Assembly (NCBI RefSeq): GCF_008329965.1
Contig: NZ_CP036150.1
Coordinates: forward strand, 2,046,001 to 2,110,000
Source: Oceanispirochaeta crateris
GTDB lineage: Bacteria; Spirochaetota; Spirochaetia; DSM-2461
Length of the DNA: 64,000 nt
Direction: 5' to 3'
Made by a program: the position numbers and the translations under genes. This document shows, one piece after another, positions 1-64,000 of the stretch. Positions within the stretch are counted from its first letter, which is position 1. Each line of letters starts with the position of its first letter. The notes below the pieces were generated by a model. The model did no database searches. It worked only from the letters and a program-made list of their open reading frames with translations, and was not told the DNA's origin.

Positions 1-746
1 ATAACCACGATCATCAGGCAAATCTGAATCTCCCGTTTTTGAAAAGTTCTAATGAAGCGGCCAAACCGTTCAGACTCAAGGCCCGATTCAATTGAAGGCT
101 TCCTTAAAATTTGTAATGCTCCAGCTGTGGTCAAACTGGTAGCACGGGTAAGGACCCATAGGCCAGGCAGTCCTATACTGAAACTGATGATCAGCGGCGT
201 AGACAGAATGGCGATATGGTATAAACTGACTGAAGAGCTGAATTCTCCTGTAACAAAATTGAAATTCCAAAGGGTATAAGCAAGAATCCAGAAGACGATA
301 GCCTTATGAGTTATTATGTAATAGCCAATTTGAATCACTGAGCCACTCTCTGAAATGCTTATCCATGAGGAAGTAAACAAAAGATGGGTCGTTGCTAAGA
401 CTGCCGCACCGGCAATAGCATTTTCCCATCTTTTTTTCTTGGCATCTGCCAGTATCGCTTCAGTGATATTGATATACATAAGCAGGGCTACAATCACAAG
501 CAACCAGTTTTCAGGAAATAAATATACCGCTGTAAGGGCTGTAAGAATTCTTCCTCCAAGGAGGGTTGTTAGTTTAATTTTTTCAAATGAAACCATCTCT
601 TTTGTAAGTAAAACGATAATTGGAAAAATAACAGCCAATACCATATTCCCCCATAATGGAAAAAAACTTGAAAGACAGCTCATTATAAGGATGATCAACA
701 GATATCCGAAAAACTGAAGTATCACCGCTTTGTTTTTAATTGCCAC
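1..746 (-). CDS. Multi-pass membrane protein, partial (C-terminus beyond window)
   Basis: An open frame runs on the minus strand from a GTG codon at 746 to the window edge with no stop (248 codons plus 2 bases). An AGGAGG ribosome site sits 5 nt before the GTG, which decides the start; the nearby ATG in another frame hits a stop after eight codons. The translation is very hydrophobic, with stretches such as FFGYLLIILIMSCL and a run of further membrane segments, then a charged tail near the window edge. I do not recognise the family. It lies downstream of the chemoreceptor gene on the same strand and could be cotranscribed with it. Confidence 0.7.
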   Translation of the reverse strand, partial: MAIKNKAVILQFFGYLLIILIMSCLSSFFPLWGNMVLAVIFPIIVLLTKEMVSFEKIKLTTLLGGRILTALTAVYLFPENWLLVIVALLMYINITEAILADAKKKRWENAIAGAAVLATTHLLFTSSWISISESGSVIQIGYYIITHKAIVFWILAYTLWNFNFVTGEFSSSVSLYHIAILSTPLIISFSIGLPGLWVLTRATSLTTAGALQILRKPSIESGLESERFGRFIRTFQKREIQICLMIVV

Positions 747-776
747 ATTTGCCTCCTGAGATTGAAATCGGACCTT

Positions 777-2381
777 CTAATTTTTCAGAGAATTATCAAG
801 TTTCTGGCTTTGCTCCATTAAGTCTCCGGCTCTTAGATATATCCTCTGGGTGGCTTCCTTGATAGCCGCCAGATCTGAAACGACCCGTTCTGACTCTTGG
901 GTCAATTCCTTTGAGATTCCCGCGACAGAACTGGAATCATTAACCAGGATTTCTTGAGCCCCCCGAGCTGCACGGACCTGTTCATCCAGATGCCCGGTAG
1001 ATTCATTGAGGTGATCATTGGCCAAAAGTATCTCCTTAACCGCAATATCCAATTCCTGAGTATTCCGGCTGATTTCTTCTATACTTAAGGAAACATTCTT
1101 GACTTCTTCAGATATGGACTGGAAACTGCTTCCTGATTCCTCCATATTGCTCTCCACATCTCCTATGGAAGCGACCAGGGATTTGGTAGTGTCATCAATC
1201 TGACGGGCACTGATGGCACTGGATTCTGCGAGTTTACGTATCTCCGAAGCAACCACAGAGAACCCCTTTCCCGCTTCACCTGCATGAGCAGCTTCAATGG
1301 CGGCATTCATGGCCAGCAGATTTGTCTGATCGGCAATACCTGAAATGAGAAGGGTCATTTCTCCAATGCGGTCGAGAAGTGAAGTGACCTGTTTGAAGGA
1401 AAGAACTGTTTTTTTGATTACCCCTTCTCCCTCATGGGAGGTTTGTAAAAGGTTGTGTACCGTTTCGGTCCTTTGATGTATCACTTTGTTTACATGAGTA
1501 ATTGATGCAGCCATTTCTTCAATAGATGCACTGGATTCTGAAACATGAGACGATTGGTCATCGGAGACCTTCTTCAGAACACCAAGACCATCCTGGACCT
1601 GACCCAGAGCCACTACGGAACTGTCAATTCGATCATCCAGATTCTTAATCCTATTCATAATGGAGTGCATATTTTTTTCAATTTCCGCAGTGACTGTTGA
1701 AGTTTCACGACAATCTGCCAACAAGGTATCGGCTTTGTCCATCTGAGATTTTGATTCCTGCATCAAGGATCTGACTTTATCACCATAGGCCCGGACTTCA
1801 TTTAGTGTACCCAGAGTCTCGCTTAGAATCTGATTAAAGACTCTGCGGGTGGTGGTCAGGCCAATAAAGACAGCGGCCACTGCCACTCCAGGAAAAATAA
1901 TACCGGTTACCGAAGGGGCACCATAGGCGGTTTGAGGTCCGAAGTAGATCCCCCGGGCCGTCATGGCGCAAAAAGCCAGAGAATAAAGGACCAGCAATGA
2001 ATTTATGACCCTTTTGTCAACAATAAAAAAAGCAGCGAACACAAGATATGGACCGATAATGGCAGCCACATTGGCCAATGACAGATCTCCTTTGTACTCA
2101 TTGGTGAACCGGATGATCACAAGTACCACAGTACTGACACTAAAAATGGTATTACTGGATAAAACATAATACCCACGGCGGAGAGCCAAAAATGAAAAAA
2201 GAATGGTCAAAACCGCTATTGAGTATTCAATAAATAAGACGGTGCTGGCCCCAGAAAAAATAGAAGCAATAATGAGTATGCAAGAAAAAAAAGCGAAAGA
2301 AAGGAGTACTCCCGATAAAATAGGAGCTTTCAAACGTACTTCATAAGAACTATCTGAGTATATTTCTTTTAATTTTTTCAC
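777..2381 (-). CDS. Methyl-accepting chemotaxis protein
   Basis: A chemoreceptor that passes signals to the CheA/CheW array. Residues 1-180 are a hydrophobic sensor block of about six membrane segments, with no large periplasmic loop, so it probably senses membrane or cytoplasmic cues. Residues 190-530 are a long coiled coil. The highly conserved hairpin tip lies at about 349-385, with the family motif NLLAMNAAIEAAHAGEAGKG. No HAMP domain is evident between the membrane block and the coil. No CheW-binding pentapeptide at the C-terminus is obvious. No chemotaxis genes adjoin it, so it is an orphan receptor. The ligand is unknown. Confidence 0.93.
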   Translation of the reverse strand: MKKLKEIYSDSSYEVRLKAPILSGVLLSFAFFSCILIIASIFSGASTVLFIEYSIAVLTILFSFLALRRGYYVLSSNTIFSVSTVVLVIIRFTNEYKGDLSLANVAAIIGPYLVFAAFFIVDKRVINSLLVLYSLAFCAMTARGIYFGPQTAYGAPSVTGIIFPGVAVAAVFIGLTTTRRVFNQILSETLGTLNEVRAYGDKVRSLMQESKSQMDKADTLLADCRETSTVTAEIEKNMHSIMNRIKNLDDRIDSSVVALGQVQDGLGVLKKVSDDQSSHVSESSASIEEMAASITHVNKVIHQRTETVHNLLQTSHEGEGVIKKTVLSFKQVTSLLDRIGEMTLLISGIADQTNLLAMNAAIEAAHAGEAGKGFSVVASEIRKLAESSAISARQIDDTTKSLVASIGDVESNMEESGSSFQSISEEVKNVSLSIEEISRNTQELDIAVKEILLANDHLNESTGHLDEQVRAARGAQEILVNDSSSVAGISKELTQESERVVSDLAAIKEATQRIYLRAGDLMEQSQKLDNSLKN

Positions 2382-2670
2382 TGTGTAAACCTCATGAAAT
2401 GATTCAATATTTTGTAATTTTTATATTATATACAGATTATGCTGTGTAAAACCAGAAGATTCTCTGGATGTTTAAAAATAATTAATTAGAATCCTTGTTC
2501 ATGAATATCTGATTTCAATTTCATACAAATTTAAATAATTAGTAAAATAGGTTTCGCTGTTAAAGAGCTAATCTGAATATACAGGCAAAGAGGAGTGATG
2601 AATGGAAGGGCCTTTCAGTCGTGATTATGATGGAAGAGTCTCTATTAAAAATTAGATTTCCCTTTTTCAT

Positions 2671-3132
2671 CTAATCACCGTCCCTCTTAGGAACTCTGTT
2701 GGAGCCACCTTCTGGTTCTGGAGAAATGCCGATTTTGAACCGGCATTCATCGTCACCATTTAGTACAGTTTTTAAAATTTGAACTTCAACTTCCCGACCA
2801 AGACTTATTTTAAACTTATGTTTTAAATTGCCAAGAGTACAATAACACATTGTTTTTGATGAGTTTTGAATATCATTGTTCACCAAAGGGCAGTAGCATT
2901 GGTCAAAAACAACATAGTGTTGATTATTCTCCTTCTTTAAGTGCCATACATCAATCAGCTTATCTAAAAAGTCTTCCTCATTTTTTGATTGATGACGAAG
3001 CTCTAATATTTTTTCGTTGGGCAAATGACTGAATGGGCAATGGGGTCCACATTTTTCAAGTATTTTTTGCTTGGAAATGTCATCCACATGATCATCTAAA
3101 TTTATGAGAAGTTCTTTTATCCAATGATTCAT
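2671..3132 (-). CDS. Small cysteine-rich protein of unknown function
   Basis: A 153-residue soluble protein that I do not recognise with certainty. It has CGPHC near residue 29, paired cysteines around QCYCPL and MCYCTLG, and a C-terminal GDDECRF. The last pattern recalls the cysteine region of small-molecule-binding V4R-like or DUF6144-type domains, a tentative likeness only. The spacing of the cysteines suggests metal binding. It stands alone, with a 260-bp spacer upstream. There is no signal peptide, so it should be cytoplasmic. The function is open. Confidence 0.6.
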   Translation of the reverse strand: MNHWIKELLINLDDHVDDISKQKILEKCGPHCPFSHLPNEKILELRHQSKNEEDFLDKLIDVWHLKKENNQHYVVFDQCYCPLVNNDIQNSSKTMCYCTLGNLKHKFKISLGREVEVQILKTVLNGDDECRFKIGISPEPEGGSNRVPKRDGD

Positions 3133-3392
3133 CTATATGTCCTATTTCAGTGAAGAGATTGAAAAATACTATAGTGTCAATATGAACAGATCAAGAGGAT
3201 TTTATTTTTATCATCCTTCCAGGCTCTTAGGGATAGACCACTTTACCATTGGTTCCATAGTTGTGGCACCATTGTAATGTTAATGGCAGTATTTTCACAA
3301 AAATTATTTCTCAAACTTCAATCACCGGGAATTTACAGCCCGTATTCTCATACAGAGAACATAATAAGACTGTAGATTTCTAGGAGTTAATT

Positions 3393-3917
3393 TTGAAAGA
3401 TTTTACTACATTATTTCTATCTTCATTACTGCTTTTCTCTTGTGCTACAAATACTGCTCTTTTAAACCCTGATTACAATCCCCAAAAGCAGGAATCAATC
3501 ATGCTTGGTAAGTATTCTTTGAAAACAAACAGTAAATTCAGTATTTATCTTGAATTTAAAAATACCGACCTCGATAAGGTTTATGGTGTGATTATGGAAG
3601 AGAAGGATCAGGATTCGTATAAAGCCATAAGTATTCTCCCTGGAAAGTATACCCTTACAAAAATGACCCTTGTTGATTTTCTCAATTCCACATTTGGGAC
3701 TGAGAGATTCAGAGACGACCCTCCTATTGAGTTTACGATTGAAGAAGGTCAAATCATCAATATTGGTGAAATTTCTGGACATATCAGTCAAACAGGTAGC
3801 AATATTAATTTTTCAATCCTATATATTGGCGATCCCGACTCATCTGTAGAAGATTATTTCACAGCGAATTATCCCTTTCTGGATGACTCAAGTATGTTTA
3901 GCCTGAAAGATGATTAA
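3393..3917 (+). CDS. Lipoprotein of unknown function
   Basis: A 174-residue predicted lipoprotein. The start is TTG, preceded by TAGGAG at normal spacing. Residues 1-16 are a signal sequence ending in LLFSC, so Cys17 should be lipidated; the FSC lipobox suits relaxed spirochaetal lipoboxes. The rest is beta-rich with an IYLEFKN...VYGV segment and a glycine-containing middle, which could form a small beta sandwich. No enzymatic motif is seen. It precedes the CotH operon on the same strand, but a 240-bp gap separates them, so cotranscription is not shown. Confidence 0.65.
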   Translation: MKDFTTLFLSSLLLFSCATNTALLNPDYNPQKQESIMLGKYSLKTNSKFSIYLEFKNTDLDKVYGVIMEEKDQDSYKAISILPGKYTLTKMTLVDFLNSTFGTERFRDDPPIEFTIEEGQIINIGEISGHISQTGSNINFSILYIGDPDSSVEDYFTANYPFLDDSSMFSLKDD

Positions 3918-3992
3918 TAACCAATCAGGATATGGGAACAGAAAGCAACGATCTTGTTCATCAGTGATATCATGATTGAATATCCTGGCCAT

Positions 3993-4021
3993 CACATATG
4001 TGACAAAAATCTAAGTCCATC
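3993..4021 (+). repeat. 29-bp repeat, copy 1
   Basis: A 29-bp block that recurs at 25784-25812 with only two mismatches. It begins with the palindrome TCACATATGTGA (one base upstream included) and continues with an AAAAATCTAAGT segment. This copy lies in the 240-bp leader of the CotH operon. It could be a regulator-binding site or part of a dispersed repeat family. Confidence 0.6.
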
Positions 4022-4157
4022 AATAAGAAACTCAAGATGTACTGATAGTCATAAATACTGCACAGCCAATCCTCCATATTATCCATAGAACTTATGGACT
4101 CACAAAAGACACATTATAAACACATAGAGTTCAACTCCAAAAAATAGATTTCTCAGT

Positions 4158-5690
4158 ATGAACAAGTATCAAGGGATAAAGAATAAAAAAACTAAGCCCG
4201 GATTTCTATGTATTGCCCTGTTTGTATTGGTCTTAATGACTCTGAGTTGCGAAAACCCGCTTTCAAATCTCAGCGAAGATTTCGGGGAACTTTCATTTGT
4301 GGAGTCTATGACCAGCTGGGACGGATACAGTACTGCCAGCCATAGTGAAAACGCCGATGCCGATTACGATAAGATTTTTAACGACTCCCTTGTGCAGAGG
4401 ATAGATATCACAATAGACAATGATTATTACAAACTCATGGAAGAGGACATGACAACCCTGTATGGTAGTTTTGGTCAGGCAGGAAGAATGTCCGAGACCG
4501 ACAGTGATCCCATCTATGTTCCGGTTACCCTCAGATTCAATCCTGCTGACGGCAGCGATGAAGAACGGACCTGGTGGCATGTCGGTATGCGGTACAAAGG
4601 AAATTCCTCCCTACGGGATGCCTGGCAGGGTGGTATTCATAAGCTGCCCTTCCGATTAAATTTTGATGAATTTGATTATATATACTCCGAAATTGAAGAC
4701 CAGCGGTTCTGGGGTTTTGAAAAAATGACTTTCAGCAACGGGAAAGATGATGATTCTCTAATCCGCGATAAAATTGCCTCAGACCTTTACAAGGAAGCAG
4801 GAGTAGAGGTGGCAGAAGTGGCCTTCTGCCGCATCTTTATTGATGTTGGAGACGGGAATGGACCTGTATACTGGGGTCTCTACAGTATGATTGAAGATCC
4901 CTCAGATCAAATGCTGGATGAACAGTTTACCGATGGCAGCGGGAATTTGTATAAGCCCGATGATGAAACAAACTCAACTCTGGATTCTTTTAATGAGGCC
5001 TGGTATGAGAAAAAAACGAATGAAAGTGAGGCAGACTGGAGTGATATAAAATCACTGATAAGCGCCCTAGATAAGACGCCCTCCGGTTCTGATGACTCGT
5101 CCTGGCAGGCGACTCTGGAGTCAGTCTTTGACGTAGATAAATTTCTTGACTATCTGGCCATAAATAACTTTTCCAGAAACTGGGACGTTTACGGCTCCAA
5201 GGCACACAACTATTACCTCTACGGAGATCCCGATGATGGAGGAAGACTCACATGGTTTCCTTGGGATCTCAACGAGTCTTTTACCCTGTCCACCAGCAGC
5301 TTTAGTGGTCAGTGCCTAAGCATCTACGACACAAGCAGTGATTATAACGATAGAGATTGGCCTCTTCTATACTACGTGATGAATCAGGACACATACGTTA
5401 CATCCTATAAGGCAAAACTAGCGACTTTTTTTAACAACAGTGATTCTTACTTTTCATCAGACACTCACAGCACAACATCGAATGTGGGGATCTTTAATAT
5501 CTCGAACACCATAGAAGATCAAATGCAAACATATTCAGACCTGATTGAGAACTATGTCATAGGAGCTGATGGAGAAATAGAAGGATATACATGGTTTGAT
5601 CAAGACAGTGATTTTACACAAGGTCTGTCTGATCTTAAAACTCTAATTTCTAGCCAGTTCTCCACGGTTTCGTCATACCTTGAGGAGTAA
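4158..5690 (+). CDS. CotH-family kinase lipoprotein
   Basis: A member of the CotH family, atypical protein kinases first known from spore coats and also found in non-sporulating bacteria. Residues 1-30 are a signal sequence with lipobox LMTLSC (Cys31), so the protein is probably anchored to a membrane outside the cytoplasm. The CotH domain covers about residues 70-400: IDITIDNDYY, the glycine/lysine motif MRYKGNSSL, the loop GLYSMIEDPSDQML, and the acidic segment RLTWFPWDLNES, which would carry a metal-binding aspartate. It is the first gene of a tight operon with VTC-domain, DUF4956 and barrel genes. Extracytoplasmic phosphorylation is inferred from the family; the substrate is unknown. Confidence 0.88.
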   Translation: MNKYQGIKNKKTKPGFLCIALFVLVLMTLSCENPLSNLSEDFGELSFVESMTSWDGYSTASHSENADADYDKIFNDSLVQRIDITIDNDYYKLMEEDMTTLYGSFGQAGRMSETDSDPIYVPVTLRFNPADGSDEERTWWHVGMRYKGNSSLRDAWQGGIHKLPFRLNFDEFDYIYSEIEDQRFWGFEKMTFSNGKDDDSLIRDKIASDLYKEAGVEVAEVAFCRIFIDVGDGNGPVYWGLYSMIEDPSDQMLDEQFTDGSGNLYKPDDETNSTLDSFNEAWYEKKTNESEADWSDIKSLISALDKTPSGSDDSSWQATLESVFDVDKFLDYLAINNFSRNWDVYGSKAHNYYLYGDPDDGGRLTWFPWDLNESFTLSTSSFSGQCLSIYDTSSDYNDRDWPLLYYVMNQDTYVTSYKAKLATFFNNSDSYFSSDTHSTTSNVGIFNISNTIEDQMQTYSDLIENYVIGADGEIEGYTWFDQDSDFTQGLSDLKTLISSQFSTVSSYLEE

Positions 5691-5695
5691 AAACA

Positions 5696-6490
5696 ATGTT
5701 GAATTATATAAAGTACAGCTTAACCAACTTTAATAAAATCGAATTGAAAGATATGGAATCGGTGAAGCTGATGAACAGGAAAGAAAGTAAATACATCATC
5801 AACCGGAAAACACTGGCATTGATTCTGGATAAGATTCATGAAGATTATTTTATTCTGGAAATTCAAAAACAAAGGCTCATGCCTTATGAATCCAGGTACT
5901 TCGATTCTCCCCATTTTGACCTGTACAATACCCATCAAAATGGAAAACTGAATCGCTATAAGATCAGGAAAAGGACCTATATGACCACAGGTCTGCAATT
6001 TCTGGAACTGAAATTTAAGAACAATAAAAAAAGAACTATAAAAAAAAGAATTGAAATCACAGAAACGACCCATAGAAATGAAATTAAGGAGTTTCTCTAC
6101 AAGAACTATCCCGATTCCATCAATAAGCTGAGAGAAGTCCTCAAAATCAATTATGACAGGATCACCCTGGTGGATAAATCGTTGAAAGAAAGGATAACCA
6201 TCGATCTCAATTTGAGATTTACCGCGGATCATAAGAGTTCTTCCTATGAAGACATGGCCATTATCGAGATTAAGCACGAAGGAGATCTTAAGTCATCATC
6301 CATTGACAGGAAATTGAAAGAGAAAAGAATCAAACCAATATCCATAAGCAAATACTGCCTGGGGATCTACAGGCATTATGATCATGTGAAAACAAACCGC
6401 ATCAAAATTAAAATACGAGAAATGAATAAAGCCCTCAATGCGGCGCCCTCCCCTTTGAGGGGAAAGACAGTAAACAATAAGGCCTCATAA
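5696..6490 (+). CDS. VTC-domain (polyphosphate-polymerase-like) protein
   Basis: A 264-residue protein matching the VTC catalytic-domain family, in which a basic tunnel binds or makes polyphosphate. It shows the family pattern: an RKESKYI motif near residue 30, YESRYFDSPHFDLY, the basic stretch NRYKIRKRTY, FLELKFK, and a late EIKHEG acidic motif. It is soluble with a lysine/arginine-rich surface and probably works at the inner face of the membrane beside the next gene product. It follows cotH by 5 bp and precedes the DUF4956 gene by 29 bp. Polyphosphate synthesis is inferred from the family only. Confidence 0.85.
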   Translation: MLNYIKYSLTNFNKIELKDMESVKLMNRKESKYIINRKTLALILDKIHEDYFILEIQKQRLMPYESRYFDSPHFDLYNTHQNGKLNRYKIRKRTYMTTGLQFLELKFKNNKKRTIKKRIEITETTHRNEIKEFLYKNYPDSINKLREVLKINYDRITLVDKSLKERITIDLNLRFTADHKSSSYEDMAIIEIKHEGDLKSSSIDRKLKEKRIKPISISKYCLGIYRHYDHVKTNRIKIKIREMNKALNAAPSPLRGKTVNNKAS

Positions 6491-6519
6491 GCTGCAGGTT
6501 CTATTATTAGGAGACATCA

Positions 6520-7125
6520 TTGGAAAATATTGCCATGCTTTTATCAGATTCTATTCATTCACAGGAAATACAGACTCTAGTCTGCAGGTTTTCTATGGAT
6601 ATAATATTTATCCTCGTCCTCATATTGGGAATTTATTACAGAGTCAATAAAAACTCAGAATACGTATTTAACCTGATCATTTTTAACATCCTCATCTTTT
6701 TTGTATCCAGCCTTTTAAGCCGGATTACACTTCAAACAGGGTTTGCCTTTGGCTTATTCGCCATATTTTCCATTTTGCGTTACAGGACAGAAGCCATACC
6801 CATTAAAGAAATGACCTTCATGTTTATCTCCATCATTATGGCGACAATCAATTCCACAGTAACCTCAGATTTAAATTTACTGGAAATTCTCTTTGCTAAT
6901 ATCATCATAATCTTGGCAACTTTCATTATGGAAATCACCTGGCTTAAAAACTACAAACCATCAAAACAGATCATATTTGAACAGATCGAACTCATCCATG
7001 AAGATAGAAGAAAAGAGTTGATTGCTGAACTTGAAAAAAGAACAGGTTTAAAAATAAGCGATGTAAAAATCGACAAAATTGACTTCCTGCATGACACAGC
7101 AAAAATAACAACATATCTGGAGTAA
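6520..7125 (+). CDS. DUF4956 membrane protein
   Basis: A 201-residue protein with four predicted membrane segments in its first 145 residues, followed by a cytoplasmic tail of about 55 residues that looks like a small alpha/beta fold. It starts with TTG, preceded by TAGGAGA. The motif FGLFAIFSILRYRTEAIPIKEM is the signature region of DUF4956, a family often encoded next to VTC-domain proteins. Its place between the VTC and barrel genes with near-zero spacing suggests it is the membrane partner of the VTC protein. The molecular role is not known. Confidence 0.85.
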   Translation: MENIAMLLSDSIHSQEIQTLVCRFSMDIIFILVLILGIYYRVNKNSEYVFNLIIFNILIFFVSSLLSRITLQTGFAFGLFAIFSILRYRTEAIPIKEMTFMFISIIMATINSTVTSDLNLLEILFANIIIILATFIMEITWLKNYKPSKQIIFEQIELIHEDRRKELIAELEKRTGLKISDVKIDKIDFLHDTAKITTYLE

Positions 7126-7127
7126 AT

Positions 7128-8435
7128 ATGAATAAATTGAGAAATTTAATAACCATGATGCTCTTCGTTTGCGGAGTCAGTCTATTCGGAGAGATTCCAG
7201 ATTTGGAACTGGGTGGAATGAAGTTAGAGTTTGAAGGTGAAGTGCGCAGTCGTTTAGCCTATTTTAATAACTACGACATGGATTATGAGACATCTGATGC
7301 AAAAATTGCAGCAGATATGCGAGCTCAGTTTGCCATCGATATTCTAACACAATCGCCCTTTTACTTCAGCATCCTTACAGAATTGGGAAACATACAGTTT
7401 GATAATGAACTGGAAGGTTCTGATTTTTACCTCATAGAGCTAAAAGAATTCTATGGGGGTTACAATGGGGATGATGTGGAGGGAAAAGCAGGAATTATCG
7501 ATGTGAAAACACCGGACAGTTCGGTCTATGAGGATGATAACCTTGGTGTCCAGGCTAAAATTGATTTCGATTTTCTTCAAGCAAAAAGCTTTATTACAAT
7601 GCCCAATCTGCTTTCCGATTCCTGGGAAGTCGTTGATGGAATATCCAATTTGAGTTATCTCGCCTTTCTTGGTGCCAGTCAGGAATATTTTGTAGTGACA
7701 GATTTATGGACCATGTTTTTATGGGACAATGGTCCCGAAGACTTCTACTATTATTGTTTTTGGACCGGTTTGGAACTTGAAAAAAAATACAGAAGATTCT
7801 CGGGGAATTATGGATTTATTTACAATTTCGGAGCTGCGACCTATCTGAAAATACCCATATCGGCATACTACAGCCATTTAAAATTGGAACTGGAAACAAC
7901 AAAAAAGACGAAACTCTATTCAAGATTCAATCTATCTAGCGGAACTGACGGAAGTTCAGACACCATCAATCAGTTTCAAGTTGTCAATGGCGAGGGAAAC
8001 CTGGAGACGGGGCTGGGATTGCTTTTTGGAGGCAGTTCATTCAGCAATCAGTCTTATTTCAGTAACGAAAGCCTCAGCATTGTAGAAGACGGTCTTTCCA
8101 GTGGTGACTTTGCCTTTTCGGATCCAGGACTGTTTATTTACGAACTAGGATTCGAAATAGATGTCAATCAGCTCCTTGATACAACAGAATTTGTCCTAGG
8201 AGGGGCCAACACCGGGGAATTATTTGATGGCGAAGGGTATTTTACCAGTCTCATAGGATGGGAAATGGATATACACAACACAGTAAAATTTACGGATGAT
8301 CTCAAACTGAATCTCAGCTTCTCCTATCTTATTGCAGGGAACTCATTTAATGCTGTGTATGAACTCAACACGGGAGACAGCCTCACATTGGATACGTCCT
8401 TTAAAACAGACTGTTCTATCAAGTACAGCTATTGA
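7128..8435 (+). CDS. Predicted outer-membrane beta-barrel protein
   Basis: A 435-residue exported protein. Residues 1-21 are a signal peptide ending about LFG-EIP. The mature part is rich in alternating hydrophobic and aromatic strands (YYYCFWTGLEL, AYYSHLKLELE) and ends in aromatic-tipped strand CSIKYSY, as in barrel proteins. It has no recognised family motif, though it resembles the hypothetical barrels found with CotH/VTC genes. It starts 2 bp after the DUF4956 stop. Its 3' end overlaps the convergent histidine-kinase gene by 17 bp. It probably forms the outer-membrane part of the same system. Confidence 0.7.
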   Translation: MNKLRNLITMMLFVCGVSLFGEIPDLELGGMKLEFEGEVRSRLAYFNNYDMDYETSDAKIAADMRAQFAIDILTQSPFYFSILTELGNIQFDNELEGSDFYLIELKEFYGGYNGDDVEGKAGIIDVKTPDSSVYEDDNLGVQAKIDFDFLQAKSFITMPNLLSDSWEVVDGISNLSYLAFLGASQEYFVVTDLWTMFLWDNGPEDFYYYCFWTGLELEKKYRRFSGNYGFIYNFGAATYLKIPISAYYSHLKLELETTKKTKLYSRFNLSSGTDGSSDTINQFQVVNGEGNLETGLGLLFGGSSFSNQSYFSNESLSIVEDGLSSGDFAFSDPGLFIYELGFEIDVNQLLDTTEFVLGGANTGELFDGEGYFTSLIGWEMDIHNTVKFTDDLKLNLSFSYLIAGNSFNAVYELNTGDSLTLDTSFKTDCSIKYSY

Positions 8436-9921
8436 TTGCCGGGGTAAGCTCAAACCAGAATATGACCTTATCTTCGGCATTCTGAACCCCATAGTCGTTA
8501 TCATGCTGATCTTGTATTGCCTTCACTATGGATAGGCCGAGTCCATATCCGCCATATTGACGGGACCTGGCCTTGTCCACTTTATAATAGCTATGCCATA
8601 TTTTATCGATGCTGTCCTCGGGAATCAGACTCCCCGTATTGGAAACATTGACCCGCACCTTATTGTAAATTGTTTTATCAACAGAAAGCGAAATCTGTCT
8701 TTTTCCATCAATATGATTAAGAGCATTCGTAATATAATTTTCCAAGACCTGTATGATTCGAACTCGGTCTGCTCTGACAGGAATATCTCCCTTCATATCA
8801 AATGTACAAGTGACATTCTTTTCTTGAAAAACCCGTTTATATTTCATAAGAGTGCTATCGATGAGCTGCTTTATATTAAAATCGGATAATTCTAGAATGT
8901 AATTTGCCGATTCAAGATAGGAAAGCTCCAGTAGATTCTGCACATGTTTTTCCATTTTTGAAGTTTCATCTACAATGACTTCACAATAATAATTTCGACT
9001 TTCTTCATCACTCGCTATATTCTCAAGCAGCCCTTCTGCATAGCCCTTAATCAAAGACAGGGGTGTACGCAGTTCATGAGAAATACTAAAAATAAAGTCC
9101 TTTCTCATATCATCTATTTTTTGCTTCTCCTCATTTTCGACTAAAAGACCTTCATTCATCTTCTGCAAATCGCTGATAGAACGGTTCAATTGATCGGAAA
9201 GAGAATTGATACTGGAACCGAGAGATCCAATCTCATCGTTGGTCGTTACTTTGTATTTTTTACTAAAATCCAAACGGGACATACTGACTGCGATATCTGT
9301 CAACTCTTGAATTGGTTGGGTAAATAAACTTGAAAGGATTAGAGCCACAATGCTCCCGGCAATCAATGATATGATTCCGGCAATAGAAATAAACCGGCTT
9401 GCAATATGGGTGCTCTGATCGATGGATGCCAGGGGCCTGCTTAAAATCAGAATGATATCATCAGAAATAATAGTCATCATATTAAAAATGGTCGTATTGA
9501 GAATAGGATCAAACTGCTCTTGGAAAATATACCTTGTTTGTCCGATTGATAAATTCTCTATTCCCTTTTGATCAATAGGAATCTCATTGGGAGGCCGATT
9601 TCTAGGAGGAGCAGACATTGGAGGATGAGAATCATTGTTTTGAAATGTAGAATAAATCATTTCATTTCCAAGAGACCTGAGAGAGAGAATATACCCCTCC
9701 AGTCTCTCAACCCGCAAAACTTCGGTATAAAATGATTCCAAATCGTCTAAATATAATTCATTAAGCAAAGATGACACTTCAATATAATTCTTTTTTTGGG
9801 AATTGATATAGAATGGCTTTATAAAAAAGTTGGTCAGCATTAATAAAAACAGAACAAAGCCAAGAACCAGTGCCGTAATCCACAAAAACAGTTTAAGACG
9901 GATTGAAAAGAATACCCTCAT
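8419..9921 (-). CDS. Sensor histidine kinase
   Basis: A membrane histidine kinase. TM1 is at about 8-33, then a periplasmic region of some 140 residues that includes a proline-rich patch near 99-115, TM2 at about 173-198, a HAMP linker, and a HisKA domain with the phosphoacceptor His282 in SHELRTPLSL. The C-terminal ATPase has an N box (ENYITNALNH) and G boxes (VSNTG; GGYGLGLSI). The gene overlaps the upstream response regulator by ATGA, so the two are translationally coupled. It converges on the CotH operon and may control it, but no direct evidence is visible. The signal is unknown. Confidence 0.92.
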   Translation of the reverse strand: MRVFFSIRLKLFLWITALVLGFVLFLLMLTNFFIKPFYINSQKKNYIEVSSLLNELYLDDLESFYTEVLRVERLEGYILSLRSLGNEMIYSTFQNNDSHPPMSAPPRNRPPNEIPIDQKGIENLSIGQTRYIFQEQFDPILNTTIFNMMTIISDDIILILSRPLASIDQSTHIASRFISIAGIISLIAGSIVALILSSLFTQPIQELTDIAVSMSRLDFSKKYKVTTNDEIGSLGSSINSLSDQLNRSISDLQKMNEGLLVENEEKQKIDDMRKDFIFSISHELRTPLSLIKGYAEGLLENIASDEESRNYYCEVIVDETSKMEKHVQNLLELSYLESANYILELSDFNIKQLIDSTLMKYKRVFQEKNVTCTFDMKGDIPVRADRVRIIQVLENYITNALNHIDGKRQISLSVDKTIYNKVRVNVSNTGSLIPEDSIDKIWHSYYKVDKARSRQYGGYGLGLSIVKAIQDQHDNDYGVQNAEDKVIFWFELTPAINSCT

Positions 9922-10592
9922 GAAATGACCTCAAACCTGTAACCGAAATTCCGGACAGTCTGAATATAATGTGCACATTTCCCAAGTTTTTTCCGTAGTT
10001 TTTTAACATGGGTATCTACGGTTCTCATACCTTTATAATAGTTGAAGTCCCAAACAGAATTCAGAATTTGATCACGGCTGAGTGCCTGATCCCGATTATC
10101 AATTAAGAGCAATAATAATTCATATTCCTTAGGAGACAATTCGAGCCTTTCACCTTCTAGAACAAAAAAACGGCCCTTTCTATTCACCTCTAGGATGCCG
10201 AATTTTTCACTTCCTACATCATCTTTTTTCAATCTCTTCAGGATCGAGTTGACCCGCGCAACAAGGATTTTAGGACTGAAGGGTTTTTTAATATACTCAT
10301 CTACCCCCATTTCAAATCCTAAAAGTTCATTTGACTCTTCTCCCCGGGCAGTAAGCATGAAGATGGGAACATCTGATTCTTTTCTGATTTCCCTGCAAAC
10401 AGCCCAACCATCAAGAACGGGCATCATGACGTCCAATATGATCAGATCAATGCTTTTCTCTCTTCTAAAGATTTCCAGAGCACTTTGTCCATCCTGGGCT
10501 TCCAATACTAAAAAACCATCTTTTTTGAGGAAATCACTGACTAACTTCCTGATTCTGTGCTCATCATCAACAATCAATATCGTATTAGCCAC
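9918..10592 (-). CDS. OmpR-family response regulator
   Basis: A 224-residue DNA-binding response regulator. The receiver domain covers residues 1-120, with the acidic pair DD9-10, the phosphoacceptor Asp54 in LIILDVMMP, a Thr in MLTARG, and Lys in YIKKPF. Residues 125-224 form a winged-helix domain of the OmpR/PhoB type (LELSPKEYELLLLL; VDTHVKKLRKKL; VRNFGYRFE). It is the partner of the kinase that follows it with an ATGA overlap. An AGGAGGTTTT ribosome site precedes the ATG. Confidence 0.93.
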   Translation of the reverse strand: MANTILIVDDEHRIRKLVSDFLKKDGFLVLEAQDGQSALEIFRREKSIDLIILDVMMPVLDGWAVCREIRKESDVPIFMLTARGEESNELLGFEMGVDEYIKKPFSPKILVARVNSILKRLKKDDVGSEKFGILEVNRKGRFFVLEGERLELSPKEYELLLLLIDNRDQALSRDQILNSVWDFNYYKGMRTVDTHVKKLRKKLGKCAHYIQTVRNFGYRFEVIS

Positions 10593-10693
10593 AAAACCTC
10601 CTTTAATAGTTCCTTATGTATTTAGATAAATGATTTGTCTGTTGTCCACTCTTTTTCGATGACAGCTTTCTATGCCGCCGGCCGGTACTATTT

Positions 10694-11107
10694 TTATTCA
10701 CTGTTATCTACAGGCAGCTCTTCAAATTTTGGTGCAAGTTCTAAATTATTATCCCAAGCTGCTTTTTCATTTAGATATATATGCCCGGAAGGAGTAATAT
10801 CAATGTCGGTATCCAGGCTTCCAGCAGGAACAACCAATAGCGTTCCATCCATCTGTATATTAGGTAGAGCAGAACTACAATTTGGACAAAAGGCTTTTAT
10901 ATGGCCGGAATTTTGATAATTAAATGTTTTGACTTCACCTTCGCCTTTCAACCATTTGAGCTTGGCTGTTGACGAAAACAAGTTGGCCGCATGGGCAGAA
11001 CCTGTATCTTTTCTACAAGACTTACAATGGCATAGGAAGAAATTTTCAAATTCTCCATCCACTTCATACTGAATGTTACCACATAAACAAGATCCTAGAT
11101 ATTTCAT
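10694..11107 (-). CDS. GFA / CENP-V-domain protein
   Basis: A 137-residue zinc protein of the glutathione-dependent formaldehyde-activating (GFA) fold. The zinc-site cysteines are visible: CLCG at 7-9, LCHCKSCR at 26-31, and FCPNC in the middle. Members named after formaldehyde activation mostly have no proven activity, so the reaction is unknown. It stands alone on the minus strand, with an 86-bp gap to the 5' end of the response regulator gene. Length is normal for the family. Confidence 0.88.
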   Translation of the reverse strand: MKYLGSCLCGNIQYEVDGEFENFFLCHCKSCRKDTGSAHAANLFSSTAKLKWLKGEGEVKTFNYQNSGHIKAFCPNCSSALPNIQMDGTLLVVPAGSLDTDIDITPSGHIYLNEKAAWDNNLELAPKFEELPVDNSE

Positions 11108-11259
11108 GACACCTCACTTAATATAAAATAAATTGATCTAACAATTATACTCATTATATTTTATTTCAAAATCAAAAAATCAACATTGATGAGCTTCCCA
11201 TTCAATGCCTTTAGCGTCCTATGTTTATTCTGCACATTGTACAGGTTCATGTGAGAGAT

Positions 11260-11679
11260 TTACTGACTCGAATGAATCTTCTTTATTTTTATCTTCTCTT
11301 TATCTTGATCAAACTTTATTGCCTGTTTTATATAATATTCTAATATATCATCTCCGTATTCCTCGAGTTTGCCAATCCTGAGATTAAGTGATGTATTGCC
11401 TTTCCCCTCTAATGCATTATATTTGTCCTCGAATCTCTTCCCGTCCGAAAAGGAAAATGTAATCCCTTTTTTAGTTGGGCTTAAAGTCAATATGATTCTT
11501 ATATGCCTATAAACAGGCACTCCATAATATTGCTTTGTTCCACCACGCATTTCTTCTTTAATATTTGGAAACTTTTTTTTGATGAGACTTCTAAACTTAA
11601 TAATAATCGGCTTATATTCTGGTAAGATTTTGGATTCAATGAATATATCTATGGAAGTATTCACAGATTTTTCTCTCAT
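11260..11679 (-). CDS. DUF1801-family protein
   Basis: A small protein of the DUF1801 (YdhG-like) fold, with the typical PNIKEEMRGGTKQYYGVPVY region and a following FSFSDGKRFEDKY segment. I chose the ATG at 11679 because it forms an ATGA overlap with the stop of the upstream YdeI-like gene; an in-frame ATG at 11694 would add five residues. DUF1801 and YdeI-like domains often occur together or fused, which fits this pair. The biochemical role is unknown. Confidence 0.78.
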   Translation of the reverse strand: MREKSVNTSIDIFIESKILPEYKPIIIKFRSLIKKKFPNIKEEMRGGTKQYYGVPVYRHIRIILTLSPTKKGITFSFSDGKRFEDKYNALEGKGNTSLNLRIGKLEEYGDDILEYYIKQAIKFDQDKEKIKIKKIHSSQ

Positions 11680-11972
11680 GAATTCTTTAACCATTTTTTG
11701 GCATTTTCTCTACGATGAGGACAACCTGGCCAGCAACAGGGCCTTTTTTTTCCTTCAAGTAGTTCTTCACGCATGCGGTCAATATGGGCCTGTCTTGTCT
11801 CATCTTTCTTTGTAATGGTAATCCAACACACCCACTCATTTCTAGCAAGGGGAGTAAGAGCATTCCACTTGCTCAGCAGATTCTCATCCAACATCAGTAC
11901 CTTTTCTATGTCTTTAGGTATTTCATGTAATGCTGTTGGTAATATCCCTTTTTTGTTCATTTTATCATTCAT
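11676..11972 (-). CDS. YdeI/OmpD-associated family protein
   Basis: A 98-residue protein with the C-terminal pattern of the YdeI family: LTPLARNEWVCWI, an ETRQAHIDRMREEL helix, then GKKRPCCWPGCPHR. The closely spaced cysteines and histidine in this last motif may bind metal. It is shorter than two-domain YdeI proteins and represents one domain. It is translationally coupled to the DUF1801 gene. The function is not established; some relatives have been linked to bacteriocin tolerance. Confidence 0.8.
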   Translation of the reverse strand: MNDKMNKKGILPTALHEIPKDIEKVLMLDENLLSKWNALTPLARNEWVCWITITKKDETRQAHIDRMREELLEGKKRPCCWPGCPHRRENAKKWLKNS

Positions 11973-12156
11973 GCTTTTTCCAATTTAGAAATGAGAATGT
12001 TATTCATTTAAAAATGATACTTTGGAATCTCAATTGAATGAACGGTTTTACCAATCGCTTTTTGAAAAATTTTATAGTTTTTTTCTAACTGTCATATTTG
12101 CTGGCAAAGATCTCATTTGCCGGCTGGTCTGAAACAGATGGGAAGGGCTGTTTGTA

Positions 12157-13143
12157 CTACAAGCGGTCTATAATACTGGTATCATAAAGCAGCTCTCTTT
12201 TAACATTTTCGATCGGGCCTTTGTGTTCTATCAATGATATTAGGTTTTCAATGGCGGCATTTCCTATCTCTGCTGTGGGCTGTGAAACGACGGAAACCGG
12301 GAAGTTCAAATAATCAAACCATTTGTTGTCATCATAGGTTATCACTTTCAATTTTTTCTTTTGCTCTTCCGGAAGGTCATTGATGACGCTTACAAGCTCA
12401 TAACAAACGGCAGATGTTGCGCAAATGATTCCGTCAATATTTTCCTGCTCAATAAAATTTTTTATTAGGGGATAGGAATTCTCTTTATGGTAACTAAGAG
12501 AAAGAACTGCCGGATTTCTTCCGTTTTCCATTTCCTGCTGATAGGTTTTATATCCGAGAACTCTCTGCTTAATTGTATACACAGACTCGGAATAACCGAT
12601 AAATCCAATTCTTTCAGCTCCTTTCTCATGGAGGTATTTTGCTCCTAAATAACAGCTGTATAAATTATTGATCCCCACAAACAGAAAATCGTGATTCTCA
12701 TACTGACGGTCGATCAGAACGACAGGAATATTCGATCGGGTTAACCCTTTCGGCATGTTTTCAGACTCAATGGGCGCAATGATCAAACCGCTTACATTTC
12801 GATCAAGAAGCATATTGATGTTTCTTTTTTCCTTTGCAGGGTCATCTTCTGAGTCACAGATAAGGATGGAAATTCCCATATCAGAAGCAAATGTCTCTAT
12901 AGCTTTTGTTATGGAAACATAATAATCCTCCCGGATATCCGCTATGATAACTCCCACATATTCTATTTTGTTGGCCTTTCTGGACTTAAACCCTATATAA
13001 TTCAGTTCCTCCAGAGTTTTGAGGACCGTTTCCTTCGTGTCCTGATTTACATGTCTTGTTTTATTTATGACATGGGATACGGTAGTAATAGAAACCCCGG
13101 CTTTGTCAGCAACGGTTTTAAGGGTGACATTTTTCTGCTTCAT
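12157..13143 (-). CDS. LacI-family transcriptional repressor of the pentitol operon
   Basis: A LacI-type repressor. The N-terminal helix-turn-helix reads TLKTVADKAGVSITTVSHVIN (split here for clarity at residues 7-27), with the hinge helix near 50-60, and residues 60-328 form a periplasmic-binding-protein-like sensor domain (VGVIIADI, GLIIAPIE, GIICATSA). It is divergent from the dehydrogenase/ABC/xylulokinase operon, and two TGCGCA-centred sites lie in the shared 137-bp spacer. It therefore very probably represses that operon and possibly itself. The inducer is probably the transported sugar alcohol or sugar, which is inference. Confidence 0.9.
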   Translation of the reverse strand: MKQKNVTLKTVADKAGVSITTVSHVINKTRHVNQDTKETVLKTLEELNYIGFKSRKANKIEYVGVIIADIREDYYVSITKAIETFASDMGISILICDSEDDPAKEKRNINMLLDRNVSGLIIAPIESENMPKGLTRSNIPVVLIDRQYENHDFLFVGINNLYSCYLGAKYLHEKGAERIGFIGYSESVYTIKQRVLGYKTYQQEMENGRNPAVLSLSYHKENSYPLIKNFIEQENIDGIICATSAVCYELVSVINDLPEEQKKKLKVITYDDNKWFDYLNFPVSVVSQPTAEIGNAAIENLISLIEHKGPIENVKRELLYDTSIIDRL

Positions 13144-13204
13144 ACCATTATTAAATCACAGCTTAAATGAAAGAGCAATAATTCAGTAAAAATATATCGT
13201 AAAA

Positions 13205-13250
13205 TTTGCGCAAAATAAAAGTTGACGTGCGCAAAATTCGATGAGATACT
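13205..13250 (+). promoter_or_regulatory. Promoter with two LacI-type operators
   Basis: A promoter with TTGACG (13222-13227), a 17-nt spacer and GATACT (13245-13250) precedes the dehydrogenase gene. A perfect palindrome TTTGCGCAAA (13205-13214) lies just upstream of the -35 box. A second TGCGCA core (13228-13233, in GTGCGCAAAA) lies in the spacer. The two centres are 21 bp apart, two helical turns, so two repressor dimers could bind the same face. A central CG pair is typical of LacI-family operators. Confidence 0.75.
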
Positions 13251-13280
13251 GATTTTGAGTTTAGCGAGGAAGGTATAAAA

Positions 13281-14321
13281 GTGAAAGCTGTTGTATTAGA
13301 AGATAAAGGAAAAATCAGTCTACGTGACTTTGATCTTGATGATCAAATGACGGCTGATGATGTACGGATAAAACCCGTTGCGGTTGGTATTTGCGGAAGC
13401 GATGTCCATTATTATAAAGAAGGCAACATCGGGAATTTTATTGTTAAAGAACCCATGATTCTGGGGCATGAGGCCAGCGGTGTCGTGACAGAAGTCGGCG
13501 CTAATGTAAAGCATTTAAGTGTGGGCGACCGAGTCTGTATGGAACCGGGAATTCCTAATTTCAAGAGTACAGAAACTCTTCAGGGAATGTACAATCTGGA
13601 TCCGGATGTTGCTTTCTGGGCAACTCCTCCTATCCATGGCTGTCTGCGGGAATCGGTAGTGCATCCTGGAAGCCTGACATTCAAACTCCCTGATAATGTT
13701 TCCTTTCATGAAGGTGCTTTAGTTGAACCTGTTGCCATCGGCATGCATTCCGCCAATAAGGCGGAGATTTCATCCGGTGATACCGCCCTTGTCATGGGAG
13801 CCGGCACAATCGGTATCGTAACTGCCCTGGCAGCGGAAGCTTCGGGATGCTCGAAAGTCTTTATCGCGGACATTAAAAAAGAGAAACTTGATTTTGTTAA
13901 AAAGCATTACAGCGCCAGAGTGACAGCGATTGATCTGAAATCACAGGCGATCAAAGATGTACTGACTGCATCAGATGTAGATTTGGTTGATATAGTTTTT
14001 GAAGCCAGCGGTAGCCCTAAAGCATTTGAGGGCATTGCGGATTATGTAAAGCCAGGCGGTACAATTGTGCTGATTGGAATGCCTTCCGGTCCAGTTCCCT
14101 TAGATATTGTTTCCCTTCAGGCTAAAGAACTGAATATTAAAACAATTTTCCGCTATGTGAATATCTATCCCCGTGTCATCAATCTCATTTCATCAGGAAA
14201 ATTGAATGTAAAACCCCTTGTTACAAGTACCTATAATTTCAAAGATGCGGTTAAGGCAATGGAATATGCCGCGACCCTTCCGAATGATGAAATCAAGATA
14301 ATGATAGATACGGACTTTTAA
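13281..14321 (+). CDS. Zinc-dependent polyol dehydrogenase (xylitol dehydrogenase / D-xylulose reductase type)
   Basis: A 346-residue medium-chain dehydrogenase that should oxidise xylitol or sorbitol to a ketose with NAD+. Catalytic zinc ligands are visible as Cys38 ([10 protein letters not shown]) and His63-Glu64 (LGHEASG). The NAD site is GAGTIG followed by an acidic residue (FIADIKKEK), which favours NAD over NADP. The structural-zinc cysteine lobe is absent; the segment reads [19 protein letters not shown], as in many bacterial xylitol dehydrogenases. The start is GTG after GAGGAAGGT. It is the first gene of the operon with xylulokinase, which supports D-xylulose as product. Confidence 0.88.
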
Positions 14322-14362
14322 TAATTGTAATTCATGGCTTCGGCCATAAATATATAAGGAGA

Positions 14363-15325
14363 ATGAATATGAAAAAATTTCTGTTTTTAGTGCTGACGAT
14401 CTGTATGACAGCCCTTCCGATTTTTGCCAATGGGCAGAGTGAAGATGATGGTACATTCAAAGTAGCCTATATTGCCAGAGCACAGGCAGACTCTTTTGCC
14501 GCATGGCTGGCAAATGCTGTTATTGAAGAAGCTGACAAATATGATGACATCTCCGTAAAAGTTTTTGACGGACAGGCTTCAGATGATAAGGTGAACTCTC
14601 TCATCGAGAATGCAATTGTCAACAAGTTTGACGCCATTATCATCCAGCCCAATAATGGTGAGTCTCAGAGACCCTATGCTGAAAAAGTTGTTGAAGCAGG
14701 AATCATCTGCATTACAACCAATGCCCGTATTTCCGGAATCGCCGGTGCATCCTCTGTGGATGCGGACCCTTATGAACAGGCTGCTGTCAATGCCCGCGCT
14801 GCTCTGACTCAGGTTCCCCAGGGTGCCAACGTTGTAATACTAAAAGGCCCTCCCGGAAACTTTCATGCTGACGAAAGAAGAAAAAGCTGGCAGAAAGAAT
14901 TCCTTGATAAGAGACCTGATGTTAAAATCGTAGGTGAGCAGATTGCCAACTGGAACAAAGATGAAGCTATGAGCCTGATGGAAGACTGGGTACAGTCCAA
15001 TGACAAAATTGATGCCATTATTGCCATGAATGACAATATGTGTGCCGGTGCTCTGGAAGTTGTTAAAGACAACAAAGCATTTTCCAATACTCTCGCTTAT
15101 GGTGTTGACGGAACTGCAGAAGCCGTTCTGCTGATTGAAGAGGGACTAATGACATCCACCTGCCTGCAGAGTGCTTATGCTCTGGCTGAAAATCTACTGG
15201 AAGTCAGCCACAAACTGCTGACCGGTGAAGCAACTCAGCTTGATGTAGACATCGATGCTCCTCTGGTAACTAAAGAAAATGTTCAGGAATACATTGAAAT
15301 GCATAAAAGAGCCGGTGCTCTTTAA
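14363..15325 (+). CDS. Sugar ABC transporter substrate-binding protein
   Basis: A periplasmic binding protein of the ribose/galactose type (Peripla_BP_4). Residues 1-22 are a signal peptide (FLFLVLTICMTALPIFA). The mature two-lobed fold shows FKVAYIARAQ at the start, NKFDAIIIQPN, VVILKGPPGN and DAIIAMNDNMCAGA. It is the recognition subunit for the following ATPase and permease. The ligand is probably a pentitol or pentose, inferred from the dehydrogenase and kinase in the operon. A strong hairpin terminator follows the gene, which should leave more of this subunit than of the membrane parts. Confidence 0.92.
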   Translation: MNMKKFLFLVLTICMTALPIFANGQSEDDGTFKVAYIARAQADSFAAWLANAVIEEADKYDDISVKVFDGQASDDKVNSLIENAIVNKFDAIIIQPNNGESQRPYAEKVVEAGIICITTNARISGIAGASSVDADPYEQAAVNARAALTQVPQGANVVILKGPPGNFHADERRKSWQKEFLDKRPDVKIVGEQIANWNKDEAMSLMEDWVQSNDKIDAIIAMNDNMCAGALEVVKDNKAFSNTLAYGVDGTAEAVLLIEEGLMTSTCLQSAYALAENLLEVSHKLLTGEATQLDVDIDAPLVTKENVQEYIEMHKRAGAL

Positions 15326-15344
15326 GGCCTGAATTAATTGTGAA

Positions 15345-15382
15345 GGCTCCGGAAGCCCAGTTTTTCCGGAGCCATTTTTTTT
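15345..15382 (+). terminator. Intrinsic terminator / attenuator after the binding-protein gene
   Basis: A perfect 10-bp stem, GGCTCCGGAA (15345-15354) pairing with TTCCGGAGCC (15364-15373), with a 9-nt loop and followed by a run of eight T. It lies between the binding-protein gene and the ATPase gene of the same operon, so it should act as a partial terminator. Confidence 0.88.
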
Positions 15383-15404
15383 AAATCTTTACATAGGATT
15401 GAAT

Positions 15405-16919
15405 ATGGAAGAAATCAAGTTAAAGGTTTCCAAAATCGAGAAGTCTTTCCCCGGCGTAAAAGCTCTGGATAATATCAATTTTTCCGTACAGAAAGGAACA
15501 GTTCATGTTCTCTGCGGTGAAAATGGTGCCGGAAAGTCCACCTTGATGAAGATCATCAATGGTGTATACAAACCCGATGCGGGAACAATTGCCATCGATG
15601 GTCAGAAAGTCGAGATAAAAAACCCGATTCAGGCGAGAGCTCATGGCATATCCATGATCTTCCAGGAATTGAATTACATACCAGAGATGACCGTAGAAGA
15701 GAGCCTTTTTGTAGGGCGTCTGCCGGTTAATAAATTTCATAAAGTCGACTGGAAAGAGATCCGCAAAAGAACCCTGGAGCTGCTGAAGGCGGAGGGTCTG
15801 CCTTATTCTCCCACAACCCAGCTAAAAGACCTGTCTGTTTCAGATATTCAGATGCTGGAGATTCTCAAGGCCATTTCCTACAAATCAGATATTATCATAA
15901 TGGATGAACCTACTTCCGCCATTACTGATAAGGAAGTTGCTCTGCTGTTTGAAAAAATAGACAAACTTAAAAAGAACGGTGCCAGCATTATCTATATCTC
16001 CCATAAAATGGATGAGATTTTTAAAATTGCTGATGAAATTACTGTTCTGAGAGACGGAAGTGTAATTGAAACAAGAAATAAAGATGATATTACTATAGAT
16101 GAAGTTATCGCTCTCATGGTGGGGCGGGAACTCTCAAGCGAATATCCCAAGGAAGAAGTTCCTATGGGTGATGAAATCCTTGAAGTCAGGAATCTGACGA
16201 GTCCCGGCAACTTTGAAAAAGTCTCTTTCAATCTGAAGGACGGTGAAATTGTCGGTTTTGCCGGTCTGATGGGAGCCGGGCGTACCGAGATTATGAGAGC
16301 GGTTTTCGGACTGGATCCTTTTACGGAGGGAGAAATCCTGAAAAGAGGAAAGCCGATTGATAGTAGCACCGTTGAAAAAAGTATCAAGAACGGTGTGGTA
16401 ATGCTCTCCGAAGATAGACGGCGCTTCGGGATCATTCCTGTCCGTGGTGTCCGGGAAAATGTCTCTTTGGCAAACCTTAAAAAGTTCTTCTACAGAGGAC
16501 ACCTCCACTCACGGGACGAAGCCAAAGTCATTCAGGACATCTGCCGGCAGATGAATGTTAAAACTCCCACAATGGATACGTCTATCAGTTCTTTAAGCGG
16601 CGGTAATCAGCAGAAAGTTGTACTGGCCAAATGGATGATCAATGATCCGGAGATCCTTATCATGGATGAGCCGACCCGTGGAATTGACATTGGTGCCAAG
16701 TTTGAAATTTACAAGCTGATGACCTCGTTTGTTAAAAAGAAAAAGGCAATCATCATGGTTTCTTCAGAACTGCCGGAACTTATCGGCATGTGCGATCGAA
16801 TCTATGTCATGTCAAAAGGACAACTTATGGGCTGTCTGACCAGGGATGAATTTTCCCAGGAAACTATTATGAAAATGGCAACAGGCGTTATGAAAAAGGA
16901 GTCTGATAATGAAAACTAA
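15405..16919 (+). CDS. Sugar ABC transporter ATP-binding protein (two ATPase domains)
   Basis: An RbsA/XylG-type tandem ATPase. The first domain has Walker A GENGAGKST and Walker B IIMDEPTSA, with a degenerate signature (LSVSDIQM). The second has a normal signature LSGGNQQK and Walker B LIMDEPTRG, but its Walker A is degenerate (GLMGAGRTE), which is usual for this group. I chose the ATG at 15405, which has AGGA 6 nt upstream, over a TTG two codons earlier. It overlaps the permease gene by 11 bp. It energises uptake with the neighbouring permease and binding protein. Confidence 0.93.
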   Translation: MEEIKLKVSKIEKSFPGVKALDNINFSVQKGTVHVLCGENGAGKSTLMKIINGVYKPDAGTIAIDGQKVEIKNPIQARAHGISMIFQELNYIPEMTVEESLFVGRLPVNKFHKVDWKEIRKRTLELLKAEGLPYSPTTQLKDLSVSDIQMLEILKAISYKSDIIIMDEPTSAITDKEVALLFEKIDKLKKNGASIIYISHKMDEIFKIADEITVLRDGSVIETRNKDDITIDEVIALMVGRELSSEYPKEEVPMGDEILEVRNLTSPGNFEKVSFNLKDGEIVGFAGLMGAGRTEIMRAVFGLDPFTEGEILKRGKPIDSSTVEKSIKNGVVMLSEDRRRFGIIPVRGVRENVSLANLKKFFYRGHLHSRDEAKVIQDICRQMNVKTPTMDTSISSLSGGNQQKVVLAKWMINDPEILIMDEPTRGIDIGAKFEIYKLMTSFVKKKKAIIMVSSELPELIGMCDRIYVMSKGQLMGCLTRDEFSQETIMKMATGVMKKESDNEN

Positions 16920-17895
16920 AATTCTGCAATTCTGGGATACAGCCAAGAACAAATACAGTATCCTTCTTGTACTGATCGTGCTAACGATCGTTTCCACAGC
17001 GATTAACCCGAACTTTCTGACAGGAGCCAATCTGTCGAATGTTTCCCGTCAGATAGCCGTTACCACCATTCTGGCCTTTGGTGAAACAATTCTTATCATT
17101 TGTGGCATGCTGGACCTCTCATCCGGTTCTGTACTGGCCTTGTCGGGAGTCCTTTCCGTATCGGCATTTAAAATGACAGGCAATCTGCCTCTTGCCTTCT
17201 TTGTGGCTATTTTTGTCGCAGTATTCTGCAACCTGATCAATGCTCTTATGGTTACGAGGTTTAAAACTCCTCCCTTTATTGCCACACTGGCAATGCTGGC
17301 CATGGCGCGGGGAGCGGCTTTGCTCTATACAAAGGGACAGAATATCTATCAGATTGGGGATTATACGGTTTTCGGTCAGGGCTATATCGGTTTTATTCCG
17401 ACTCCCGTTGTGTTCATGATCATACTCTTCATAGCTACATGGTATATTCTGAAACATACAAGGTTCGGGCGGTCTCTATTTGCAATCGGCGGAAATGAAG
17501 AGGCGGCAAATGCCTCGGGTATCAATGTCAACAGGAATAAAGTATACGCTTTTGCTGTTAATGGTATTCTTGTAGGTATCGCCGGTGTACTCTTCATGTC
17601 CAGGGTTAACTCGGGTCTGCCCAACGGGGCGATCGGCTATGAGTTTGAAGCTTTGACCTCCTCGGTTATCGGCGGAACCAGTTTTACAGGCGGCATCGGA
17701 ACAGCCGGCGGTACTGTTGCAGGAGCATTTATAGTAGGATTCCTGAATAACATTATGAACCTTACCAATGTGAACTCCTATCTGCAGCAGATCGTTCGAG
17801 GTGCTATTATCGCCCTGGCCGTAATTTACGATATCAATTCAAAGAGTAAGAAAAATAAAAAGAACCTAGGAAATATATCCGGAAAAAAAGCCTAA
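16909..17895 (+). CDS. Sugar ABC transporter permease
   Basis: A 328-residue inner-membrane permease of the RbsC/XylH family (BPD_transp_2). About nine or ten membrane helices are visible, with the conserved segments GMLDLSSGSVLALSG, FIATLAMLAMARG and VIGGTSFTGGIGTAGGTVAGA (the last is the coupling region). It starts inside the end of the ATPase gene and is followed by a terminator before xylulokinase. It forms the channel of the pentitol uptake system. Confidence 0.93.
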   Translation: MKTKILQFWDTAKNKYSILLVLIVLTIVSTAINPNFLTGANLSNVSRQIAVTTILAFGETILIICGMLDLSSGSVLALSGVLSVSAFKMTGNLPLAFFVAIFVAVFCNLINALMVTRFKTPPFIATLAMLAMARGAALLYTKGQNIYQIGDYTVFGQGYIGFIPTPVVFMIILFIATWYILKHTRFGRSLFAIGGNEEAANASGINVNRNKVYAFAVNGILVGIAGVLFMSRVNSGLPNGAIGYEFEALTSSVIGGTSFTGGIGTAGGTVAGAFIVGFLNNIMNLTNVNSYLQQIVRGAIIALAVIYDINSKSKKNKKNLGNISGKKA

Positions 17896-17915
17896 TATCC
17901 CTAAAGAACTAAGGG

Positions 17916-17945
17916 CGCAGGGAGTCATCTCTGCGTCTTTTTTTT
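17916..17945 (+). terminator. Intrinsic terminator before xylulokinase
   Basis: CGCAGGGA (17916-17923) pairs with TCTCTGCG (17928-17935), with one G-U pair and a 4-nt loop. It is followed by a run of eight T. It separates the permease gene from xylB, so xylB may be expressed partly by read-through or from its own weak promoter. Confidence 0.75.
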
Positions 17946-17963
17946 ACCAGGAGTCACTAATTT

Positions 17964-19457
17964 ATGAAAACCACAATCGGAATAGATAACGGAACACAGA
18001 GTACTAAAGTTGTTTTCTATGATTTTGAAAACAAAAAAATTGTTGCCTCTGCAACAGCTCCCCATGACATGATCAGCCGGGAGGACGGTAGTAGAGAACA
18101 GAAGGCATCCTGGTGGATACAGGCCCTGGAGAACTGTTTCAGCCAGATAGATCCTCAGATTAAAAAAACAGCTCTGTCCGTGGGAGTCTCTGGGCAGCAG
18201 CACGGTTTTGTACCCCTTGATGCAGAAGGAAATGTCCTCAGAGATGTAAAACTTTGGTGCGATACCTCAACGGCAAAGGAGTGTTCCGAGATTTCCTCAG
18301 CCTTTGGAGGTAATGAAAAACTTCTCAAAGAGGTCGGTAATCTGGTCCTTCCCGGATACACTGCATCCAAAATCCTCTGGTTCAAAAAGAACAATCCCGC
18401 AGAGTATAAACGTATGGCCCATATTCTGCTGCCCCATGACTATCTGAACTTCTACCTCACAGGTGAATATACCATGGAGTATGGAGACGCCTCTGGGACA
18501 GCCCTGCTGAATGTAAAGACCCGAACCTGGCATAAAGAGCTTGTGAGAGCTCTGGATCCGGATAAAGATCTTATGTCCTGCCTGCCCGGCCTTCTGGAAC
18601 CCTGGGAGAGTAGCGGGCGTATACTCCCAGATATTGCCGGAAAATTCGGTATCCCCGAAGGAATCCCGGTCTCAAGCGGCGGCGGAGACAATATGATGGG
18701 CGCTGTCGGCACAGGAACCGTCCGGGACGGTGTTCTTACCATGAGCCTGGGAACAAGCGGAACCCTCTATGGTTATTCCGATTCTCCCGTAATAGATCCT
18801 CAGGGGAACCTGGCGGGTTTTTGTTCCAGTACAGGCGGATGGTTGCCCCTGCTCTGCACCATGAACTGCACCGTAGCCACCGAGCTGATGCGGCAGCTCT
18901 TCGATTTTGGTGTGAAGGAGTTCGATCAGCTGGGTGCTTCCGCTCCAGTGGGGAGCGAAGGAATCCTGACACTTCCCTTTTTCAATGGGGAACGGACTCC
19001 CAACTTTCCCAATGGAAAGGGCTGTATCGTGGGGATGACCGCCGGCAATGTGAAGAAAGAAAATATTTTCCGCTCCGCCCTTGAGTCGGCCATCCTCGGG
19101 ATGAAGCTGGGGCTGGATTCATTTCGGAACCTCGGATTCAAAGCTCGGGAAGTCAGGCTAATTGGAGGAGGTGCCAAATCTGCGGTTTGGCGACAGATTA
19201 CAGCGGACATTCTAGATCTGCCTGTTGTGGTCCCCGAAACTGACGAAGCCGCCGCCCTGGGCGGAGCGCTTCAGGCTCTCTGGTGTCTTAAGAAGTCACG
19301 GGGAGAAGAGGCTGATATCAATACTCTGGTGGATGAACATGTAACTCTCGCCAAAGGGAAAAGCTGCTCTCCTAATCCTGAAAATGTCAAAGACTATGAG
19401 AAAGTGTATACAAATTATACTGCCTATGTGAAAGCTCTCAGCGGACTCTTCGGCTGA
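17964..19457 (+). CDS. xylB: Xylulokinase
   Basis: A 497-residue FGGY-family sugar kinase that phosphorylates D-xylulose to D-xylulose 5-phosphate for the pentose phosphate pathway. The N-terminal phosphate motif is GIDNGTQSTK, the substrate region has SVGVSGQQHGFV (typical of xylulokinases), and the C-terminal adenosine motif is LIGGGAKSAVWRQI, followed by EAAALGGAL. A good ribosome site (AGGAG) precedes the ATG. It closes the pentitol locus, which turns an imported polyol into a ketose and then into its phosphate. Confidence 0.92.
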   Translation: MKTTIGIDNGTQSTKVVFYDFENKKIVASATAPHDMISREDGSREQKASWWIQALENCFSQIDPQIKKTALSVGVSGQQHGFVPLDAEGNVLRDVKLWCDTSTAKECSEISSAFGGNEKLLKEVGNLVLPGYTASKILWFKKNNPAEYKRMAHILLPHDYLNFYLTGEYTMEYGDASGTALLNVKTRTWHKELVRALDPDKDLMSCLPGLLEPWESSGRILPDIAGKFGIPEGIPVSSGGGDNMMGAVGTGTVRDGVLTMSLGTSGTLYGYSDSPVIDPQGNLAGFCSSTGGWLPLLCTMNCTVATELMRQLFDFGVKEFDQLGASAPVGSEGILTLPFFNGERTPNFPNGKGCIVGMTAGNVKKENIFRSALESAILGMKLGLDSFRNLGFKAREVRLIGGGAKSAVWRQITADILDLPVVVPETDEAAALGGALQALWCLKKSRGEEADINTLVDEHVTLAKGKSCSPNPENVKDYEKVYTNYTAYVKALSGLFG

Positions 19458-19471
19458 TAGGTTTTTAAAAC

Positions 19472-19497
19472 CCCGGTGAATAGATTTATTCACCGGG
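19472..19497. repeat. Hairpin after xylB
   Basis: CCCGGTGAAT (19472-19481) and ATTCACCGGG (19488-19497) form a perfect 10-bp stem with a 6-nt loop. No T-run follows it on the plus strand; on the minus strand TTTTAAAAAC follows. It may protect the 3' end of the xylB transcript or act as a weak terminator. I see nothing else in 19498-19792. Confidence 0.6.
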
Positions 19498-19792
19498 ATT
19501 AAAGGATTCAGAACTACAGAAATATTTAGAATCAGGCAGTACAAGACGTATAGTGCCCCTTCTGTCAATACAGCATTATGTCCCTTTTAAGTTAGATTCC
19601 CTGGAATAAACTTCATCCGGAGAATTGATCAAGCCACGGCCTTTTCCATCCATGCTGATTCAAACCATTTCTCCTACCAATGACTTGTAAATTGACTACC
19701 CTGCCCCGGATTGAAGTTCTCAAAAAAGCATATCTAGCCTGCTATAGCACTTTCATGACAAAAACAGTATCCATCATGCTGCTGACCTTTTC

Positions 19793-20422
19793 CTATTTTT
19801 TTTTGCACACAATTTGCCAAAATTTCTCAACAGGTTTGCCTTCTTTTGATGCTGTTGGTTCATTTATTTCTTCAAATTCAACCAATCCGTATTTTCCGAA
19901 TTCTTCCTGTATAGATGGAATATTGTAAAAAAATAAATTAATTCCATGTTTGGTTTGAAATGTATTTTCTTTTACTTCCAATCCCTTTCCATATCTTGAA
20001 TCATTGGATGAGAGCGCGATAAAAATCATATACCCATTAGAACTAAGTTGATTAAAACAGTTATTGATAAGACTCACTCTTTCTGATTCATCCAACAAAT
20101 GAATCAATGCATAACAAAAAATACCATCGTATTGTTCTTCATCAAAAGGCATAGAACTTACTGAATCATGATATATTTTCACATCATTCTCTAACCTTTT
20201 TTGTGCTAACTCAATCGCAGTTCTTGAAATCTCAATCCCGGTGACTTTCATACCCTTATTTAGAAAAGGTATTGCATTTCTACCATAACCAAAACCAGGT
20301 ATTAAAATATGGTTTAACTTATATTTTGAAAAACGTTCTGAAATATCAAAAGCGGCATCAGCAGGGGAAGCCCCCCACATTTCATTCTTATCTCTAAAAT
20401 TTGTTTTCCAAAATTCACTCAT
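19793..20422 (-). CDS. Class I SAM-dependent methyltransferase
   Basis: A small methyltransferase of about 210 residues. Motif I reads ILIPGFGYGRNAIPF, a variant of the usual E/DxGxGxG, followed by GIEISRTAIELA (acidic residue contacting the ribose), and YDGIFCYALIHLL as motif II. The start ATG at 20422 lies 10 nt after AAGGAG; a TTG nine bases upstream is in frame but too close to that site. The substrate is unknown. The gene is AT-rich like the neighbouring integron cargo, but I found no matching recombination sites around it. Confidence 0.85.
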   Translation of the reverse strand: MSEFWKTNFRDKNEMWGASPADAAFDISERFSKYKLNHILIPGFGYGRNAIPFLNKGMKVTGIEISRTAIELAQKRLENDVKIYHDSVSSMPFDEEQYDGIFCYALIHLLDESERVSLINNCFNQLSSNGYMIFIALSSNDSRYGKGLEVKENTFQTKHGINLFFYNIPSIQEEFGKYGLVEFEEINEPTASKEGKPVEKFWQIVCKKK

Positions 20423-20587
20423 AATTTTCAATCTCCTTATTATTTAACACGGCCATAGAATCTCTACGCCAGAGTAATTTATGGATTGAACACAATGCGT
20501 TTTGGCAAATTGTGTATTGGCTCTAATGTTTCATGCTTATATGAAATTTTAATCAAAAAAAATATTTACATATCCTTCGTCCTTTGA

Positions 20588-20740
20588 AAGCTCCAGAAAG
20601 TTGCTGGATTGTCGGTGGAACAGCGCCAATGGGATAACATAGAGTATATATTAGGACGATGTGAAAAGTTGATTCCTATGCCTAAAACAGGTCAACTTCA
20701 TTGGAATTTTAATCAGTTAACAGGAAATTATGTATTATAA
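20588..20740 (+). pseudogene. Possible gene remnant (C-terminal fragment)
   Basis: Fifty codons lie open on the plus strand after an in-frame stop at 20585, ending at TAA (20738-20740). The translation is protein-like, including GLSVEQRQWDNIEYILG and a tail MPKTGQLHWNFNQLTG, but there is no good start or ribosome site. It may be the end of a lost gene. The rest of the 337-bp gap between the methyltransferase and MATE genes shows nothing clear. Confidence 0.3.
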
Positions 20741-20768
20741 TTCCCTGCTATACCCACACCATTAGAAA

Positions 20769-22133
20769 TTATGCGTAAAGTAGATCTGTTTCATAATATT
20801 TATCCGATTTCTTTATTACTTTTACAGTAAAAAATAGACCGATAATAAATGATGTTATTTCTGCAATAGGGAATGCTATCCATACTCCTGTAATACCCCA
20901 GAAAAGACTCAAAATATAGGCAACTGGTAAAAGTATGATGATTTGTCTTGCTAATGATACAATTAAGCTAACGGGAGCACTTCCAAGGGCCTGGAAATAA
21001 GTGGAGAGCACAGTTACGATACCTGCAAAGAGAAATCCTGAACTTATAATCCTCAAACATCCGACCCCGAGTCTTTCCATCTCAGAGCTGCTGTTGAACA
21101 GTATTAATAACTGGCGAGGGAATATTTGAAATATGGCTGTCCCTAATAGCATGATTATTCCTGCATAGATTGATCCATATTTGAGTGTATCCATCACTCT
21201 TTCCTGTTTTTTTGCTCCATAGTTAAATCCCAATATAGGCATAAGGCCTTGAGTTAATCCAAATACAGGCATGAATATAAAGGATTGAAGTTTATAATAG
21301 ACACCAAAGACGGCAATGGCTGTTCCTGAAAAAAGAGCTAGTATAAGATTTATTCCAGAAAGCATAATAGATCCTAGAAACTGCATAAACGTTACAGGGA
21401 TTCCAACTTTGAGGATTTCAATAGTTATCAACTTAGAATAGTGAAATTTCTTTATATTCAGCTTAAATTTCTGATTACCAAGCACAAGGATCAGGGCATA
21501 AAACATTGAAATAATTTGTCCAAGAGCAGTAGCAATTGCTGCTCCCTTTACTCCTAATTCAGGAATGAATAAGAATCCAAATATTAAGATAGGATCTAGT
21601 ATTATATTAGTAATTGCGCCCAAAAGCTGTATTTTCATTGAACTGATCATATCCCCTGTTGCTCTTAAAATATTCATGCAAACTTCGGCTATGATACTAC
21701 CAAATGAGAATATCATTATTATCTTTGTATATTGAACAGCATAGAATATGACTTCTTGATCTTGGGTAAATAGTTTGAAAAACATTTCCGGAACAAATGC
21801 GGAGGAGAAAGCAAAAAGCAGCCAAAGTAAAATCCCAATAAAAAATCCATGTTCTGCAGTATTTATAGCTACATCTCTATTTCTTTCACCCAGTTTTCTT
21901 GATATGTATGAGTTCAAACCAACACCTAAACCAACAAAGATTGATATTAAGGTAAGCTGAATGGGAAATGCTAAAGAGAGTGCCGTTAAGGCCTTTTCGG
22001 ATATTCGTGCGACAAAAATGCTATCAATTATATTGTATAGTGCTTGTACAATCATGGATATGATTGCGGGAAATGACATTTTAATAATTAATTTTTTTAC
22101 ATCCATAAATTCTAATTTGTTTTTCTTATCCAT
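20769..22133 (-). CDS. MATE-family efflux transporter
   Basis: A 454-residue multidrug exporter of the MATE family, with about twelve membrane helices in two halves. Family features include FPAIISMIVQALYNIIDSIFVARI at the N-terminus and the Q/G-rich GLTQGLMPILGFNYGA in the second half. It would pump drugs or other cations out by Na+ or H+ exchange. It starts 1 bp after the stop of the MarR gene, so the two form an operon, and expression is probably set by the MarR protein. Confidence 0.93.
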   Translation of the reverse strand: MDKKNKLEFMDVKKLIIKMSFPAIISMIVQALYNIIDSIFVARISEKALTALSLAFPIQLTLISIFVGLGVGLNSYISRKLGERNRDVAINTAEHGFFIGILLWLLFAFSSAFVPEMFFKLFTQDQEVIFYAVQYTKIIMIFSFGSIIAEVCMNILRATGDMISSMKIQLLGAITNIILDPILIFGFLFIPELGVKGAAIATALGQIISMFYALILVLGNQKFKLNIKKFHYSKLITIEILKVGIPVTFMQFLGSIMLSGINLILALFSGTAIAVFGVYYKLQSFIFMPVFGLTQGLMPILGFNYGAKKQERVMDTLKYGSIYAGIIMLLGTAIFQIFPRQLLILFNSSSEMERLGVGCLRIISSGFLFAGIVTVLSTYFQALGSAPVSLIVSLARQIIILLPVAYILSLFWGITGVWIAFPIAEITSFIIGLFFTVKVIKKSDKYYETDLLYA

Positions 22134-22134
22134 T

Positions 22135-22566
22135 TTAGCTTTCTTTTTCCTGTGTAATATTTTCTACCATCTGCGAAAGTATTGTACTAATCTTTTCTAT
22201 ATCTTCTTCAGCGATATCTTTTATCATTATTTTTTCACTCTGCTGTAATATCTCAATGATATTGGATATTATATTTATCCCTTTCTCTGTTAAGGAAATG
22301 CATTTATACCTCTGGTCTTTGTTGTTTGATATTCTCGTAACATATTCATTATTCTCTAAGGAAGTTATAATTTTGGTTATAGTTGCTTTGTTAAAGAGAA
22401 AAAAGTCATTTATTTCTTTATGATTAACATTATCATTGTCTTTTAGAAATAATAAAACTTCTGCTTGAACCTTATTTAAGTTATATTTTTTTAGTTTAAT
22501 ATCTATATATTGATACTCATGTCTATAAAGAATAGATATATTTCGTCCAATAATTTTCTTTAGCAT
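22135..22566 (-). CDS. MarR-family transcriptional regulator
   Basis: A 143-residue winged-helix regulator. The DNA-binding helices are around NHKEINDFFLFNKATITKII, and the wing is near VTRISNNKDQRYKCISLTEKG, which has the family DxR pattern. It is the first gene of an operon with the MATE exporter. Two palindromes lie in its promoter, so it probably represses itself and the exporter until a ligand binds. Confidence 0.92.
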   Translation of the reverse strand: MLKKIIGRNISILYRHEYQYIDIKLKKYNLNKVQAEVLLFLKDNDNVNHKEINDFFLFNKATITKIITSLENNEYVTRISNNKDQRYKCISLTEKGINIISNIIEILQQSEKIMIKDIAEEDIEKISTILSQMVENITQEKES

Positions 22567-22580
22567 TTATGTTTCCTTCA

Positions 22581-22634
22581 AACTATATAGTTGCCAAAGA
22601 AACTATATAGCATGATGGTTGCTTTGGCAACTAC
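22581..22634 (-). promoter_or_regulatory. marR/MATE promoter with tandem operators
   Basis: On the minus strand a TTGCCA box, 17 nt and TATAGT form a promoter. Two 16-bp near-palindromes of the form (A/G)GTTnCTTTGGCAACT overlap it: one at about 22589-22604 (read on minus) and one at about 22618-22633 (read on plus). They share CTTTGGCAACT exactly. Such paired palindromes over a promoter fit autorepression by the MarR protein. Confidence 0.7.
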
Positions 22635-22714
22635 CCGTCTTTTAAAAGATATAAAGTCTCAAGATCAGCATCACAATATCTTCATCTGAGAGATTAAATA
22701 TCATTTCTATTATT

Positions 22715-22750
22715 AAAAACCCTCTGGACTATTCGAAATGGCTCAGAGGG
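22715..22750 (-). terminator. Minus-strand terminator
   Basis: CCCTCTG (22720-22726) and CAGAGGG (22744-22750) form a stem with a 17-nt loop. Read on the minus strand, it is followed by TTTTTAATA. It would stop minus-strand transcripts coming from the IS and cassette side before the marR gene. Confidence 0.65.
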
Positions 22751-22901
22751 TGCACCTAATTTTGAAATGAGAAGAGCTTACTATAGTCGGTTTTGAACTC
22801 CCTACAATATTCAAACAGCAGAGGTAGGGCTGTGTGTCAAGCAAGATGTCACCTCTACGAAACCTTCTTAGAAATAAACTTCCGTGTATCCTTTGAAGGA
22901 T

Positions 22902-23815
22902 TCAAATATACAACTCTTTTATGCGACCAGAATTTGGTCCGTTTTTGGGAAACCGATGCGATAACCGTTCCCATGCCTCAGCCAACGCCTGATTCCTCTT
23001 CTCAAATAGCTTCAGATCGTCTCCGTTCATCCTCTGCTGAGGTGTAACATACCCGATGCCGGAATGACGGTGAGTAGTATTGTACCAGTCAAAAAAATCA
23101 CCCATCCATTCCCTGGCCTCATTGATGTCTTCAAACCGCCCAGGAAAGGCCGCATGATACTTCAACGTCCTGAAAAACGACTCAATGTAAGGATTGTCAT
23201 TTTTCACCAGAGGGCGGGAGTGCGAAAGGAATATTCCCAGGTTGGCAAGCCAGACTGAAAACGTTGCTCCTCTCATGTATCGCTCAACCTACGATTTCCC
23301 GGCTCCACACGTCGATAATGGCGTAGCAGTACAGGAAGATGCCTCGGACATATGTTGGCAGCCATGTTATATCCCAGGTGTAAACCTGATCAGGACCGAT
23401 CGCTTTTAACGCAGGGGGCTTATATGGCGTTCTGGAAGGCCGTGAATTACCTCGATGATTCAGCAGCCCTTTCGCCTTCAACACCTGGTAAAACGTCCTT
23501 GTGCTGGCAATATAAATACTTTCCTCAGCAAGTCTTGCTACGATTTCAGGCGGTGCAATGTCCTTATACTTCTCTGATGTACAGATCTCAATAATGTGTG
23601 CCCTTTCCTGTTCACTCAGAGCCCGAGTATTCACCTTTCTGCTTCCATGTCAACTGGATCTTCCTCCCATCGCCTGTATGTGCGTGAATGTATTCCTATG
23701 GCATCACAAGCACGGCTAAGACGTGCTCCGGCCTCCAGGGCCACACCTATCTGCTCGCAGAGACATTCTCTTATATCGCTAGGGATCAGTCTTCCTCGTC
23801 GTCCTGAAACAACCG
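22902..23815 (-). pseudogene. IS3-family transposase orfB, broken
   Basis: Remains of the DDE integrase part. The N-terminal part (about 23815-23640) reads RLIPSDIRECLCEQIG...TYRRWEED. A frame change near 23635 leads into NTRALSEQERAHIIEIC and the first catalytic region (YTWDITWLPT, IIDVWSREIVG). There a TGA codon at 23281-23283 replaces a likely Trp. Just after it, about 60-70 codons holding the second catalytic Asp are missing, and the frame resumes at ATFSVWLANLG, continuing to PLVKNDNPYIESFFRTLKYH with the catalytic Glu. The gene cannot make an active enzyme. Confidence 0.85.
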
Positions 23816-24274
23816 TGCAGTTTTTTTTTGAAGAGCGATAATGGCCGCCATCTCGGCAAGGGCCTAGTCTTTACGATCAAGTTCCTTCTGATTCTTCTTG
23901 AGCTCTTTTTTAATCGCTTTCAACTCTTCACGAGCCTGCTGCTCACCCTTGGTCATAAAGTCACGTACCTCCTGTTCCCAGACAGTAAGGTGCTCGGAAT
24001 GTAGACCATTTTCTCTGAGCCAGGTTCCCTGCTTATCCTCAGAGATCCCCCTGGATTCAAGCAGGAGGGAAAACTTCTCCATAAGCTTCCGGCCACGGTT
24101 ACTTTGCACCCCATCATCTACTTGTAGGGTACCATTGTTCATACGGGCTTTCCAGTTATAGATCATAGAAACTGTTATCCCGTACTCTTTTGCCAAATCG
24201 GAAGCCGACCGGCTCTCCGGCGGCATCATCTTCTTCAAAATAAAATTCCGAAACTGTGCACTGTAACGTGCCAT
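23786..24274 (-). pseudogene. IS3-family orfA, interrupted by a stop
   Basis: The helix-turn-helix subunit. The start is ATG 24274 after GGAGGTGACT. The first helices (SASDLAKEYGITVSMIYNWKAR) bind the ends. A TAG at 23864-23866 interrupts it, but the frame stays open beyond to 23786 and reads ALAEMAAIIALQKKTARLF, which is the usual C-terminal part of such proteins. So the TAG is a nonsense mutation in a protein of roughly 160 residues. Confidence 0.75.
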
Positions 24275-24337
24275 AGTCACCTCCATGATCAATTCAAATC
24301 ATGTGACAACTATGTTGAAACATTCCGCAGCGCGCAG

Positions 24338-24455
24338 TCTCAACGCCTGATTGAGCTGCGAAATAGTCACGAAGTGTTGGCGTGATTCCCGCTATTTTTT
24401 GCGGGAATTATGACAAATATTTTGTCAGTTCCAATCTTTTGTAAAATTCCAAACC
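24338..24455 (-). other. attC-like site E (distal, partly degraded)
   Basis: Read on the minus strand, the R' end is GGCGTTGAGACTG, preceded by GCAGCTCAATCAG. This arm matches that of site D at 28.2 kb (GCAGCTGATGCGGGCGTTG). An inner stem GCGGGAAT / ATTCCCGC and a TGACAAAATATTTGTCA segment also parallel site D. The expected R'' box complementary to the start of the STM3941 cassette is not recognisable. The interval 24323-24337 up to the IS3 end holds nothing else. Confidence 0.55.
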
Positions 24456-24554
24456 AGTAATGCTAATTGGCAACAAATCTGATTATTTACCTTAGAAATT
24501 ACCAATAAATCTAAATACTTTTGAACTATAGTGTTTTTATTTCCTATTATGTAC

Positions 24555-25568
24555 TTATATTCTTGGTGCTAATAATTTATATTCGCTGATATTTGTATAA
24601 TATGTTTTTCGTCTTCTAAAAATCAACCTTGTTTCAAATTCATAATAATTATCAAAACTCCTATAATTAATTTGGTTGAAAAAATATAATTCTATAAAAT
24701 TAAGTTCAAGATCTTTTTCGATTAATATAATATCCGTCGGTAATGTGGAATTCTGTTTGTAAAATTCTTCAATTCTTATTACTAACTTCTCTGTTATATT
24801 TTCATAAATTTCAACTGTAGTAAAAAGCAAAAAGAAATTTATAAATCCAAGTAATACTCCAATAAAAGCATACTTTCTAAGGGTCATGTTTTCTGGTTGA
24901 AACCGTGCTACTATCGCAGAAATACCCATTAACCCTATTACTATCCAAAATACAATTACACTAGAAAGTGTTAGTTTTAAAATGGTTATAGAGCTTATAG
25001 TATAAAAAAGTATTTTTTTTAAATAATAACAGGAAAACTTAGTTTTCTTTGTTTTAAAAGACTTAATCAAATTTCTTCGTTCTTCAATATTCTCGTTACT
25101 TACTCTATTAATAAAATTAGACAGTTCAATTTCATTTATATTTACTTGTCCTAAATGTAGATTGAAATTTTTTGCTCCGATTTTTTTATTTATTTTTTCG
25201 GTATAATTGAAAGGTTTTTTTTTGAAAATAAATGTGTCATCCGTTACAATGGATACAATTTTTTTTCCAAATATGTCGATTGGATAAGCTTTAATAACCT
25301 GTTCCCACTTTACCTCGTCTTGATTTGTAGTTCTGTCACAAATTCCATTTTCAGATATTATTATTTGAGGTCGTTTATCAAAGGTTTGAAAAAGTCCAAT
25401 TGGAATACCAAGTCCAAAAAAACAAGTGCTAATCCAACCTATAATGTAATTTGCTGTTCCAACTGGTTTTTTTAGTACAAACCACAGTCCACTTACTACA
25501 AATGGCAAACACATCCCAATTATTTTCAGTCCTTTAGTTCTTCTTTTGTATAATTTTATTTCAGTCAT
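24555..25568 (-). CDS. STM3941-like membrane protein (cassette gene)
   Basis: A 337-residue protein. The N-terminal half resembles the STM3941 family: a basic start (IKLYKRRTKGLKIIGM), two membrane helices ending in FGLGIPIGLFQTFDKRPQIII, then a PH-like beta domain (NGICDRTTNQDEVKWEQV). The C-terminal half adds two or three more membrane helices near 190-260 and a basic cytoplasmic tail, which is longer than the family norm. It is the gene of cassette 9, starting 46 nt after its core site. The codon use is very AT-rich. The function is unknown. Confidence 0.7.
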   Translation of the reverse strand: MTEIKLYKRRTKGLKIIGMCLPFVVSGLWFVLKKPVGTANYIIGWISTCFFGLGIPIGLFQTFDKRPQIIISENGICDRTTNQDEVKWEQVIKAYPIDIFGKKIVSIVTDDTFIFKKKPFNYTEKINKKIGAKNFNLHLGQVNINEIELSNFINRVSNENIEERRNLIKSFKTKKTKFSCYYLKKILFYTISSITILKLTLSSVIVFWIVIGLMGISAIVARFQPENMTLRKYAFIGVLLGFINFFLLFTTVEIYENITEKLVIRIEEFYKQNSTLPTDIILIEKDLELNFIELYFFNQINYRSFDNYYEFETRLIFRRRKTYYTNISEYKLLAPRI

Positions 25569-25607
25569 TTATCATTTTCTAGCATTAAATATTTTAGTCG
25601 ATATAAC

Positions 25608-25744
25608 AGCTAACGTTCTTCATGCATATCAATCCTAATTTTTTAATATTATACCCTGTTTATTATTTAGTCACCTATAATTTTACGTTGATTTTAATTC
25701 CAGAGAAAATGTAATAATATCAGCTGCAAAATATCTGGTTAGCT
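25608..25744 (-). other. attC site F2
   Basis: The ends are AGCTAAC (25608-25614) and GTTAGCT (25738-25744), perfect inverse copies. The inner arms carry related ATGCATATC and GATATT motifs. The site is 137 bp long and makes up nearly all of a 167-bp cassette that has no gene. A second core-like GTTATATC lies directly left of the first, at 25607-25600 on minus. Confidence 0.65.
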
Positions 25745-25773
25745 ATTACTATTTGAAAAAGACACTTCTTTTG

Positions 25774-25865
25774 TTCTAACTGACACATCTGTGACAAAAA
25801 TCTAAGTACATCTAAGTATGTGGTGAAGCCCAAGCCGAAGGCAACGCATATATTTGCTGTTATAT
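25774..25865 (-). other. attC site F1 (of the GNAT cassette)
   Basis: The R'' box GGATATAAC (minus, 25867-25859) is the exact complement of GTTATATCC that opens the GNAT cassette at 26343. The R' core is GTTAGAA (minus, 25780-25774). An inner stem TTGCCTTCGGCTTGGGC lies next to R''. The site is 92 bp. It contains the second copy of the 29-bp repeat. Confidence 0.65.
25784..25812 (+). repeat. 29-bp repeat, copy 2
   Basis: Matches 3993-4021 at 27 of 29 positions, including the uninterrupted TGTGACAAAAATCTAAGT. It lies inside attC site F1. The two copies are almost 22 kb apart, one in an operon leader and one in a cassette recombination site. Confidence 0.6.
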
Positions 25866-25871
25866 CCAGTT

Positions 25872-26309
25872 TTATTTGTGCCACTTCATAACTAGCTCAC
25901 TTTCACCAGTCTCATTGTCCTTTGCTTCAGAAATTACAGTAAAACCTCTTGATTTATAGAACTCAATACTTTTTCTATTCTTACAAAAAACTTTTAATTC
26001 TAGTGTGTTTCGAAGATTCATGGCATGATTTAATAATAAAGATCCAATGCCCTTTCCTTGAAATTCAGATTTCACAAAAATTGCTGCAAGATAATCGTCC
26101 AATAATGATATAAAACCTAAAATTTCGTCTCCATCTGTTGCTTGGTAAGTTTCTGACATTGGGATGTATTTATCACTCATTTGATCTTTATTATTTCTCC
26201 AGTAATCAGAAGGAATAAAATCATGAGCTTGGAGCGATACTTCATACCAAATGTCTATAATTTGAGTAATGTCTTTTTCTGTAATTTCGTTTATTTCAAT
26301 ATCTTTCAT
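25872..26309 (-). CDS. GNAT-family N-acetyltransferase (cassette gene)
   Basis: A 145-residue acetyltransferase. The acetyl-CoA loop is visible as SEFQGKGIGSLLLNHA (the Q/RxxGxG/A pattern), with VKSEF before it and FYKSRGFTVI at the end, as in GNAT motif B. The sequence resembles YjaB/YafP-type members; the acceptor is unknown. It sits alone in its cassette, 34 nt from the core GTTATATCC, and ends 7 bp before the attC R'' box. GNAT enzymes are frequent integron cargo. Confidence 0.88.
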   Translation of the reverse strand: MKDIEINEITEKDITQIIDIWYEVSLQAHDFIPSDYWRNNKDQMSDKYIPMSETYQATDGDEILGFISLLDDYLAAIFVKSEFQGKGIGSLLLNHAMNLRNTLELKVFCKNRKSIEFYKSRGFTVISEAKDNETGESELVMKWHK

Positions 26310-26334
26310 TTAGGGCTTTCTCTCAAATAAAATT

Positions 26335-26386
26335 GGATATAACGTTTCGCGAATATATGAAGTTTATATCAAAAACACGTATATCC
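26335..26386 (-). other. Short attC-like site G
   Basis: A 52-bp imperfect inverted repeat. GGATATAACGTTTCGCGAATATA (split as GGATATAACG and the rest) at the left pairs with GGATATACGTGTTTTTGATATA read from the right. The R' core is GTTATATCC (minus, from 26343). The R'' box reads GGATATACG rather than GGATATAAC. It is far shorter than the other sites. With the IS1182 element removed, only about 61 bp would lie between the core of site D and this core. Confidence 0.5.
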
Positions 26387-26408
26387 ATTTTTTGATTTCT
26401 ATGCAACG

Positions 26409-28200
26409 AGACTGTAGAAAAACTACCTCTCGATTCTCTGTATTCCGTTTCCTGATAATTACTGACCAATTCTCAACATTTATTATCAAATAAATAATCC
26501 AATCGAGAAATCAATCAAAAACCCTCTGCATTTGATTTCATATGCCACTGATTCATTCTAACCAGAATCCCATATCAACCCTCATTCTATACACATTCAA
26601 TCTTAATTTTTCCAATATTATGCACCATACAATACAGCAGCCATTGAGTGTTCACCTTCTGCTTTCCACGCAGGGTAAATCTATTTAGTTTCTTGATAAC
26701 TGCAATATGACCGAATACCGGTTCAACCGTACTCATCCTCTTGGAATAAACAGAACGACCATAAGGTGTATCAATCTTGTTTTTCATAACTTCAACAGGG
26801 TTGTTTCCTTTGCCATCAGGAACCTCTTTCAGGATAGCAACCTGTCTGGATTTCGTACTCTTTTTGCGGATGCATTTAGAGCGCAGAGCACAGTCTTTAC
26901 ATAAATGGATATATCCCTGATAAGACTGACCAACATACCGACCATCACTACTTTTAAAGTTGGGTGATTTCAACCACATGGGATGCCCTGCTGGACATAT
27001 GAGCTTGTTTGTAACTGTATCCATGAAGAAGTCTTCAGGACTGAAGTAATGCTTTCCCTTTTCCGGTTTCCAGTTCTGTACTTTCTTTTTGTATTTCCCG
27101 GCATCCTGGAAAGTCACATTTCTTTTCCTAAACTGATTGTCAGGGATATAGGCATCGATCTTTTTATCATGGATCAAATCCATGTTCTTCTTGTTATGAA
27201 AACCAGTATCCGCTGTTATAGTCACAGTCTCGTAAATATCGTCATCTATATTTGCTTTCTTACAGGTTTTATCAATTCCTTCCAGTATTTCAGGGAGGTG
27301 TCCTGATTCATTGATGTCCCCAAAAGCTTCTGCCCAGACAATGAGCTGATTCTTATCATCCACCGCGGCAATACCGTTATACCCCTGGAGAACGCCATGA
27401 CCTGTAGACATTTTAGCGCTTTCATTATCAATAATATTGCTTTTAATTGGTTTTTTCTGACTTCCCATACGCTCAACGTTTGACTCCAAAAAGTCAAAGA
27501 TTTTATCAGACTGTGCCTTCAGCTTCTTGATTGCCTTCTCTTCTTTTTCTCTTTGTTTCTGATCATCCCAACTTCTGTCTGTACTCTTATGCTTGGCTAC
27601 AAGATAGTTTACTGATCTCTCTATTTTCTTTGTTTTTGCCAGTAGTTCTGCCTTAGTTCCGCTCCACTCCTTGGAGCAGTTTGAAGAGATCTTACAACCG
27701 TCTATGGCAAACATATTCTTTCCTATCAGTCCCTGGGTGTAGCAGACTGAGATAATCATGGTGAACAGTTCAGCACATTCTGCATGTCTCGTTGAAATGA
27801 AATCGGCAATGGTTGTGAAGTGGGGTCTTGTATCTGCGGCCAGGGCCATACAGACGATGTTTTCATTACATAAATGGGCTATCTTTCTACTGCTGTTAAT
27901 GCCTTTGGAATAGGCGTAAAGTATGATTTTCAGTAGTATGGCAGGATCATATGCCGGAGCACCGGTATAATCATTTTCATACCGGTTGGCAAATATGGAA
28001 AGGTCAATCTGGTGATCAATTAAATGACAAAGTGTGTATTCAAAAGTACCTGGTAAAATTTGCTTCTCAAAGCTGACTGGAATCATTAGGGTTTGCTCAT
28101 AAGAATAATCTTTATACTTTTCCATTTGATCCCTCCCGTTTTAAGAATTTTATCATAAATTCTTCGAGAGCTGTTGAAAAGTTGACTTTTTCTACAGTCT
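26409..28200 (-). mobile_element. IS1182-like insertion sequence, apparently intact
   Basis: A 1792-bp element with 14-bp perfect terminal inverted repeats AGACTGTAGAAAAA (26409-26422, and inverted at 28187-28200). The flanks are CAACG on both sides (26404-26408 and 28201-28205), a perfect 5-bp target duplication. One full-length transposase gene lies inside. The target is the core of attC site D, which reads GTTGCAT when the element is removed. Confidence 0.88.
26587..28125 (-). CDS. IS1182-family transposase
   Basis: A 512-residue DDE transposase, full length. The N-terminal region (YDPAILLKIILYAYSKGI...SSRKIAHLC) is the DUF772 helical domain that binds the ends. The catalytic residues are likely in MFAIDGCKISSNC (first Asp), TADTGFHN (second Asp) and the STVEPVFGHIA region (Glu). 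A cysteine cluster HLCKDCALRSKC lies before the last motif, as is usual for this family. A GGGAGGGATC ribosome site precedes the ATG. It is probably active. Confidence 0.92.
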   Translation of the reverse strand: MEKYKDYSYEQTLMIPVSFEKQILPGTFEYTLCHLIDHQIDLSIFANRYENDYTGAPAYDPAILLKIILYAYSKGINSSRKIAHLCNENIVCMALAADTRPHFTTIADFISTRHAECAELFTMIISVCYTQGLIGKNMFAIDGCKISSNCSKEWSGTKAELLAKTKKIERSVNYLVAKHKSTDRSWDDQKQREKEEKAIKKLKAQSDKIFDFLESNVERMGSQKKPIKSNIIDNESAKMSTGHGVLQGYNGIAAVDDKNQLIVWAEAFGDINESGHLPEILEGIDKTCKKANIDDDIYETVTITADTGFHNKKNMDLIHDKKIDAYIPDNQFRKRNVTFQDAGKYKKKVQNWKPEKGKHYFSPEDFFMDTVTNKLICPAGHPMWLKSPNFKSSDGRYVGQSYQGYIHLCKDCALRSKCIRKKSTKSRQVAILKEVPDGKGNNPVEVMKNKIDTPYGRSVYSKRMSTVEPVFGHIAVIKKLNRFTLRGKQKVNTQWLLYCMVHNIGKIKIECV

Positions 28201-28304
28201 CAACGCCCGCATCAGCTGCAATTTTGTCCCGAAGGGTTGGCGACCTTTTTGAGTATTCAAAAAGGGTGACAAAAAAAATTGTCAGTTGCATGCGCTTGTT
28301 CTAC
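28201..28304 (-). other. attC site D (of the TIGR04141 cassette), split by IS1182
   Basis: The R'' box is CTGTAGAAC (minus, 28306-28298), the exact complement of GTTCTACAG that opens this cassette at 30148. The arms AAGCGCATGCAACTG and TTGCAGCTGATGCGGGC pair imperfectly. An inner stem CCCTTTTTGAATA / TATTCAAAAAGG is visible. The R' core GTTG|CAT is cut by the IS insertion after GTTG. It starts 4 nt after the gene stop. Confidence 0.75.
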
Positions 28305-28308
28305 AGAA

Positions 28309-30087
28309 TCATCGTATAACAATATGTAGCTTCATTTCTCCACCATACATAATAGTAGATAATTCAAAAAGTGAAAATTTTGCTATTCTAGAACTAAATT
28401 TTCCCTCCTTGATATCTTTTTCAGTTTTTCCTTTTGGCCTTACAACTAAACAATACTCAATTTTGTTTTTGGTAAAATATTCTATAAAACAGTTCTCATC
28501 TATTTTTGAACTATCTAAACGTTTATTCGCCACAGCTGATTTATATAATTTTTTAAGATTTTCTTTATTCTTTGAACGTTTTTCTTCTTCAATAATTCGT
28601 GATGAAATGAAAGCCTGGGAAGTTAAATCTCTGATTTTTGAATCCAAATCATCTTTAACATGGATAATATATGTTACATTTTTTTCAATATATATGACAT
28701 CACATATCTCAATATATCCGATTAGTATTTTATGTAAGAAAATAGGATTTACTTTATTGTCATATAATTCATTATATTCATTTTCATCCATGCCAATTGG
28801 CCAATTCTTTATAAATTGAAGATTGTTTATATTTTTAGTCACTCTCCGAATAAATTTCTCATTAAGATCATCATCAAATTTTGTTTTCAACTCATACCAT
28901 ACAGAATCTAAAAGAAAATAAGAAATATTTTTATGATTTAATTCTGTTTGTATATAGTTAATTATTTTATCTTCTGTTGTTACGTGGGAAGAAGAATCAT
29001 ATGTTTTTAAATATATCGATGTAAATAAATTATGAATAAAATTAATTTTATTTTGGGCGGCTTTATATTCTTTTGATTTTTGAATATGAATTATTATTTC
29101 ATCAATAAATGATCCTGTTCGAATCTTGTCTATATCATCTGATGTAATTGTATTCTTTTGGTTCTTGTCTGTAAATGAAAGAATTGGAATACATATCTCG
29201 TATGCTGAAGAAGAATAAAATGCTTCAATATCTTTACTGCAGATATCAAAGTCGAATTCTCTCTTCTTCAATATCATCAATATGATTTTTGAAATTAGTA
29301 AATTCTCTAGTTGAAGTATTAATGATTTATCACTTCTCGAACTTAATGGTTTTAATTTAGTATTAAATAAAGGCTTTGGTGGAGATCTTAATATTGTCGA
29401 AATATCCTTCAAAGTTTTGATTAAGGTAATAAAATCTATTTTTCCTTTGATATTAAAACAATTTGACCCTGATACTGCAACTGAATCTCCCATTTTTTTT
29501 GATCTAAATTTTGCATACTCTGGAAGTACAGATTCTATTTGATCTTTTGACAAACGAACTAATATTTTCTGAAAATATTTCCCAAAATCATCTTCATAGA
29601 TAATAGATCTACCTCTTCTATAATATCTACTACTTGCTAATATATCTCCAATCAAGCCTTTATCATCTACCATTTCGATTTTATTTTCATCTTGATCGAA
29701 AAGACGTTCTAATATTTTAATACCAAATGATTGTTCAATTGATTTATATAATGTATTTGCCGCTCCGCCACCACAAATCAAATATTTATTATCAGAATCT
29801 TCAATTATTCCTATAAAGCTATGATTATAGAAAAGTAGATCTTGCTTTTGATCTAATTTAAATATAGATGCATCTAATTCAATATATGAATGAATTAAGT
29901 TATACCAGTCAGGTTTGTTATAGGAATTTGACAACAAGAAAAGAAATGTTACATTCATTTGTTTTTGAATTAGATTTTTTGTATTAACTTCAATATAGCC
30001 CTTTTCATCGACTAGATATTCAGAAAGCTTTTCTATGTTTTCATCTTTTTTAATGAGATATACTTTTAGATCTGAAGTATTTGCCAT
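28309..30087 (-). CDS. TIGR04141 / DUF6119-like sporadically distributed protein (cassette gene)
   Basis: A 592-residue soluble protein. The pattern fits the TIGR04141 family: an N-terminal LKVYLIKKD strand, FGIKILERL with a following KGLIGDILASSRYYRRG, the VSGSNCFNI motif, and a C-terminal half with LLDSVWYELKTKF, the charged YIEICDVIYI and IIHVKDD. These last pieces recall the core of restriction-type nuclease folds, which is a guess. Family members are patchily distributed and often near mobile or defence genes. Its place as an integron cassette fits that. It starts 61 nt after its core site with AGAAGG as ribosome site. Confidence 0.65.
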   Translation of the reverse strand: MANTSDLKVYLIKKDENIEKLSEYLVDEKGYIEVNTKNLIQKQMNVTFLFLLSNSYNKPDWYNLIHSYIELDASIFKLDQKQDLLFYNHSFIGIIEDSDNKYLICGGGAANTLYKSIEQSFGIKILERLFDQDENKIEMVDDKGLIGDILASSRYYRRGRSIIYEDDFGKYFQKILVRLSKDQIESVLPEYAKFRSKKMGDSVAVSGSNCFNIKGKIDFITLIKTLKDISTILRSPPKPLFNTKLKPLSSRSDKSLILQLENLLISKIILMILKKREFDFDICSKDIEAFYSSSAYEICIPILSFTDKNQKNTITSDDIDKIRTGSFIDEIIIHIQKSKEYKAAQNKINFIHNLFTSIYLKTYDSSSHVTTEDKIINYIQTELNHKNISYFLLDSVWYELKTKFDDDLNEKFIRRVTKNINNLQFIKNWPIGMDENEYNELYDNKVNPIFLHKILIGYIEICDVIYIEKNVTYIIHVKDDLDSKIRDLTSQAFISSRIIEEEKRSKNKENLKKLYKSAVANKRLDSSKIDENCFIEYFTKNKIEYCLVVRPKGKTEKDIKEGKFSSRIAKFSLFELSTIMYGGEMKLHIVIR

Positions 30088-30141
30088 TTAAAACCTTCTT
30101 ATTCTAATAACCAATTAATACTCAAATAATATCCTATTCCT

Positions 30142-30240
30142 GTAGAACTATCTTTTAAGCAGCAGGTGGAAAGATGGCGGGATCGTTGCGAATGCAAGGA
30201 TCATGACATCCCGACTGTCTGCTTCAAAAGCTTGTTATGT
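30142..30240 (-). other. attC site A (of the Fic cassette)
   Basis: The R'' box GTACATAAC (minus, 30242-30234) is the exact complement of GTTATGTAC that opens the Fic cassette at 31431. The arms AAGCTTTTGAAGCAG and CTGCTTAAAAGATA pair, and an inner stem CGGGATG...CATCCCG-like structure lies between. The R' core is GTTCTAC (30148-30142). The site is 99 bp and starts a few bases after the fic stop. Confidence 0.82.
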
Positions 30241-30247
30241 ACCACTA

Positions 30248-31345
30248 TTATTTCCGCAGTAGATCATATAGAGGACGATTAACAAATATTGTTTCTTTTC
30301 CTAATCTAAATGACTCTAATACTCCTATCAGCTCTAGTTCTTTTAGGTATTTACTTGCAGTTCGTCTTTCAGCAATACCTGCCTCTACGAGAAAAGCAAT
30401 TTTTGTATACGGTTGAACAAATAATAATTCAATAAGCTCTTTTGAATAAATATTTTTGGGAAGTCTACTCTTACAGACTTCAATTGTCGTTTCTAATAAT
30501 TCCATAATGTCTGAAATGATTTTATATGTGTCCTTTGCTGTCTCTTCTACAGCTTTTAACATATATACTATCCAATCTTCCCAATTTTCGGACTTATGCA
30601 TTTGTTGAAGTAGCCTATAATATTGTGTTTTATTTTTAATTATATATGAACTAAGAAAAAGAACTGGTGTATCTAGTAACCCTTTTAAAACAAGATAAAG
30701 GACATTTATTATTCTACCTGTTCTACCATTACCATCATAGAATGGATGGATTGATTCAAATTGATAATGGATGACAGCCATCTTTATCAAGGAGTCAATT
30801 TCATCATCTGAATTTATGTATTTCTCAAGATTTGTTAGAAGATTATTGATTACTTCTTCATCATCAGGGGGAGTATAAAGTACTTCACCGGTTGTATCAT
30901 TTACTAAACTTGTTCCAGGTAATTTTCTTATACCAGCCGAATTTTGTTCAAGCTCTTCTTGAATTGAGAGTATTGTATTGACACGTAAAATGTCGCTTTT
31001 CTTTATTTCATTATATCCAAGCCACAAAGCTGATCTGTAGCTTAAAACCTCTTTGGTTGCCGGATCAATTATTCTTTCCTTTGCAACTATAGCCCTATAT
31101 AGAGCGTCTTGGGTTGTTATGATATTTTCTATTTCTGAACTGGCTGAAGCTTCCTTCAAGATTATAGAACTCAGTAATATTGAATCATTTGGTAAGAGAG
31201 AACAGTATCCCTTTAACCTTGCTAGCTCTCGGTTAGAAGAAATAGCATGTCTTAAAACATTCTTAGTCTCAATTTCTTGTTTTGGAGGTAATTCAGGTAA
31301 ATTATTATTCGCTATTTTACACATATCATGTCCATTGTAAGCCAT
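30248..31345 (-). CDS. Fic-family protein (cassette gene)
   Basis: A 365-residue Fic protein, probably an AMP-transferase acting on a protein target. The Fic core HPFYDGNGR is at 200-208, with the catalytic His200, and the phosphate-binding GNGRTGR intact. Residues 69-74 read SSEIEN, which fits the inhibitory S/TxxxE(G/N) helix placed N-terminal to the core, so it is a self-inhibited (class II) Fic. The N-terminal Fic_N region begins with LPPKQEIETK. A C-terminal winged helix (AFLVEAGIAERRTASKYLKEL) suggests DNA binding or autoregulation. It is alone in its cassette. Confidence 0.9.
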   Translation of the reverse strand: MAYNGHDMCKIANNNLPELPPKQEIETKNVLRHAISSNRELARLKGYCSLLPNDSILLSSIILKEASASSEIENIITTQDALYRAIVAKERIIDPATKEVLSYRSALWLGYNEIKKSDILRVNTILSIQEELEQNSAGIRKLPGTSLVNDTTGEVLYTPPDDEEVINNLLTNLEKYINSDDEIDSLIKMAVIHYQFESIHPFYDGNGRTGRIINVLYLVLKGLLDTPVLFLSSYIIKNKTQYYRLLQQMHKSENWEDWIVYMLKAVEETAKDTYKIISDIMELLETTIEVCKSRLPKNIYSKELIELLFVQPYTKIAFLVEAGIAERRTASKYLKELELIGVLESFRLGKETIFVNRPLYDLLRK

Positions 31346-31424
31346 TTTTAGTACATGTCAATGTCATCGTGTGCATATATCGCACTTTTATGAACACGAT
31401 TTAGTTGTCATGTTCATTGTGTGT

Positions 31425-31534
31425 ACATAACATTCTTTTAAGCTGCAGCTCGTAAGCTGGCGTGAAATCTGCCTGCGAAGCAGAATCGCTGATTTCATGA
31501 CAGTAGAGCTGACTGCTTCAAAAGCTTGTTATGA
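31425..31534 (-). other. attC site B (of the membrane/YARHG cassette)
   Basis: The R'' box CTTCATAAC (minus, 31536-31528) is the complement of GTTATGAAG that opens its cassette at 33092. The arms AAGCTTTTGAAGCAG and CTGCAGCTTAAAAGAAT pair well. An inner hairpin GAAATCAGCGATTCTG / CAGGCAGATTTC with loop CTTCG lies between. The R' core is GTTATGT (31431-31425). The site is 110 bp and closely resembles site A in its outer arms. Confidence 0.85.
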
Positions 31535-31560
31535 AGCATTTCCATTTCATCTGTTCTATA

Positions 31561-32418
31561 TCAATAATCATCTGGATTTTCTGAATATTTAAAGAATTGA
31601 ACATTTCCTATTGTAAGAACTTCTCTGTCCGCCATTTCGGGTGGATATCTATCCTCTTCAGAGAATGCTTTTTCAATTGTTTGAATTTTTTCTATTGGAA
31701 ATTGTAAAGTCTCATTAGAATCTATAAAAATCCTTTTAGACTTACTCCATTGATATCCAAATGCTCCACTGAAATCTACATCTTCTGTATGTTCATACAT
31801 CGTTGTCTGAGTAATGGTAAGTAGAATCACATTTCCATCTATTTCATATGAACCAGAAAATTTATCGATCTCCGGAAGTTGTCTCATTTGACTATATCGA
31901 TATGTAAATGAACCATCCTTATAGAATTGGAATACTAAATAAAATCCTGACGGCATTATCAAAGAAGCATGCCATAATCCAACCATCTCATTTGTATTTA
32001 TGATATTAGGTTGAGATTTATCCATTGATTCGAATGTACGTATGATTTCAATATTCCTTTTATCTGCATAATTTAATTGGTCATTGACATTAGTACTTTT
32101 AGCCTTATACCATTCGAAATTATTAAAATATGATGTTAATTCATTAGACTTAAAAGAATAACCATATCTAGCAAATATTAAATTTCTGAGTATTCTTAAC
32201 TCTTGTTTGTTTAATTCAGCAATACTGATAAAGTCAATTGGGTATCTTTCATTATATAAATCTATGTTACCTTCTAGAATCAATTTTGCTTCACTTCTTT
32301 CAGCTTCGATTCTACTCTCGTGTGTTAATTTTATGATTTCATCAGTATTATCTGATTGTGCATAAAGTGTTCCAAAGGTAAGCAAAGTTAATAATATTTT
32401 GATGAATATTTTTTTCAT
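31561..32418 (-). CDS. Exported YARHG-domain protein (cassette gene)
   Basis: A 285-residue secreted protein. Residues 1-20 are a signal peptide (IFIKILLTLLTFGTLYAQ). A YARHG domain covers about 65-130: LNKQELRILRNLIFARYGYSF and a following FEWYKA. The C-terminal half is a beta-rich domain with repeated W/Y and G. YARHG is an extracellular domain of unknown role. It lies 9 bp after the preceding membrane-protein gene and has its own AAGGATAG ribosome site, so the two share one cassette. Confidence 0.78.
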   Translation of the reverse strand: MKKIFIKILLTLLTFGTLYAQSDNTDEIIKLTHESRIEAERSEAKLILEGNIDLYNERYPIDFISIAELNKQELRILRNLIFARYGYSFKSNELTSYFNNFEWYKAKSTNVNDQLNYADKRNIEIIRTFESMDKSQPNIINTNEMVGLWHASLIMPSGFYLVFQFYKDGSFTYRYSQMRQLPEIDKFSGSYEIDGNVILLTITQTTMYEHTEDVDFSGAFGYQWSKSKRIFIDSNETLQFPIEKIQTIEKAFSEEDRYPPEMADREVLTIGNVQFFKYSENPDDY

Positions 32419-32427
32419 TATCTATCC

Positions 32428-33051
32428 TTATTTTTGATGTATTATCTTTTTTGTCTTAATATATATTTCATTATAGTAGATGTTGGAAATTATAAAAATT
32501 AAATAATATACAAGAATAATAACTCTTTGATTTTGCAATTTGTTAACTTTAATTAAGGATTGAGTCACTATTACTAAGATTATAATTAGAACATGTGGAA
32601 TAATTAAGCTAAAAAAGGATTTTGTTACTAGATGAAAAGATGCTTTAACTGCTTTTTCTAGAGATTCTTTTTCAAAATAAATAGTTTGTGGTAAAAATAG
32701 GAAAAATATACCAGAAGCATAAATAAAAATTAAAAATCTCCCAGTAGACCAATTATCGCCTAAAAATAATTCAGAAGAAAAACCTATGAAACATATTATT
32801 GATACTATAACAATAAATAAGATGTAGCTTCCAATTTTATTTACAGTTAATTTATGTTGATATTCACTTTTAGATTTTTGTATTAAAATACTGAATAATG
32901 AATAATTGGTTATCAAGAGTATCCATCCAATGAAAATCATTGCTTTATCTTGAAAAACGAATAATGACAAGGAAATAAATAATTCTACTAATAAAATAAG
33001 TGTAATTGATATCGATTTAATATTAATAGAATTTTTTCTATTTTTAACCAT
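32428..33051 (-). CDS. Small multi-pass membrane protein (cassette gene)
   Basis: A 207-residue protein with about six predicted membrane helices (for example ISITLILLVELFISLSLFVF and FLIFIYASGIFFLFL) and basic ends. I do not recognise a family. It is the first of two genes in cassette 3, starting 41 nt after the core GTTATGAAG, with AGGA upstream of the ATG. It may act with the exported YARHG protein that follows. Very AT-rich. Confidence 0.65.
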   Translation of the reverse strand: MVKNRKNSINIKSISITLILLVELFISLSLFVFQDKAMIFIGWILLITNYSLFSILIQKSKSEYQHKLTVNKIGSYILFIVIVSIICFIGFSSELFLGDNWSTGRFLIFIYASGIFFLFLPQTIYFEKESLEKAVKASFHLVTKSFFSLIIPHVLIIILVIVTQSLIKVNKLQNQRVIILVYYLIFIISNIYYNEIYIKTKKIIHQK

Positions 33052-33085
33052 TACTATATTCCTATGATTACTGTTTTTTTTGTCT

Positions 33086-33258
33086 TCATAACATCCTGAT
33101 CACGTGCATTCTGGCCTGGCCAAAGGACAGGTATTGGCGCACTTCTTGCCATTATGGTAAATCATCAACACTATATTGAGAAGCAATATTTATTATTGAA
33201 AAGACTTTAAGCAAGAAGGTGTGACAAAAGGAATGTCAGGTGCATTAGTTTGTTGTGC
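33086..33258 (-). other. attC site I (of cassette 2)
   Basis: The R'' box TGCACAAC (minus, 33259-33252) is the complement of GTTGTGCA that opens cassette 2 at 33477. The R' core is GTTATGA (33092-33086). The inner arms AAACTAATGCACCTGACA and GAATGCACGTGATCAGGAT pair imperfectly. It is 173 bp, much longer than sites A and B, like the long attC sites of chromosomal integrons. Confidence 0.7.
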
Positions 33259-33267
33259 ACCCCCACT

Positions 33268-33462
33268 TCAGAATTCAACGGCCAGAACTGGGTCAATTTT
33301 AAAACAGTTGAATAAGGCGCAGGCGAATTCCACTATATTTGTACTTCTGCCAGCCGCAGCCGACAAGGTTGCTACATTTATCCATGACAGACAGATACCA
33401 ACAAGAGAAGGAAAATCCCTAAATATTTCATGAGAAAATATCAGAAATCTGAATCCTAGCAT
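33268..33462 (-). CDS. Doubtful small ORF of cassette 2
   Basis: A 64-codon ORF from ATG 33462, lying between the cassette 2 core (33477) and its attC. An in-frame ATG at 33483 would start upstream of the core, inside the neighbour's attC. No ribosome site is seen, and the translation (MLGFRFLIFSHEIFRDF...) has no known motif. A plus-strand ORF covers nearly the same stretch, and neither is convincing. The cassette may carry no protein gene. Confidence 0.25.
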   Translation of the reverse strand: MLGFRFLIFSHEIFRDFPSLVGICLSWINVATLSAAAGRSTNIVEFACALFNCFKIDPVLAVEF

Positions 33463-33470
33463 TTTTGCCT

Positions 33471-33644
33471 GCACAACATCCAATTGAGCTGCGTGGCGTT
33501 AAGTTGGCATGCGTTTGTGCTGCCTTCCAACCAACAGTATATCACCAATTTCGCTCGCATCGTTACCGGAAGTACTTTCTTTCTTCTGGGATCAGTAGCA
33601 CAAACCATGACAATAGCCATGACTGCTCCAATTGCTGGTTATGT
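33471..33644 (-). other. attC site H (of cassette 1)
   Basis: The R'' box ACACATAAC (minus, 33646-33638) is the complement of GTTATGTGT that opens cassette 1 at 35266. The arms CAGCAATTGGAGCAG and GCAGCTCAATTGGATG pair. The R' core is GTTGTGC (33477-33471). It is 174 bp, with a long variable middle. It begins 33 nt after the stop of the zinc-ribbon gene. Confidence 0.8.
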
Positions 33645-33677
33645 GTCACATGTTGGACACAATATTTTTAATTCAAA

Positions 33678-34562
33678 TCAATCTATGCCAAGATTTTTGT
33701 GCATTTCTTTCATTTTTTTACCAAAATCAATTTTTTCTAAAGCAGCTTCTCGTTTCTCATCTGGTAAACATTGAATGCAGGTTGGATACTGAATACCTTT
33801 ATAATAAGTTTTACATTTTGGACACAACTCCATATTCTTTATATCATATCTGTAGGCACATTTTTTACAGGCTGTTATTGTATCTTCAAATGATAGATAT
33901 TTTATTGTATCTTCCAAAAACTGCATAAACGCTTCTTTTCCAATTTCATCAGCATTTTTAATTTTGGAATGTTTTCTTTGCAGCCAATACATAGCCTGTA
34001 GTAAATTATGCTGGTTTTTCCATTTGTCTTTTGATATAAAACATTTATCATGGACTTCTATTAATTCTTTGTTTTCATAAAATAGATCAATTAACTCATT
34101 AACTTGTTTATAAACTGGTTCAGCAAATTCATTTCTACATGCTGTACAAAGATACTTAGGGGTTTTTCTCATTCTTTGGTTCGGATATCTACTTTTACAA
34201 TTGGGACATAGAGGGATGGGGACATACTCATAATTTTGTATCACATGTTTTGTAAAATCCTTTTTTTGAATTATTGGAGTAGAGTCTATATAGGACTTAG
34301 TATATTTGTTCGTTATTTTCTTTTCATATTCATAATATTTTTTAGGGTGAGAAAGGTGTTGTAAAGTCAATGTTTCAGTGCTACCACATATTTCACAATG
34401 ATCTTTAATTACCTTAGCTCTTCTTTCTTTCCAATCTTTAGTATGCCATGTGCGTTGCCCTTCTTTGAAATCATTCCAGAATAGATTCTTTGCAGTTTCT
34501 AATGCAATTTCATCATTCATTAACTGTTTTCTTAAATTAATAATTTCATCATATTTTAGCAT
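33678..34562 (-). CDS. Zinc-ribbon / HNH-like protein (cassette gene)
   Basis: A 294-residue cytoplasmic protein with several zinc-binding cysteine pairs. The first module, CEICGSTETLTLQHLSHP near residues 55-75, looks like an HNH finger in which the usual HH is LQH. It is followed by LCPNCKSRYPNQR, YLCTACRNEF, CKKCAYRYD, LCPKCKTYYKG and CIQC. An N-terminal helical segment precedes these. It might be a degenerate HNH nuclease or a zinc-ribbon nucleic-acid protein; this is inference. It is the second gene of cassette 1. A 7-bp hairpin with 5-nt loop lies between it and the previous gene. Confidence 0.65.
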   Translation of the reverse strand: MLKYDEIINLRKQLMNDEIALETAKNLFWNDFKEGQRTWHTKDWKERRAKVIKDHCEICGSTETLTLQHLSHPKKYYEYEKKITNKYTKSYIDSTPIIQKKDFTKHVIQNYEYVPIPLCPNCKSRYPNQRMRKTPKYLCTACRNEFAEPVYKQVNELIDLFYENKELIEVHDKCFISKDKWKNQHNLLQAMYWLQRKHSKIKNADEIGKEAFMQFLEDTIKYLSFEDTITACKKCAYRYDIKNMELCPKCKTYYKGIQYPTCIQCLPDEKREAALEKIDFGKKMKEMHKNLGID

Positions 34563-34625
34563 ATGCTTTCCCTAAATAATTCAATTCAAATTCATATTCA
34601 TTTTGAATATGCAAATTTTGTACAT

Positions 34626-35207
34626 TTACAGGTCATCTATTGCTTCTTGTCTTATCACGTCACTATTTATTCTATCAAAATATGATAACATTACAAAGAC
34701 TGATGAAAAGCCATCATTCTCAATTGAAAGTTGTATAGTTCCATTTTCTAATTCAAAGCTCGTGTAATATTTACATCTATCCATTCCTACTTCATACATT
34801 TTTGAATTATCGTCTTTAGGTTCAGAATAGGTATCAAACTTCTCAACAATTTCTGACGGTTCCCCATATTTTTCTATAAGTAGTTCCTTTAAGTTATAAT
34901 AATTTGATGAAAGTGATGACCATTTTCTACTTTCAGGGAATATTACAGTTATTTTACTAACTAAATCCTTTTGATCTAAGGTCGCTACTCCAATAATACA
35001 ATCTTTGTATGCTGCAAAATCCCCTTGTAGCATTGCTAAACCATTATTTATTTCGATTTTGGTAAAACCCGCCTCTTCCATTTTTGATACATATTCACTT
35101 AAAGTTCCATCAATTGGTACTCCTTTAAATAAAAGATGTTCTGATGTTTGAGCAAAAGTTAGAGTTGTTGTCCAGAATATGAACAGTATTATAAACTTCA
35201 TCTTCAT
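34626..35207 (-). CDS. Exported protein of unknown function (cassette gene)
   Basis: A 193-residue periplasmic protein. Residues 1-19 are a signal peptide (FIILFIFWTTTLTFAQ). The mature start, HLLFKGVPIDGTLSEYVSKM, is a pattern I associate with small exported proteins of Bacteroidetes, so transfer is possible; this is from memory and not tested. There are no enzymatic motifs. It is the first gene of the first cassette, 59 nt from the core site, preceded by GAGGAG. As the gene nearest the integrase side, it may be among the last cassettes gained. Confidence 0.6.
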   Translation of the reverse strand: MKMKFIILFIFWTTTLTFAQTSEHLLFKGVPIDGTLSEYVSKMEEAGFTKIEINNGLAMLQGDFAAYKDCIIGVATLDQKDLVSKITVIFPESRKWSSLSSNYYNLKELLIEKYGEPSEIVEKFDTYSEPKDDNSKMYEVGMDRCKYYTSFELENGTIQLSIENDGFSSVFVMLSYFDRINSDVIRQEAIDDL

Positions 35208-35259
35208 ATATTGTCTCCTCTTATATGTAATCTAAAGTAATACTTGATAAATTTTGTAC

Positions 35260-35317
35260 ACATAACATTATTTATTACCTGTTCTACCAAATACCAATAT
35301 CCCTAATTATGTTGACT
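35260..35317 (-). other. attI-like site (or first attC)
   Basis: The core GTTATGT (minus, 35266-35260) opens the first cassette. On its intI side are GTAGAAC at 18 nt and AGTCAAC at about 45 nt, with AACATAATTA and TAAATAATGTT weakly paired across the site. Either this is the attI at which new cassettes enter, or a short attC ending a menA cassette. The first reading is favoured because menA is a typical chromosomal gene. Nothing else is seen in 35318-35505. Confidence 0.5.
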
Positions 35318-35505
35318 CAGGGAATTCCCGCAATGATAAGTGCTCAATGCTCAATTTCATTGAACTGGAAATTTGATGAAAGTAATACTCTTTTCTATTT
35401 TACCCCAAATTTCGATTATTCAAATCACTTTTTTTAATCATCCCATCTCTCAATTAAAAACATATATTCAAACAAAAAATAACAATGGGACCCAATAAAG
35501 CAGTT

Positions 35506-36438
35506 CTATACAAACAGTCCTGGAACCAGAGTGAAGATATAGCCCAGGCTGAAAAAAGTAAGATTTTGAACGGACAGAGCAAAAGTTTCCCCCTTGATCT
35601 GTCTGTCTTCAAAAAGTCGTATATTGTTCAAAACCAAGGGAAAACTGATCAAAGACAGCAGTGAGAACAGAGGGAGAATTTTAAGGATTACCGACAGGAC
35701 AATAAACAGATAGGCAGCAAAATAGGAATAGCGGAAAACAAGAAGTGAAACCTTAATACCCAGGTAATAGGGCAGGAGGAAACGATCGTTTAGAACATCC
35801 TGTTCAAGATCACAGAGATTATTGGCCAGCATAAGGTTGGAAATAAAAAATATAAAGGGAGAAGAGACCAGAAGAATGGATACAAGTTCCAACAAGTCCA
35901 TCTGCAACACCAGGACCCCTTCTTTTAATGAGAGAACAGCCATGGATGGAGCATGGATGTAAACGGAGATAAATATAATGACAAAGCCCATCATAAAACC
36001 CGAAAGAATCTCTCCCAGGGGCATGCGTGAGATGGGGATGGGTCCATAGGTATAGAAGATTCCTACAAAGAAGGAGAGGATTCCCAGCAGCAGAACAACC
36101 GGCCCCGTCTGTGCTGTAAGAAGTATCCCGGCTAGAATGGCAACTGTGATCATAAGAAATATAGACATCCTGACATGGCCGATTGGGATAGCTTCGATTC
36201 CAATGACATTATGAAGATCTCTGAAATCCCTATCCAGGGCTTTTTTGTAGTCCATATAATTATTGATAGCCGTCGTAGTCATATCAAAAAAAAGTAATGA
36301 TATAAACATGAGAGCCAATCGAGTGAAATTCAAAGTCTCATAGCGATAGAGGCTGTAAAGGGTCGCAAATACAAAGGGAAACAAACTGGCTATCTTAGTT
36401 TGAATCTCAACCAGTTTTAAAAAGGTCCTGAAGCTCAT
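35506..36438 (-). CDS. menA: MenA-like UbiA-family prenyltransferase
   Basis: A 310-residue integral membrane prenyltransferase, probably joining a polyprenyl chain to 1,4-dihydroxy-2-naphthoate for menaquinone. The first acidic motif is NNYMDYKKALDRD and the second is NLCDLEQDVLNDR, both matching the Asp-rich motifs that bind Mg-diphosphate. About eight membrane helices are visible. The start ATG follows GAGGAG. It is divergent from intI and sits between intI and the first cassette, which is unusual. No other menaquinone genes are in the window. Base composition is closer to the chromosome than to the cassettes. Confidence 0.82.
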   Translation of the reverse strand: MSFRTFLKLVEIQTKIASLFPFVFATLYSLYRYETLNFTRLALMFISLLFFDMTTTAINNYMDYKKALDRDFRDLHNVIGIEAIPIGHVRMSIFLMITVAILAGILLTAQTGPVVLLLGILSFFVGIFYTYGPIPISRMPLGEILSGFMMGFVIIFISVYIHAPSMAVLSLKEGVLVLQMDLLELVSILLVSSPFIFFISNLMLANNLCDLEQDVLNDRFLLPYYLGIKVSLLVFRYSYFAAYLFIVLSVILKILPLFSLLSLISFPLVLNNIRLFEDRQIKGETFALSVQNLTFFSLGYIFTLVPGLFV

Positions 36439-36535
36439 AAAGACTCCTCAAATAAAATGGACAGATCATTGAAGATTTTGATCATCCAAGTCAAACATAA
36501 AGTGTAGTTAAACTCTAGAAAAAGGCAAAAGAAGG

Positions 36536-36554
36536 ACAAGATTTCTCATCTTGT
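36536..36554. promoter_or_regulatory. Perfect inverted repeat between menA and intI
   Basis: ACAAGAT (36536-36542) and ATCTTGT (36548-36554) with a 5-nt spacer lie in the 179-bp divergent spacer. No T-run follows on either strand, so it is more likely an operator than a terminator. It could serve either gene. No LexA-type box is recognised. Confidence 0.45.
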
Positions 36555-36617
36555 GATGTTATTTTGAATCATCGGATCAAAAAGCCTCCTTTCCCTCTAT
36601 AGAGACAGACACAGATA

Positions 36618-37826
36618 ATGCGATTTGAAGAGTACTTACATACAAAAACAACAGTCAACTCCAAGGCCATCCCCTACTTTCTCCATTGGATCAGCCTTTA
36701 TCAGAAGTATCTTAAACAATCAGGAACAAGCCTGGTTGGTTTTCAGAAGTCCCTCATGTACCTTTATTTACCGTGGCAGATTGACCAGGCTATGGAAGCC
36801 ATAAAGCATTTTGAATACTATGAATCGTCCCAAACCACTGGCCCCAAAAATGTAGATCACGATCTTCATATGAATTGGGATGAATCAAAAAGACAGATGA
36901 GTGACGTTCTTCGTTTGCGCCAAAAGTCCCTGCAAACGGAAAAAGCGTATATGAGCTGGCTTTGCCGATTCTCTGATTTCGTTCAGAAAAAACCCGAGGA
37001 TTTAAGCAGTCAGGATCTAAAAAACTATATGTCCTATCTTGCCGTAGAGAAACATGTCTCCTCTTCAACACAAAACCAGGCCTTCAACGCCCTCCTGTTT
37101 TTCTACAGGAACATAGTGGAAACATCCGTAGATGGCTTAGAGAAGACTGTCAGATCAAAGATTCCTGCAAAGTTGCCTGTTGTCCTCTCCAAAGAGGAAA
37201 TTCAGAGAATTTTAAATCATCTTCCCAATGTGATGCATCTGATGGCCTGCCTCATCTATGGAGGAGGACTCCGTTTGAATGAGTGTCTCTCTCTTAGAGT
37301 GAAAGATCTGGATCTTGAAAAACCATCCATTCATGTTGTCCAGGGGAAGGGTAATAAAGACCGCTACACTCTACTACCGGCAAAACTAATTACAGACGTA
37401 AAAGAGCAAATAGTCAGATGCCAAAAAATTTACAGCGAGGACAGAAGGAATCAGAAACCTGGCGTATCCCTCTCCCCCTCCCTGATGAAAAAATATAAAA
37501 ATGCATCGACAGAGTGGAGCTGGTTCTGGTTGTTTCCTTCCAGGGATTTTTGTCTCAGCCCCTATACATCTTTACCGGTTCGGCACCATATGCATCCATC
37601 CACTCTCCAACGGAGTTTTAAGACGGCAACAAGACTGGCCCAAATAGATAAAAGAGCCACTGTCCATACCCTAAGACACAGTTTTGCAACCCATCTACTT
37701 GAGTCAGGGTACGACATCAGAACCATTCAAACACTGCTGGGCCATGCCTCGGTCGAGACAACCATGATCTACACCCATGTAGCAGTGAAGAACAGGATGG
37801 GAGTGATCAGTCCTTTTGATAGTTGA
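36618..37826 (+). CDS. intI: Integron integrase (IntI-type tyrosine recombinase)
   Basis: A 402-residue tyrosine recombinase that should insert and excise gene cassettes by attI x attC recombination. Catalytic residues are Arg219 (GGGLRLNE), Lys244 or Lys247 (GKGNKDR), His350 and Arg353 (HTLRHSF), His376 (LLGHASV) and Tyr385 (TTMIYTHV). Residues about 282-325 (PGVSLSPSLMKKY...WFWLFP...RHHM) form the extra patch found only in IntI integrases, which binds extrahelical bases of folded attC. The SAM-like core-binding domain is at 95-170. Residues 1-90 are an N-terminal extension absent from IntI1. No clear ribosome site precedes the ATG. It faces away from the array, the classical arrangement. 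Confidence 0.93.
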   Translation: MRFEEYLHTKTTVNSKAIPYFLHWISLYQKYLKQSGTSLVGFQKSLMYLYLPWQIDQAMEAIKHFEYYESSQTTGPKNVDHDLHMNWDESKRQMSDVLRLRQKSLQTEKAYMSWLCRFSDFVQKKPEDLSSQDLKNYMSYLAVEKHVSSSTQNQAFNALLFFYRNIVETSVDGLEKTVRSKIPAKLPVVLSKEEIQRILNHLPNVMHLMACLIYGGGLRLNECLSLRVKDLDLEKPSIHVVQGKGNKDRYTLLPAKLITDVKEQIVRCQKIYSEDRRNQKPGVSLSPSLMKKYKNASTEWSWFWLFPSRDFCLSPYTSLPVRHHMHPSTLQRSFKTATRLAQIDKRATVHTLRHSFATHLLESGYDIRTIQTLLGHASVETTMIYTHVAVKNRMGVISPFDS

Positions 37827-37856
37827 TTTTCCTGATATATATACTATTATATTCTT

Positions 37857-38645
37857 ATGAAAATTCCTTTTTTCCTGATACTGTCTCTCCTTTCGCTCAC
37901 ATTCTTCTTCTCTTGTACGACATCCTCTCCCCGGAACAGGGGGAGTCTCTCGGATGCCATGGATAAAAGCCGAGACGACCATGAGGGGTCAAGAGAGGTT
38001 CCGGATGAGGACGATTCTCCCTGGTGGGCAGAAGAGGAGCCGGATCAACCTTCTAGGCAGGAGCCTGATGAACCGGACTATAATGACATGGTGGCATCTC
38101 CTTCAGAGCCAGTGTCCTTGAATGTCCTGCTTAGAGGTGAGCGGGGTTGGACGGGTAGCCCCTATTTTACTTCTGATTTTAATGGTGAACTCCTCATTGG
38201 AGACAAAATAGATCACTGGGAAGTTTACCTCTTTGCCGGATTTGACCTTCTGGATGTAAAACCTTCCCACCCTGCGTTTGAGACGATTAAAGACAACGCC
38301 TTTACTCTTTCTGCAGGAGTAGAAGGCCGCTTTTATATGTTCCCCAAGCTCAAGGTGTTTTCCCCCTATCTTTTGGCCCGTATGGGTGGACTCTTCCTGT
38401 TCTGGCAGTTTCGCAATCCTCTGGAATCGGGCGGTGAGTCTATTGAATCCGATATTCTGGGAGGCCTAATCCTGGGTAGCGGTGTGGGTATCGATCTCTA
38501 TCATGGAGAAAATTTCAGAGTAGGTATGAATATTATTCCCGAAGCATCCCTATATGGTGAAGAAACTCAGCAGGGATTTACAAACGATTTTTTTTCCAGC
38601 CAGGGATTTGTCCGCATAGGAATGGAAGCGGGAGCCCGATTCTAA
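37857..38645 (+). CDS. Lipoprotein with predicted barrel-like C-terminal part
   Basis: A 262-residue lipoprotein. The signal sequence ends LTFFFSC (Cys20). Residues 21-85 are a strongly acidic, proline-containing linker (PDEDDSPWWAEEEPD). The rest has glycine- and aromatic-rich strands such as FAGFDLLDV, LLARMGGLFLFW and GSGVGIDLY, ending in GFVRIGMEAGARF, as in small outer-membrane barrels. So it may be an outer-membrane protein tethered by lipid. No family is recognised. It starts 30 bp after intI on the same strand. Confidence 0.65.
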   Translation: MKIPFFLILSLLSLTFFFSCTTSSPRNRGSLSDAMDKSRDDHEGSREVPDEDDSPWWAEEEPDQPSRQEPDEPDYNDMVASPSEPVSLNVLLRGERGWTGSPYFTSDFNGELLIGDKIDHWEVYLFAGFDLLDVKPSHPAFETIKDNAFTLSAGVEGRFYMFPKLKVFSPYLLARMGGLFLFWQFRNPLESGGESIESDILGGLILGSGVGIDLYHGENFRVGMNIIPEASLYGEETQQGFTNDFFSSQGFVRIGMEAGARF

Positions 38646-38687
38646 TCACAGTCCTGCAGTGAATGTATAAGGTAAGATGAATCATTC

Positions 38688-38732
38688 TTGACAACAATAC
38701 TATTATTAATACAATATACTATAGGGGGGTAT
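38688..38732 (+). promoter_or_regulatory. CsoR promoter and operator
   Basis: TTGACA (38688-38693), a 16-nt spacer and TACAAT (38710-38715) form a near-consensus promoter. Immediately after it, ATACTATAGGGGGGTAT (38716-38732) has inverted ATAC/GTAT ends around a G-run, as in CsoR operators. The operator covers the start of transcription, so binding should block it. The G-run also serves as the ribosome site of csoR. Confidence 0.7.
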
Positions 38733-38737
38733 CCTAT

Positions 38738-39034
38738 ATGTCAAAAGTCAAAGAGATCCGTAAGGCTCATCATCCATATGAAACCAAACAAGCTATGGTA
38801 AGCCGTATGAACAGGATCGAAGGACAGATAAGAGGAATTACACGGATGATCGATGAAGATGTGTACTGTGATGACATCCTCCACCAGTTCATGAGTGTGG
38901 AATCGGCCATTGCGGGTGTTAAAAAGACCCTGCTGGAGGCCCATATGAAGGGGTGCATTGTCCATCAGATTCAAGATGGCAGGATTGAAGCGGTAGATGA
39001 GCTTCTGGGCACCATCGGAAAAATGCTGAAATAA
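38738..39034 (+). CDS. csoR: CsoR-family copper-sensing repressor
   Basis: A 98-residue all-helical regulator of the CsoR/RcnR family. The Cu(I) ligands fit the Cys-His-Cys pattern: YCDDIL, then HMKGC (His and Cys). The N-terminal part MVSRMNRIEGQIRGI is the conserved DNA-binding helix. In the absence of copper it should bind the G-rich operator in front of itself; Cu(I) releases it. It lies 19 bp before copA and the pair forms a copper-response operon. Confidence 0.92.
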   Translation: MSKVKEIRKAHHPYETKQAMVSRMNRIEGQIRGITRMIDEDVYCDDILHQFMSVESAIAGVKKTLLEAHMKGCIVHQIQDGRIEAVDELLGTIGKMLK

Positions 39035-39053
39035 CAGCAAAAGGAATATCCAT

Positions 39054-41507
39054 ATGGAAATTGTTCAATTCAATATAAAGGGCATGACCTGCGCTTCCTG
39101 CGTGGCACATGTTGAAAAGGGAATCATGAAGACTGGGGGCATCGATAAGACATCGGTAAACCTGGCCACCGAAAAGGCGACTGTCAGCTTTGATCCATCT
39201 AAGACAGACGTCCAAAGCCTCATAGAGAGTGTTATAAAAAACATAGAAAATGCGGGCTATGGAGCCTCTATTCCCCAAAAGGAGGAGAGTGGCGCAGAGG
39301 AAGAGCAGAAGAAAAAAGAACTGAATCATTTAAAACTTCAGACTCTGATTGCCGCCTTATTGAGTGCTCCCTTGATGCTGGCCATGATAGCCATGCTTTT
39401 CAAGATCGAAGCCCTTCACTTTCTGCACAAACCCATCCTCCAGCTGATTTTAGCCTCACCGGTTCAGTTCTGGATCGGATTCCGTTTCTACAAAGGGGCC
39501 TGGAAGTCTCTGAAATCAGGAAGTCCCGGCATGGATGTTCTTGTGGCCTTAGGTACATCTTCTGCTTTTTTTTACAGTGTCTACAACGGTTTTTTTGCCC
39601 AGGGGGAGGCCGCTCCTGCACTCTACTTTGAGGCTTCGGCCATCATTATTACCCTGGTACTCTTAGGTAAATATCTGGAGGCGGGTGCCAAGGGCAAGAC
39701 TTCGGAAGCCATCAAAAAATTGATGGGCCTCCAGCCGAAAACGGCCCGTGTGGAAAGGAATTCCAGCATCATAGATGTTCCCATTGCCGATGTACAGACT
39801 GGAGATATTGTTGTGATCCGACCGGGGGAGAGATTTCCCGTTGATGGTCCGATCTTAGAAGGAACAACAGCCGCCGATGAGAGCATGATCACCGGAGAAA
39901 GCATGCCCGTCGAAAAAGGACCGGGTGATCAGGTTGTGAGCGGCACCATCAACAGTTATGGTTCAGTCCGCTACAGGGCCGAGCATGTGGGCAGTGATTC
40001 CGTATTGGCCAGAATCATATCCATTGTGGAAGAGGCCCAGGGGTCCAAGGCGCCCATTCAGAAACTGGCTGATAAGGTGGCATCCATCTTTGTTCCTGTT
40101 GTTCTTGGTATCGCCGCCCTCACCTTCCTCATATGGTGGCTGGTCTTCTCCTCCCTGAGCAGTGGGCTCATTGCCTCTGTGGCTGTTCTGGTGATTGCCT
40201 GCCCCTGTGCCCTGGGACTGGCCACACCTACGGCCATCATGGTCGGTACAGGTGTCGGAGCCGGTCGGGGCATACTCATCAAAAATGGAGAGATCCTGCA
40301 GGCGGCGGGCAAACTGACTGCTGTGGTTCTGGATAAGACTGGAACCATTACCAGAGGGAAGCCTGAAATGAAAGAGCTGATTCCTCTGGCGGAAGGATGG
40401 TCACACAAAGAGCTCCTGGCTCTGGCCGCCAGCCTGGAAGACAACTCGGAACACCCTCTGGCTCAGTCGGTTGTGGCAGCCGCCAGGAAGGAAGGTCTGA
40501 AACTCAAAAAGAGTGAGAACTTTAGCTCTTTTCCCGGTAAGGGCATCCGTGCCTCTTTGGATGGTAAAAACTACTTCATTGGAAAAGAGGAGTTTATCAT
40601 CGAAGAAGGATTATCTCTGGAGGGAATGGACCATAAAAAAGCGGCTCTGGAAGCCATGGGAAGCACAGTGGTAATCCTGGCAGACAATGAAAGACCTCTG
40701 GCCATGATTGCCCTGGCAGACAGGATTAAGGATCACTCTGCAGAGGGTGTCCGGATGCTGAAGGATCTGGGCCTTGAGCTGTATATGATCACTGGAGACA
40801 ACCCCCATACGGCCGCAGCCATTGCCAAAGAGGCGGGTGTGGATCATGTGTTGGCGGGGATACTCCCCGAAGGCAAGGCCTTGGAGGTGAAAAAGCTCCA
40901 GGAAGCAGGTCATATTGTGGCCATGGTGGGTGATGGAGTGAATGATGCACCGGCTCTTGCCACCTCCAATACAGGTATAGCCATGGGAGAAGGCTCGGAC
41001 ATTGCCATGGAGTCTTCCGACATCACTCTGATGAGGGGAGACCTGCGGGAGATCGCAGCCGCGGTAAAACTCTCCCGCAAGACCATGGGAAAAATAAAGC
41101 AGAACCTTTTCTGGGCATTTTTCTATAATGCCATAGGCATTCCTTTTGCAGCGTTGGGCCTGCTTAACCCCATCATTGCCGGAGCAGCCATGGCCTTCAG
41201 TTCGGTTTCTGTGGTAAGCAATTCACTGAGCCTGAAAAACTTCAAAATGGATACATCCGGGCATGTTGCTACGGTTAGAAACGATAAGATACACGAGGAG
41301 AATCTGATGAATGTAGTAGTAAAAGTGGATGGCATGAGCTGTAACCACTGTAAAATGTCTGTAGAAAAGGCAGCAGGATCGGTTGATACTGTGACCTCTG
41401 CCGTTGTGGATCTAGATAAGAAAGAAGTGGCCCTGACTCTTACAGATGAGGGTAAACTCGCAGAAGTGAAGGCAGCCATCACCGAAGCCGGTTTTACTCC
41501 ACTGTAA
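39054..41507 (+). CDS. copA: Copper-exporting P-type ATPase with C-terminal CopZ-like domain
   Basis: An 817-residue P1B-type ATPase exporting Cu(I). Residues 1-70 are an N-terminal metal-binding domain with GMTCASC (Cys13, Cys16). Membrane helices include the ion site CPC at 383-385. The phosphorylated Asp is D427 (DKTGT), with TGES in the actuator and GDGVNDAPAL in the hinge. After the last helices, residues 752-817 form a second metal-binding domain with GMSCNHC (Cys763, Cys766), rarely found at the C-terminus. It starts at an in-frame ATG with its own ribosome site, so a separate CopZ chaperone may also be made. Confidence 0.94.
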   Translation: MEIVQFNIKGMTCASCVAHVEKGIMKTGGIDKTSVNLATEKATVSFDPSKTDVQSLIESVIKNIENAGYGASIPQKEESGAEEEQKKKELNHLKLQTLIAALLSAPLMLAMIAMLFKIEALHFLHKPILQLILASPVQFWIGFRFYKGAWKSLKSGSPGMDVLVALGTSSAFFYSVYNGFFAQGEAAPALYFEASAIIITLVLLGKYLEAGAKGKTSEAIKKLMGLQPKTARVERNSSIIDVPIADVQTGDIVVIRPGERFPVDGPILEGTTAADESMITGESMPVEKGPGDQVVSGTINSYGSVRYRAEHVGSDSVLARIISIVEEAQGSKAPIQKLADKVASIFVPVVLGIAALTFLIWWLVFSSLSSGLIASVAVLVIACPCALGLATPTAIMVGTGVGAGRGILIKNGEILQAAGKLTAVVLDKTGTITRGKPEMKELIPLAEGWSHKELLALAASLEDNSEHPLAQSVVAAARKEGLKLKKSENFSSFPGKGIRASLDGKNYFIGKEEFIIEEGLSLEGMDHKKAALEAMGSTVVILADNERPLAMIALADRIKDHSAEGVRMLKDLGLELYMITGDNPHTAAAIAKEAGVDHVLAGILPEGKALEVKKLQEAGHIVAMVGDGVNDAPALATSNTGIAMGEGSDIAMESSDITLMRGDLREIAAAVKLSRKTMGKIKQNLFWAFFYNAIGIPFAALGLLNPIIAGAAMAFSSVSVVSNSLSLKNFKMDTSGHVATVRNDKIHEENLMNVVVKVDGMSCNHCKMSVEKAAGSVDTVTSAVVDLDKKEVALTLTDEGKLAEVKAAITEAGFTPL
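41295..41507 (+). promoter_or_regulatory. Internal ribosome site and start giving a free CopZ-like protein
   Basis: GAGGAG (41295-41300) lies 6 nt before ATG 41307, in frame with copA at codon 752. The product from there would be a complete 66-residue copper chaperone fold (MNVVVKVDGMSCNHC start). The spacing is ideal for initiation. E. coli makes a free metal-binding domain from copA by frameshifting, so a similar division of labour is plausible. Confidence 0.55.
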
Positions 41508-41530
41508 GTATTTTTCTTAATCTTTTCTTC

Positions 41531-41560
41531 AAGAGCAGCTCCCTGAGTTGCTCTTTTTTT
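41531..41560 (+). terminator. Terminator of the csoR-copA operon
   Basis: AAGAGCA (41531-41537) pairs with TGCTCTT (41549-41555), followed by a run of T. It ends the copper operon. Confidence 0.8.
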
Positions 41561-41696
41561 GACATTTCATTGGATTGTACTAATATTAGAGTAAGTACAT
41601 GTAATTGTATTTTCCTTAACTGTGTTGACCTTATCTGAAATTGACTTGTGTTTTATGTATTAAAAAAACTAGATCTTCAAAAAAGGAATATCAGAC

Positions 41697-42827
41697 ATGA
41701 ATTCTGAACTAGTGAAACAGAAAGGGACAAGTCCTGGATTTTTTTACTTTTTAAATACATCAGATGATTTCTACAAATGGAAAATGGAAGAAAATCCATT
41801 TCACTATAAGATTTTTCTCATTGCAGCTACGGTCATTCTGGCAATATTCGGCATCCTTGATGTGATTTATCTCCAGGAGCCCTGGCGCTCTGAAATCCTT
41901 AAGCTGACCTTCCTGGGGATTGGACCATTCATAATCCTAAGCACCCTTATTTATCTGTACAACAAGACCAGCTGGCTTTGCCCCCTCTCTATTTTTTTGA
42001 CCCTTCTTGCGGCCGCTTTGATCAGCGTGAGACTCGTTATGCTGGCAGAAAAAGCAGACATTGGACAGTTCTACCCCTCTCTGATTCTCATTGTGCTTTT
42101 CAGCTTCTTCTTAAGCGGGCTGCATTATATGCTGGCCATCGCCGTATCCCTCACGCTTTTGATTGCCTATTATACTGCAAAATTTGAATATTTTACCTCC
42201 CTTCACAGCCCTCCCTCTGAAGTCGTAATTCTTGCATTGAGCATACTCGTGTCTCTTATTGGCGGTATCAGTCTGGAAAGATCTCATAAAAAAAGGTATC
42301 AGCAGTCTGTTCTTCTAAGCTATTATGCAGATCGTGATAGTTTGACCGGACTCTTTAACCGCCGGTACTTTTTTAATTTTGCCGAGAAAGTGTGGAAACA
42401 GTGCCTTAGAGATAAACTGCCCATCACCATCATGATAGCCGATGTCGATTATTTTAAGAAATATAATGACTCTTACGGCCACATCCAGGGAGATCACTGC
42501 CTAAGAGCCCTGTCCAGAACATTTGAATTGGCCATGAAAAGACCCTTTGACCTGGTGGCCCGCTACGGGGGAGAAGAGTTTATCTTCCTCTGGTTCAATA
42601 CAGAATCAGATTATATAAAAAAAGTGATAGAAGTGATTAGAACTGATGTCATGGCTTTGAAGATAGACCACAATGATTCCAGCATTAATGAATATGTGAC
42701 CATCAGTGGCGGAATCTCAACTTGTATTCCCGATTCGGAAACCTCCATATACGACCTGGTTCAAACTGCAGATACCGCTTTGTATAAGGCAAAGACCCAA
42801 GGCAGAAACAGATGTGTATTCTCTTAA
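41697..42827 (+). CDS. Membrane-bound diguanylate cyclase
   Basis: A 376-residue GGDEF protein that makes cyclic di-GMP from two GTP. About six membrane helices occupy residues 40-200, without a recognised sensor domain. The GGDEF domain spans roughly 215-376, starting at DSLTGLFNRRYF. The active-site motif is GGEEF at 291-295. An RPFD motif five residues before it matches the RxxD inhibitory site, so product feedback is likely. A good ribosome site (AAGGA) precedes the ATG. It is a single-gene unit. Confidence 0.93.
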   Translation: MNSELVKQKGTSPGFFYFLNTSDDFYKWKMEENPFHYKIFLIAATVILAIFGILDVIYLQEPWRSEILKLTFLGIGPFIILSTLIYLYNKTSWLCPLSIFLTLLAAALISVRLVMLAEKADIGQFYPSLILIVLFSFFLSGLHYMLAIAVSLTLLIAYYTAKFEYFTSLHSPPSEVVILALSILVSLIGGISLERSHKKRYQQSVLLSYYADRDSLTGLFNRRYFFNFAEKVWKQCLRDKLPITIMIADVDYFKKYNDSYGHIQGDHCLRALSRTFELAMKRPFDLVARYGGEEFIFLWFNTESDYIKKVIEVIRTDVMALKIDHNDSSINEYVTISGGISTCIPDSETSIYDLVQTADTALYKAKTQGRNRCVFS

Positions 42828-42930
42828 ATCTATCCATTCTTCTGCTTTAATACTCTCTCTATCTCCCGTTCATATCCTATTCATATCTTATTTCTATTCT
42901 TTATTTATCAACTATGAAATGAGGTAGAAT

Positions 42931-43185
42931 ATGCATGGTTTTCACAATGGTGTCTATGATGGATTTATGGGGTTCAGACATGTTCAATATGGAGGGTATA
43001 TTATGTTAGGTATTGGTTTGGTTCTTATTTTGGGTATTGTCTACCTGGCCTTTAGAAAGGGCTCCCACCTTCCTTTGACGGCCGACAGAGAGTCTCCCAT
43101 GGAAACACTTCAGAAGCGTTTTATCAATGGTGAAATAAGCAAAGACGAGTTTATCGAGAAGAAAGAGACTCTGAATTTGAAATAG
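42931..43185 (+). CDS. Small SHOCT-domain membrane protein
   Basis: An 84-residue protein with one membrane helix (about 25-42, IMLGIGLVLILGIVYLAF) and a C-terminal SHOCT motif (ETLQKRFINGEISKDEFIEKKETL). The N-terminus is glycine/histidine-rich (MHGFHNGVYDGFMGF), which may bind metal. Ribosome site GAGGTAGAAT. Similar small proteins often accompany metal-stress genes; here it follows the copper operon and the cyclase. The function is unknown. Confidence 0.78.
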   Translation: MHGFHNGVYDGFMGFRHVQYGGYIMLGIGLVLILGIVYLAFRKGSHLPLTADRESPMETLQKRFINGEISKDEFIEKKETLNLK

Positions 43186-43201
43186 GCTTATAAATGCTCT
43201 A

Positions 43202-43239
43202 TAAAAAAGGCTCTTCCCAGGGGAGAGCCTTTTTTTTAG
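43202..43239. terminator. Bidirectional terminator
   Basis: AGGCTCT (43208-43214) and AGAGCCT (43224-43230) form a stem, with A-run before and T-run after. It can serve both the SHOCT gene (plus) and the convergent kinase gene (minus). Confidence 0.85.
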
Positions 43240-43267
43240 TTTGAGCGAAAGGATAGAGAACTTAAAT

Positions 43268-43828
43268 TCAGGAATTTTCGGGATGTTCTTTCTCTTCGGC
43301 CACAACTCTGGCAGCTTTTTCTATGATATCCGCAACCTGGTGCTGGTTGAGACGGTCTGTGTTGATGATGAGATCGGCAAAGGCATAATCATTGTTGTCA
43401 ATTTCATAGAGTCTCTTGTACCGGGCATGATCCCGCTCATCTCTGGCATGGGTTTCCACCATCCTCTGTTCAAAGACTCCCCCTTCCCTCTCATGAATAC
43501 GGGAGGCTCTGGTCTCCGGACTGGCCGTTAAAAAGACCTTAAGATCCGCCTCTTTGAGCATCCAAATGGCCAGACGGGACCCCAATACGGAGGGTCCTTC
43601 CATGGCAAGTTTGACCTGGTTCTCATCAACAAAATAGTCCCATTGGGGGTCATTTTCTGCCATCTGGCAGAGTTCCTTAAAATCGATTCCTCTGTCTTCG
43701 GCAATATTATGAAAGGTATAGTTGACTAACTTCAATCCGAGCCGTTCCGACAGGATACTGCTCACCGTAGAGTTTCCACACCCACTGCGTCCTGAAATAG
43801 CAATCCTGAAGGCTTTCTTATTCAACAT
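43268..43828 (-). CDS. Cytidylate-kinase-like protein
   Basis: A 186-residue P-loop protein of the cytidylate-kinase-like family, expected to phosphorylate CMP/dCMP. The P-loop region reads ISGRSGCGNST (from about residue 11), in which the usual Walker A Lys is Asn. Other kinase features are LGLKLVNYTFHNIAEDRG, the lid-like RASRIHEREGG and HARDERDHARY. I recall similar GNT/GNS loops in other spirochaetes, so this may be lineage-typical, not damage. It overlaps yicC by 11 bp. Confidence 0.75.
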   Translation of the reverse strand: MLNKKAFRIAISGRSGCGNSTVSSILSERLGLKLVNYTFHNIAEDRGIDFKELCQMAENDPQWDYFVDENQVKLAMEGPSVLGSRLAIWMLKEADLKVFLTASPETRASRIHEREGGVFEQRMVETHARDERDHARYKRLYEIDNNDYAFADLIINTDRLNQHQVADIIEKAARVVAEEKEHPENS

Positions 43829-44684
43829 TTTTAAGCTGCTCCCTTACTTTTTCTAATGAATCTTTCATGTCCACAACGATCCTGCCAATTTCAACAAGGG
43901 TATTTTTTGATCCGATTGTGTTGACTTCCCGGTTGATTTCCTGACAAAGAAAGTCCAGTTTCTTCCCCACTGGTTCATCCAATGCGGCTATATTTCTGAA
44001 TCCTTCCAAATGGGTATTCAACCTCTGCAGTTCTTCGTTGATATCAAAACGAACAAGCTGAATGGCAATTTCGGCCAGAATGCGGCTTTCATCCGCTTTG
44101 CCCTGCACGATTTCATCGAATTTTTCTTTCAGATTCGTTGTGATCTGTTCCTGCATACGGGGGGCAAAGGCCGTGATCTGATTCACACAATCTTCCATGA
44201 AGTCAATCTGCCCCATGATGTCTTTAGTGGTTTCTGCCCCTTCTGTCTGTCTGGCTTCAATAAGCTGTGCCAGAACATCCTGAAACAGGGACTCAATCAA
44301 CTCATACAAGCCTTCAAGATCTCTTTTTTTATCTGTCTTGATAATTCCTTCCATCCCAAGAAGCTGCTCCAGAGTAATATCCCCGTCAATTCCGGCAAGA
44401 GCCTGAACTTCTCTCAAGGTCTCGGCATAAGCCATGACGGCTGTTTTATCCACTGCCAGAGAGAGGTCTTCCTCCAGCTCTTTCATTCTGAGATAGACTT
44501 CGACCCTTCCTCGACTAAGACGGCCGCTGACAAGGGCTCTGATTTGACCTTCCAGGGGAGACAGGGGTCCGGGAAGGTTGAGGATTAAGTCCAGATACCG
44601 ATTATTGTAAGATTTCATTTCCAGAGAAAAACGGACCTTCTCATTTTGAAATTCTTTGTAGCCGTAGCCAGTCATACTGATCAT
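43818..44684 (-). CDS. yicC: YicC-family endoribonuclease
   Basis: A 288-residue YicC protein. The N-terminal domain begins MISMTGYGYKEF and has the EMKSYNNRYLDL motif. The C-terminal DUF1732 domain carries KADESRILAEIAIQLVRFDINEEL and KKLDFLCQEINREVNTIGSK, both highly conserved. The E. coli member is an endoribonuclease acting on small RNAs. In many bacteria yicC is next to guanylate kinase; here a cytidylate-kinase-like gene follows. It overlaps murC by 4 bp. Confidence 0.92.
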   Translation of the reverse strand: MISMTGYGYKEFQNEKVRFSLEMKSYNNRYLDLILNLPGPLSPLEGQIRALVSGRLSRGRVEVYLRMKELEEDLSLAVDKTAVMAYAETLREVQALAGIDGDITLEQLLGMEGIIKTDKKRDLEGLYELIESLFQDVLAQLIEARQTEGAETTKDIMGQIDFMEDCVNQITAFAPRMQEQITTNLKEKFDEIVQGKADESRILAEIAIQLVRFDINEELQRLNTHLEGFRNIAALDEPVGKKLDFLCQEINREVNTIGSKNTLVEIGRIVVDMKDSLEKVREQLKNVE

Positions 44685-46144
44685 GATTGTGTCTCCTTCA
44701 GACTCTTTAAAACGCTCCGCCCCAGTTGCCAGTTATCCCCGGCTCCCATAGTCACGAAGAGATCACCCTCTTTCAGGGTTTCTTTCAAATAGGGAAGAGC
44801 CTCCTCGGGCTCTTCAAAATAGCGCACCAATTTATGATGTTCGCAGGTTTTTTCATAGAGATCTTTACCGCTGATCTTCCCATTAAAGACCTCTCGGGCG
44901 GAGGCATAGATCTTATGGAGAATGACCTCATCCGCGGCTCCAAAGGACTTGGCAAAATCGTCTAATAAGGCGGCCGTTCGAGAGTAGGTATGGGACATAA
45001 AATCCACGATGATTCGCCGGCCGGGGTAGAACTCCCGAATGCCTTCCAGTGTTTTTTTGACTGCAGAAGGATGGTGTCCGTAATCATCCATGACAAGGAT
45101 TCCCTGGGATTCCCCTATGATTTCAGACCTTCGGCGGCTTCCCGTAAAGTTGTAGATTCCCTCTTCCAGGGATTTCTGGATTTCTGGATCATCCAAAGAA
45201 CAGCCCCCAAGAGAGTCAAACTGATCCAGCACCAGCAGGAGAGCCGCAGCAGCATCCAGGATGATGTGATCTCCTGGAATCCGAAGCCTGAACCCGGTAT
45301 GTAGGCCTTCCACTCTAAAATGATTTTCCCCGGAGGCATCTGATTGTATCTTGGTGATTTTCCCGGAACCGGTCACTTGAAACCCATAGGGAATCATGCG
45401 GATATCCGGCCGCTGATCTGCCATGCGCATGGCCGTGCGCCTGGCTCCCGGATCATCATGGCAGTAGATAAGAGCCCCTTTTTCGGGGAGGGTAGCAATA
45501 AAATCACAGAAGGCGTTTTCCACATCCGCTTCGTCCTTGAAGTAATCCAGATGATCGGCCTCTACAGAGGTGAGGATCATGCGGTCGGGAGAAAAATTCA
45601 TAAAATGACGCCTGTATTCACAGGTTTCCGCCAGAAAAAAATCATGTCCCTGAACAAGGGTCGACCGGTTCCCAAAGGCGGGGACGGCACTACCGACAAG
45701 AACCGTGCCGGGAAGTCCCAGGGCTTGAACGAGGGTTCCGCAAAGGGCTGTTGTGGTGGTTTTTCCATGCACTCCGGCAACGGCCGCCGCGGAATGTTCC
45801 CGGGAGAGTAATCCCAGGGCTTCGGCATAGAGCAAGAGGGGTACGTCCCGTTTAAGCAATTCTGCAACTTCGGGATGTTCCGTTCCATAGGCTGCCGAAC
45901 GGATGGCAAAATCCAGGTTTAGGGGTATTTGATCGACAGAAAATCCATTGAAATAGGGAATTCCTATTTCCCGGAGAACCCTGTCTGTATAAAATTCCTC
46001 ATCCACATCCGAGCCTGTAACATTCAGACCCCTGGATTGAAAAATCTCGGCCAGGGCAGCCATGCCTGTCCCCTTAATGCCTACCATATAAACATTTTGA
46101 CCTGATCGTAAGGAAAAGGACTGTTTTCTCATAGCCCAGATCAT
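44681..46144 (-). CDS. murC: UDP-N-acetylmuramate--L-alanine ligase
   Basis: A 487-residue Mur ligase that adds the first L-alanine to UDP-MurNAc in peptidoglycan synthesis. The N-terminal UDP-binding domain has VGIKGTGMAALAEIF, the ATP loop is VAGVHGKTTTTALCG, and the central domain shows ETCEYRRHFMNFSPD and DHLDYF. A GSRRRSEIIGE segment and DDYGHHPSAVK lead into the C-terminal domain. The last motif, VTMGAGDNW, is typical. Two in-frame starts are near (ATG 46144 and ATG 46132); neither has a strong ribosome site. The sequence is somewhat closer to the MurC/Mpl branch in general form, but length fits MurC. Confidence 0.85.
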   Translation of the reverse strand: MIWAMRKQSFSLRSGQNVYMVGIKGTGMAALAEIFQSRGLNVTGSDVDEEFYTDRVLREIGIPYFNGFSVDQIPLNLDFAIRSAAYGTEHPEVAELLKRDVPLLLYAEALGLLSREHSAAAVAGVHGKTTTTALCGTLVQALGLPGTVLVGSAVPAFGNRSTLVQGHDFFLAETCEYRRHFMNFSPDRMILTSVEADHLDYFKDEADVENAFCDFIATLPEKGALIYCHDDPGARRTAMRMADQRPDIRMIPYGFQVTGSGKITKIQSDASGENHFRVEGLHTGFRLRIPGDHIILDAAAALLLVLDQFDSLGGCSLDDPEIQKSLEEGIYNFTGSRRRSEIIGESQGILVMDDYGHHPSAVKKTLEGIREFYPGRRIIVDFMSHTYSRTAALLDDFAKSFGAADEVILHKIYASAREVFNGKISGKDLYEKTCEHHKLVRYFEEPEEALPYLKETLKEGDLFVTMGAGDNWQLGRSVLKSLKETQS

Positions 46145-46186
46145 ATAATAGTTTCTGCCGGGGAGGCAAGCGAAGTCATCAAGACC

Positions 46187-47473
46187 TCACAGGTATGGCA
46201 TGAGAGCCCGCCAAGCCATATATTCCTCTGCCAGCATGTCAAAATAGTTCACCCGGGCCTGCTCATAAAGGAGCCTGGCATCTTCGGTTTCGGCAGAGGA
46301 ATATTCCCCAGCCTCCTGAAGGAACAAAGCCTCGTCGTAGAGCTCACGGGACTGTTCCATTTCCAATTCAGCCAGAGTGCTGTTTTGCTGGGAGGTTTCC
46401 AGAGTGATGAGAACCTGCTGAAGATTCAGGCGGCTTTCCATCTCGGCCTGTTTCGATTCCAATCGGGATAATTCCAGGTCCTGTCTGTTCAGCTCTTTCT
46501 CTTTCCCCTGCCAGTCATCCAGGGAGAACACAAACTCGATGCCCGCTTCCCATTCCAGGGTGTCAGAAGACAGAGACGAACTTCCTAACGGAATCGTAAT
46601 GCTCCCGGTCATATTGACCTCCGGGTCAAAGATCCAGGTGTTAGAGAGGGTATGCTCAGAACGTTCCACATTTTTATAGGAGGAAGTTACATCGTAGACA
46701 CTGGATGGATTTGCACTCTCGGGAGTAATGCTTTTCTTGAGATTATCCAGATCGCTCATAAGATCCTCTGTAGAAATGATTTCTATCCCGGCGGCATCAA
46801 GGCTTGTTCCGAGCGTCTGAAGGAGTTCCGACTCCCCGGCTCTGAGAAGGACCTGCATATTCGACAGGGCCGTCCTCGCTTCGGTCCAGTCCACCAGATC
46901 ATCCCTAACATCGTCCAATGTGGCCTCTCCGGCTTCATACCGGATTTTCTGATCCCGGTAGACCGTCTCCTTCACGGTGACGATTTCTTCCTGGACAGCC
47001 AACTGCTGACTGTAAGTCATCCAGTTCAACACGGCAGAAAGCGCCTTGTTTTCCGTAAGGACAGCCGTTTCTTCTGCCAGTAAAAGAGCAACATCATAAT
47101 TAATTTGTAATTGTTCTCGGCTGTCAGAGTGTGTCAGGGGTGAGAATGACAGCCCCAGGCTGCCACTGGCATCATTATTGATAGATCCGCTGAAACCCAG
47201 TTGGTCAATGAGGGGAAGAGAAACCGCCGCGGTGGAGGTCCAATCTTCATCTTCATCGCTGTCGGTACTCAGAGAAAATGAGGTTTCATCCAGATTAAGG
47301 ATACCGTCCAACTGGTTGCGCGCTATGGCCACATCCAGAAGGACTCTTTTGTATTCTGTGCTGTTCTCCAGGGCATAATTCTTAATGGATTCGAGAGAGT
47401 CCAGGCTTTGCCCCTCCAAACCGAATCGTGAAAGAATCAACAATCCCAGAACTATAAGGTATTTGAAAGACAT
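46187..47473 (-). CDS. TolC-like outer-membrane efflux protein
   Basis: A 428-residue exported protein. A signal peptide (FKYLIVLGLLILSRFGLEG) is followed by mostly helical, glutamine- and glutamate-rich repeats (SLESIKNYALENSTEYKRVLLDVAIARNQL region and a second EWEAGIEFVFSL region), with two beta strands per half. This is the layout of outer-membrane efflux proteins. It ends the export operon, 4 bp after the second permease gene, and would form the outer channel for the ABC transporter and adaptor. Confidence 0.82.
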   Translation of the reverse strand: MSFKYLIVLGLLILSRFGLEGQSLDSLESIKNYALENSTEYKRVLLDVAIARNQLDGILNLDETSFSLSTDSDEDEDWTSTAAVSLPLIDQLGFSGSINNDASGSLGLSFSPLTHSDSREQLQINYDVALLLAEETAVLTENKALSAVLNWMTYSQQLAVQEEIVTVKETVYRDQKIRYEAGEATLDDVRDDLVDWTEARTALSNMQVLLRAGESELLQTLGTSLDAAGIEIISTEDLMSDLDNLKKSITPESANPSSVYDVTSSYKNVERSEHTLSNTWIFDPEVNMTGSITIPLGSSSLSSDTLEWEAGIEFVFSLDDWQGKEKELNRQDLELSRLESKQAEMESRLNLQQVLITLETSQQNSTLAELEMEQSRELYDEALFLQEAGEYSSAETEDARLLYEQARVNYFDMLAEEYMAWRALMPYL

Positions 47474-47477
47474 ATTT

Positions 47478-48791
47478 TCAAGCCTCCCTCAGGGTTTCGG
47501 CAATATTGCCTTTCACCGCAGAGAAGGAAGGGAGTATTCCCAGAACACCGCCGAAGAGAACGGCAAAGAAAACACCTCTGAATACGGAAAGGAGCTTGAT
47601 ACCCGCGGCTTCACTGAACTGGGCGGACACTTCTCCCACTAAGGGAGACAACGTATTGAGCACAGGACCTGCCAGAGCCAGGGAGAGAATAACTCCGATC
47701 ATGGCTCCCGTGAGGCTCAGGGTGAGCGACCACATCCAGAACTCCTTGATGACATCCTTCTTCGAGGCGCCCAGAGCTCTTTCCAGGGCAATGTCCTTAC
47801 GACGGTTTAAGGCTTCTACAACCATGATACTGAAAATTCCGAGGGAGCTGGTCAATAAAAGGACAATCCCCAGAATAGAGAGGGAAACCGTAAAGACATT
47901 CACCGACTGCCTGAGTTCTTCCATATAGGATGAGGTTCCCCGGGTAGACCCCTCCCAGATGATGATGGAAAGGTCATCGCCAAAATTGCTTGTTAAGACC
48001 TGACGGATGGAGGAGGAGAGCTTTTCGACGGACTTTCCATCGGCTTGAACCACAAACTGGGCAGACATCATGTCCAGCATCATCTGCTTGTTCCCGCCGG
48101 CTGTGATCAACGCCGTATAGGGGTAGATCATGTCGCCAATCCCGTATGAACGCCGGGTGACCTCACTGGGAGACTCAAAGACTCCTGTCACGGAATACTG
48201 CTGCACCACATTTTGAGCCTGACCACCGGGCCTGCCCCTGTTCAACATCTCACCTGGAGGCTGTATCCACTTTCCAACGGCCGCGTCAACCGAGCCATAC
48301 AGGAGTTCGGCCATTTCCGAACTGATCCAGACCTTTTTAAGACCCATCTCCAAATCATTGTCTGTCATGGGGTTTCCGGCAATAATATCCAGAGAAAACA
48401 CGTTAAAATAGGCCGGTCCCGAACCGACGGCATTCCTCAGATTATAGGATTTTCCCTCTGTGGTAACCTGATTAAAAGCGGGAGTGATCAGGGGAACGGC
48501 AAAATTGATCGAATCCAGATCACTCAGCAGGACAGAAGGTGCCGTGGAGTCCCATTCAGTGGGTCTTGCTTCTTCCACCTTGCCTAAGGAGTCCCATTCG
48601 CCGTTGGCCACATAAAGGATGAGACCCTCTTTATCCATCTCGGCGGTGATCTGTTCTTCCAGAATAAGGCCGGCGCTATTTGTCAGAATCAAGATGCCAG
48701 TTCCCAAGGCCACGGCACCCAGGGTCAGGAGAATCTTAACCGACGATCCGGACCAGTTTCGAATCAGCATATTTATAAACTTCTTCATCAT
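47478..48791 (-). CDS. MacB/FtsX-type ABC permease
   Basis: A 437-residue permease with one N-terminal helix (ILLTLGAVALGTGILILTN), a large periplasmic domain (about 50-300), and three C-terminal helices, the FtsX fold. Conserved pieces are IMVVEALNRRKDIALERALGASKKDVI, which is the coupling helix. It does not carry its own ATPase. It lies 24 bp after the other permease gene, so the pair likely forms a heterodimer served by the ATPase encoded upstream. Confidence 0.88.
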   Translation of the reverse strand: MMKKFINMLIRNWSGSSVKILLTLGAVALGTGILILTNSAGLILEEQITAEMDKEGLILYVANGEWDSLGKVEEARPTEWDSTAPSVLLSDLDSINFAVPLITPAFNQVTTEGKSYNLRNAVGSGPAYFNVFSLDIIAGNPMTDNDLEMGLKKVWISSEMAELLYGSVDAAVGKWIQPPGEMLNRGRPGGQAQNVVQQYSVTGVFESPSEVTRRSYGIGDMIYPYTALITAGGNKQMMLDMMSAQFVVQADGKSVEKLSSSIRQVLTSNFGDDLSIIIWEGSTRGTSSYMEELRQSVNVFTVSLSILGIVLLLTSSLGIFSIMVVEALNRRKDIALERALGASKKDVIKEFWMWSLTLSLTGAMIGVILSLALAGPVLNTLSPLVGEVSAQFSEAAGIKLLSVFRGVFFAVLFGGVLGILPSFSAVKGNIAETLREA

Positions 48792-48815
48792 TTTTATCCT
48801 TATTTTGACCAGCCC

Positions 48816-50171
48816 TCAGGCAGCCCTCATGGCGATGGCCGGGTCGATTTTGGCATACTGTCTTACCGGCAATAGACCGAATAAGAGGGTCAATGCCATG
48901 GAAATAACAACACCCAATAGCGTGTACAGCCCCGTACCACCGGTGATATCCAGAGACTCCTGCATTGTTCTTGCCAATGGAAGGGACAAGATCGTACCAA
49001 GAAGTGCTCCAATTAGGGTGATGCCCAGCGATTCTGATGCAAAGAGCAACGAGACCTGCTGCCTGGAGGCCCCCAAGGCCATGAGGATACCCACATGCTT
49101 CTTCATCCTCATGGCGCGGCTCACCAGAATATTAGACACGTTTACAGAGGCGATAAAAAGTCCCGAAAGGGATAAAAACATGATCAGCAGGGCAATACCC
49201 GTATTCCGGTTCATCAGCTGCTGAGCCTCGGACCGGGGATTTGAGATCACCAGCTGCTGTCCTCCAAACTGGCTATCAAACCACTGCTGCAACTGTGAGG
49301 ATGTTGCATCCAGCTCATCGGGATCCTCCACGGCAAATCGAAGCTGAGTATTCATGGCAGAACGCCTGAAATCCCCGGAGCCTCTGCTCCTGTAGGGAGA
49401 ATAATAGAGATCCGTATCCTCCTCCCCTTTCACAACTCCTATGATTGAATAAAGGCCTTCTCTGGTGAGGAGCTGCCTGCCCAGAAGAGAGTCATAATCA
49501 GAGCCTTCTTCTAAAAGAGAGTCGGCCAGATCCTGCCCCAGAACCACAATGGAGGAGTTTCCAGTCATATCCTGTTCGGAAAAAAGGCTGCCCGCGACCA
49601 GCTGGGTGTCCCAGGCATCAAAATATCCCGGAGTGACCTCATAACCACTGGATTCCTCGGTTTCTGCGATGATAATGTTGCTTTCTCCTACCGCTTCGGC
49701 CAGATCTTCGGCACTAAAAGAATCTTCCCGAGGCCTGTCATCTCCTTCTGGTCCTTCTGGAGGCTGGTTTCCATCGCCACCATCAGGCCTCTGCTGCCGT
49801 TCCTGCTCCCGGGCCACAGTCTCCTCATTTATAAAATGGATTCTGGAATTATTTTTCACATAGGCAAAGGTCACCGCCGGTGCCAGGTCGGCAGCGGAGA
49901 GGTCCTCCGAGGTAAGAACAGCCGTCTCTACCACGGCTTTTAGGCTGACGGGAGCCTCCATATCGTCGGCATCACCGACGGTGGAAACAACAATTTCCTT
50001 GTACCCCGGAGAGTCGAGGATTTCACGACTGAGGCTCACAGTATTGGCCAAAAGGGCTATCCCCGAAGAAGCGGCTCCGATTCCCAGTGCTACGGCGATG
50101 ATCAGCAGTCCTGATTCCAAAAAACGGTCTCCAAAACGTCTGATGATAATTTTAAAAGGTTCATTCAGCAC
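48816..50171 (-). CDS. MacB/FtsX-type ABC permease
   Basis: A 451-residue permease of the same fold as its neighbour: N-terminal helix (LLIIAVALGIGAASSGIALLA), periplasmic domain, and C-terminal helices with the coupling segment RAMRMKKHVGILMALGASRQQVSLLF. The periplasmic part contains an unusual run rich in Q, P, G and D/E at about 124-150 (RQQRPDGGDGNQPPEGPEGD). It overlaps the ATPase gene by 11 bp. It probably exports a small molecule, peptide or lipoprotein; the substrate is unknown. Confidence 0.87.
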   Translation of the reverse strand: MLNEPFKIIIRRFGDRFLESGLLIIAVALGIGAASSGIALLANTVSLSREILDSPGYKEIVVSTVGDADDMEAPVSLKAVVETAVLTSEDLSAADLAPAVTFAYVKNNSRIHFINEETVAREQERQQRPDGGDGNQPPEGPEGDDRPREDSFSAEDLAEAVGESNIIIAETEESSGYEVTPGYFDAWDTQLVAGSLFSEQDMTGNSSIVVLGQDLADSLLEEGSDYDSLLGRQLLTREGLYSIIGVVKGEEDTDLYYSPYRSRGSGDFRRSAMNTQLRFAVEDPDELDATSSQLQQWFDSQFGGQQLVISNPRSEAQQLMNRNTGIALLIMFLSLSGLFIASVNVSNILVSRAMRMKKHVGILMALGASRQQVSLLFASESLGITLIGALLGTILSLPLARTMQESLDITGGTGLYTLLGVVISMALTLLFGLLPVRQYAKIDPAIAMRAA

Positions 50172-50871
50172 GGAGGTCCTCCCTCTTTATAGAATCATTC
50201 GATGAAAGTTCATTCTGTAATACACCATCCTGAAGATTGATGATTCTATTGGCCCGTTTCCCCTGATCGGGGTTGTGAGTAACCATGACAACGGTGACAC
50301 CCTGTTTATTGAATTTTTCGAGGATCTGCATGATCTCCTCTCCCTTATCGGTAGGAAGATTTCCCGTGGGCTCATCCGCTAGAATCAGGTCTGGTTCATT
50401 GGAAAGAGACCGGGCGATGGCCACTCTCTGCTGCTCACCACCGCTCATCATGGTAGGCAGGTGGTTCATCCGGTGACCCAGTCCGACTTCGTCCAGCAGT
50501 TCGATGGCCCGGGACTTTCTTTTCTGCCAGGGAACCCCGGCGTAACTCATGGGCAGCATCACATTTTCAAGGGCGCTGAGCTCGGGAAACAAGTTAAAGC
50601 TCTGAAAAATAAACCCAAAATGGCGATTACGAATCCGGGCCTGTTCCTTATCGGGAAGAGAAGAAATTTCATAGTCTTCCAGGAAATACTGGCCCGATGA
50701 AATGCTGTCCAGGATACCCAAAATATGCATGAGTGTTGATTTCCCGGAACCCGAAGGTCCCATGATAGCAATATATTCTCCCCTCTGGATTTCTAAGGAA
50801 ACATCCTTGAGAGCCCTGACTTGAGTATCTCCCAGGTCATACTGTTTATTGATATTTATCATTTTAATCAT
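50161..50871 (-). CDS. ABC transporter ATP-binding protein (MacB/LolD type)
   Basis: A 236-residue ATPase with Walker [10 protein letters not shown], signature [12 protein letters not shown] and Walker [10 protein letters not shown], all typical of the MacB/LolD class. The sequence [21 protein letters not shown] at the start is also characteristic. It powers the two permeases encoded next. The gene is preceded by a 99-bp spacer from the adaptor gene; the order adaptor, ATPase, permease, permease, outer channel is that of a full tripartite exporter. Confidence 0.93.
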
Positions 50872-50970
50872 TTGTAAAACTCCTATAAGTCTACTTGTTT
50901 TATATCACCAGGGTTCCCGTGAAACTCTGCTGCCTTATCCACTCAAGTCCTCAAATTCAAGAGTGTTGTG

Positions 50971-52263
50971 TTACTTGAGTGTTATTTCGTCCATATCAAT
51001 ATAGCTCTGATAGCTTCCGGTAATGATCTCATCCCCGGCGCTCAAGCCTTGAAGGATCTCCACATCATTCCCTTGAATCTCACCCAGGGTTACCTTTGTT
51101 TTTACGGCCTTATTTCCCTGTATGAGGTAAACATATTTTTGATTTCCCGTTGTCAGCCAAGCCCCGCGGGGAAGAAGCAGGACATTATCCTGAACTTCCA
51201 GTGTGATGGATGCCACGGCCGAAGCACCGGGAGTGAGGGTCAGTTCTGTTTCCGGCTTAGCTCTCACGCTTATCATGGCAGAAAGGCCATCCGTATCCAT
51301 GGTGGCTATTTTTCCAATCTTGATGATGCTGGCTTTCATGGTATTTGTTCCGATAGTAACCGTCATTTCTCCTCCTTCGTCCAGGAGTCCCGCATACTGT
51401 TCATACACATCAAAATCGATATAAACGTCCGACCGGTCGGCCACTATAAACAGAGAATCCGACTGCTCAATCAGACTGCTTTTAATAGCAAGAGTCTCAT
51501 TGATACTCAGGACTTCACCCGCAATGGGACTCTTGATTTTTGTTTCTTCAATATCCTGCAAAACGATTGCCAGCTCTACTTCTAACTGGTTTATGGCTGC
51601 CTGCTGTTTTCTTTTGTCGATAAGACCGGAGCTGATGGCTTCATCCAGAGTAGCCTGGCTGTCTTCCCTTTGTTCTATCAGGTCTTCAAGTACATCCAGG
51701 GCGTCTTCATAATCACTCTGGCGGGAACTCTTCAGGCTCGCCAGCTCTTTATATGTCTGAACATCTGCCTCGGCTTCCAGAATATCCGCATCCAGCCGGC
51801 TTATGGTTCTTTCCAGAGCCTGGATTGTATAAACGGAACTGTTTTCGAGGCTTTCAAGTTCGATCCTGGCCTGTACCAGACTGAGACTCAACTCATTGAA
51901 ATCATCATCCAGATCGGGCACATTCAAAACGGCCAATACATCCTGAGGAGTAACCACATCTCCCTCATCTACGTACAATTCCTCGGCATATCCCTCAACA
52001 GGACTAACAATTTCCACCTGGGTGGGCAAAATAACCGTTCCGCTGGCCTCAGTGGTTGAGATAAACTGCCCGGATCTTACCTGGGCACTTTCATAGTCCT
52101 TGACTGTGAAAGTTTCCGGTTGCGCCGAAAACCAGAAGAATCCGCAGATACCCAGGATCAGAACAAGAATTGACAGACCCGTTAGTACCTTCCTCTTCTT
52201 CTTCTCCTTGCTGGACTTTGGGGTCACATCATCCATTTGAATGATCTTTTTCTCTACTGACAT
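50971..52263 (-). CDS. HlyD/MacA-type periplasmic adaptor
   Basis: A 430-residue membrane-fusion protein that links the inner ABC complex to the TolC-like channel. I chose ATG 52263 because GAGGAG lies 8 nt before it; a longer frame starts upstream without a ribosome site. A membrane anchor lies near 25-45 (VLTGLSILVLILGICGFFWF), then a lipoyl half (VEIVSPVEGYAEELYVDEGDVV), a coiled coil at about 110-230, the second lipoyl half (KSPIAGEVLSINETLA), and beta domains to the end. It is the first gene of the export operon and is divergent from the two-component system. Confidence 0.9.
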   Translation of the reverse strand: MSVEKKIIQMDDVTPKSSKEKKKRKVLTGLSILVLILGICGFFWFSAQPETFTVKDYESAQVRSGQFISTTEASGTVILPTQVEIVSPVEGYAEELYVDEGDVVTPQDVLAVLNVPDLDDDFNELSLSLVQARIELESLENSSVYTIQALERTISRLDADILEAEADVQTYKELASLKSSRQSDYEDALDVLEDLIEQREDSQATLDEAISSGLIDKRKQQAAINQLEVELAIVLQDIEETKIKSPIAGEVLSINETLAIKSSLIEQSDSLFIVADRSDVYIDFDVYEQYAGLLDEGGEMTVTIGTNTMKASIIKIGKIATMDTDGLSAMISVRAKPETELTLTPGASAVASITLEVQDNVLLLPRGAWLTTGNQKYVYLIQGNKAVKTKVTLGEIQGNDVEILQGLSAGDEIITGSYQSYIDMDEITLK

Positions 52264-52407
52264 GAAAATCTCCTCAGTAAAGACTCTATTCTTTCTTGGA
52301 ATCTCCTTGGTTAATGCGGTGTAAAAGAAATGTAAAATATGTAAAATATGGGTCATTCAAATGTTTTTTTTGTGGCTTGAAATCTTCTAAAAAGGTAAGG
52401 TAGACCC

Positions 52408-54117
52408 ATGGAAGCGAACAAAAAAGACTACTCCACTCTTCTGCTGATCATCCTTCTCCTTATTTTGACTGGTGTGGCCAACCTCATACTGTACAAATTC
52501 TTCAAAGCCGATCTCATACAGAACAATTACAGAGAAGTTCAGAAACTGGAATCTATAGTCCTGGGAACCTATGCGCGGGAATACCAGAGGATGATTCTAC
52601 TGGTACAGACCATACAAAAACTGGACAGCTCCAGTGATGAAAGCTTGCAGGCCTCTCTAGACTCTCTTATTGCAGACTATGGGCCGGATGGTCAGATTCC
52701 CTTCCTCATCAGAGAAGCATCCTTCTTTCATATTGATCCCCGTTCTGATGCATCCCTCAAGGAGGGAGAATTTTCGATCCAAAGTATGCCTACTTTTGAA
52801 ACCGGACCTCTTGAAACAATTCTTTCACACACACCTCAGGGAAGAGAAGATATCCGTTTACAGGTGATTCTGGACACCGAAGGAATGGCACGCTACTACA
52901 TACAACCTGCGGTTGAAGAATCTCTCCCTGGGTACTCCCTGCAGTGGATTGATATAAGTGAAGATCCTGTGAACTATAAGGCTCCCTATGAATCTGAGGA
53001 AAACATCCGCTTCCAACCCCTGGCGGCTCTCATCGGCTGGCCCCATAATACCAAGGCAGATTTGTTCATCCATCTGCCCATTGATTTTGACAACCGTCAT
53101 CCCTTCATTCCGGGAGATAAGGAGATGCTCGAAAACGAGAGTTCTAAGACTGATGAAATTGTTAAAAATTTCAAGGACCGGATTTTTCCAATTAGACCGG
53201 AAATGAATCCTGTTAAAAAGTCCGACAGGATTCTCAGCATAGGCTTTGACAAGGCTCCCTACTATGCTGATCTAGAGAAGAAATCAGCCCTGTACTGGCT
53301 TCTCAGCAACCTGGTGATTTTGGGAACAGCCCTCGTCTTCCTTCTCCTCATGATTCAGATGAAAAAGCTGAAAAGGATGCGGAGTCGTGAAAATGAATTT
53401 GTAGCCTCCATGACTCATGAACTGAGGACCCCTTTAACGGTGATCCAATCGGCAGCGGATAATCTATCAATAGGAATCATCGCTCCCGAAAAAGTAGCCC
53501 GCTACGGACAGGTGATGAAAGACCAGGTTCAGCGCCTCAGCGCCATGGTGGAAGAGATTCTTCTTTTTTCAAGCATGGAAGGAAATCATCAAAAACAGAC
53601 GTCCCAGATAGACCTGGATATGACTGCTCTAGTGGATGAATTAAAGGGACGCTTTGCCGCATGGGCCGAAGACAAGAATATTCAGATAAGCTGGAATCTT
53701 GAAGGATTCCCTGAATCCGTTACTGGCTACCCGGATGAAACAAAACTCATCCTCTCCAACCTGATCGGCAATGCCATGACCCACGGCTGCCCTGCTGCGT
53801 CCTCTCCTCTGAGAATCAAATTCCGTTATCTCATAGCGGGAAAACTGAGAGTGATCATCGAAGATGAAGGCCCCGGAATTCCACCGGCTGAACAGAAAAA
53901 AATCTTTGATCCTTTTTACAGGACCCTCTTTACCAGAGAACATCAGATCAGAGGCAGTGGTCTGGGACTTTTCATCGCCCGTAAAAAAACAGAATTATTG
54001 GGTGGAACTCTCCGCCTGGAGAGTCCTTATAAGAAATTGAGTCCTGAAAAGCAAAGGGGCTGCCGATTTGTTCTTGACCTGCCCTGCCAATGCAAAACCA
54101 CGGAGGATCACACATGA
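52408..54117 (+). CDS. Sensor histidine kinase
   Basis: A 569-residue kinase. TM1 is at about 8-28, a large periplasmic sensor domain of some 250 residues follows, and TM2 is at about 290-312 (LLSNLVILGTALVFLLLMI). The HisKA box is ASMTHELRTPLTVI with the phosphoacceptor His, directly after TM2 with no HAMP. The ATPase domain has an N box (LSNLIGNAMTHG), and G boxes EDEGPGI and GSGLGLFIARKK. It overlaps the response-regulator gene by ATGA. It is divergent from the export operon and is likely to regulate it in response to a periplasmic signal. Confidence 0.92.
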   Translation: MEANKKDYSTLLLIILLLILTGVANLILYKFFKADLIQNNYREVQKLESIVLGTYAREYQRMILLVQTIQKLDSSSDESLQASLDSLIADYGPDGQIPFLIREASFFHIDPRSDASLKEGEFSIQSMPTFETGPLETILSHTPQGREDIRLQVILDTEGMARYYIQPAVEESLPGYSLQWIDISEDPVNYKAPYESEENIRFQPLAALIGWPHNTKADLFIHLPIDFDNRHPFIPGDKEMLENESSKTDEIVKNFKDRIFPIRPEMNPVKKSDRILSIGFDKAPYYADLEKKSALYWLLSNLVILGTALVFLLLMIQMKKLKRMRSRENEFVASMTHELRTPLTVIQSAADNLSIGIIAPEKVARYGQVMKDQVQRLSAMVEEILLFSSMEGNHQKQTSQIDLDMTALVDELKGRFAAWAEDKNIQISWNLEGFPESVTGYPDETKLILSNLIGNAMTHGCPAASSPLRIKFRYLIAGKLRVIIEDEGPGIPPAEQKKIFDPFYRTLFTREHQIRGSGLGLFIARKKTELLGGTLRLESPYKKLSPEKQRGCRFVLDLPCQCKTTEDHT

Positions 54118-54800
54118 CCCGCATATTGATAGTAGAAGATGAACCTGGTGTACAAATGACCTTAGAAGACCGCCTCCAAGCTGAAGGCTACGAGACGAGT
54201 GTCAAAGGTGATGGAATTAGCGGACAGGAAGAAGCTGAGACTGGAGAATACGACCTGATGATCCTCGACATCATGCTTCCCGGACGGGATGGTTTTGCCG
54301 TTTGTCAGAATCTACGCAGTAAAAAAATCAACACTCCCATCCTGATGCTCACGGCTCGAAATACAAACCTGGACAGCATCATGGGGCTCCGCCAGGGAGC
54401 CGATGATTATATGGCCAAACCCTTTGATATGGGCCTTCTCTTGGCAAGAATAGAGGCCCTTTTGAGAAGATCAAACCTGCCGACTGCAAAAAACAGCACA
54501 AAGCCTTACTTTGAGTTTGGAGATTTTACTCTTGATCTGAATACAGGAACTCTCACCCGGAAGGATGATAAGATAGATCTCCTTGCCAAGGAGTTTGCCC
54601 TCTTGCAATATCTTGTGAAACACCCGGGAGAGCTCTTGAAAAGAGACACTATCCTGGATGAGGTTTGGGGCTATGAGAGTGAAACAACGACAAGAACCGT
54701 GGACGTTCATATTGCTAAACTGAGACAGAAACTGGGAGAATCCGAGTTGCCCCGGCATATTCAAACACTCCGGGGCCGGGGATATAAGTTTATCCCCTGA
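54114..54800 (+). CDS. OmpR-family response regulator
   Basis: A 228-residue regulator. The receiver domain shows the acidic pair in IVEDEPG, the phosphoacceptor Asp in LMILDIMLPG, Thr in MLTARN, and Lys in YMAKPF. A winged helix of OmpR type follows (IDLLAKEFALLQYLV; VDVHIAKLRQKL; LRGRGYKFIP). I chose ATG 54114, which overlaps the kinase stop as ATGA and has CGGAGG upstream. It pairs with the preceding kinase, presumably to control the export operon next door. Confidence 0.93.
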   Translation: MTRILIVEDEPGVQMTLEDRLQAEGYETSVKGDGISGQEEAETGEYDLMILDIMLPGRDGFAVCQNLRSKKINTPILMLTARNTNLDSIMGLRQGADDYMAKPFDMGLLLARIEALLRRSNLPTAKNSTKPYFEFGDFTLDLNTGTLTRKDDKIDLLAKEFALLQYLVKHPGELLKRDTILDEVWGYESETTTRTVDVHIAKLRQKLGESELPRHIQTLRGRGYKFIP

Positions 54801-54813
54801 CTTAAAGGCCGGA

Positions 54814-55251
54814 TCAGTCGGGAGACTTGAGGCCTAATTTATTTAATAATTCTACGGCATTATCGGCCTGGGGCATCATAAATCCTGATTCCCTGGCACA
54901 GTCTTCACCAAGGATACGGCAGGATCTTTCCAATGCCTTTGCCAGTTTTTTAACTCCAGGATTTTCTGAAGAAGCGGCCAAAGACCGGGCGGCATCCATC
55001 TGGACACTCTTGGTCTCCATCAGCTGATGAAGTGCCTTAGCCTGCTGAGGGTCCTTAGTCTGGACCTTGGGATACTCTTCTGTTACAAGGTATATGGCGT
55101 GGGACGGGCAGGCATCCACACACTGACGACACCCGTCGATGCAGAGACTCTTATCAATCTGCCCGGATTCTGTATCTGTCGCAGCTGTGGGACAAACAAA
55201 AAGGCACAGACAGTCTTTGGTACAAAGGGTTATATTTCTGGATGCATACAT
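54814..55251 (-). CDS. Ferredoxin-like protein with two 4Fe-4S motifs
   Basis: A 145-residue iron-sulfur protein. The first cluster motif is CTKDCLCLFVCP (spacing C-x3-C-x-C-x3-CP, a little shorter than usual), and the second is CIDGCRQCVDACP. The C-terminal part (about 75-145) is helical and has no known motif. It may carry electrons in anaerobic metabolism. It precedes, 32 bp apart, a rubredoxin-containing protein gene on the same strand, and both may act in oxygen or redox stress. Confidence 0.82.
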   Translation of the reverse strand: MYASRNITLCTKDCLCLFVCPTAATDTESGQIDKSLCIDGCRQCVDACPSHAIYLVTEEYPKVQTKDPQQAKALHQLMETKSVQMDAARSLAASSENPGVKKLAKALERSCRILGEDCARESGFMMPQADNAVELLNKLGLKSPD

Positions 55252-55283
55252 ATTAGGATCTCCTTATATGGAATGGTATTGTC

Positions 55284-55733
55284 TTATTTAATCTTGCTGA
55301 AACGGGATTCAGGAGCCTTACAAACAGGGCAGATTGCGGGGGCTGTCTCACCCAGAAAAATAAATCCACAGGCTTCGCAGATAAAAATATCCTTCCCTTC
55401 CATCAGGCTCTCCCCTTTTGAAAGAAATCGGTCTACCAGGCTTTTTTGTATTGTTGTGACCTTCTCACCCCATTTCAAAGCGCGTAAAACACCTCTGTCT
55501 CCTATTGATTCTGCTTGTTTCTGCAGTTCCGGATAGTCTTGCTTCAAACTTTGGGCAATATTTTCTTTTAAGGCGGATAAATCTTTAATTCCGCTCTTAC
55601 TTGCTGTGTATTCACCGGAAAGACCATTATAAAATTCTTCGGTTTCATAATTCTGTTGCCTACCGGCGGCTTTAGCAAGGTTACTGAAAATGATGGACAA
55701 ACTGTTATCTGAAAATGTACTGGTATTGGGCAT
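55284..55733 (-). CDS. Rubrerythrin-like protein with rubredoxin domain
   Basis: A 149-residue protein. The C-terminal 35 residues are a rubredoxin-like iron site (FICEACGFIF...CPVCKAP). The N-terminal 110 residues are helical, as in rubrerythrin, but I do not find the usual pair of ExxH diiron motifs, so the diiron site may be absent or changed. It may act as an electron carrier, not a peroxidase. It is encoded upstream of the ferredoxin gene on the same strand. Confidence 0.65.
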   Translation of the reverse strand: MPNTSTFSDNSLSIIFSNLAKAAGRQQNYETEEFYNGLSGEYTASKSGIKDLSALKENIAQSLKQDYPELQKQAESIGDRGVLRALKWGEKVTTIQKSLVDRFLSKGESLMEGKDIFICEACGFIFLGETAPAICPVCKAPESRFSKIK

Positions 55734-55868
55734 ATGCTCACCTCTCCCGTCCAGTATACCACCGTTCCTTTATCGAATGAAGCCAAATTTTCTATTTTTT
55801 GAGGACTCAGAAAGGCTCTTAAAGAGTGCTAAATCATGAGTATAATCATCATATTTTCTGTGACCAGA

Positions 55869-56336
55869 TTATTTATTCTCGGGAATAACCAGGACCGGGC
55901 AGTGCGCTTTATGTATGAGTTTTTTAATGAAGTCTCCCAGGAGACGATTGATCATATTGGCCCCCGCTCCCCGTCCGATGATGATCAAATTAATTTCATC
56001 AGACTGTGCCTCTTTCAGAATCTGGTCTCCCACATTTCCGCTAGCAATCTTGACAGAGCTGCTGATTCCGGAAGGAATTTTGCTCAGATAGGCATCGGAT
56101 ATTTTGGAATCAATAGCCTGGCGTGCCTTGTCATCCACATCCTCAACATCGTAGATATAGGACTTCCAAAACTGGGCATCCGGTTCGGGAATAACATGAA
56201 AGATGATCAGCTCACTCCCAGGATTCCCTTCTGCAATATTCAGGGCATAGTGGTAGGCTTCCTGGGCATCTGTATTGAAATCTGTACAGAACAGGATTTT
56301 CTTAAACAAATTTTTATATGGCATACAATTCCTCAC
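55869..56336 (-). CDS. Universal stress protein (UspA family)
   Basis: A 155-residue UspA-fold protein. It starts with KKILFCTDFNTDAQEAYHYAL, continues SELIIFHVIPEP, and has an ATP-binding type motif IIIGRGAGANMINRLLGDFIKKL with a final CPVLVIP. It is encoded 3 bp after the TRAP large-permease gene. UspA proteins coupled to TRAP transporters are known (TeaD in Halomonas regulates TeaABC), so it may adjust uptake by the TRAP system. Confidence 0.9.
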   Translation of the reverse strand: MRNCMPYKNLFKKILFCTDFNTDAQEAYHYALNIAEGNPGSELIIFHVIPEPDAQFWKSYIYDVEDVDDKARQAIDSKISDAYLSKIPSGISSSVKIASGNVGDQILKEAQSDEINLIIIGRGAGANMINRLLGDFIKKLIHKAHCPVLVIPENK

Positions 56337-56339
56337 TCA

Positions 56340-57638
56340 TTAGAATAGACCAGGTAAAAACAGGCAGATCTGAGGTATCAAAATAAGAATCACAGCAGCC
56401 AGAACCAACATTCCCAGGAAAGGCATGGCTCCTCTAAAAATAACTGGCAAAGGGATATCTCTCTCAATGCCGCTAACAACATAAACATTGACACCCACTG
56501 GAGGAGTTATCACTCCCATTTGGGTAATAACAACCACAATAACGCCAAACCAGACAGGATCAAATCCCAGTTCCTGCACGACAGGAAAGAAGATGGGGAT
56601 GGTCAAAAGCATCAGGGCCAGAGCATCTATAAAACAACCGGCTACAAGGAAGAAGAAAATGATCAAAAACATGGTAATTTCACCCGGTAAAGGAAGGGTG
56701 ATAAAGGCCTGAGCAACGACAAAAGGAATCCGGGAGACCGCCAGAAAGCGACCAAAAATAGTGGCTCCCGCCACAATGAAGAAGATCATACTCGAAGTTC
56801 TCACTGTTTCAAGGAGTATCTTTTTCAATTTGACAAAGTTCAGTTCCTTCTGGGCTCCGGCGATGACAAAACTTCCGGCGGTACCGATGGCGGCAGCCTC
56901 AATGGGAGTAAAGAGTCCCAAAAACATACCGCCCATGACAAGCAAAAACAGAAGGACTGTCTCGATAACACCGTTTAAGGAGATGAACTTCTCCTTCCAG
57001 CTGTGCTTGGGACCCGCAGGACCCAGAGATTTATCCCGGGAACACCGGATATAAATATTGATGCAGAACATTGAAGCGATGAGTACACCCGGAACAATCC
57101 CCGCAAGAAATAGGTCGCCAATGGACTGCTCTGTCATAAGGGCATAAACGATGAAGACAACGCTGGGGGGAATGAGCATCCCTAAGGAACCCCCGGCAGC
57201 CACAGTACCCGCAGCCAGAGAGTCGGCGTAGCCATAACGCTTCATTTCGGGTAGAGCCACCGAGGCCATGGTTGCTGCTGTTGCCGGACCGGAACCGCAT
57301 ATGGCACCGAAACCTGCACAGGCTCCCACGGTGGCCATGGCCAATCCACCCTTGAGGTGACCCATCCAGATATAGGCGGTGTAAAACAGACGCTTGCTGA
57401 TCCCCGCATGAAAAGCCACCTGGCCCATCATGACAAACAGGGGAATCACAGAGAGATTATACGCACTGAAGGTTTCATAGAGTTCGGCTATGACCATGCT
57501 GAAGGCTGCCTGAGGAGTGACAATCAGGGCAAAACCCAGCACCCCCGAGGCAATCATGGCAAAGGCAACGGGCATACTCGTGAAGAGGAGTCCGAAAAGC
57601 ACAAGGCTGCCGATGACTCCGATTTGAACAGGACTCAT
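56340..57638 (-). CDS. dctM: TRAP transporter large permease (DctM)
   Basis: A 432-residue membrane protein with about twelve helices, the large subunit of a tripartite ATP-independent periplasmic transporter. Typical segments are FAMIASGVLGFALIV, GSGPATAATMASVALPEMKRYGY, AAGGSLGMLIPPSVVFIVYA and QMGVITPPVGVNVYVVSG. It uses a sodium or proton gradient to take up an organic acid or similar solute. The start overlaps the end of the small-permease gene by 4 bp. Confidence 0.93.
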   Translation of the reverse strand: MSPVQIGVIGSLVLFGLLFTSMPVAFAMIASGVLGFALIVTPQAAFSMVIAELYETFSAYNLSVIPLFVMMGQVAFHAGISKRLFYTAYIWMGHLKGGLAMATVGACAGFGAICGSGPATAATMASVALPEMKRYGYADSLAAGTVAAGGSLGMLIPPSVVFIVYALMTEQSIGDLFLAGIVPGVLIASMFCINIYIRCSRDKSLGPAGPKHSWKEKFISLNGVIETVLLFLLVMGGMFLGLFTPIEAAAIGTAGSFVIAGAQKELNFVKLKKILLETVRTSSMIFFIVAGATIFGRFLAVSRIPFVVAQAFITLPLPGEITMFLIIFFFLVAGCFIDALALMLLTIPIFFPVVQELGFDPVWFGVIVVVITQMGVITPPVGVNVYVVSGIERDIPLPVIFRGAMPFLGMLVLAAVILILIPQICLFLPGLF

Positions 57639-58117
57639 GGTTTAATAAACTCCTTTCCCGGATGAATGAGATGGTAGACAAAGACGACCATCATGAGCAG
57701 GCAATTCAGACTGATCACAAAGGGTATCCAAAAGACCGGCATTCCCAGATTGGGGAAGACTTCTCCGCTCTGGTACAAAGAGAGTCCATGGCCAAAGGTA
57801 TAATATGTGAGGGATCCGAATATGACCAATGCAGAAATTCTAAAAATAAAATCCAGAATGAGACGTCCCCTCTTCCCGCATTTATGATAGAAGAATTCAA
57901 TGGCAATATGCCCTTTTGCCGCAGTGACATAGGGGAGAGCACAGGCTACGGAAACGACCCCGAAGGCACGGACAAGGTCATAGGCACCGGTGATGCCAAT
58001 GTTAAAGAGTCTGAGTACGACATCCAAAACTGTAATTCCCATCATCAGTAGAATAGAAATCCCTGCTGCATAGGCAAAAACGATGATAAGCCGGCGAATA
58101 AAAGTAAAAAACCTCAT
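57635..58117 (-). CDS. dctQ: TRAP transporter small permease (DctQ)
   Basis: A 160-residue protein with four membrane helices, the small subunit of the TRAP transporter. The family pattern is visible in MMGITVLDVVLRLFN and AVTAAKGHIAIEFFYHK-like text (VTAAKGHIAIEFF). It overlaps dctM by 4 bp and starts 2 bp after dctP, so the three subunits are translated together. Confidence 0.92.
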   Translation of the reverse strand: MRFFTFIRRLIIVFAYAAGISILLMMGITVLDVVLRLFNIGITGAYDLVRAFGVVSVACALPYVTAAKGHIAIEFFYHKCGKRGRLILDFIFRISALVIFGSLTYYTFGHGLSLYQSGEVFPNLGMPVFWIPFVISLNCLLMMVVFVYHLIHPGKEFIKP

Positions 58118-58119
58118 GA

Positions 58120-59142
58120 TTATTTCAACATGTCTTGTAAATCATTGAGGAAGGCTTCACCGGGAAGTCCCTTTTCGGCAGTAGCCGCTTCGTATTCGGC
58201 ATAGACTGGAGCCATTGCCTCAACAAGAGCTTTATTATCATCGTCATTCAGGGAAACAAAGGTTTTTCCCAGGTCCTTAACAAAGGCCTCCCCCTGTCTG
58301 TCGCTCTCATCCCAGGCTTCTCCCTGTTTGAATATCCACTCTTCGCTCACATCAGTCATGATGGACTGAAGGTTCTCGGGCAGGGCCTCCCATTTGGCCT
58401 TATTCATCACAACAAACATGGTTGTGGTATACCCAATAGATTTGGAATCCACCACATAATCAATGACTTCCCCCTGTTTCCAACCCTTGAGAGTCTCGAC
58501 AGGACAGAAAGTCGCATCCACCACACCTTTTTGGAGCGATTCGTAGGTGTCTCCCTGGCTCATAGAGATGGGTGTTCCATCCAGGGCAGAAACGATCTTG
58601 GCAGAAAGGCCGGTTGCCCGGATCTTCATAGAGGTAATATCCCCGAAGGAGCGAATCTCTTTCCTGCTGGCCAGGATTCCAGGCCCATGGGCATGGATGT
58701 ATAGAACATGAACATCCGAAAGTTCCTCAGGTTTGTATTTTTGAACAAGTTCATTGGCAATTCTTGTGGCTGTCACTCCATCGGGGTATCCTACGGGAAG
58801 ATCCAATCCCTCCAAAAGAGGAAATCGTCCCCGGGTATAGGCGAAGACACTCATCCCGATATCAGCGACTCCGGATACGACTGCTTCGTATGTCTGGGCA
58901 GCTTTTGTGAGGGTTCCACCATGGAAAAGAGTGATTTGAACCTGTCCATCCGTTCTTTTACCAACTTCTTCAGCCCAGGCTTCGGCAGTTTGTGCCTGCA
59001 GATGGGATGCGGGAAAGAAGACAGCATAATTAAGCCTGTATATTTCCTTCTTTTCTGCTTTTGAGACCGAAGAGTCGTCTTTTTTGCTACAACCGGACAG
59101 TACCAGGAGTACTAAAAGCAGAAGAGATGTTAGTTTTTTCAT
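58120..59142 (-). CDS. dctP: TRAP transporter solute-binding lipoprotein (DctP)
   Basis: A 340-residue solute-binding protein. I chose ATG 59142, which has GGAGG upstream; the longer frame has no ribosome site. The lipobox is LVLSGC, so it is a lipoprotein on the outer face of the membrane. The mature fold shows [23 protein letters not shown] at the start, a conserved Arg in the IRATGLSA segment that usually binds a carboxylate, and [16 protein letters not shown]. The ligand is likely a carboxylate, but its identity is unknown. Confidence 0.9.
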
Positions 59143-59487
59143 ATATTCCTCCAAAAGTGACCTAATCCAAACGAGAATGAATATCAACTCATAATTTTTG
59201 ATTTTTAATACTCTATAAAAACCTGCGGGTGTTTGAATAATAATTTCCTGATGATTATAGCACTAAAAAGTTTAAAATATAAATTAGATTTTTGAAGATT
59301 CATTCCCTATTCTGGGAATAATACTCTAAATTCTGTCAGAAAATTGTCTTTGTTTCCATTGCCGTTCGGATTTTTCCAATCTGAAATTCCTTCATGATGG
59401 TCTACTGTATATTGGAAGGAAGGAGTTCTGATCTTGCTTTATCCTCTCCTGCAGGGCAGATTGACAAGCCATAAGCCCCTCATTAAA

Positions 59488-59520
59488 ATCCTATTTGTAC
59501 AGACTCCGAACAAATAGGAT
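59488..59520 (+). promoter_or_regulatory. Perfect inverted repeat covering the ROK gene ribosome site
   Basis: ATCCTATTTGT (59488-59498) and ACAAATAGGAT (59510-59520) are exact inverse copies with an 11-nt spacer, ending 5 nt before the ATG. The right arm contains AGGA, the likely ribosome site. As DNA it could be an operator for autoregulation; as RNA it would hide the ribosome site. The rest of the 383-bp divergent spacer (59143-59487) shows no other clear signal. Confidence 0.75.
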
Positions 59521-59525
59521 CTTCC

Positions 59526-60656
59526 ATGGATATAAAACTCCTGACTCCCAGCGACATGATGAAATACAATGCCCGTGTATTATTGAAAATCATGAGACGA
59601 AAATCGGCTCTCTCCCGGGCTGATGCTTCACGGCTCCTCGGATGCAGCCGATCCACCGCTTCTAAACTGATGAACTATCTGGAAAGTCTTCATCTTGTGA
59701 CCCAAATAGGTTCTGGAAACAGAGGGATAGGCCGCAACTCGGGTCTGTATCAATTCAATCCCAGAGCCTGCTGTGCTATTGGAGTGGATGTGAAACCCGA
59801 TTCAATCCAATTCATTTTATCGGATTTAAGTGGAGAGATACTGATTGTTCAGGAAGTTGAAAACAAAAATATGTCTCCCGAGGAGACGGTTATGGAGATT
59901 CACAAAAATACCCGGAAACTTCTGAATGAGAGCCCTCTTCCCGACGCCCAGCCTCTGGGTGTGGGAGTCATGATACCCGGATGGGTCAGCGATGATGGAA
60001 TGGTCTTAAATTCGGACCCTCTGGGCTGGCAAAAACCACTTCGTTTCAGGGTGATGCTCAACAGGAATTCTGAGATTCCATTCCATATTCTAAACGACGC
60101 CAATGCTCTGGTCCTGGCAGAATCGTCCTTTGGTACCACCGGAAACTGCCGCAACCTTATGTATATTGAAAATCCAGATGATATTGGGGCGGCCTTTACG
60201 GATTCAAACCATAATCTCCTGACTGGAGAAAACTCTCTGGCGATGGAAATTGGTAAGATGCAGGTGAACTTTAAGGACCGTTTTTATAGAACAGAAGACT
60301 TCCTGTCCATATCCAGAATCCAAAAACGCTGGGGAGTGACCATCCCGGAACTGAAAAGAGCCTTCGATTCGGATTCTGAAGAGTCAGGAGAGATTTGCCT
60401 TCAGCTTGCCGATATTTTCGGACAGATCATCACTCAGATTTCAGCTCTGCTAAACCCCTATGCCATTATGATCAATACCCCCTACATCAAGAGCAGCCAG
60501 GCATTGGAACATCTGAAAAAAGCCGCCTCTTTTTATATGGAAACCACCCCCTTACGAGGGACACAGCTCCTCCTCCCGTCTCTGGAACGGTCGGCCCTGG
60601 GCGGGGCCTGCTGGGCTATTTTGAACAGCTCCTTTGATTTTGTGATTAAGGATTAG
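59526..60656 (+). CDS. ROK-family transcriptional regulator
   Basis: A 376-residue regulator. Residues 10-65 are a winged helix-turn-helix (SRADASRLLGCSRSTASKLMNYL). The remainder is a ROK sugar-kinase fold: GVDVKPDSIQFILSD (the phosphate motif lacks the normal DGTK residues), GVGVMIPGWVSDDG, and FHILNDANALVLAE. The zinc-binding Cys cluster of catalytic ROK proteins is missing, so it should be a regulator and not a kinase. It is divergent from the TRAP operon and probably controls it, with an inverted repeat just before its start. Confidence 0.88.
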   Translation: MDIKLLTPSDMMKYNARVLLKIMRRKSALSRADASRLLGCSRSTASKLMNYLESLHLVTQIGSGNRGIGRNSGLYQFNPRACCAIGVDVKPDSIQFILSDLSGEILIVQEVENKNMSPEETVMEIHKNTRKLLNESPLPDAQPLGVGVMIPGWVSDDGMVLNSDPLGWQKPLRFRVMLNRNSEIPFHILNDANALVLAESSFGTTGNCRNLMYIENPDDIGAAFTDSNHNLLTGENSLAMEIGKMQVNFKDRFYRTEDFLSISRIQKRWGVTIPELKRAFDSDSEESGEICLQLADIFGQIITQISALLNPYAIMINTPYIKSSQALEHLKKAASFYMETTPLRGTQLLLPSLERSALGGACWAILNSSFDFVIKD

Positions 60657-60671
60657 GATTTCCTGTGCGGC

Positions 60672-61580
60672 CTAAAGGATCTGCTTCTTAAGGAATTGTC
60701 TGAAAGACTCTGCTACGATTTCGGGCTTTTCCTGATGAGGTAGATGCCCTGCTCCCTCTATGATTTCAAATTCAATGTTCTCTTGCAGTTCCTGCTGAGA
60801 TTTTCCCAAATCCACGGGCATGATGCGGTCATCCTCTCCCCAGAGGATAAGAGTGGGAATATTCATGGTTCTTAAGAGATCCGGAAGGGATTTCTTCTGA
60901 CTTTGCAGCCATGAGTTCATGTGGCGGAGGATCGAAAAAAAAGCATACCTCTGCTTTTTATCTCTGACACGCTGATTCACCCTTGTAAAAAGAAAAGACC
61001 TGTCTTTTTCACTCAAACCTTTCAAATCATAATAATAGGGAATCAGAGTCTCATAGGCTTTTTGAGGATTTTTTCCCAGCTTGCTGTAAAGCGTCTCTCC
61101 CAAAAAGGGGATTAAAAAAAGGAGGAACGGCAGAGATGTTTTTTGTGTTGTAAGAGGAATAACTCCATCTTCAAGTACCAAACTGCTCACAAGATCGGGC
61201 CTGGTAAAGAATATATTCTGAGAGAGGATTCCTCCCAGGGAACTACCCCATAAGAGGGCCTTGTGAATTGTCAGAGAATCGAGGAATTCACAGATCACAT
61301 CTGTAATCCAGGGAATTGAGTAGAGTGTTCTAGGCTTACTGCTTCGGCCAAATCCCGGAAGGTCTGGAATAATGACGCGATGAGTCTCTGACAGAGGCTT
61401 GACCATATGCCGCCAGCTGTCAGCCTCATCCGCCAGGCCGTGAATCAAAATACAAACAGGCAAGTTAGGGCTTGATGTATCAAAATAAAACAGATCCAGT
61501 TGACTGTTTTCCAGATGTATCATTTTTGAATAGGGCTTTAATTCACTCCAGGGTTCCATCATATCCTTAAAACTCCTCAA
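60672..61580 (-). CDS. Alpha/beta hydrolase
   Basis: A 302-residue hydrolase of the alpha/beta fold. The oxyanion region is ILIHGLADEADSW, the nucleophile elbow is WGSSLGG (Ser), an acid is likely in LILWGEDDRIMP, and the catalytic His is in GAGHLPHQEKPE. It has a lid-like insert of about 90 residues after the elbow. There is no signal peptide. The substrate is unknown; esterase or C-C hydrolase activity is possible. It is convergent with the ROK gene. Confidence 0.9.
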   Translation of the reverse strand: MRSFKDMMEPWSELKPYSKMIHLENSQLDLFYFDTSSPNLPVCILIHGLADEADSWRHMVKPLSETHRVIIPDLPGFGRSSKPRTLYSIPWITDVICEFLDSLTIHKALLWGSSLGGILSQNIFFTRPDLVSSLVLEDGVIPLTTQKTSLPFLLFLIPFLGETLYSKLGKNPQKAYETLIPYYYDLKGLSEKDRSFLFTRVNQRVRDKKQRYAFFSILRHMNSWLQSQKKSLPDLLRTMNIPTLILWGEDDRIMPVDLGKSQQELQENIEFEIIEGAGHLPHQEKPEIVAESFRQFLKKQIL

Positions 61581-61696
61581 ATCAGTCTAAAGGACTCTCT
61601 CTCAGTTCGTCCAGTAGGGTCCAGCCATAAAGAACTGTACGGGAGGCCGTGTTCGGGTCATAATAGAGATTATCAGAGTTAATAATGGAGAAAATC

Positions 61697-62845
61697 ATGC
61701 TTTATAGACCATTTGGAAAAACCAATGAAAAACTCAGCATCCTTGGATTTGGAGCCATGCGGCTTCCCATTATAGGAGATGATGTCAGTCAGATTGATGA
61801 GGATAAAGCCCTAAAGATGATCAGACATGCCATAGATGAGGGTGTCAATTATCTGGACACAGCCTGGCCCTACCATGGAGGAAACAGCGAAGCCTTCTGC
61901 GGCAAGGTTATGAAAGACGGCTATCGTGAGAAAGTGAATATTGCCACAAAACTCCCCAGCTGGGACATCAAGAAACACGAAGACATGGACAGGATTCTGG
62001 ATCAGCAGCTCAAGCGTCTGGGAGTGGAAACCATAGACTTTTACCTGATTCACTCCCTCAACACGGCAAACTGGAATAACATGAAGAAGCATGACTACAA
62101 GTCTTTTCTTTCCAGAGCTGTTGAAGCTGGGAAAATTCGCTATATTGGATTTTCACACCACGACAGCATTGATCTCTTCAAAGAAATTGTAGATGACAAT
62201 GACTGGGATTTCTGTCAAATACAGCTCAATTATCTGGATGAAAACTACCAGGCCGGACTGGAGGGTATGGACTACGCCTCCTCAAAAGGCATGGGCGTAG
62301 TTGTAATGGAGCCCCTCAGAGGTGGCATGCTGGCCCGAAAGGAAATTCCAGAGGAGCTCCAGGCCATCTGGGATTCTGCCGAAGTAAAACGCTCTCCTGC
62401 GGAATGGGCCCTCAGGTCGGTATGGAACAGAGAGAAAGTATCTGTGATCCTCAGCGGCATGACCACAATGGAACAAGTTGTAGAAAACCTAAAGACCGCC
62501 TCCCAGGCCCTTCCCTCTTCCTTAAGCGAAGAGGAAAACAAAATTATCATTCGGGCACAGAATTATTTTCACAGCAAGATAAAAGTGGACTGCACCAACT
62601 GCCGCTACTGCATGCCCTGTCCTCAGGGAGTGTATATTCCAGAAATATTCTGGGCTTACAACCACGAAGCCCTATTTGGTGATTTCAACAAAGCCAAGTT
62701 ATGGACAACTAGCTTCCTTAAGGAGCATCAAAGGCCATCCAACTGCAATCGCTGCGGCGCCTGTGAAAAACATTGCCCTCAAAATATAGAAATCAGAAAA
62801 CATCTAAAAGTGATAGCGGCCCGGTACGAAGGAGTCACAACCTGA
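61697..62845 (+). CDS. Aldo/keto reductase with C-terminal ferredoxin domain
   Basis: A reductase of about 382 residues. The barrel covers roughly 1-270, with the catalytic Tyr near YLDTAWPYHGG, Asp in the NYLDTA motif, Lys in NIATKLPSW, and His in YLIHSLN. The C-terminal 100 residues have CTNCRYCMPCP and CNRCGACEKHCP, binding two 4Fe-4S clusters. This subclass is common in anaerobes. ATG 61697 follows GGAGAAA and is preferred over an in-frame ATG at 61685, which overlaps that site. Confidence 0.9.
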   Translation: MLYRPFGKTNEKLSILGFGAMRLPIIGDDVSQIDEDKALKMIRHAIDEGVNYLDTAWPYHGGNSEAFCGKVMKDGYREKVNIATKLPSWDIKKHEDMDRILDQQLKRLGVETIDFYLIHSLNTANWNNMKKHDYKSFLSRAVEAGKIRYIGFSHHDSIDLFKEIVDDNDWDFCQIQLNYLDENYQAGLEGMDYASSKGMGVVVMEPLRGGMLARKEIPEELQAIWDSAEVKRSPAEWALRSVWNREKVSVILSGMTTMEQVVENLKTASQALPSSLSEEENKIIIRAQNYFHSKIKVDCTNCRYCMPCPQGVYIPEIFWAYNHEALFGDFNKAKLWTTSFLKEHQRPSNCNRCGACEKHCPQNIEIRKHLKVIAARYEGVTT

Positions 62846-63426
62846 ATCTAAAGAAACATAAGCATATCTTCAACAGCATTTCCTCGGTGTATAATCTTTT
62901 TTACAACTACCAATGCCGGGGATATTCCCGGGTTCTCAAAGAATATATTGACACACTAAAGATCCCCGAAAAAGGTCGCATTCTGGATATCGGCTGCGGA
63001 ACCGGAGCCCTTGTACAGAGCCTCTCGGAATACGGGTATGATGTAAGCGGGGTGGACCTTGCCGAGAAAATGCTGGGACATGCCGTCGAAAGAGGCCATA
63101 ACTGCCGTTACGGAAATGTTGTTGATGGACTGGGGATGGAAGATCATTCCTTTGATTTGGTGACATCCGCCTTTGTGGCTCATGGTCTGGACCGTGAAAA
63201 ACGAAAATGCCTCTTTGAAGAAGCGGCCCGCCTAACCAGGGGCGTGGTACTCTTCCACGATTACAGTGACAAGAGAAACTGGTTTATTAATTTTATTGAA
63301 TATATGGAAGACGGAGACTACTTCAACTTTATACAGTCTGGACTAAAGGAGATGAAAGAAGTCTTTACAAAGGTGGAAGTCATCAAAATCAGGAAATTCA
63401 ATAGCTGGTACATTTGTCGTCCATAA
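62842..63426 (+). CDS. Class I SAM-dependent methyltransferase
   Basis: A methyltransferase of about 195 residues. Motif I is ILDIGCGTGALVQSL, followed by GVDLAEKMLGHA and a YDV... SFDLVTSAFVAHGL segment as motif II. The start is uncertain. The likeliest is CTG 62842, which overlaps the stop of the reductase gene and has GGAG 7 nt upstream; the alternative, ATG 62773, would overlap that gene by 73 bp. The protein N-terminus NLKKHKHIFNSISSVYN suits the later start. The substrate is unknown. Confidence 0.82.
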   Translation: MNLKKHKHIFNSISSVYNLFYNYQCRGYSRVLKEYIDTLKIPEKGRILDIGCGTGALVQSLSEYGYDVSGVDLAEKMLGHAVERGHNCRYGNVVDGLGMEDHSFDLVTSAFVAHGLDREKRKCLFEEAARLTRGVVLFHDYSDKRNWFINFIEYMEDGDYFNFIQSGLKEMKEVFTKVEVIKIRKFNSWYICRP

Positions 63427-63433
63427 CATGGAA

Positions 63434-63838
63434 TCAAACAAACCCCATCAAACTCAATCCGTAATAAATTGAAATCCCCATTCCCGTGACTGTCAGATAT
63501 CCAAGGGATTTATGAATTGTTCTTCCGATTTTTTTATTTCTAAAACGATTCATATTCAGACCTAAAAGGGGGGTGCAGATGAGAAGAACTCCGCTAAAGG
63601 CTCCAAAAACAGCGTGTTGGGAACTCAGGTGGTACCCGTGACTTGTCTGAACCATGACAAAAGCCGTCAAGAGAGCCGTTATTCCCGCTGCTCCGGCATA
63701 AAGTCCCAAAGCCCTATGTGTTTTATACCGCCATTTTTTTCTCTTCCATAAAAGAGAAACCAGGATTGCTCCAACCATGCTTAAAAGGGATGTCGCCATC
63801 AAAACAGCATGGATTCTCCAAAGAATTTCGTAGATCAA
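63434..63838 (-). CDS. Small four-helix membrane protein
   Basis: A membrane protein of about 134 residues with four predicted helices and conserved histidines (IHAVLMATSLL, TSHGYHLSSQHAVFG, TIHKSLGYLTVTG), which recalls cytochrome b561-like or DUF4079-type haem proteins. I chose TTG 63838, which has AGGAGGGG upstream; an ATG 48 bases earlier has no ribosome site and would overlap the preceding gene. It follows the NagD-like gene by 16 bp. Haem binding is inference. Confidence 0.65.
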   Translation of the reverse strand: MIYEILWRIHAVLMATSLLSMVGAILVSLLWKRKKWRYKTHRALGLYAGAAGITALLTAFVMVQTSHGYHLSSQHAVFGAFSGVLLICTPLLGLNMNRFRNKKIGRTIHKSLGYLTVTGMGISIYYGLSLMGFV

Positions 63839-63854
63839 AATGCCCCTCCTGTAT

Positions 63855-64000
63855 TTAAGGAATGATAGGGATATCCCCAACCCCATCCAGAATATAATGA
63901 GGTCTATAGGCGAAACGCTCTATATCACTTCGACTCGTCACTCCGCTGAGGACAAGAACGGTATCAATTTCCGATTCTATTCCCGCTATAATATCCGTAT
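63855..64000 (-). CDS. NagD-like HAD-family phosphatase, C-terminus only
   Basis: The last 48 codons of a gene that enters from the right, ending at TAA 63855-63857. The translation TDIIAGIESEIDTVLVLSGVTSRSDIE and a following YRPHYILDGVGDI match the C-terminal end of HAD-IIA (NagD/PNPase-like) phosphatases, where the first Asp is the metal ligand after the core. It is too short for the ORF-based calls. The likely product removes phosphate from a small metabolite. Confidence 0.75.
   Translation of the reverse strand, partial: TDIIAGIESEIDTVLVLSGVTSRSDIERFAYRPHYILDGVGDIPIIP

Follow-up and report, generated by a model that had tools for sequence, protein, structure and literature searches.

A conserved CotH–VTC–DUF4956 gene unit with a probable outer-membrane barrel in Oceanispirochaeta crateris and its possible role in handling a phosphate polymer at the cell envelope

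Genes for a CotH-family kinase, a VTC-domain enzyme, a DUF4956 membrane protein, and a probable outer-membrane barrel follow one another in Oceanispirochaeta crateris in an arrangement that is more than chance, because the four recur in the same order in two further genomes (L148 and L152). The inheritance of these four genes as one unit suggests a route moving a phosphate polymer to the cell surface. The window analyzed here comprises 64,000 nucleotides of the contig NZ_CP036150.1 (positions 2,046,001 to 2,110,000), and all positions refer to it.

Gene Organization

A preliminary description, made from the sequence without database searches, had reported the four genes together with a convergent two-component pair, and ORF calls and Pfam matches place all of the genes where it had put them (Table 1). 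The four genes are encoded on the same strand, separated by intergenic gaps of 5, 29, and 2 nt. The lipoprotein-like ORF that precedes them has no relative among the examined loci.

Table 1. Features of the unit and its surroundings
Feature	Position	Strand	Basis or remark
Lipoprotein-like ORF, 174 aa	3393..3917	+	240 nt 5' of CotH; membership doubtful
Candidate regulator site ACAAAAGACACAT, upstream of CotH	4102..4114	+	post-hoc motif, lead only
CotH-family kinase, 510 aa	4158..5690	+	PF08757
VTC-domain (triphosphate tunnel) enzyme, 264 aa	5696..6490	+	PF09359
DUF4956 membrane protein, 201 aa	6520..7125	+	PF16316
Probable outer-membrane beta-barrel, 435 aa, signal peptide, C-terminal Tyr	7128..8435	+	orthologues, strand score
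Histidine kinase (HAMP, HisKA, HATPase)	8419..9921	-	Pfam
OmpR/PhoB-type response regulator	9918..10592	-	Pfam and NCBIfam, under equivalog cut-offs
Candidate regulator site ACAACAGACAAAT, upstream of response regulator	10633..10645	-	post-hoc motif, lead only

The histidine kinase gene is convergent with the barrel gene, whose end it overlaps by 17 nt, and is followed by that of the response regulator. An orthologous pair is kept beside the unit in L148, where the histidine kinase (45% over its full length) is also convergent and the response regulator orthologue reaches 64%, and is absent in L152. The two-component pair is plausibly a local regulator and not a core part of the unit. The short motif behind the two candidate sites was chosen after the sequences had been seen, and a 22-base footprint pattern built from the three upstream regions finds nothing in the window when as many as 3 mismatches are allowed.

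Conservation in Spirochaetes and Bacteroidota

L148 and L152, two other genomes of the host's family, share the four-gene order, an orthologous fourth protein, and gaps of at most 12 nt. The spacing of 2–3 nt before the barrel gene is kept in all three genomes, and the genes that flank the unit differ among them or are unrelated. The preliminary description had counted a lack of the barrel beside CotH and VTC in relatives against its reading; the co-occurrence was found, and it extends to DUF4956. Within the family, a barrel-like gene lies beside CotH/DUF4956 in 11 of 12 DUF4956 loci; L033 and L151, equal in length and gene order, are entered once. In genome G307 of the same family (a 3.4-kb contig), the gene that comes after a VTC–DUF4956 pair is no barrel gene; it is chemoreceptor-like and matches PilZ weakly. 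The sister class exhibits the order VTC–DUF4956–barrel–CotH, and two of its three barrels match Porin_O_P, a phosphate porin family, above the cut-off.

Of the 23 VTC genes that score over the cut-off in 296 genomes of the phylum, 22 have DUF4956 no more than 3 kb away. DUF4956 and CotH co-occur, 34 genomes holding both (out of 42 and 46, respectively); these counts derive from the coordinates of 47, 26, and 95 places, and the Fisher test applied to them ignores relatedness.

Among 148 Bacteroidota genomes, a VTC gene is found within 1.5 kb of DUF4956 for 12/14 members of the window's DUF4956 subfamily versus 18/39 of the other subfamily. A DUF2490 gene lies within 2.5 kb in 9/14 cases versus 0/39, counted over genomes also having DUF4956 and leaving out two weak G350 matches on DUF4956-free contigs. 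The barrel slot is filled per lineage: by the window's own family here, by Porin_O_P relatives in the sister loci, and by DUF2490 barrels in Bacteroidota. In Bacteroides thetaiotaomicron, an iron stimulon lists BT3498-3499, a DUF4956 and a DUF2490 gene, together (excerpts of PMC10434189); the likeness lies in this pairing.

The CotH Kinase and the VTC Enzyme

CotH matches PF08757 with an E-value of 8.8e-51 (173.7 bits, cut-off 23.8). Its N-terminus is lipoprotein-like, with a lipobox read from the sequence as LMTLSC at residues 26-31. D343 and D370 align with the Asp residues of the NFD and PWD motifs of Bacillus cereus CotH (5jd9), which are spaced by 23 residues, as are D228 and D251, the catalytic Asp residues of Bacillus subtilis CotH (excerpts of PMC7821199). 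The equivalence with the B. subtilis residues, whose numbers come from that source, passes through 5jd9, the actual alignment partner. In an alignment of 44 rows, 4 of them gapped at both columns, D343 is conserved in 39 and D370 in 40 of the 40 rows with a letter there, and across the spirochaete loci CotH is lipoprotein-like and keeps both residues. These features fit a kinase, consistent with how the preliminary description had read the protein.

The VTC protein matches PF09359 (E 4.8e-25), and a profile built from 46 relatives retrieves Vtc4 (3g3q) with an E-value of 4.1e-5. Eleven residues are invariant in the 46 sequences (R87, R91, R93, E104, K106, K116, R155, E191, K193, S218, and K219), and they face the basic tunnel and the acidic metal motifs of Vtc4, with the last aligned block scoring poorly by itself. 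The tunnel residues fit a polyphosphate polymerase, in line with the preliminary reading; polyphosphate would be the product, and it may be exported. A Pfam search at E 0.1 returned the VTC domain alone in this 264-aa protein, with no SPX or C-terminal membrane domain, so that it is by Pfam a catalytic domain only, which may lie at the inner membrane as previously proposed. PPK1 is also encoded in the source genome, so that bulk polyphosphate does not depend on VTC.

The DUF4956 Membrane Protein

The DUF4956 protein matches PF16316 (E 1.8e-46), and R87, R89, and R174-T175-G176 are invariant in a 52-sequence alignment. Its AlphaFold model (pLDDT 87.2) shows N-terminal helices and a C-terminal beta-alpha-beta-beta domain. 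A sequence search of the PDB gave no match, and the fold search gave no Foldseek match with E ≤ 0.001 and a best Z of 6.2. This top row was a plant ALMT protein, under the tool's meaningful level, and it is not claimed as a fold relative. The C-terminal domain gives matches to alpha/beta domains (Z of about 5) and, in Foldseek, to AcuB, but these are not significant. DUF4956 has no known relationship to Vtc1. A counterpart has been described as an MgtC-like membrane domain with an ACT domain (excerpts of PMC12345266). As there is no significant fold match, a channel role for DUF4956 stays a proposal.

As a lead, the C-terminal domain may dock VTC: two DUF4956 genes of the window's subfamily lack this domain, and both are without a VTC neighbor, but 10 full-length members are also without one, 4 of them at contig edges.

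The Fourth Gene

The fourth protein is probably an outer-membrane barrel, judging from its sequence. It begins with a signal-peptide-like segment and holds about 18 amphipathic stretches, and by strand score it ranks at the 93rd percentile among proteins of the retrieved loci; this score, crude and home-made, separates poorly, since response regulators reach the 83rd percentile. Orthologues at 45% occupy the same operon position in L148 and L152. This barrel-like sequence makes the barrel named in the preliminary description probable; the single-sequence AlphaFold model gave no fold (pLDDT 28.7).

No Pfam family matches the protein above its cut-off, and Porin_O_P (PF07396) gives no match at E 0.1. 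Homologues show porin or alginate-export matches, all sub-threshold, and comparison with the profile of the sister-locus porins yields a probability of 51. A PDB profile search with three barrel alignments gave no match at E 10, and a plasmid collection holds no barrel homologue.

Proposed Function and Alternatives

It is tentatively proposed, with somewhat less than even confidence, that the four genes constitute one envelope-spanning phosphate-polymer unit. In the cytosol, VTC would polymerize phosphate from ATP in its basic tunnel, whose residues are conserved. DUF4956, encoded adjacently, would anchor VTC at the inner membrane or pass the chain across it, standing in for the membrane portion of the VTC complex of eukaryotes. 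In yeast, the product of the VTC polymerase enters a basic membrane channel (excerpts of PMC9911596). The barrel, given its position in the unit, may be the way through the outer membrane for the polymer or for phosphate. CotH, lipid-anchored and with its catalytic Asp residues conserved, would phosphorylate extracytoplasmic targets. A similar envelope chain had been put forward in the preliminary description; barrel co-occurrence, the tunnel and catalytic residues, and the phosphate-porin barrels of the sister loci speak for it, and the remainder we infer. Against the proposal count PPK1 in the source genome, the barrel-free VTC–DUF4956 pair of G307, a second locus of the source genome that lacks VTC and lies in a polysaccharide cluster, the fold search of DUF4956 with no significant match, and the 39 genes of the other DUF4956 subfamily, none with a DUF2490 neighbor.

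The main rival, absent from the preliminary description and held to be somewhat unlikely, is a polysaccharide accessory module, in which the barrel would export or anchor an exopolysaccharide whose modification or regulation falls to CotH, VTC, and DUF4956. It takes this place because a second CotH–DUF4956 locus of the source genome (barrel–CotH–DUF4956, without VTC) sits in a polysaccharide cluster, with genes for a flippase, two glycosyltransferases, and one SdiA-regulated protein ahead of it. Alginate_exp matches one barrel homologue below the threshold, and the Gram-positive trio adjoins pelDEADAFG (excerpts of PMC7112168). In Streptococcus intermedius, deletion of the DUF4956 or CotH counterpart alters Pel level and aggregation, and deletion of the polymerase counterpart leaves aggregation (excerpts of PMC12345266). 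Against this module, no polysaccharide gene is found among the scanned flanks of the four-gene unit in the three genomes.

A surface phosphorylation system, in which VTC and DUF4956 supply a phosphate donor outside for CotH to phosphorylate the barrel or other surface proteins, is considered unlikely. The co-occurrence of the trio and the lipoprotein-like CotH with both Asp residues agree with it, and the ATP source for CotH has been called unanswered; nevertheless, CotH uses ATP in vitro (both in excerpts of PMC7821199). Moreover, CotH lies near only 18 of 80 VTC–DUF4956 loci (three of which, L045, L063, and L077, have no called DUF4956 gene), and in the phylum it is also found without VTC. 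A more speculative reading, given a marginally smaller chance, has the unit phosphorylate outside the cell without ATP: VTC would make polyphosphate, DUF4956 would thread it across the inner membrane, the lipid-anchored CotH would take the chain as phosphoryl donor for surface proteins or polymers, and the barrel would be exit or substrate. If true, this would explain the phosphate supply of CotH-type kinases acting beyond the cytoplasm.

Phosphate or polyphosphate uptake and storage, with phosphate imported by the barrel, stored by VTC, and controlled by a PhoB/PhoR-like pair, is quite improbable: Porin_O_P in the sister loci and a response regulator with good scores for PhoB-like families, though under the cut-offs, are in its favor, but no phosphate transporter occurs among the scanned neighbors, and L152 lacks the regulator pair beside the unit. 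Finally, that the trio has the barrel and the regulator pair beside it by chance is very hard to credit, given the constant spacing amid different flanks and the barrel-like neighbor in nearly all family loci, even though the window's barrel family is rare (7/296 genomes of the phylum, most without the four-gene unit).

Relation to Known Systems

The same three families are contiguous in the accessory genes of Gram-positive pel loci (excerpts of PMC7112168; SIR_1592-1594 in excerpts of PMC12345266), from which the unit differs in its diderm host, lipoprotein-like CotH, added barrel gene, and high-scoring DUF4956 subfamily. A 2025 paper on streptococci tied the trio to Pel and found no such synteny elsewhere. 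Contrary to this, the trio exists outside Pel loci: among the scanned neighbors (a subset of ORFs) of the unit in the window, L148, and L152, there are no pel genes. The NELoc-2 locus of Clostridium perfringens also joins VTC and CotH genes, together with a glycosyltransferase, but it is Gram-positive and has no barrel (excerpts of PMC2879425, PMC11677781). The eukaryotic VTC complex (Vtc1/Vtc3/Vtc4; excerpts of PMC9911596) is alike in the basic residues of its catalytic tunnel domain and in the adjoining membrane partner, whereas the window's VTC protein has by Pfam no SPX or membrane domain of its own.

The gonococcal surface carries polyphosphate, whose outer-membrane passage has been left to unnamed gene products (excerpts of PMC10237660). 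A trio found outside Pel, joined to an outer-membrane barrel slot that varies by lineage, would provide a concrete model for surface polyphosphate, and this model offers a phosphate source for kinases acting where ATP is scarce.

Organization of the four-gene unit

Genes for a CotH protein, a VTC-domain protein, a DUF4956 protein and a 435-aa secreted protein, the probable outer-membrane barrel, form a unit in the window that is conserved in relatives and retains active-site residues, its barrel being replaced by other families at other loci. Each of these genes, as well as the convergent two-component system, was confirmed as stated in the preliminary description. The four genes lie on the + strand, separated by 5, 29 and 2 nt. 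They converge with the genes of a regulator of the OmpR/PhoB type and a histidine kinase, the latter gene sharing its terminal 17 nt with the end of the barrel gene. The genome, a single contig of 4.0 Mb, also encodes PPK1. The motif ACAAMAGACAMAT, which was picked post hoc, has only two exact copies in the window, while three are found with one mismatch allowed versus 0.56 expected.

Coordinates of the unit, its surroundings and related loci (fetched loci in their own numbering)
Locus	Feature	Position	Strand	Remark
Window	DUF6144 gene	2671-3132	-	upstream of the unit, opposite strand; no relation to it as far as seen
Window	ACAAMAGACAMAT	4102-4114		upstream of CotH
Window	CotH	4158-5690	+	
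Window	VTC	5696-6490	+	
Window	DUF4956	6520-7125	+	
Window	Barrel	7128-8435	+	
Window	Histidine kinase	8419-9921	-	
Window	Response regulator	9918-10592	-	
Window	ACAAMAGACAMAT	10633-10645		upstream of response regulator
L128	CotH-DUF4956 without VTC	4756-12146		own genome, ~645-652 kb; behind Wzx-like flippase, two glycosyltransferases, SdiA-regulated protein; order of similar gene lengths at L149
L151/L033	VTC-DUF4956-chemoreceptor-like/weak PilZ	1385-3151		possible c-di-GMP link
L154	DUF4956 without C-terminal domain	8276-8734		not adjoining VTC
L127	DUF4956 without C-terminal domain	8684-9142		not adjoining VTC

A profile built on 46 VTC proteins matches yeast Vtc4 (3g3q, E 4.1e-5), with invariant R, K and E positions aligned opposite the Vtc4 tunnel motifs; in PMC9911596, Vtc4 was inactivated by mutating R264, R266 and E426. 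In an alignment with CotH of B. cereus, the window CotH retains Asp at both catalytic positions. The DUF4956 model (pLDDT 87) consists of N-terminal helices and a C-terminal beta-alpha-beta-beta domain, and a fold search with it gave no significant match.

Conservation in relatives

DUF4956 relatives were detected with the window protein in 7 of 26 genomes of the order, and the closest named relative among the matches listed comes from a Spirochaetaceae metagenome genome (64% identity). The co-occurrence of the barrel with CotH and VTC, noted in the window, recurs in two more of these seven genomes, which have the four genes in identical order with gaps of 2-12 nt: L148, from the same genus (CotH 57, VTC 51, DUF4956 72 and barrel 44% identity), and L152, from another genus (52, 50, 61 and 45%). 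The surroundings are unlike, comprising chemoreceptor, GFA and LacI genes in the window, transporters, a PrsW protease and an aminotransferase at L148, and an alanine racemase, a histone-deacetylase-family gene and a diguanylate cyclase at L152. An orthologous two-component pair also converges on the unit at L148 (kinase 45%, regulator 64% identity) but is absent beside the unit at L152; the pair is therefore an associate of the unit and not a core part.

Different families in the barrel position

Besides the window order, three further CotH-DUF4956 locus types occur in the family: VTC-DUF4956-barrel-CotH (class B; L150, L153, L155), barrel-CotH-DUF4956 without VTC (class C; L128 in the same genome, L149, L156, L157), and barrel plus CotH divergent from a short DUF4956 (class D; L154, one locus). 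At L128 the unit precedes a gene resembling, by eye, isoleucyl-tRNA synthetase. A secreted barrel-like gene lies within the unit in 11 of the family's 12 DUF4956 loci (11 order-wide matches of the window DUF4956 plus L128). In the sole exception, on a 3.4-kb contig, the gene after VTC-DUF4956 encodes a chemoreceptor-like protein that matches PilZ weakly.

The class B barrels are Porin_O_P relatives (L153, 3.9e-8; L155, 6.3e-8; both above the cut-off), although that of L150, 42% identical to the L153 barrel, gave no such match. By profile comparison, class B and class C barrels are alike (probability 87), and the window barrel is weakly similar to class B (probability 51) and shows no likeness to class C. 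Its far homologues (28-29% identity) lie 6-8 kb from DUF4956 in G066, G089 and G094, three genomes from another family, and on a separate contig from DUF4956 in a fourth (G124).

VTC-DUF4956 is followed by a 402-aa secreted protein at L126, from another spirochaete family, and at L054 by a 380-aa protein whose outer-membrane matches stay below threshold. At four loci of another spirochaete family (L121-L123, L125), the neighbours of DUF4956 look CheR- and CheD-like by eye, and L123 and L125 also have several CotH genes nearby; in that family the gene after the barrel homologue encodes a 1351-aa protein that matches Ig-like and CBM26 domains.

In the phylum-wide survey of 296 genomes, DUF4956 occurs in 42, CotH in 46, VTC in 24, and DUF4956 together with CotH in 34 (Fisher p 6e-27, relatedness ignored). 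Of the 23 VTC genes scoring above the cut-off, 22 are no more than 3 kb from DUF4956, and the 47 DUF4956 places have VTC within 3 kb at 22 and CotH within 5 kb at 30.

In Bacteroidota the position is filled by a different family, DUF2490 (PF10677 in two members scanned). Among 80 fetched loci, a biased sample as the closest of at least 557 matches, a DUF4956 gene was called in 77. Of the 73 with a gene upstream, 67 have VTC no more than two genes from DUF4956. A DUF2490-type protein comes next in 34 of 75 loci and is at most three genes away in 41 of 77; CotH occurs in 18 of 80. In a drawn sample of 148 genomes, DUF4956 genes split by score into two groups: the window-type subfamily has VTC within 1.5 kb in 12 of 14 and DUF2490 within 2.5 kb in 9 of 14, versus 18 of 39 and 0 of 39 in the other.

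Possible roles: polysaccharide or polyphosphate

A polysaccharide role, the rival to the polyphosphate model, holds for some members and may apply to the window unit, given the Pel link in streptococci and the flippase and two glycosyltransferases that L128 follows. The trio is found next to Pel genes in Gram-positives (PMC7112168). According to PMC12345266, deleting the DUF4956 and CotH counterparts of S. intermedius altered the Pel level and, in one medium, reduced aggregation to less than half, but none of the three counterparts is essential for Pel. The analyses presented there did not detect the trio anywhere but at the Pel locus. This does not hold generally, because the trio occurs in the window, L148 and L152 with no polysaccharide genes among the neighbours scanned. 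In the literature searched, with most subscription papers and all bioRxiv preprints outside it, three papers mention DUF4956, and no description of a barrel linked to CotH/VTC/DUF4956 was recognised.

For the window unit, the VTC product would be polyphosphate, on the pattern of the yeast VTC complex, which couples synthesis to transit through a basic channel (PMC9911596). DUF4956 may serve as conduit or anchor, passage may proceed through the barrel, and CotH would act on a presumed substrate. Where CotH gets its ATP is stated as an unanswered question in PMC7821199; in a bolder form of the proposal, the exported chain would be used by CotH.
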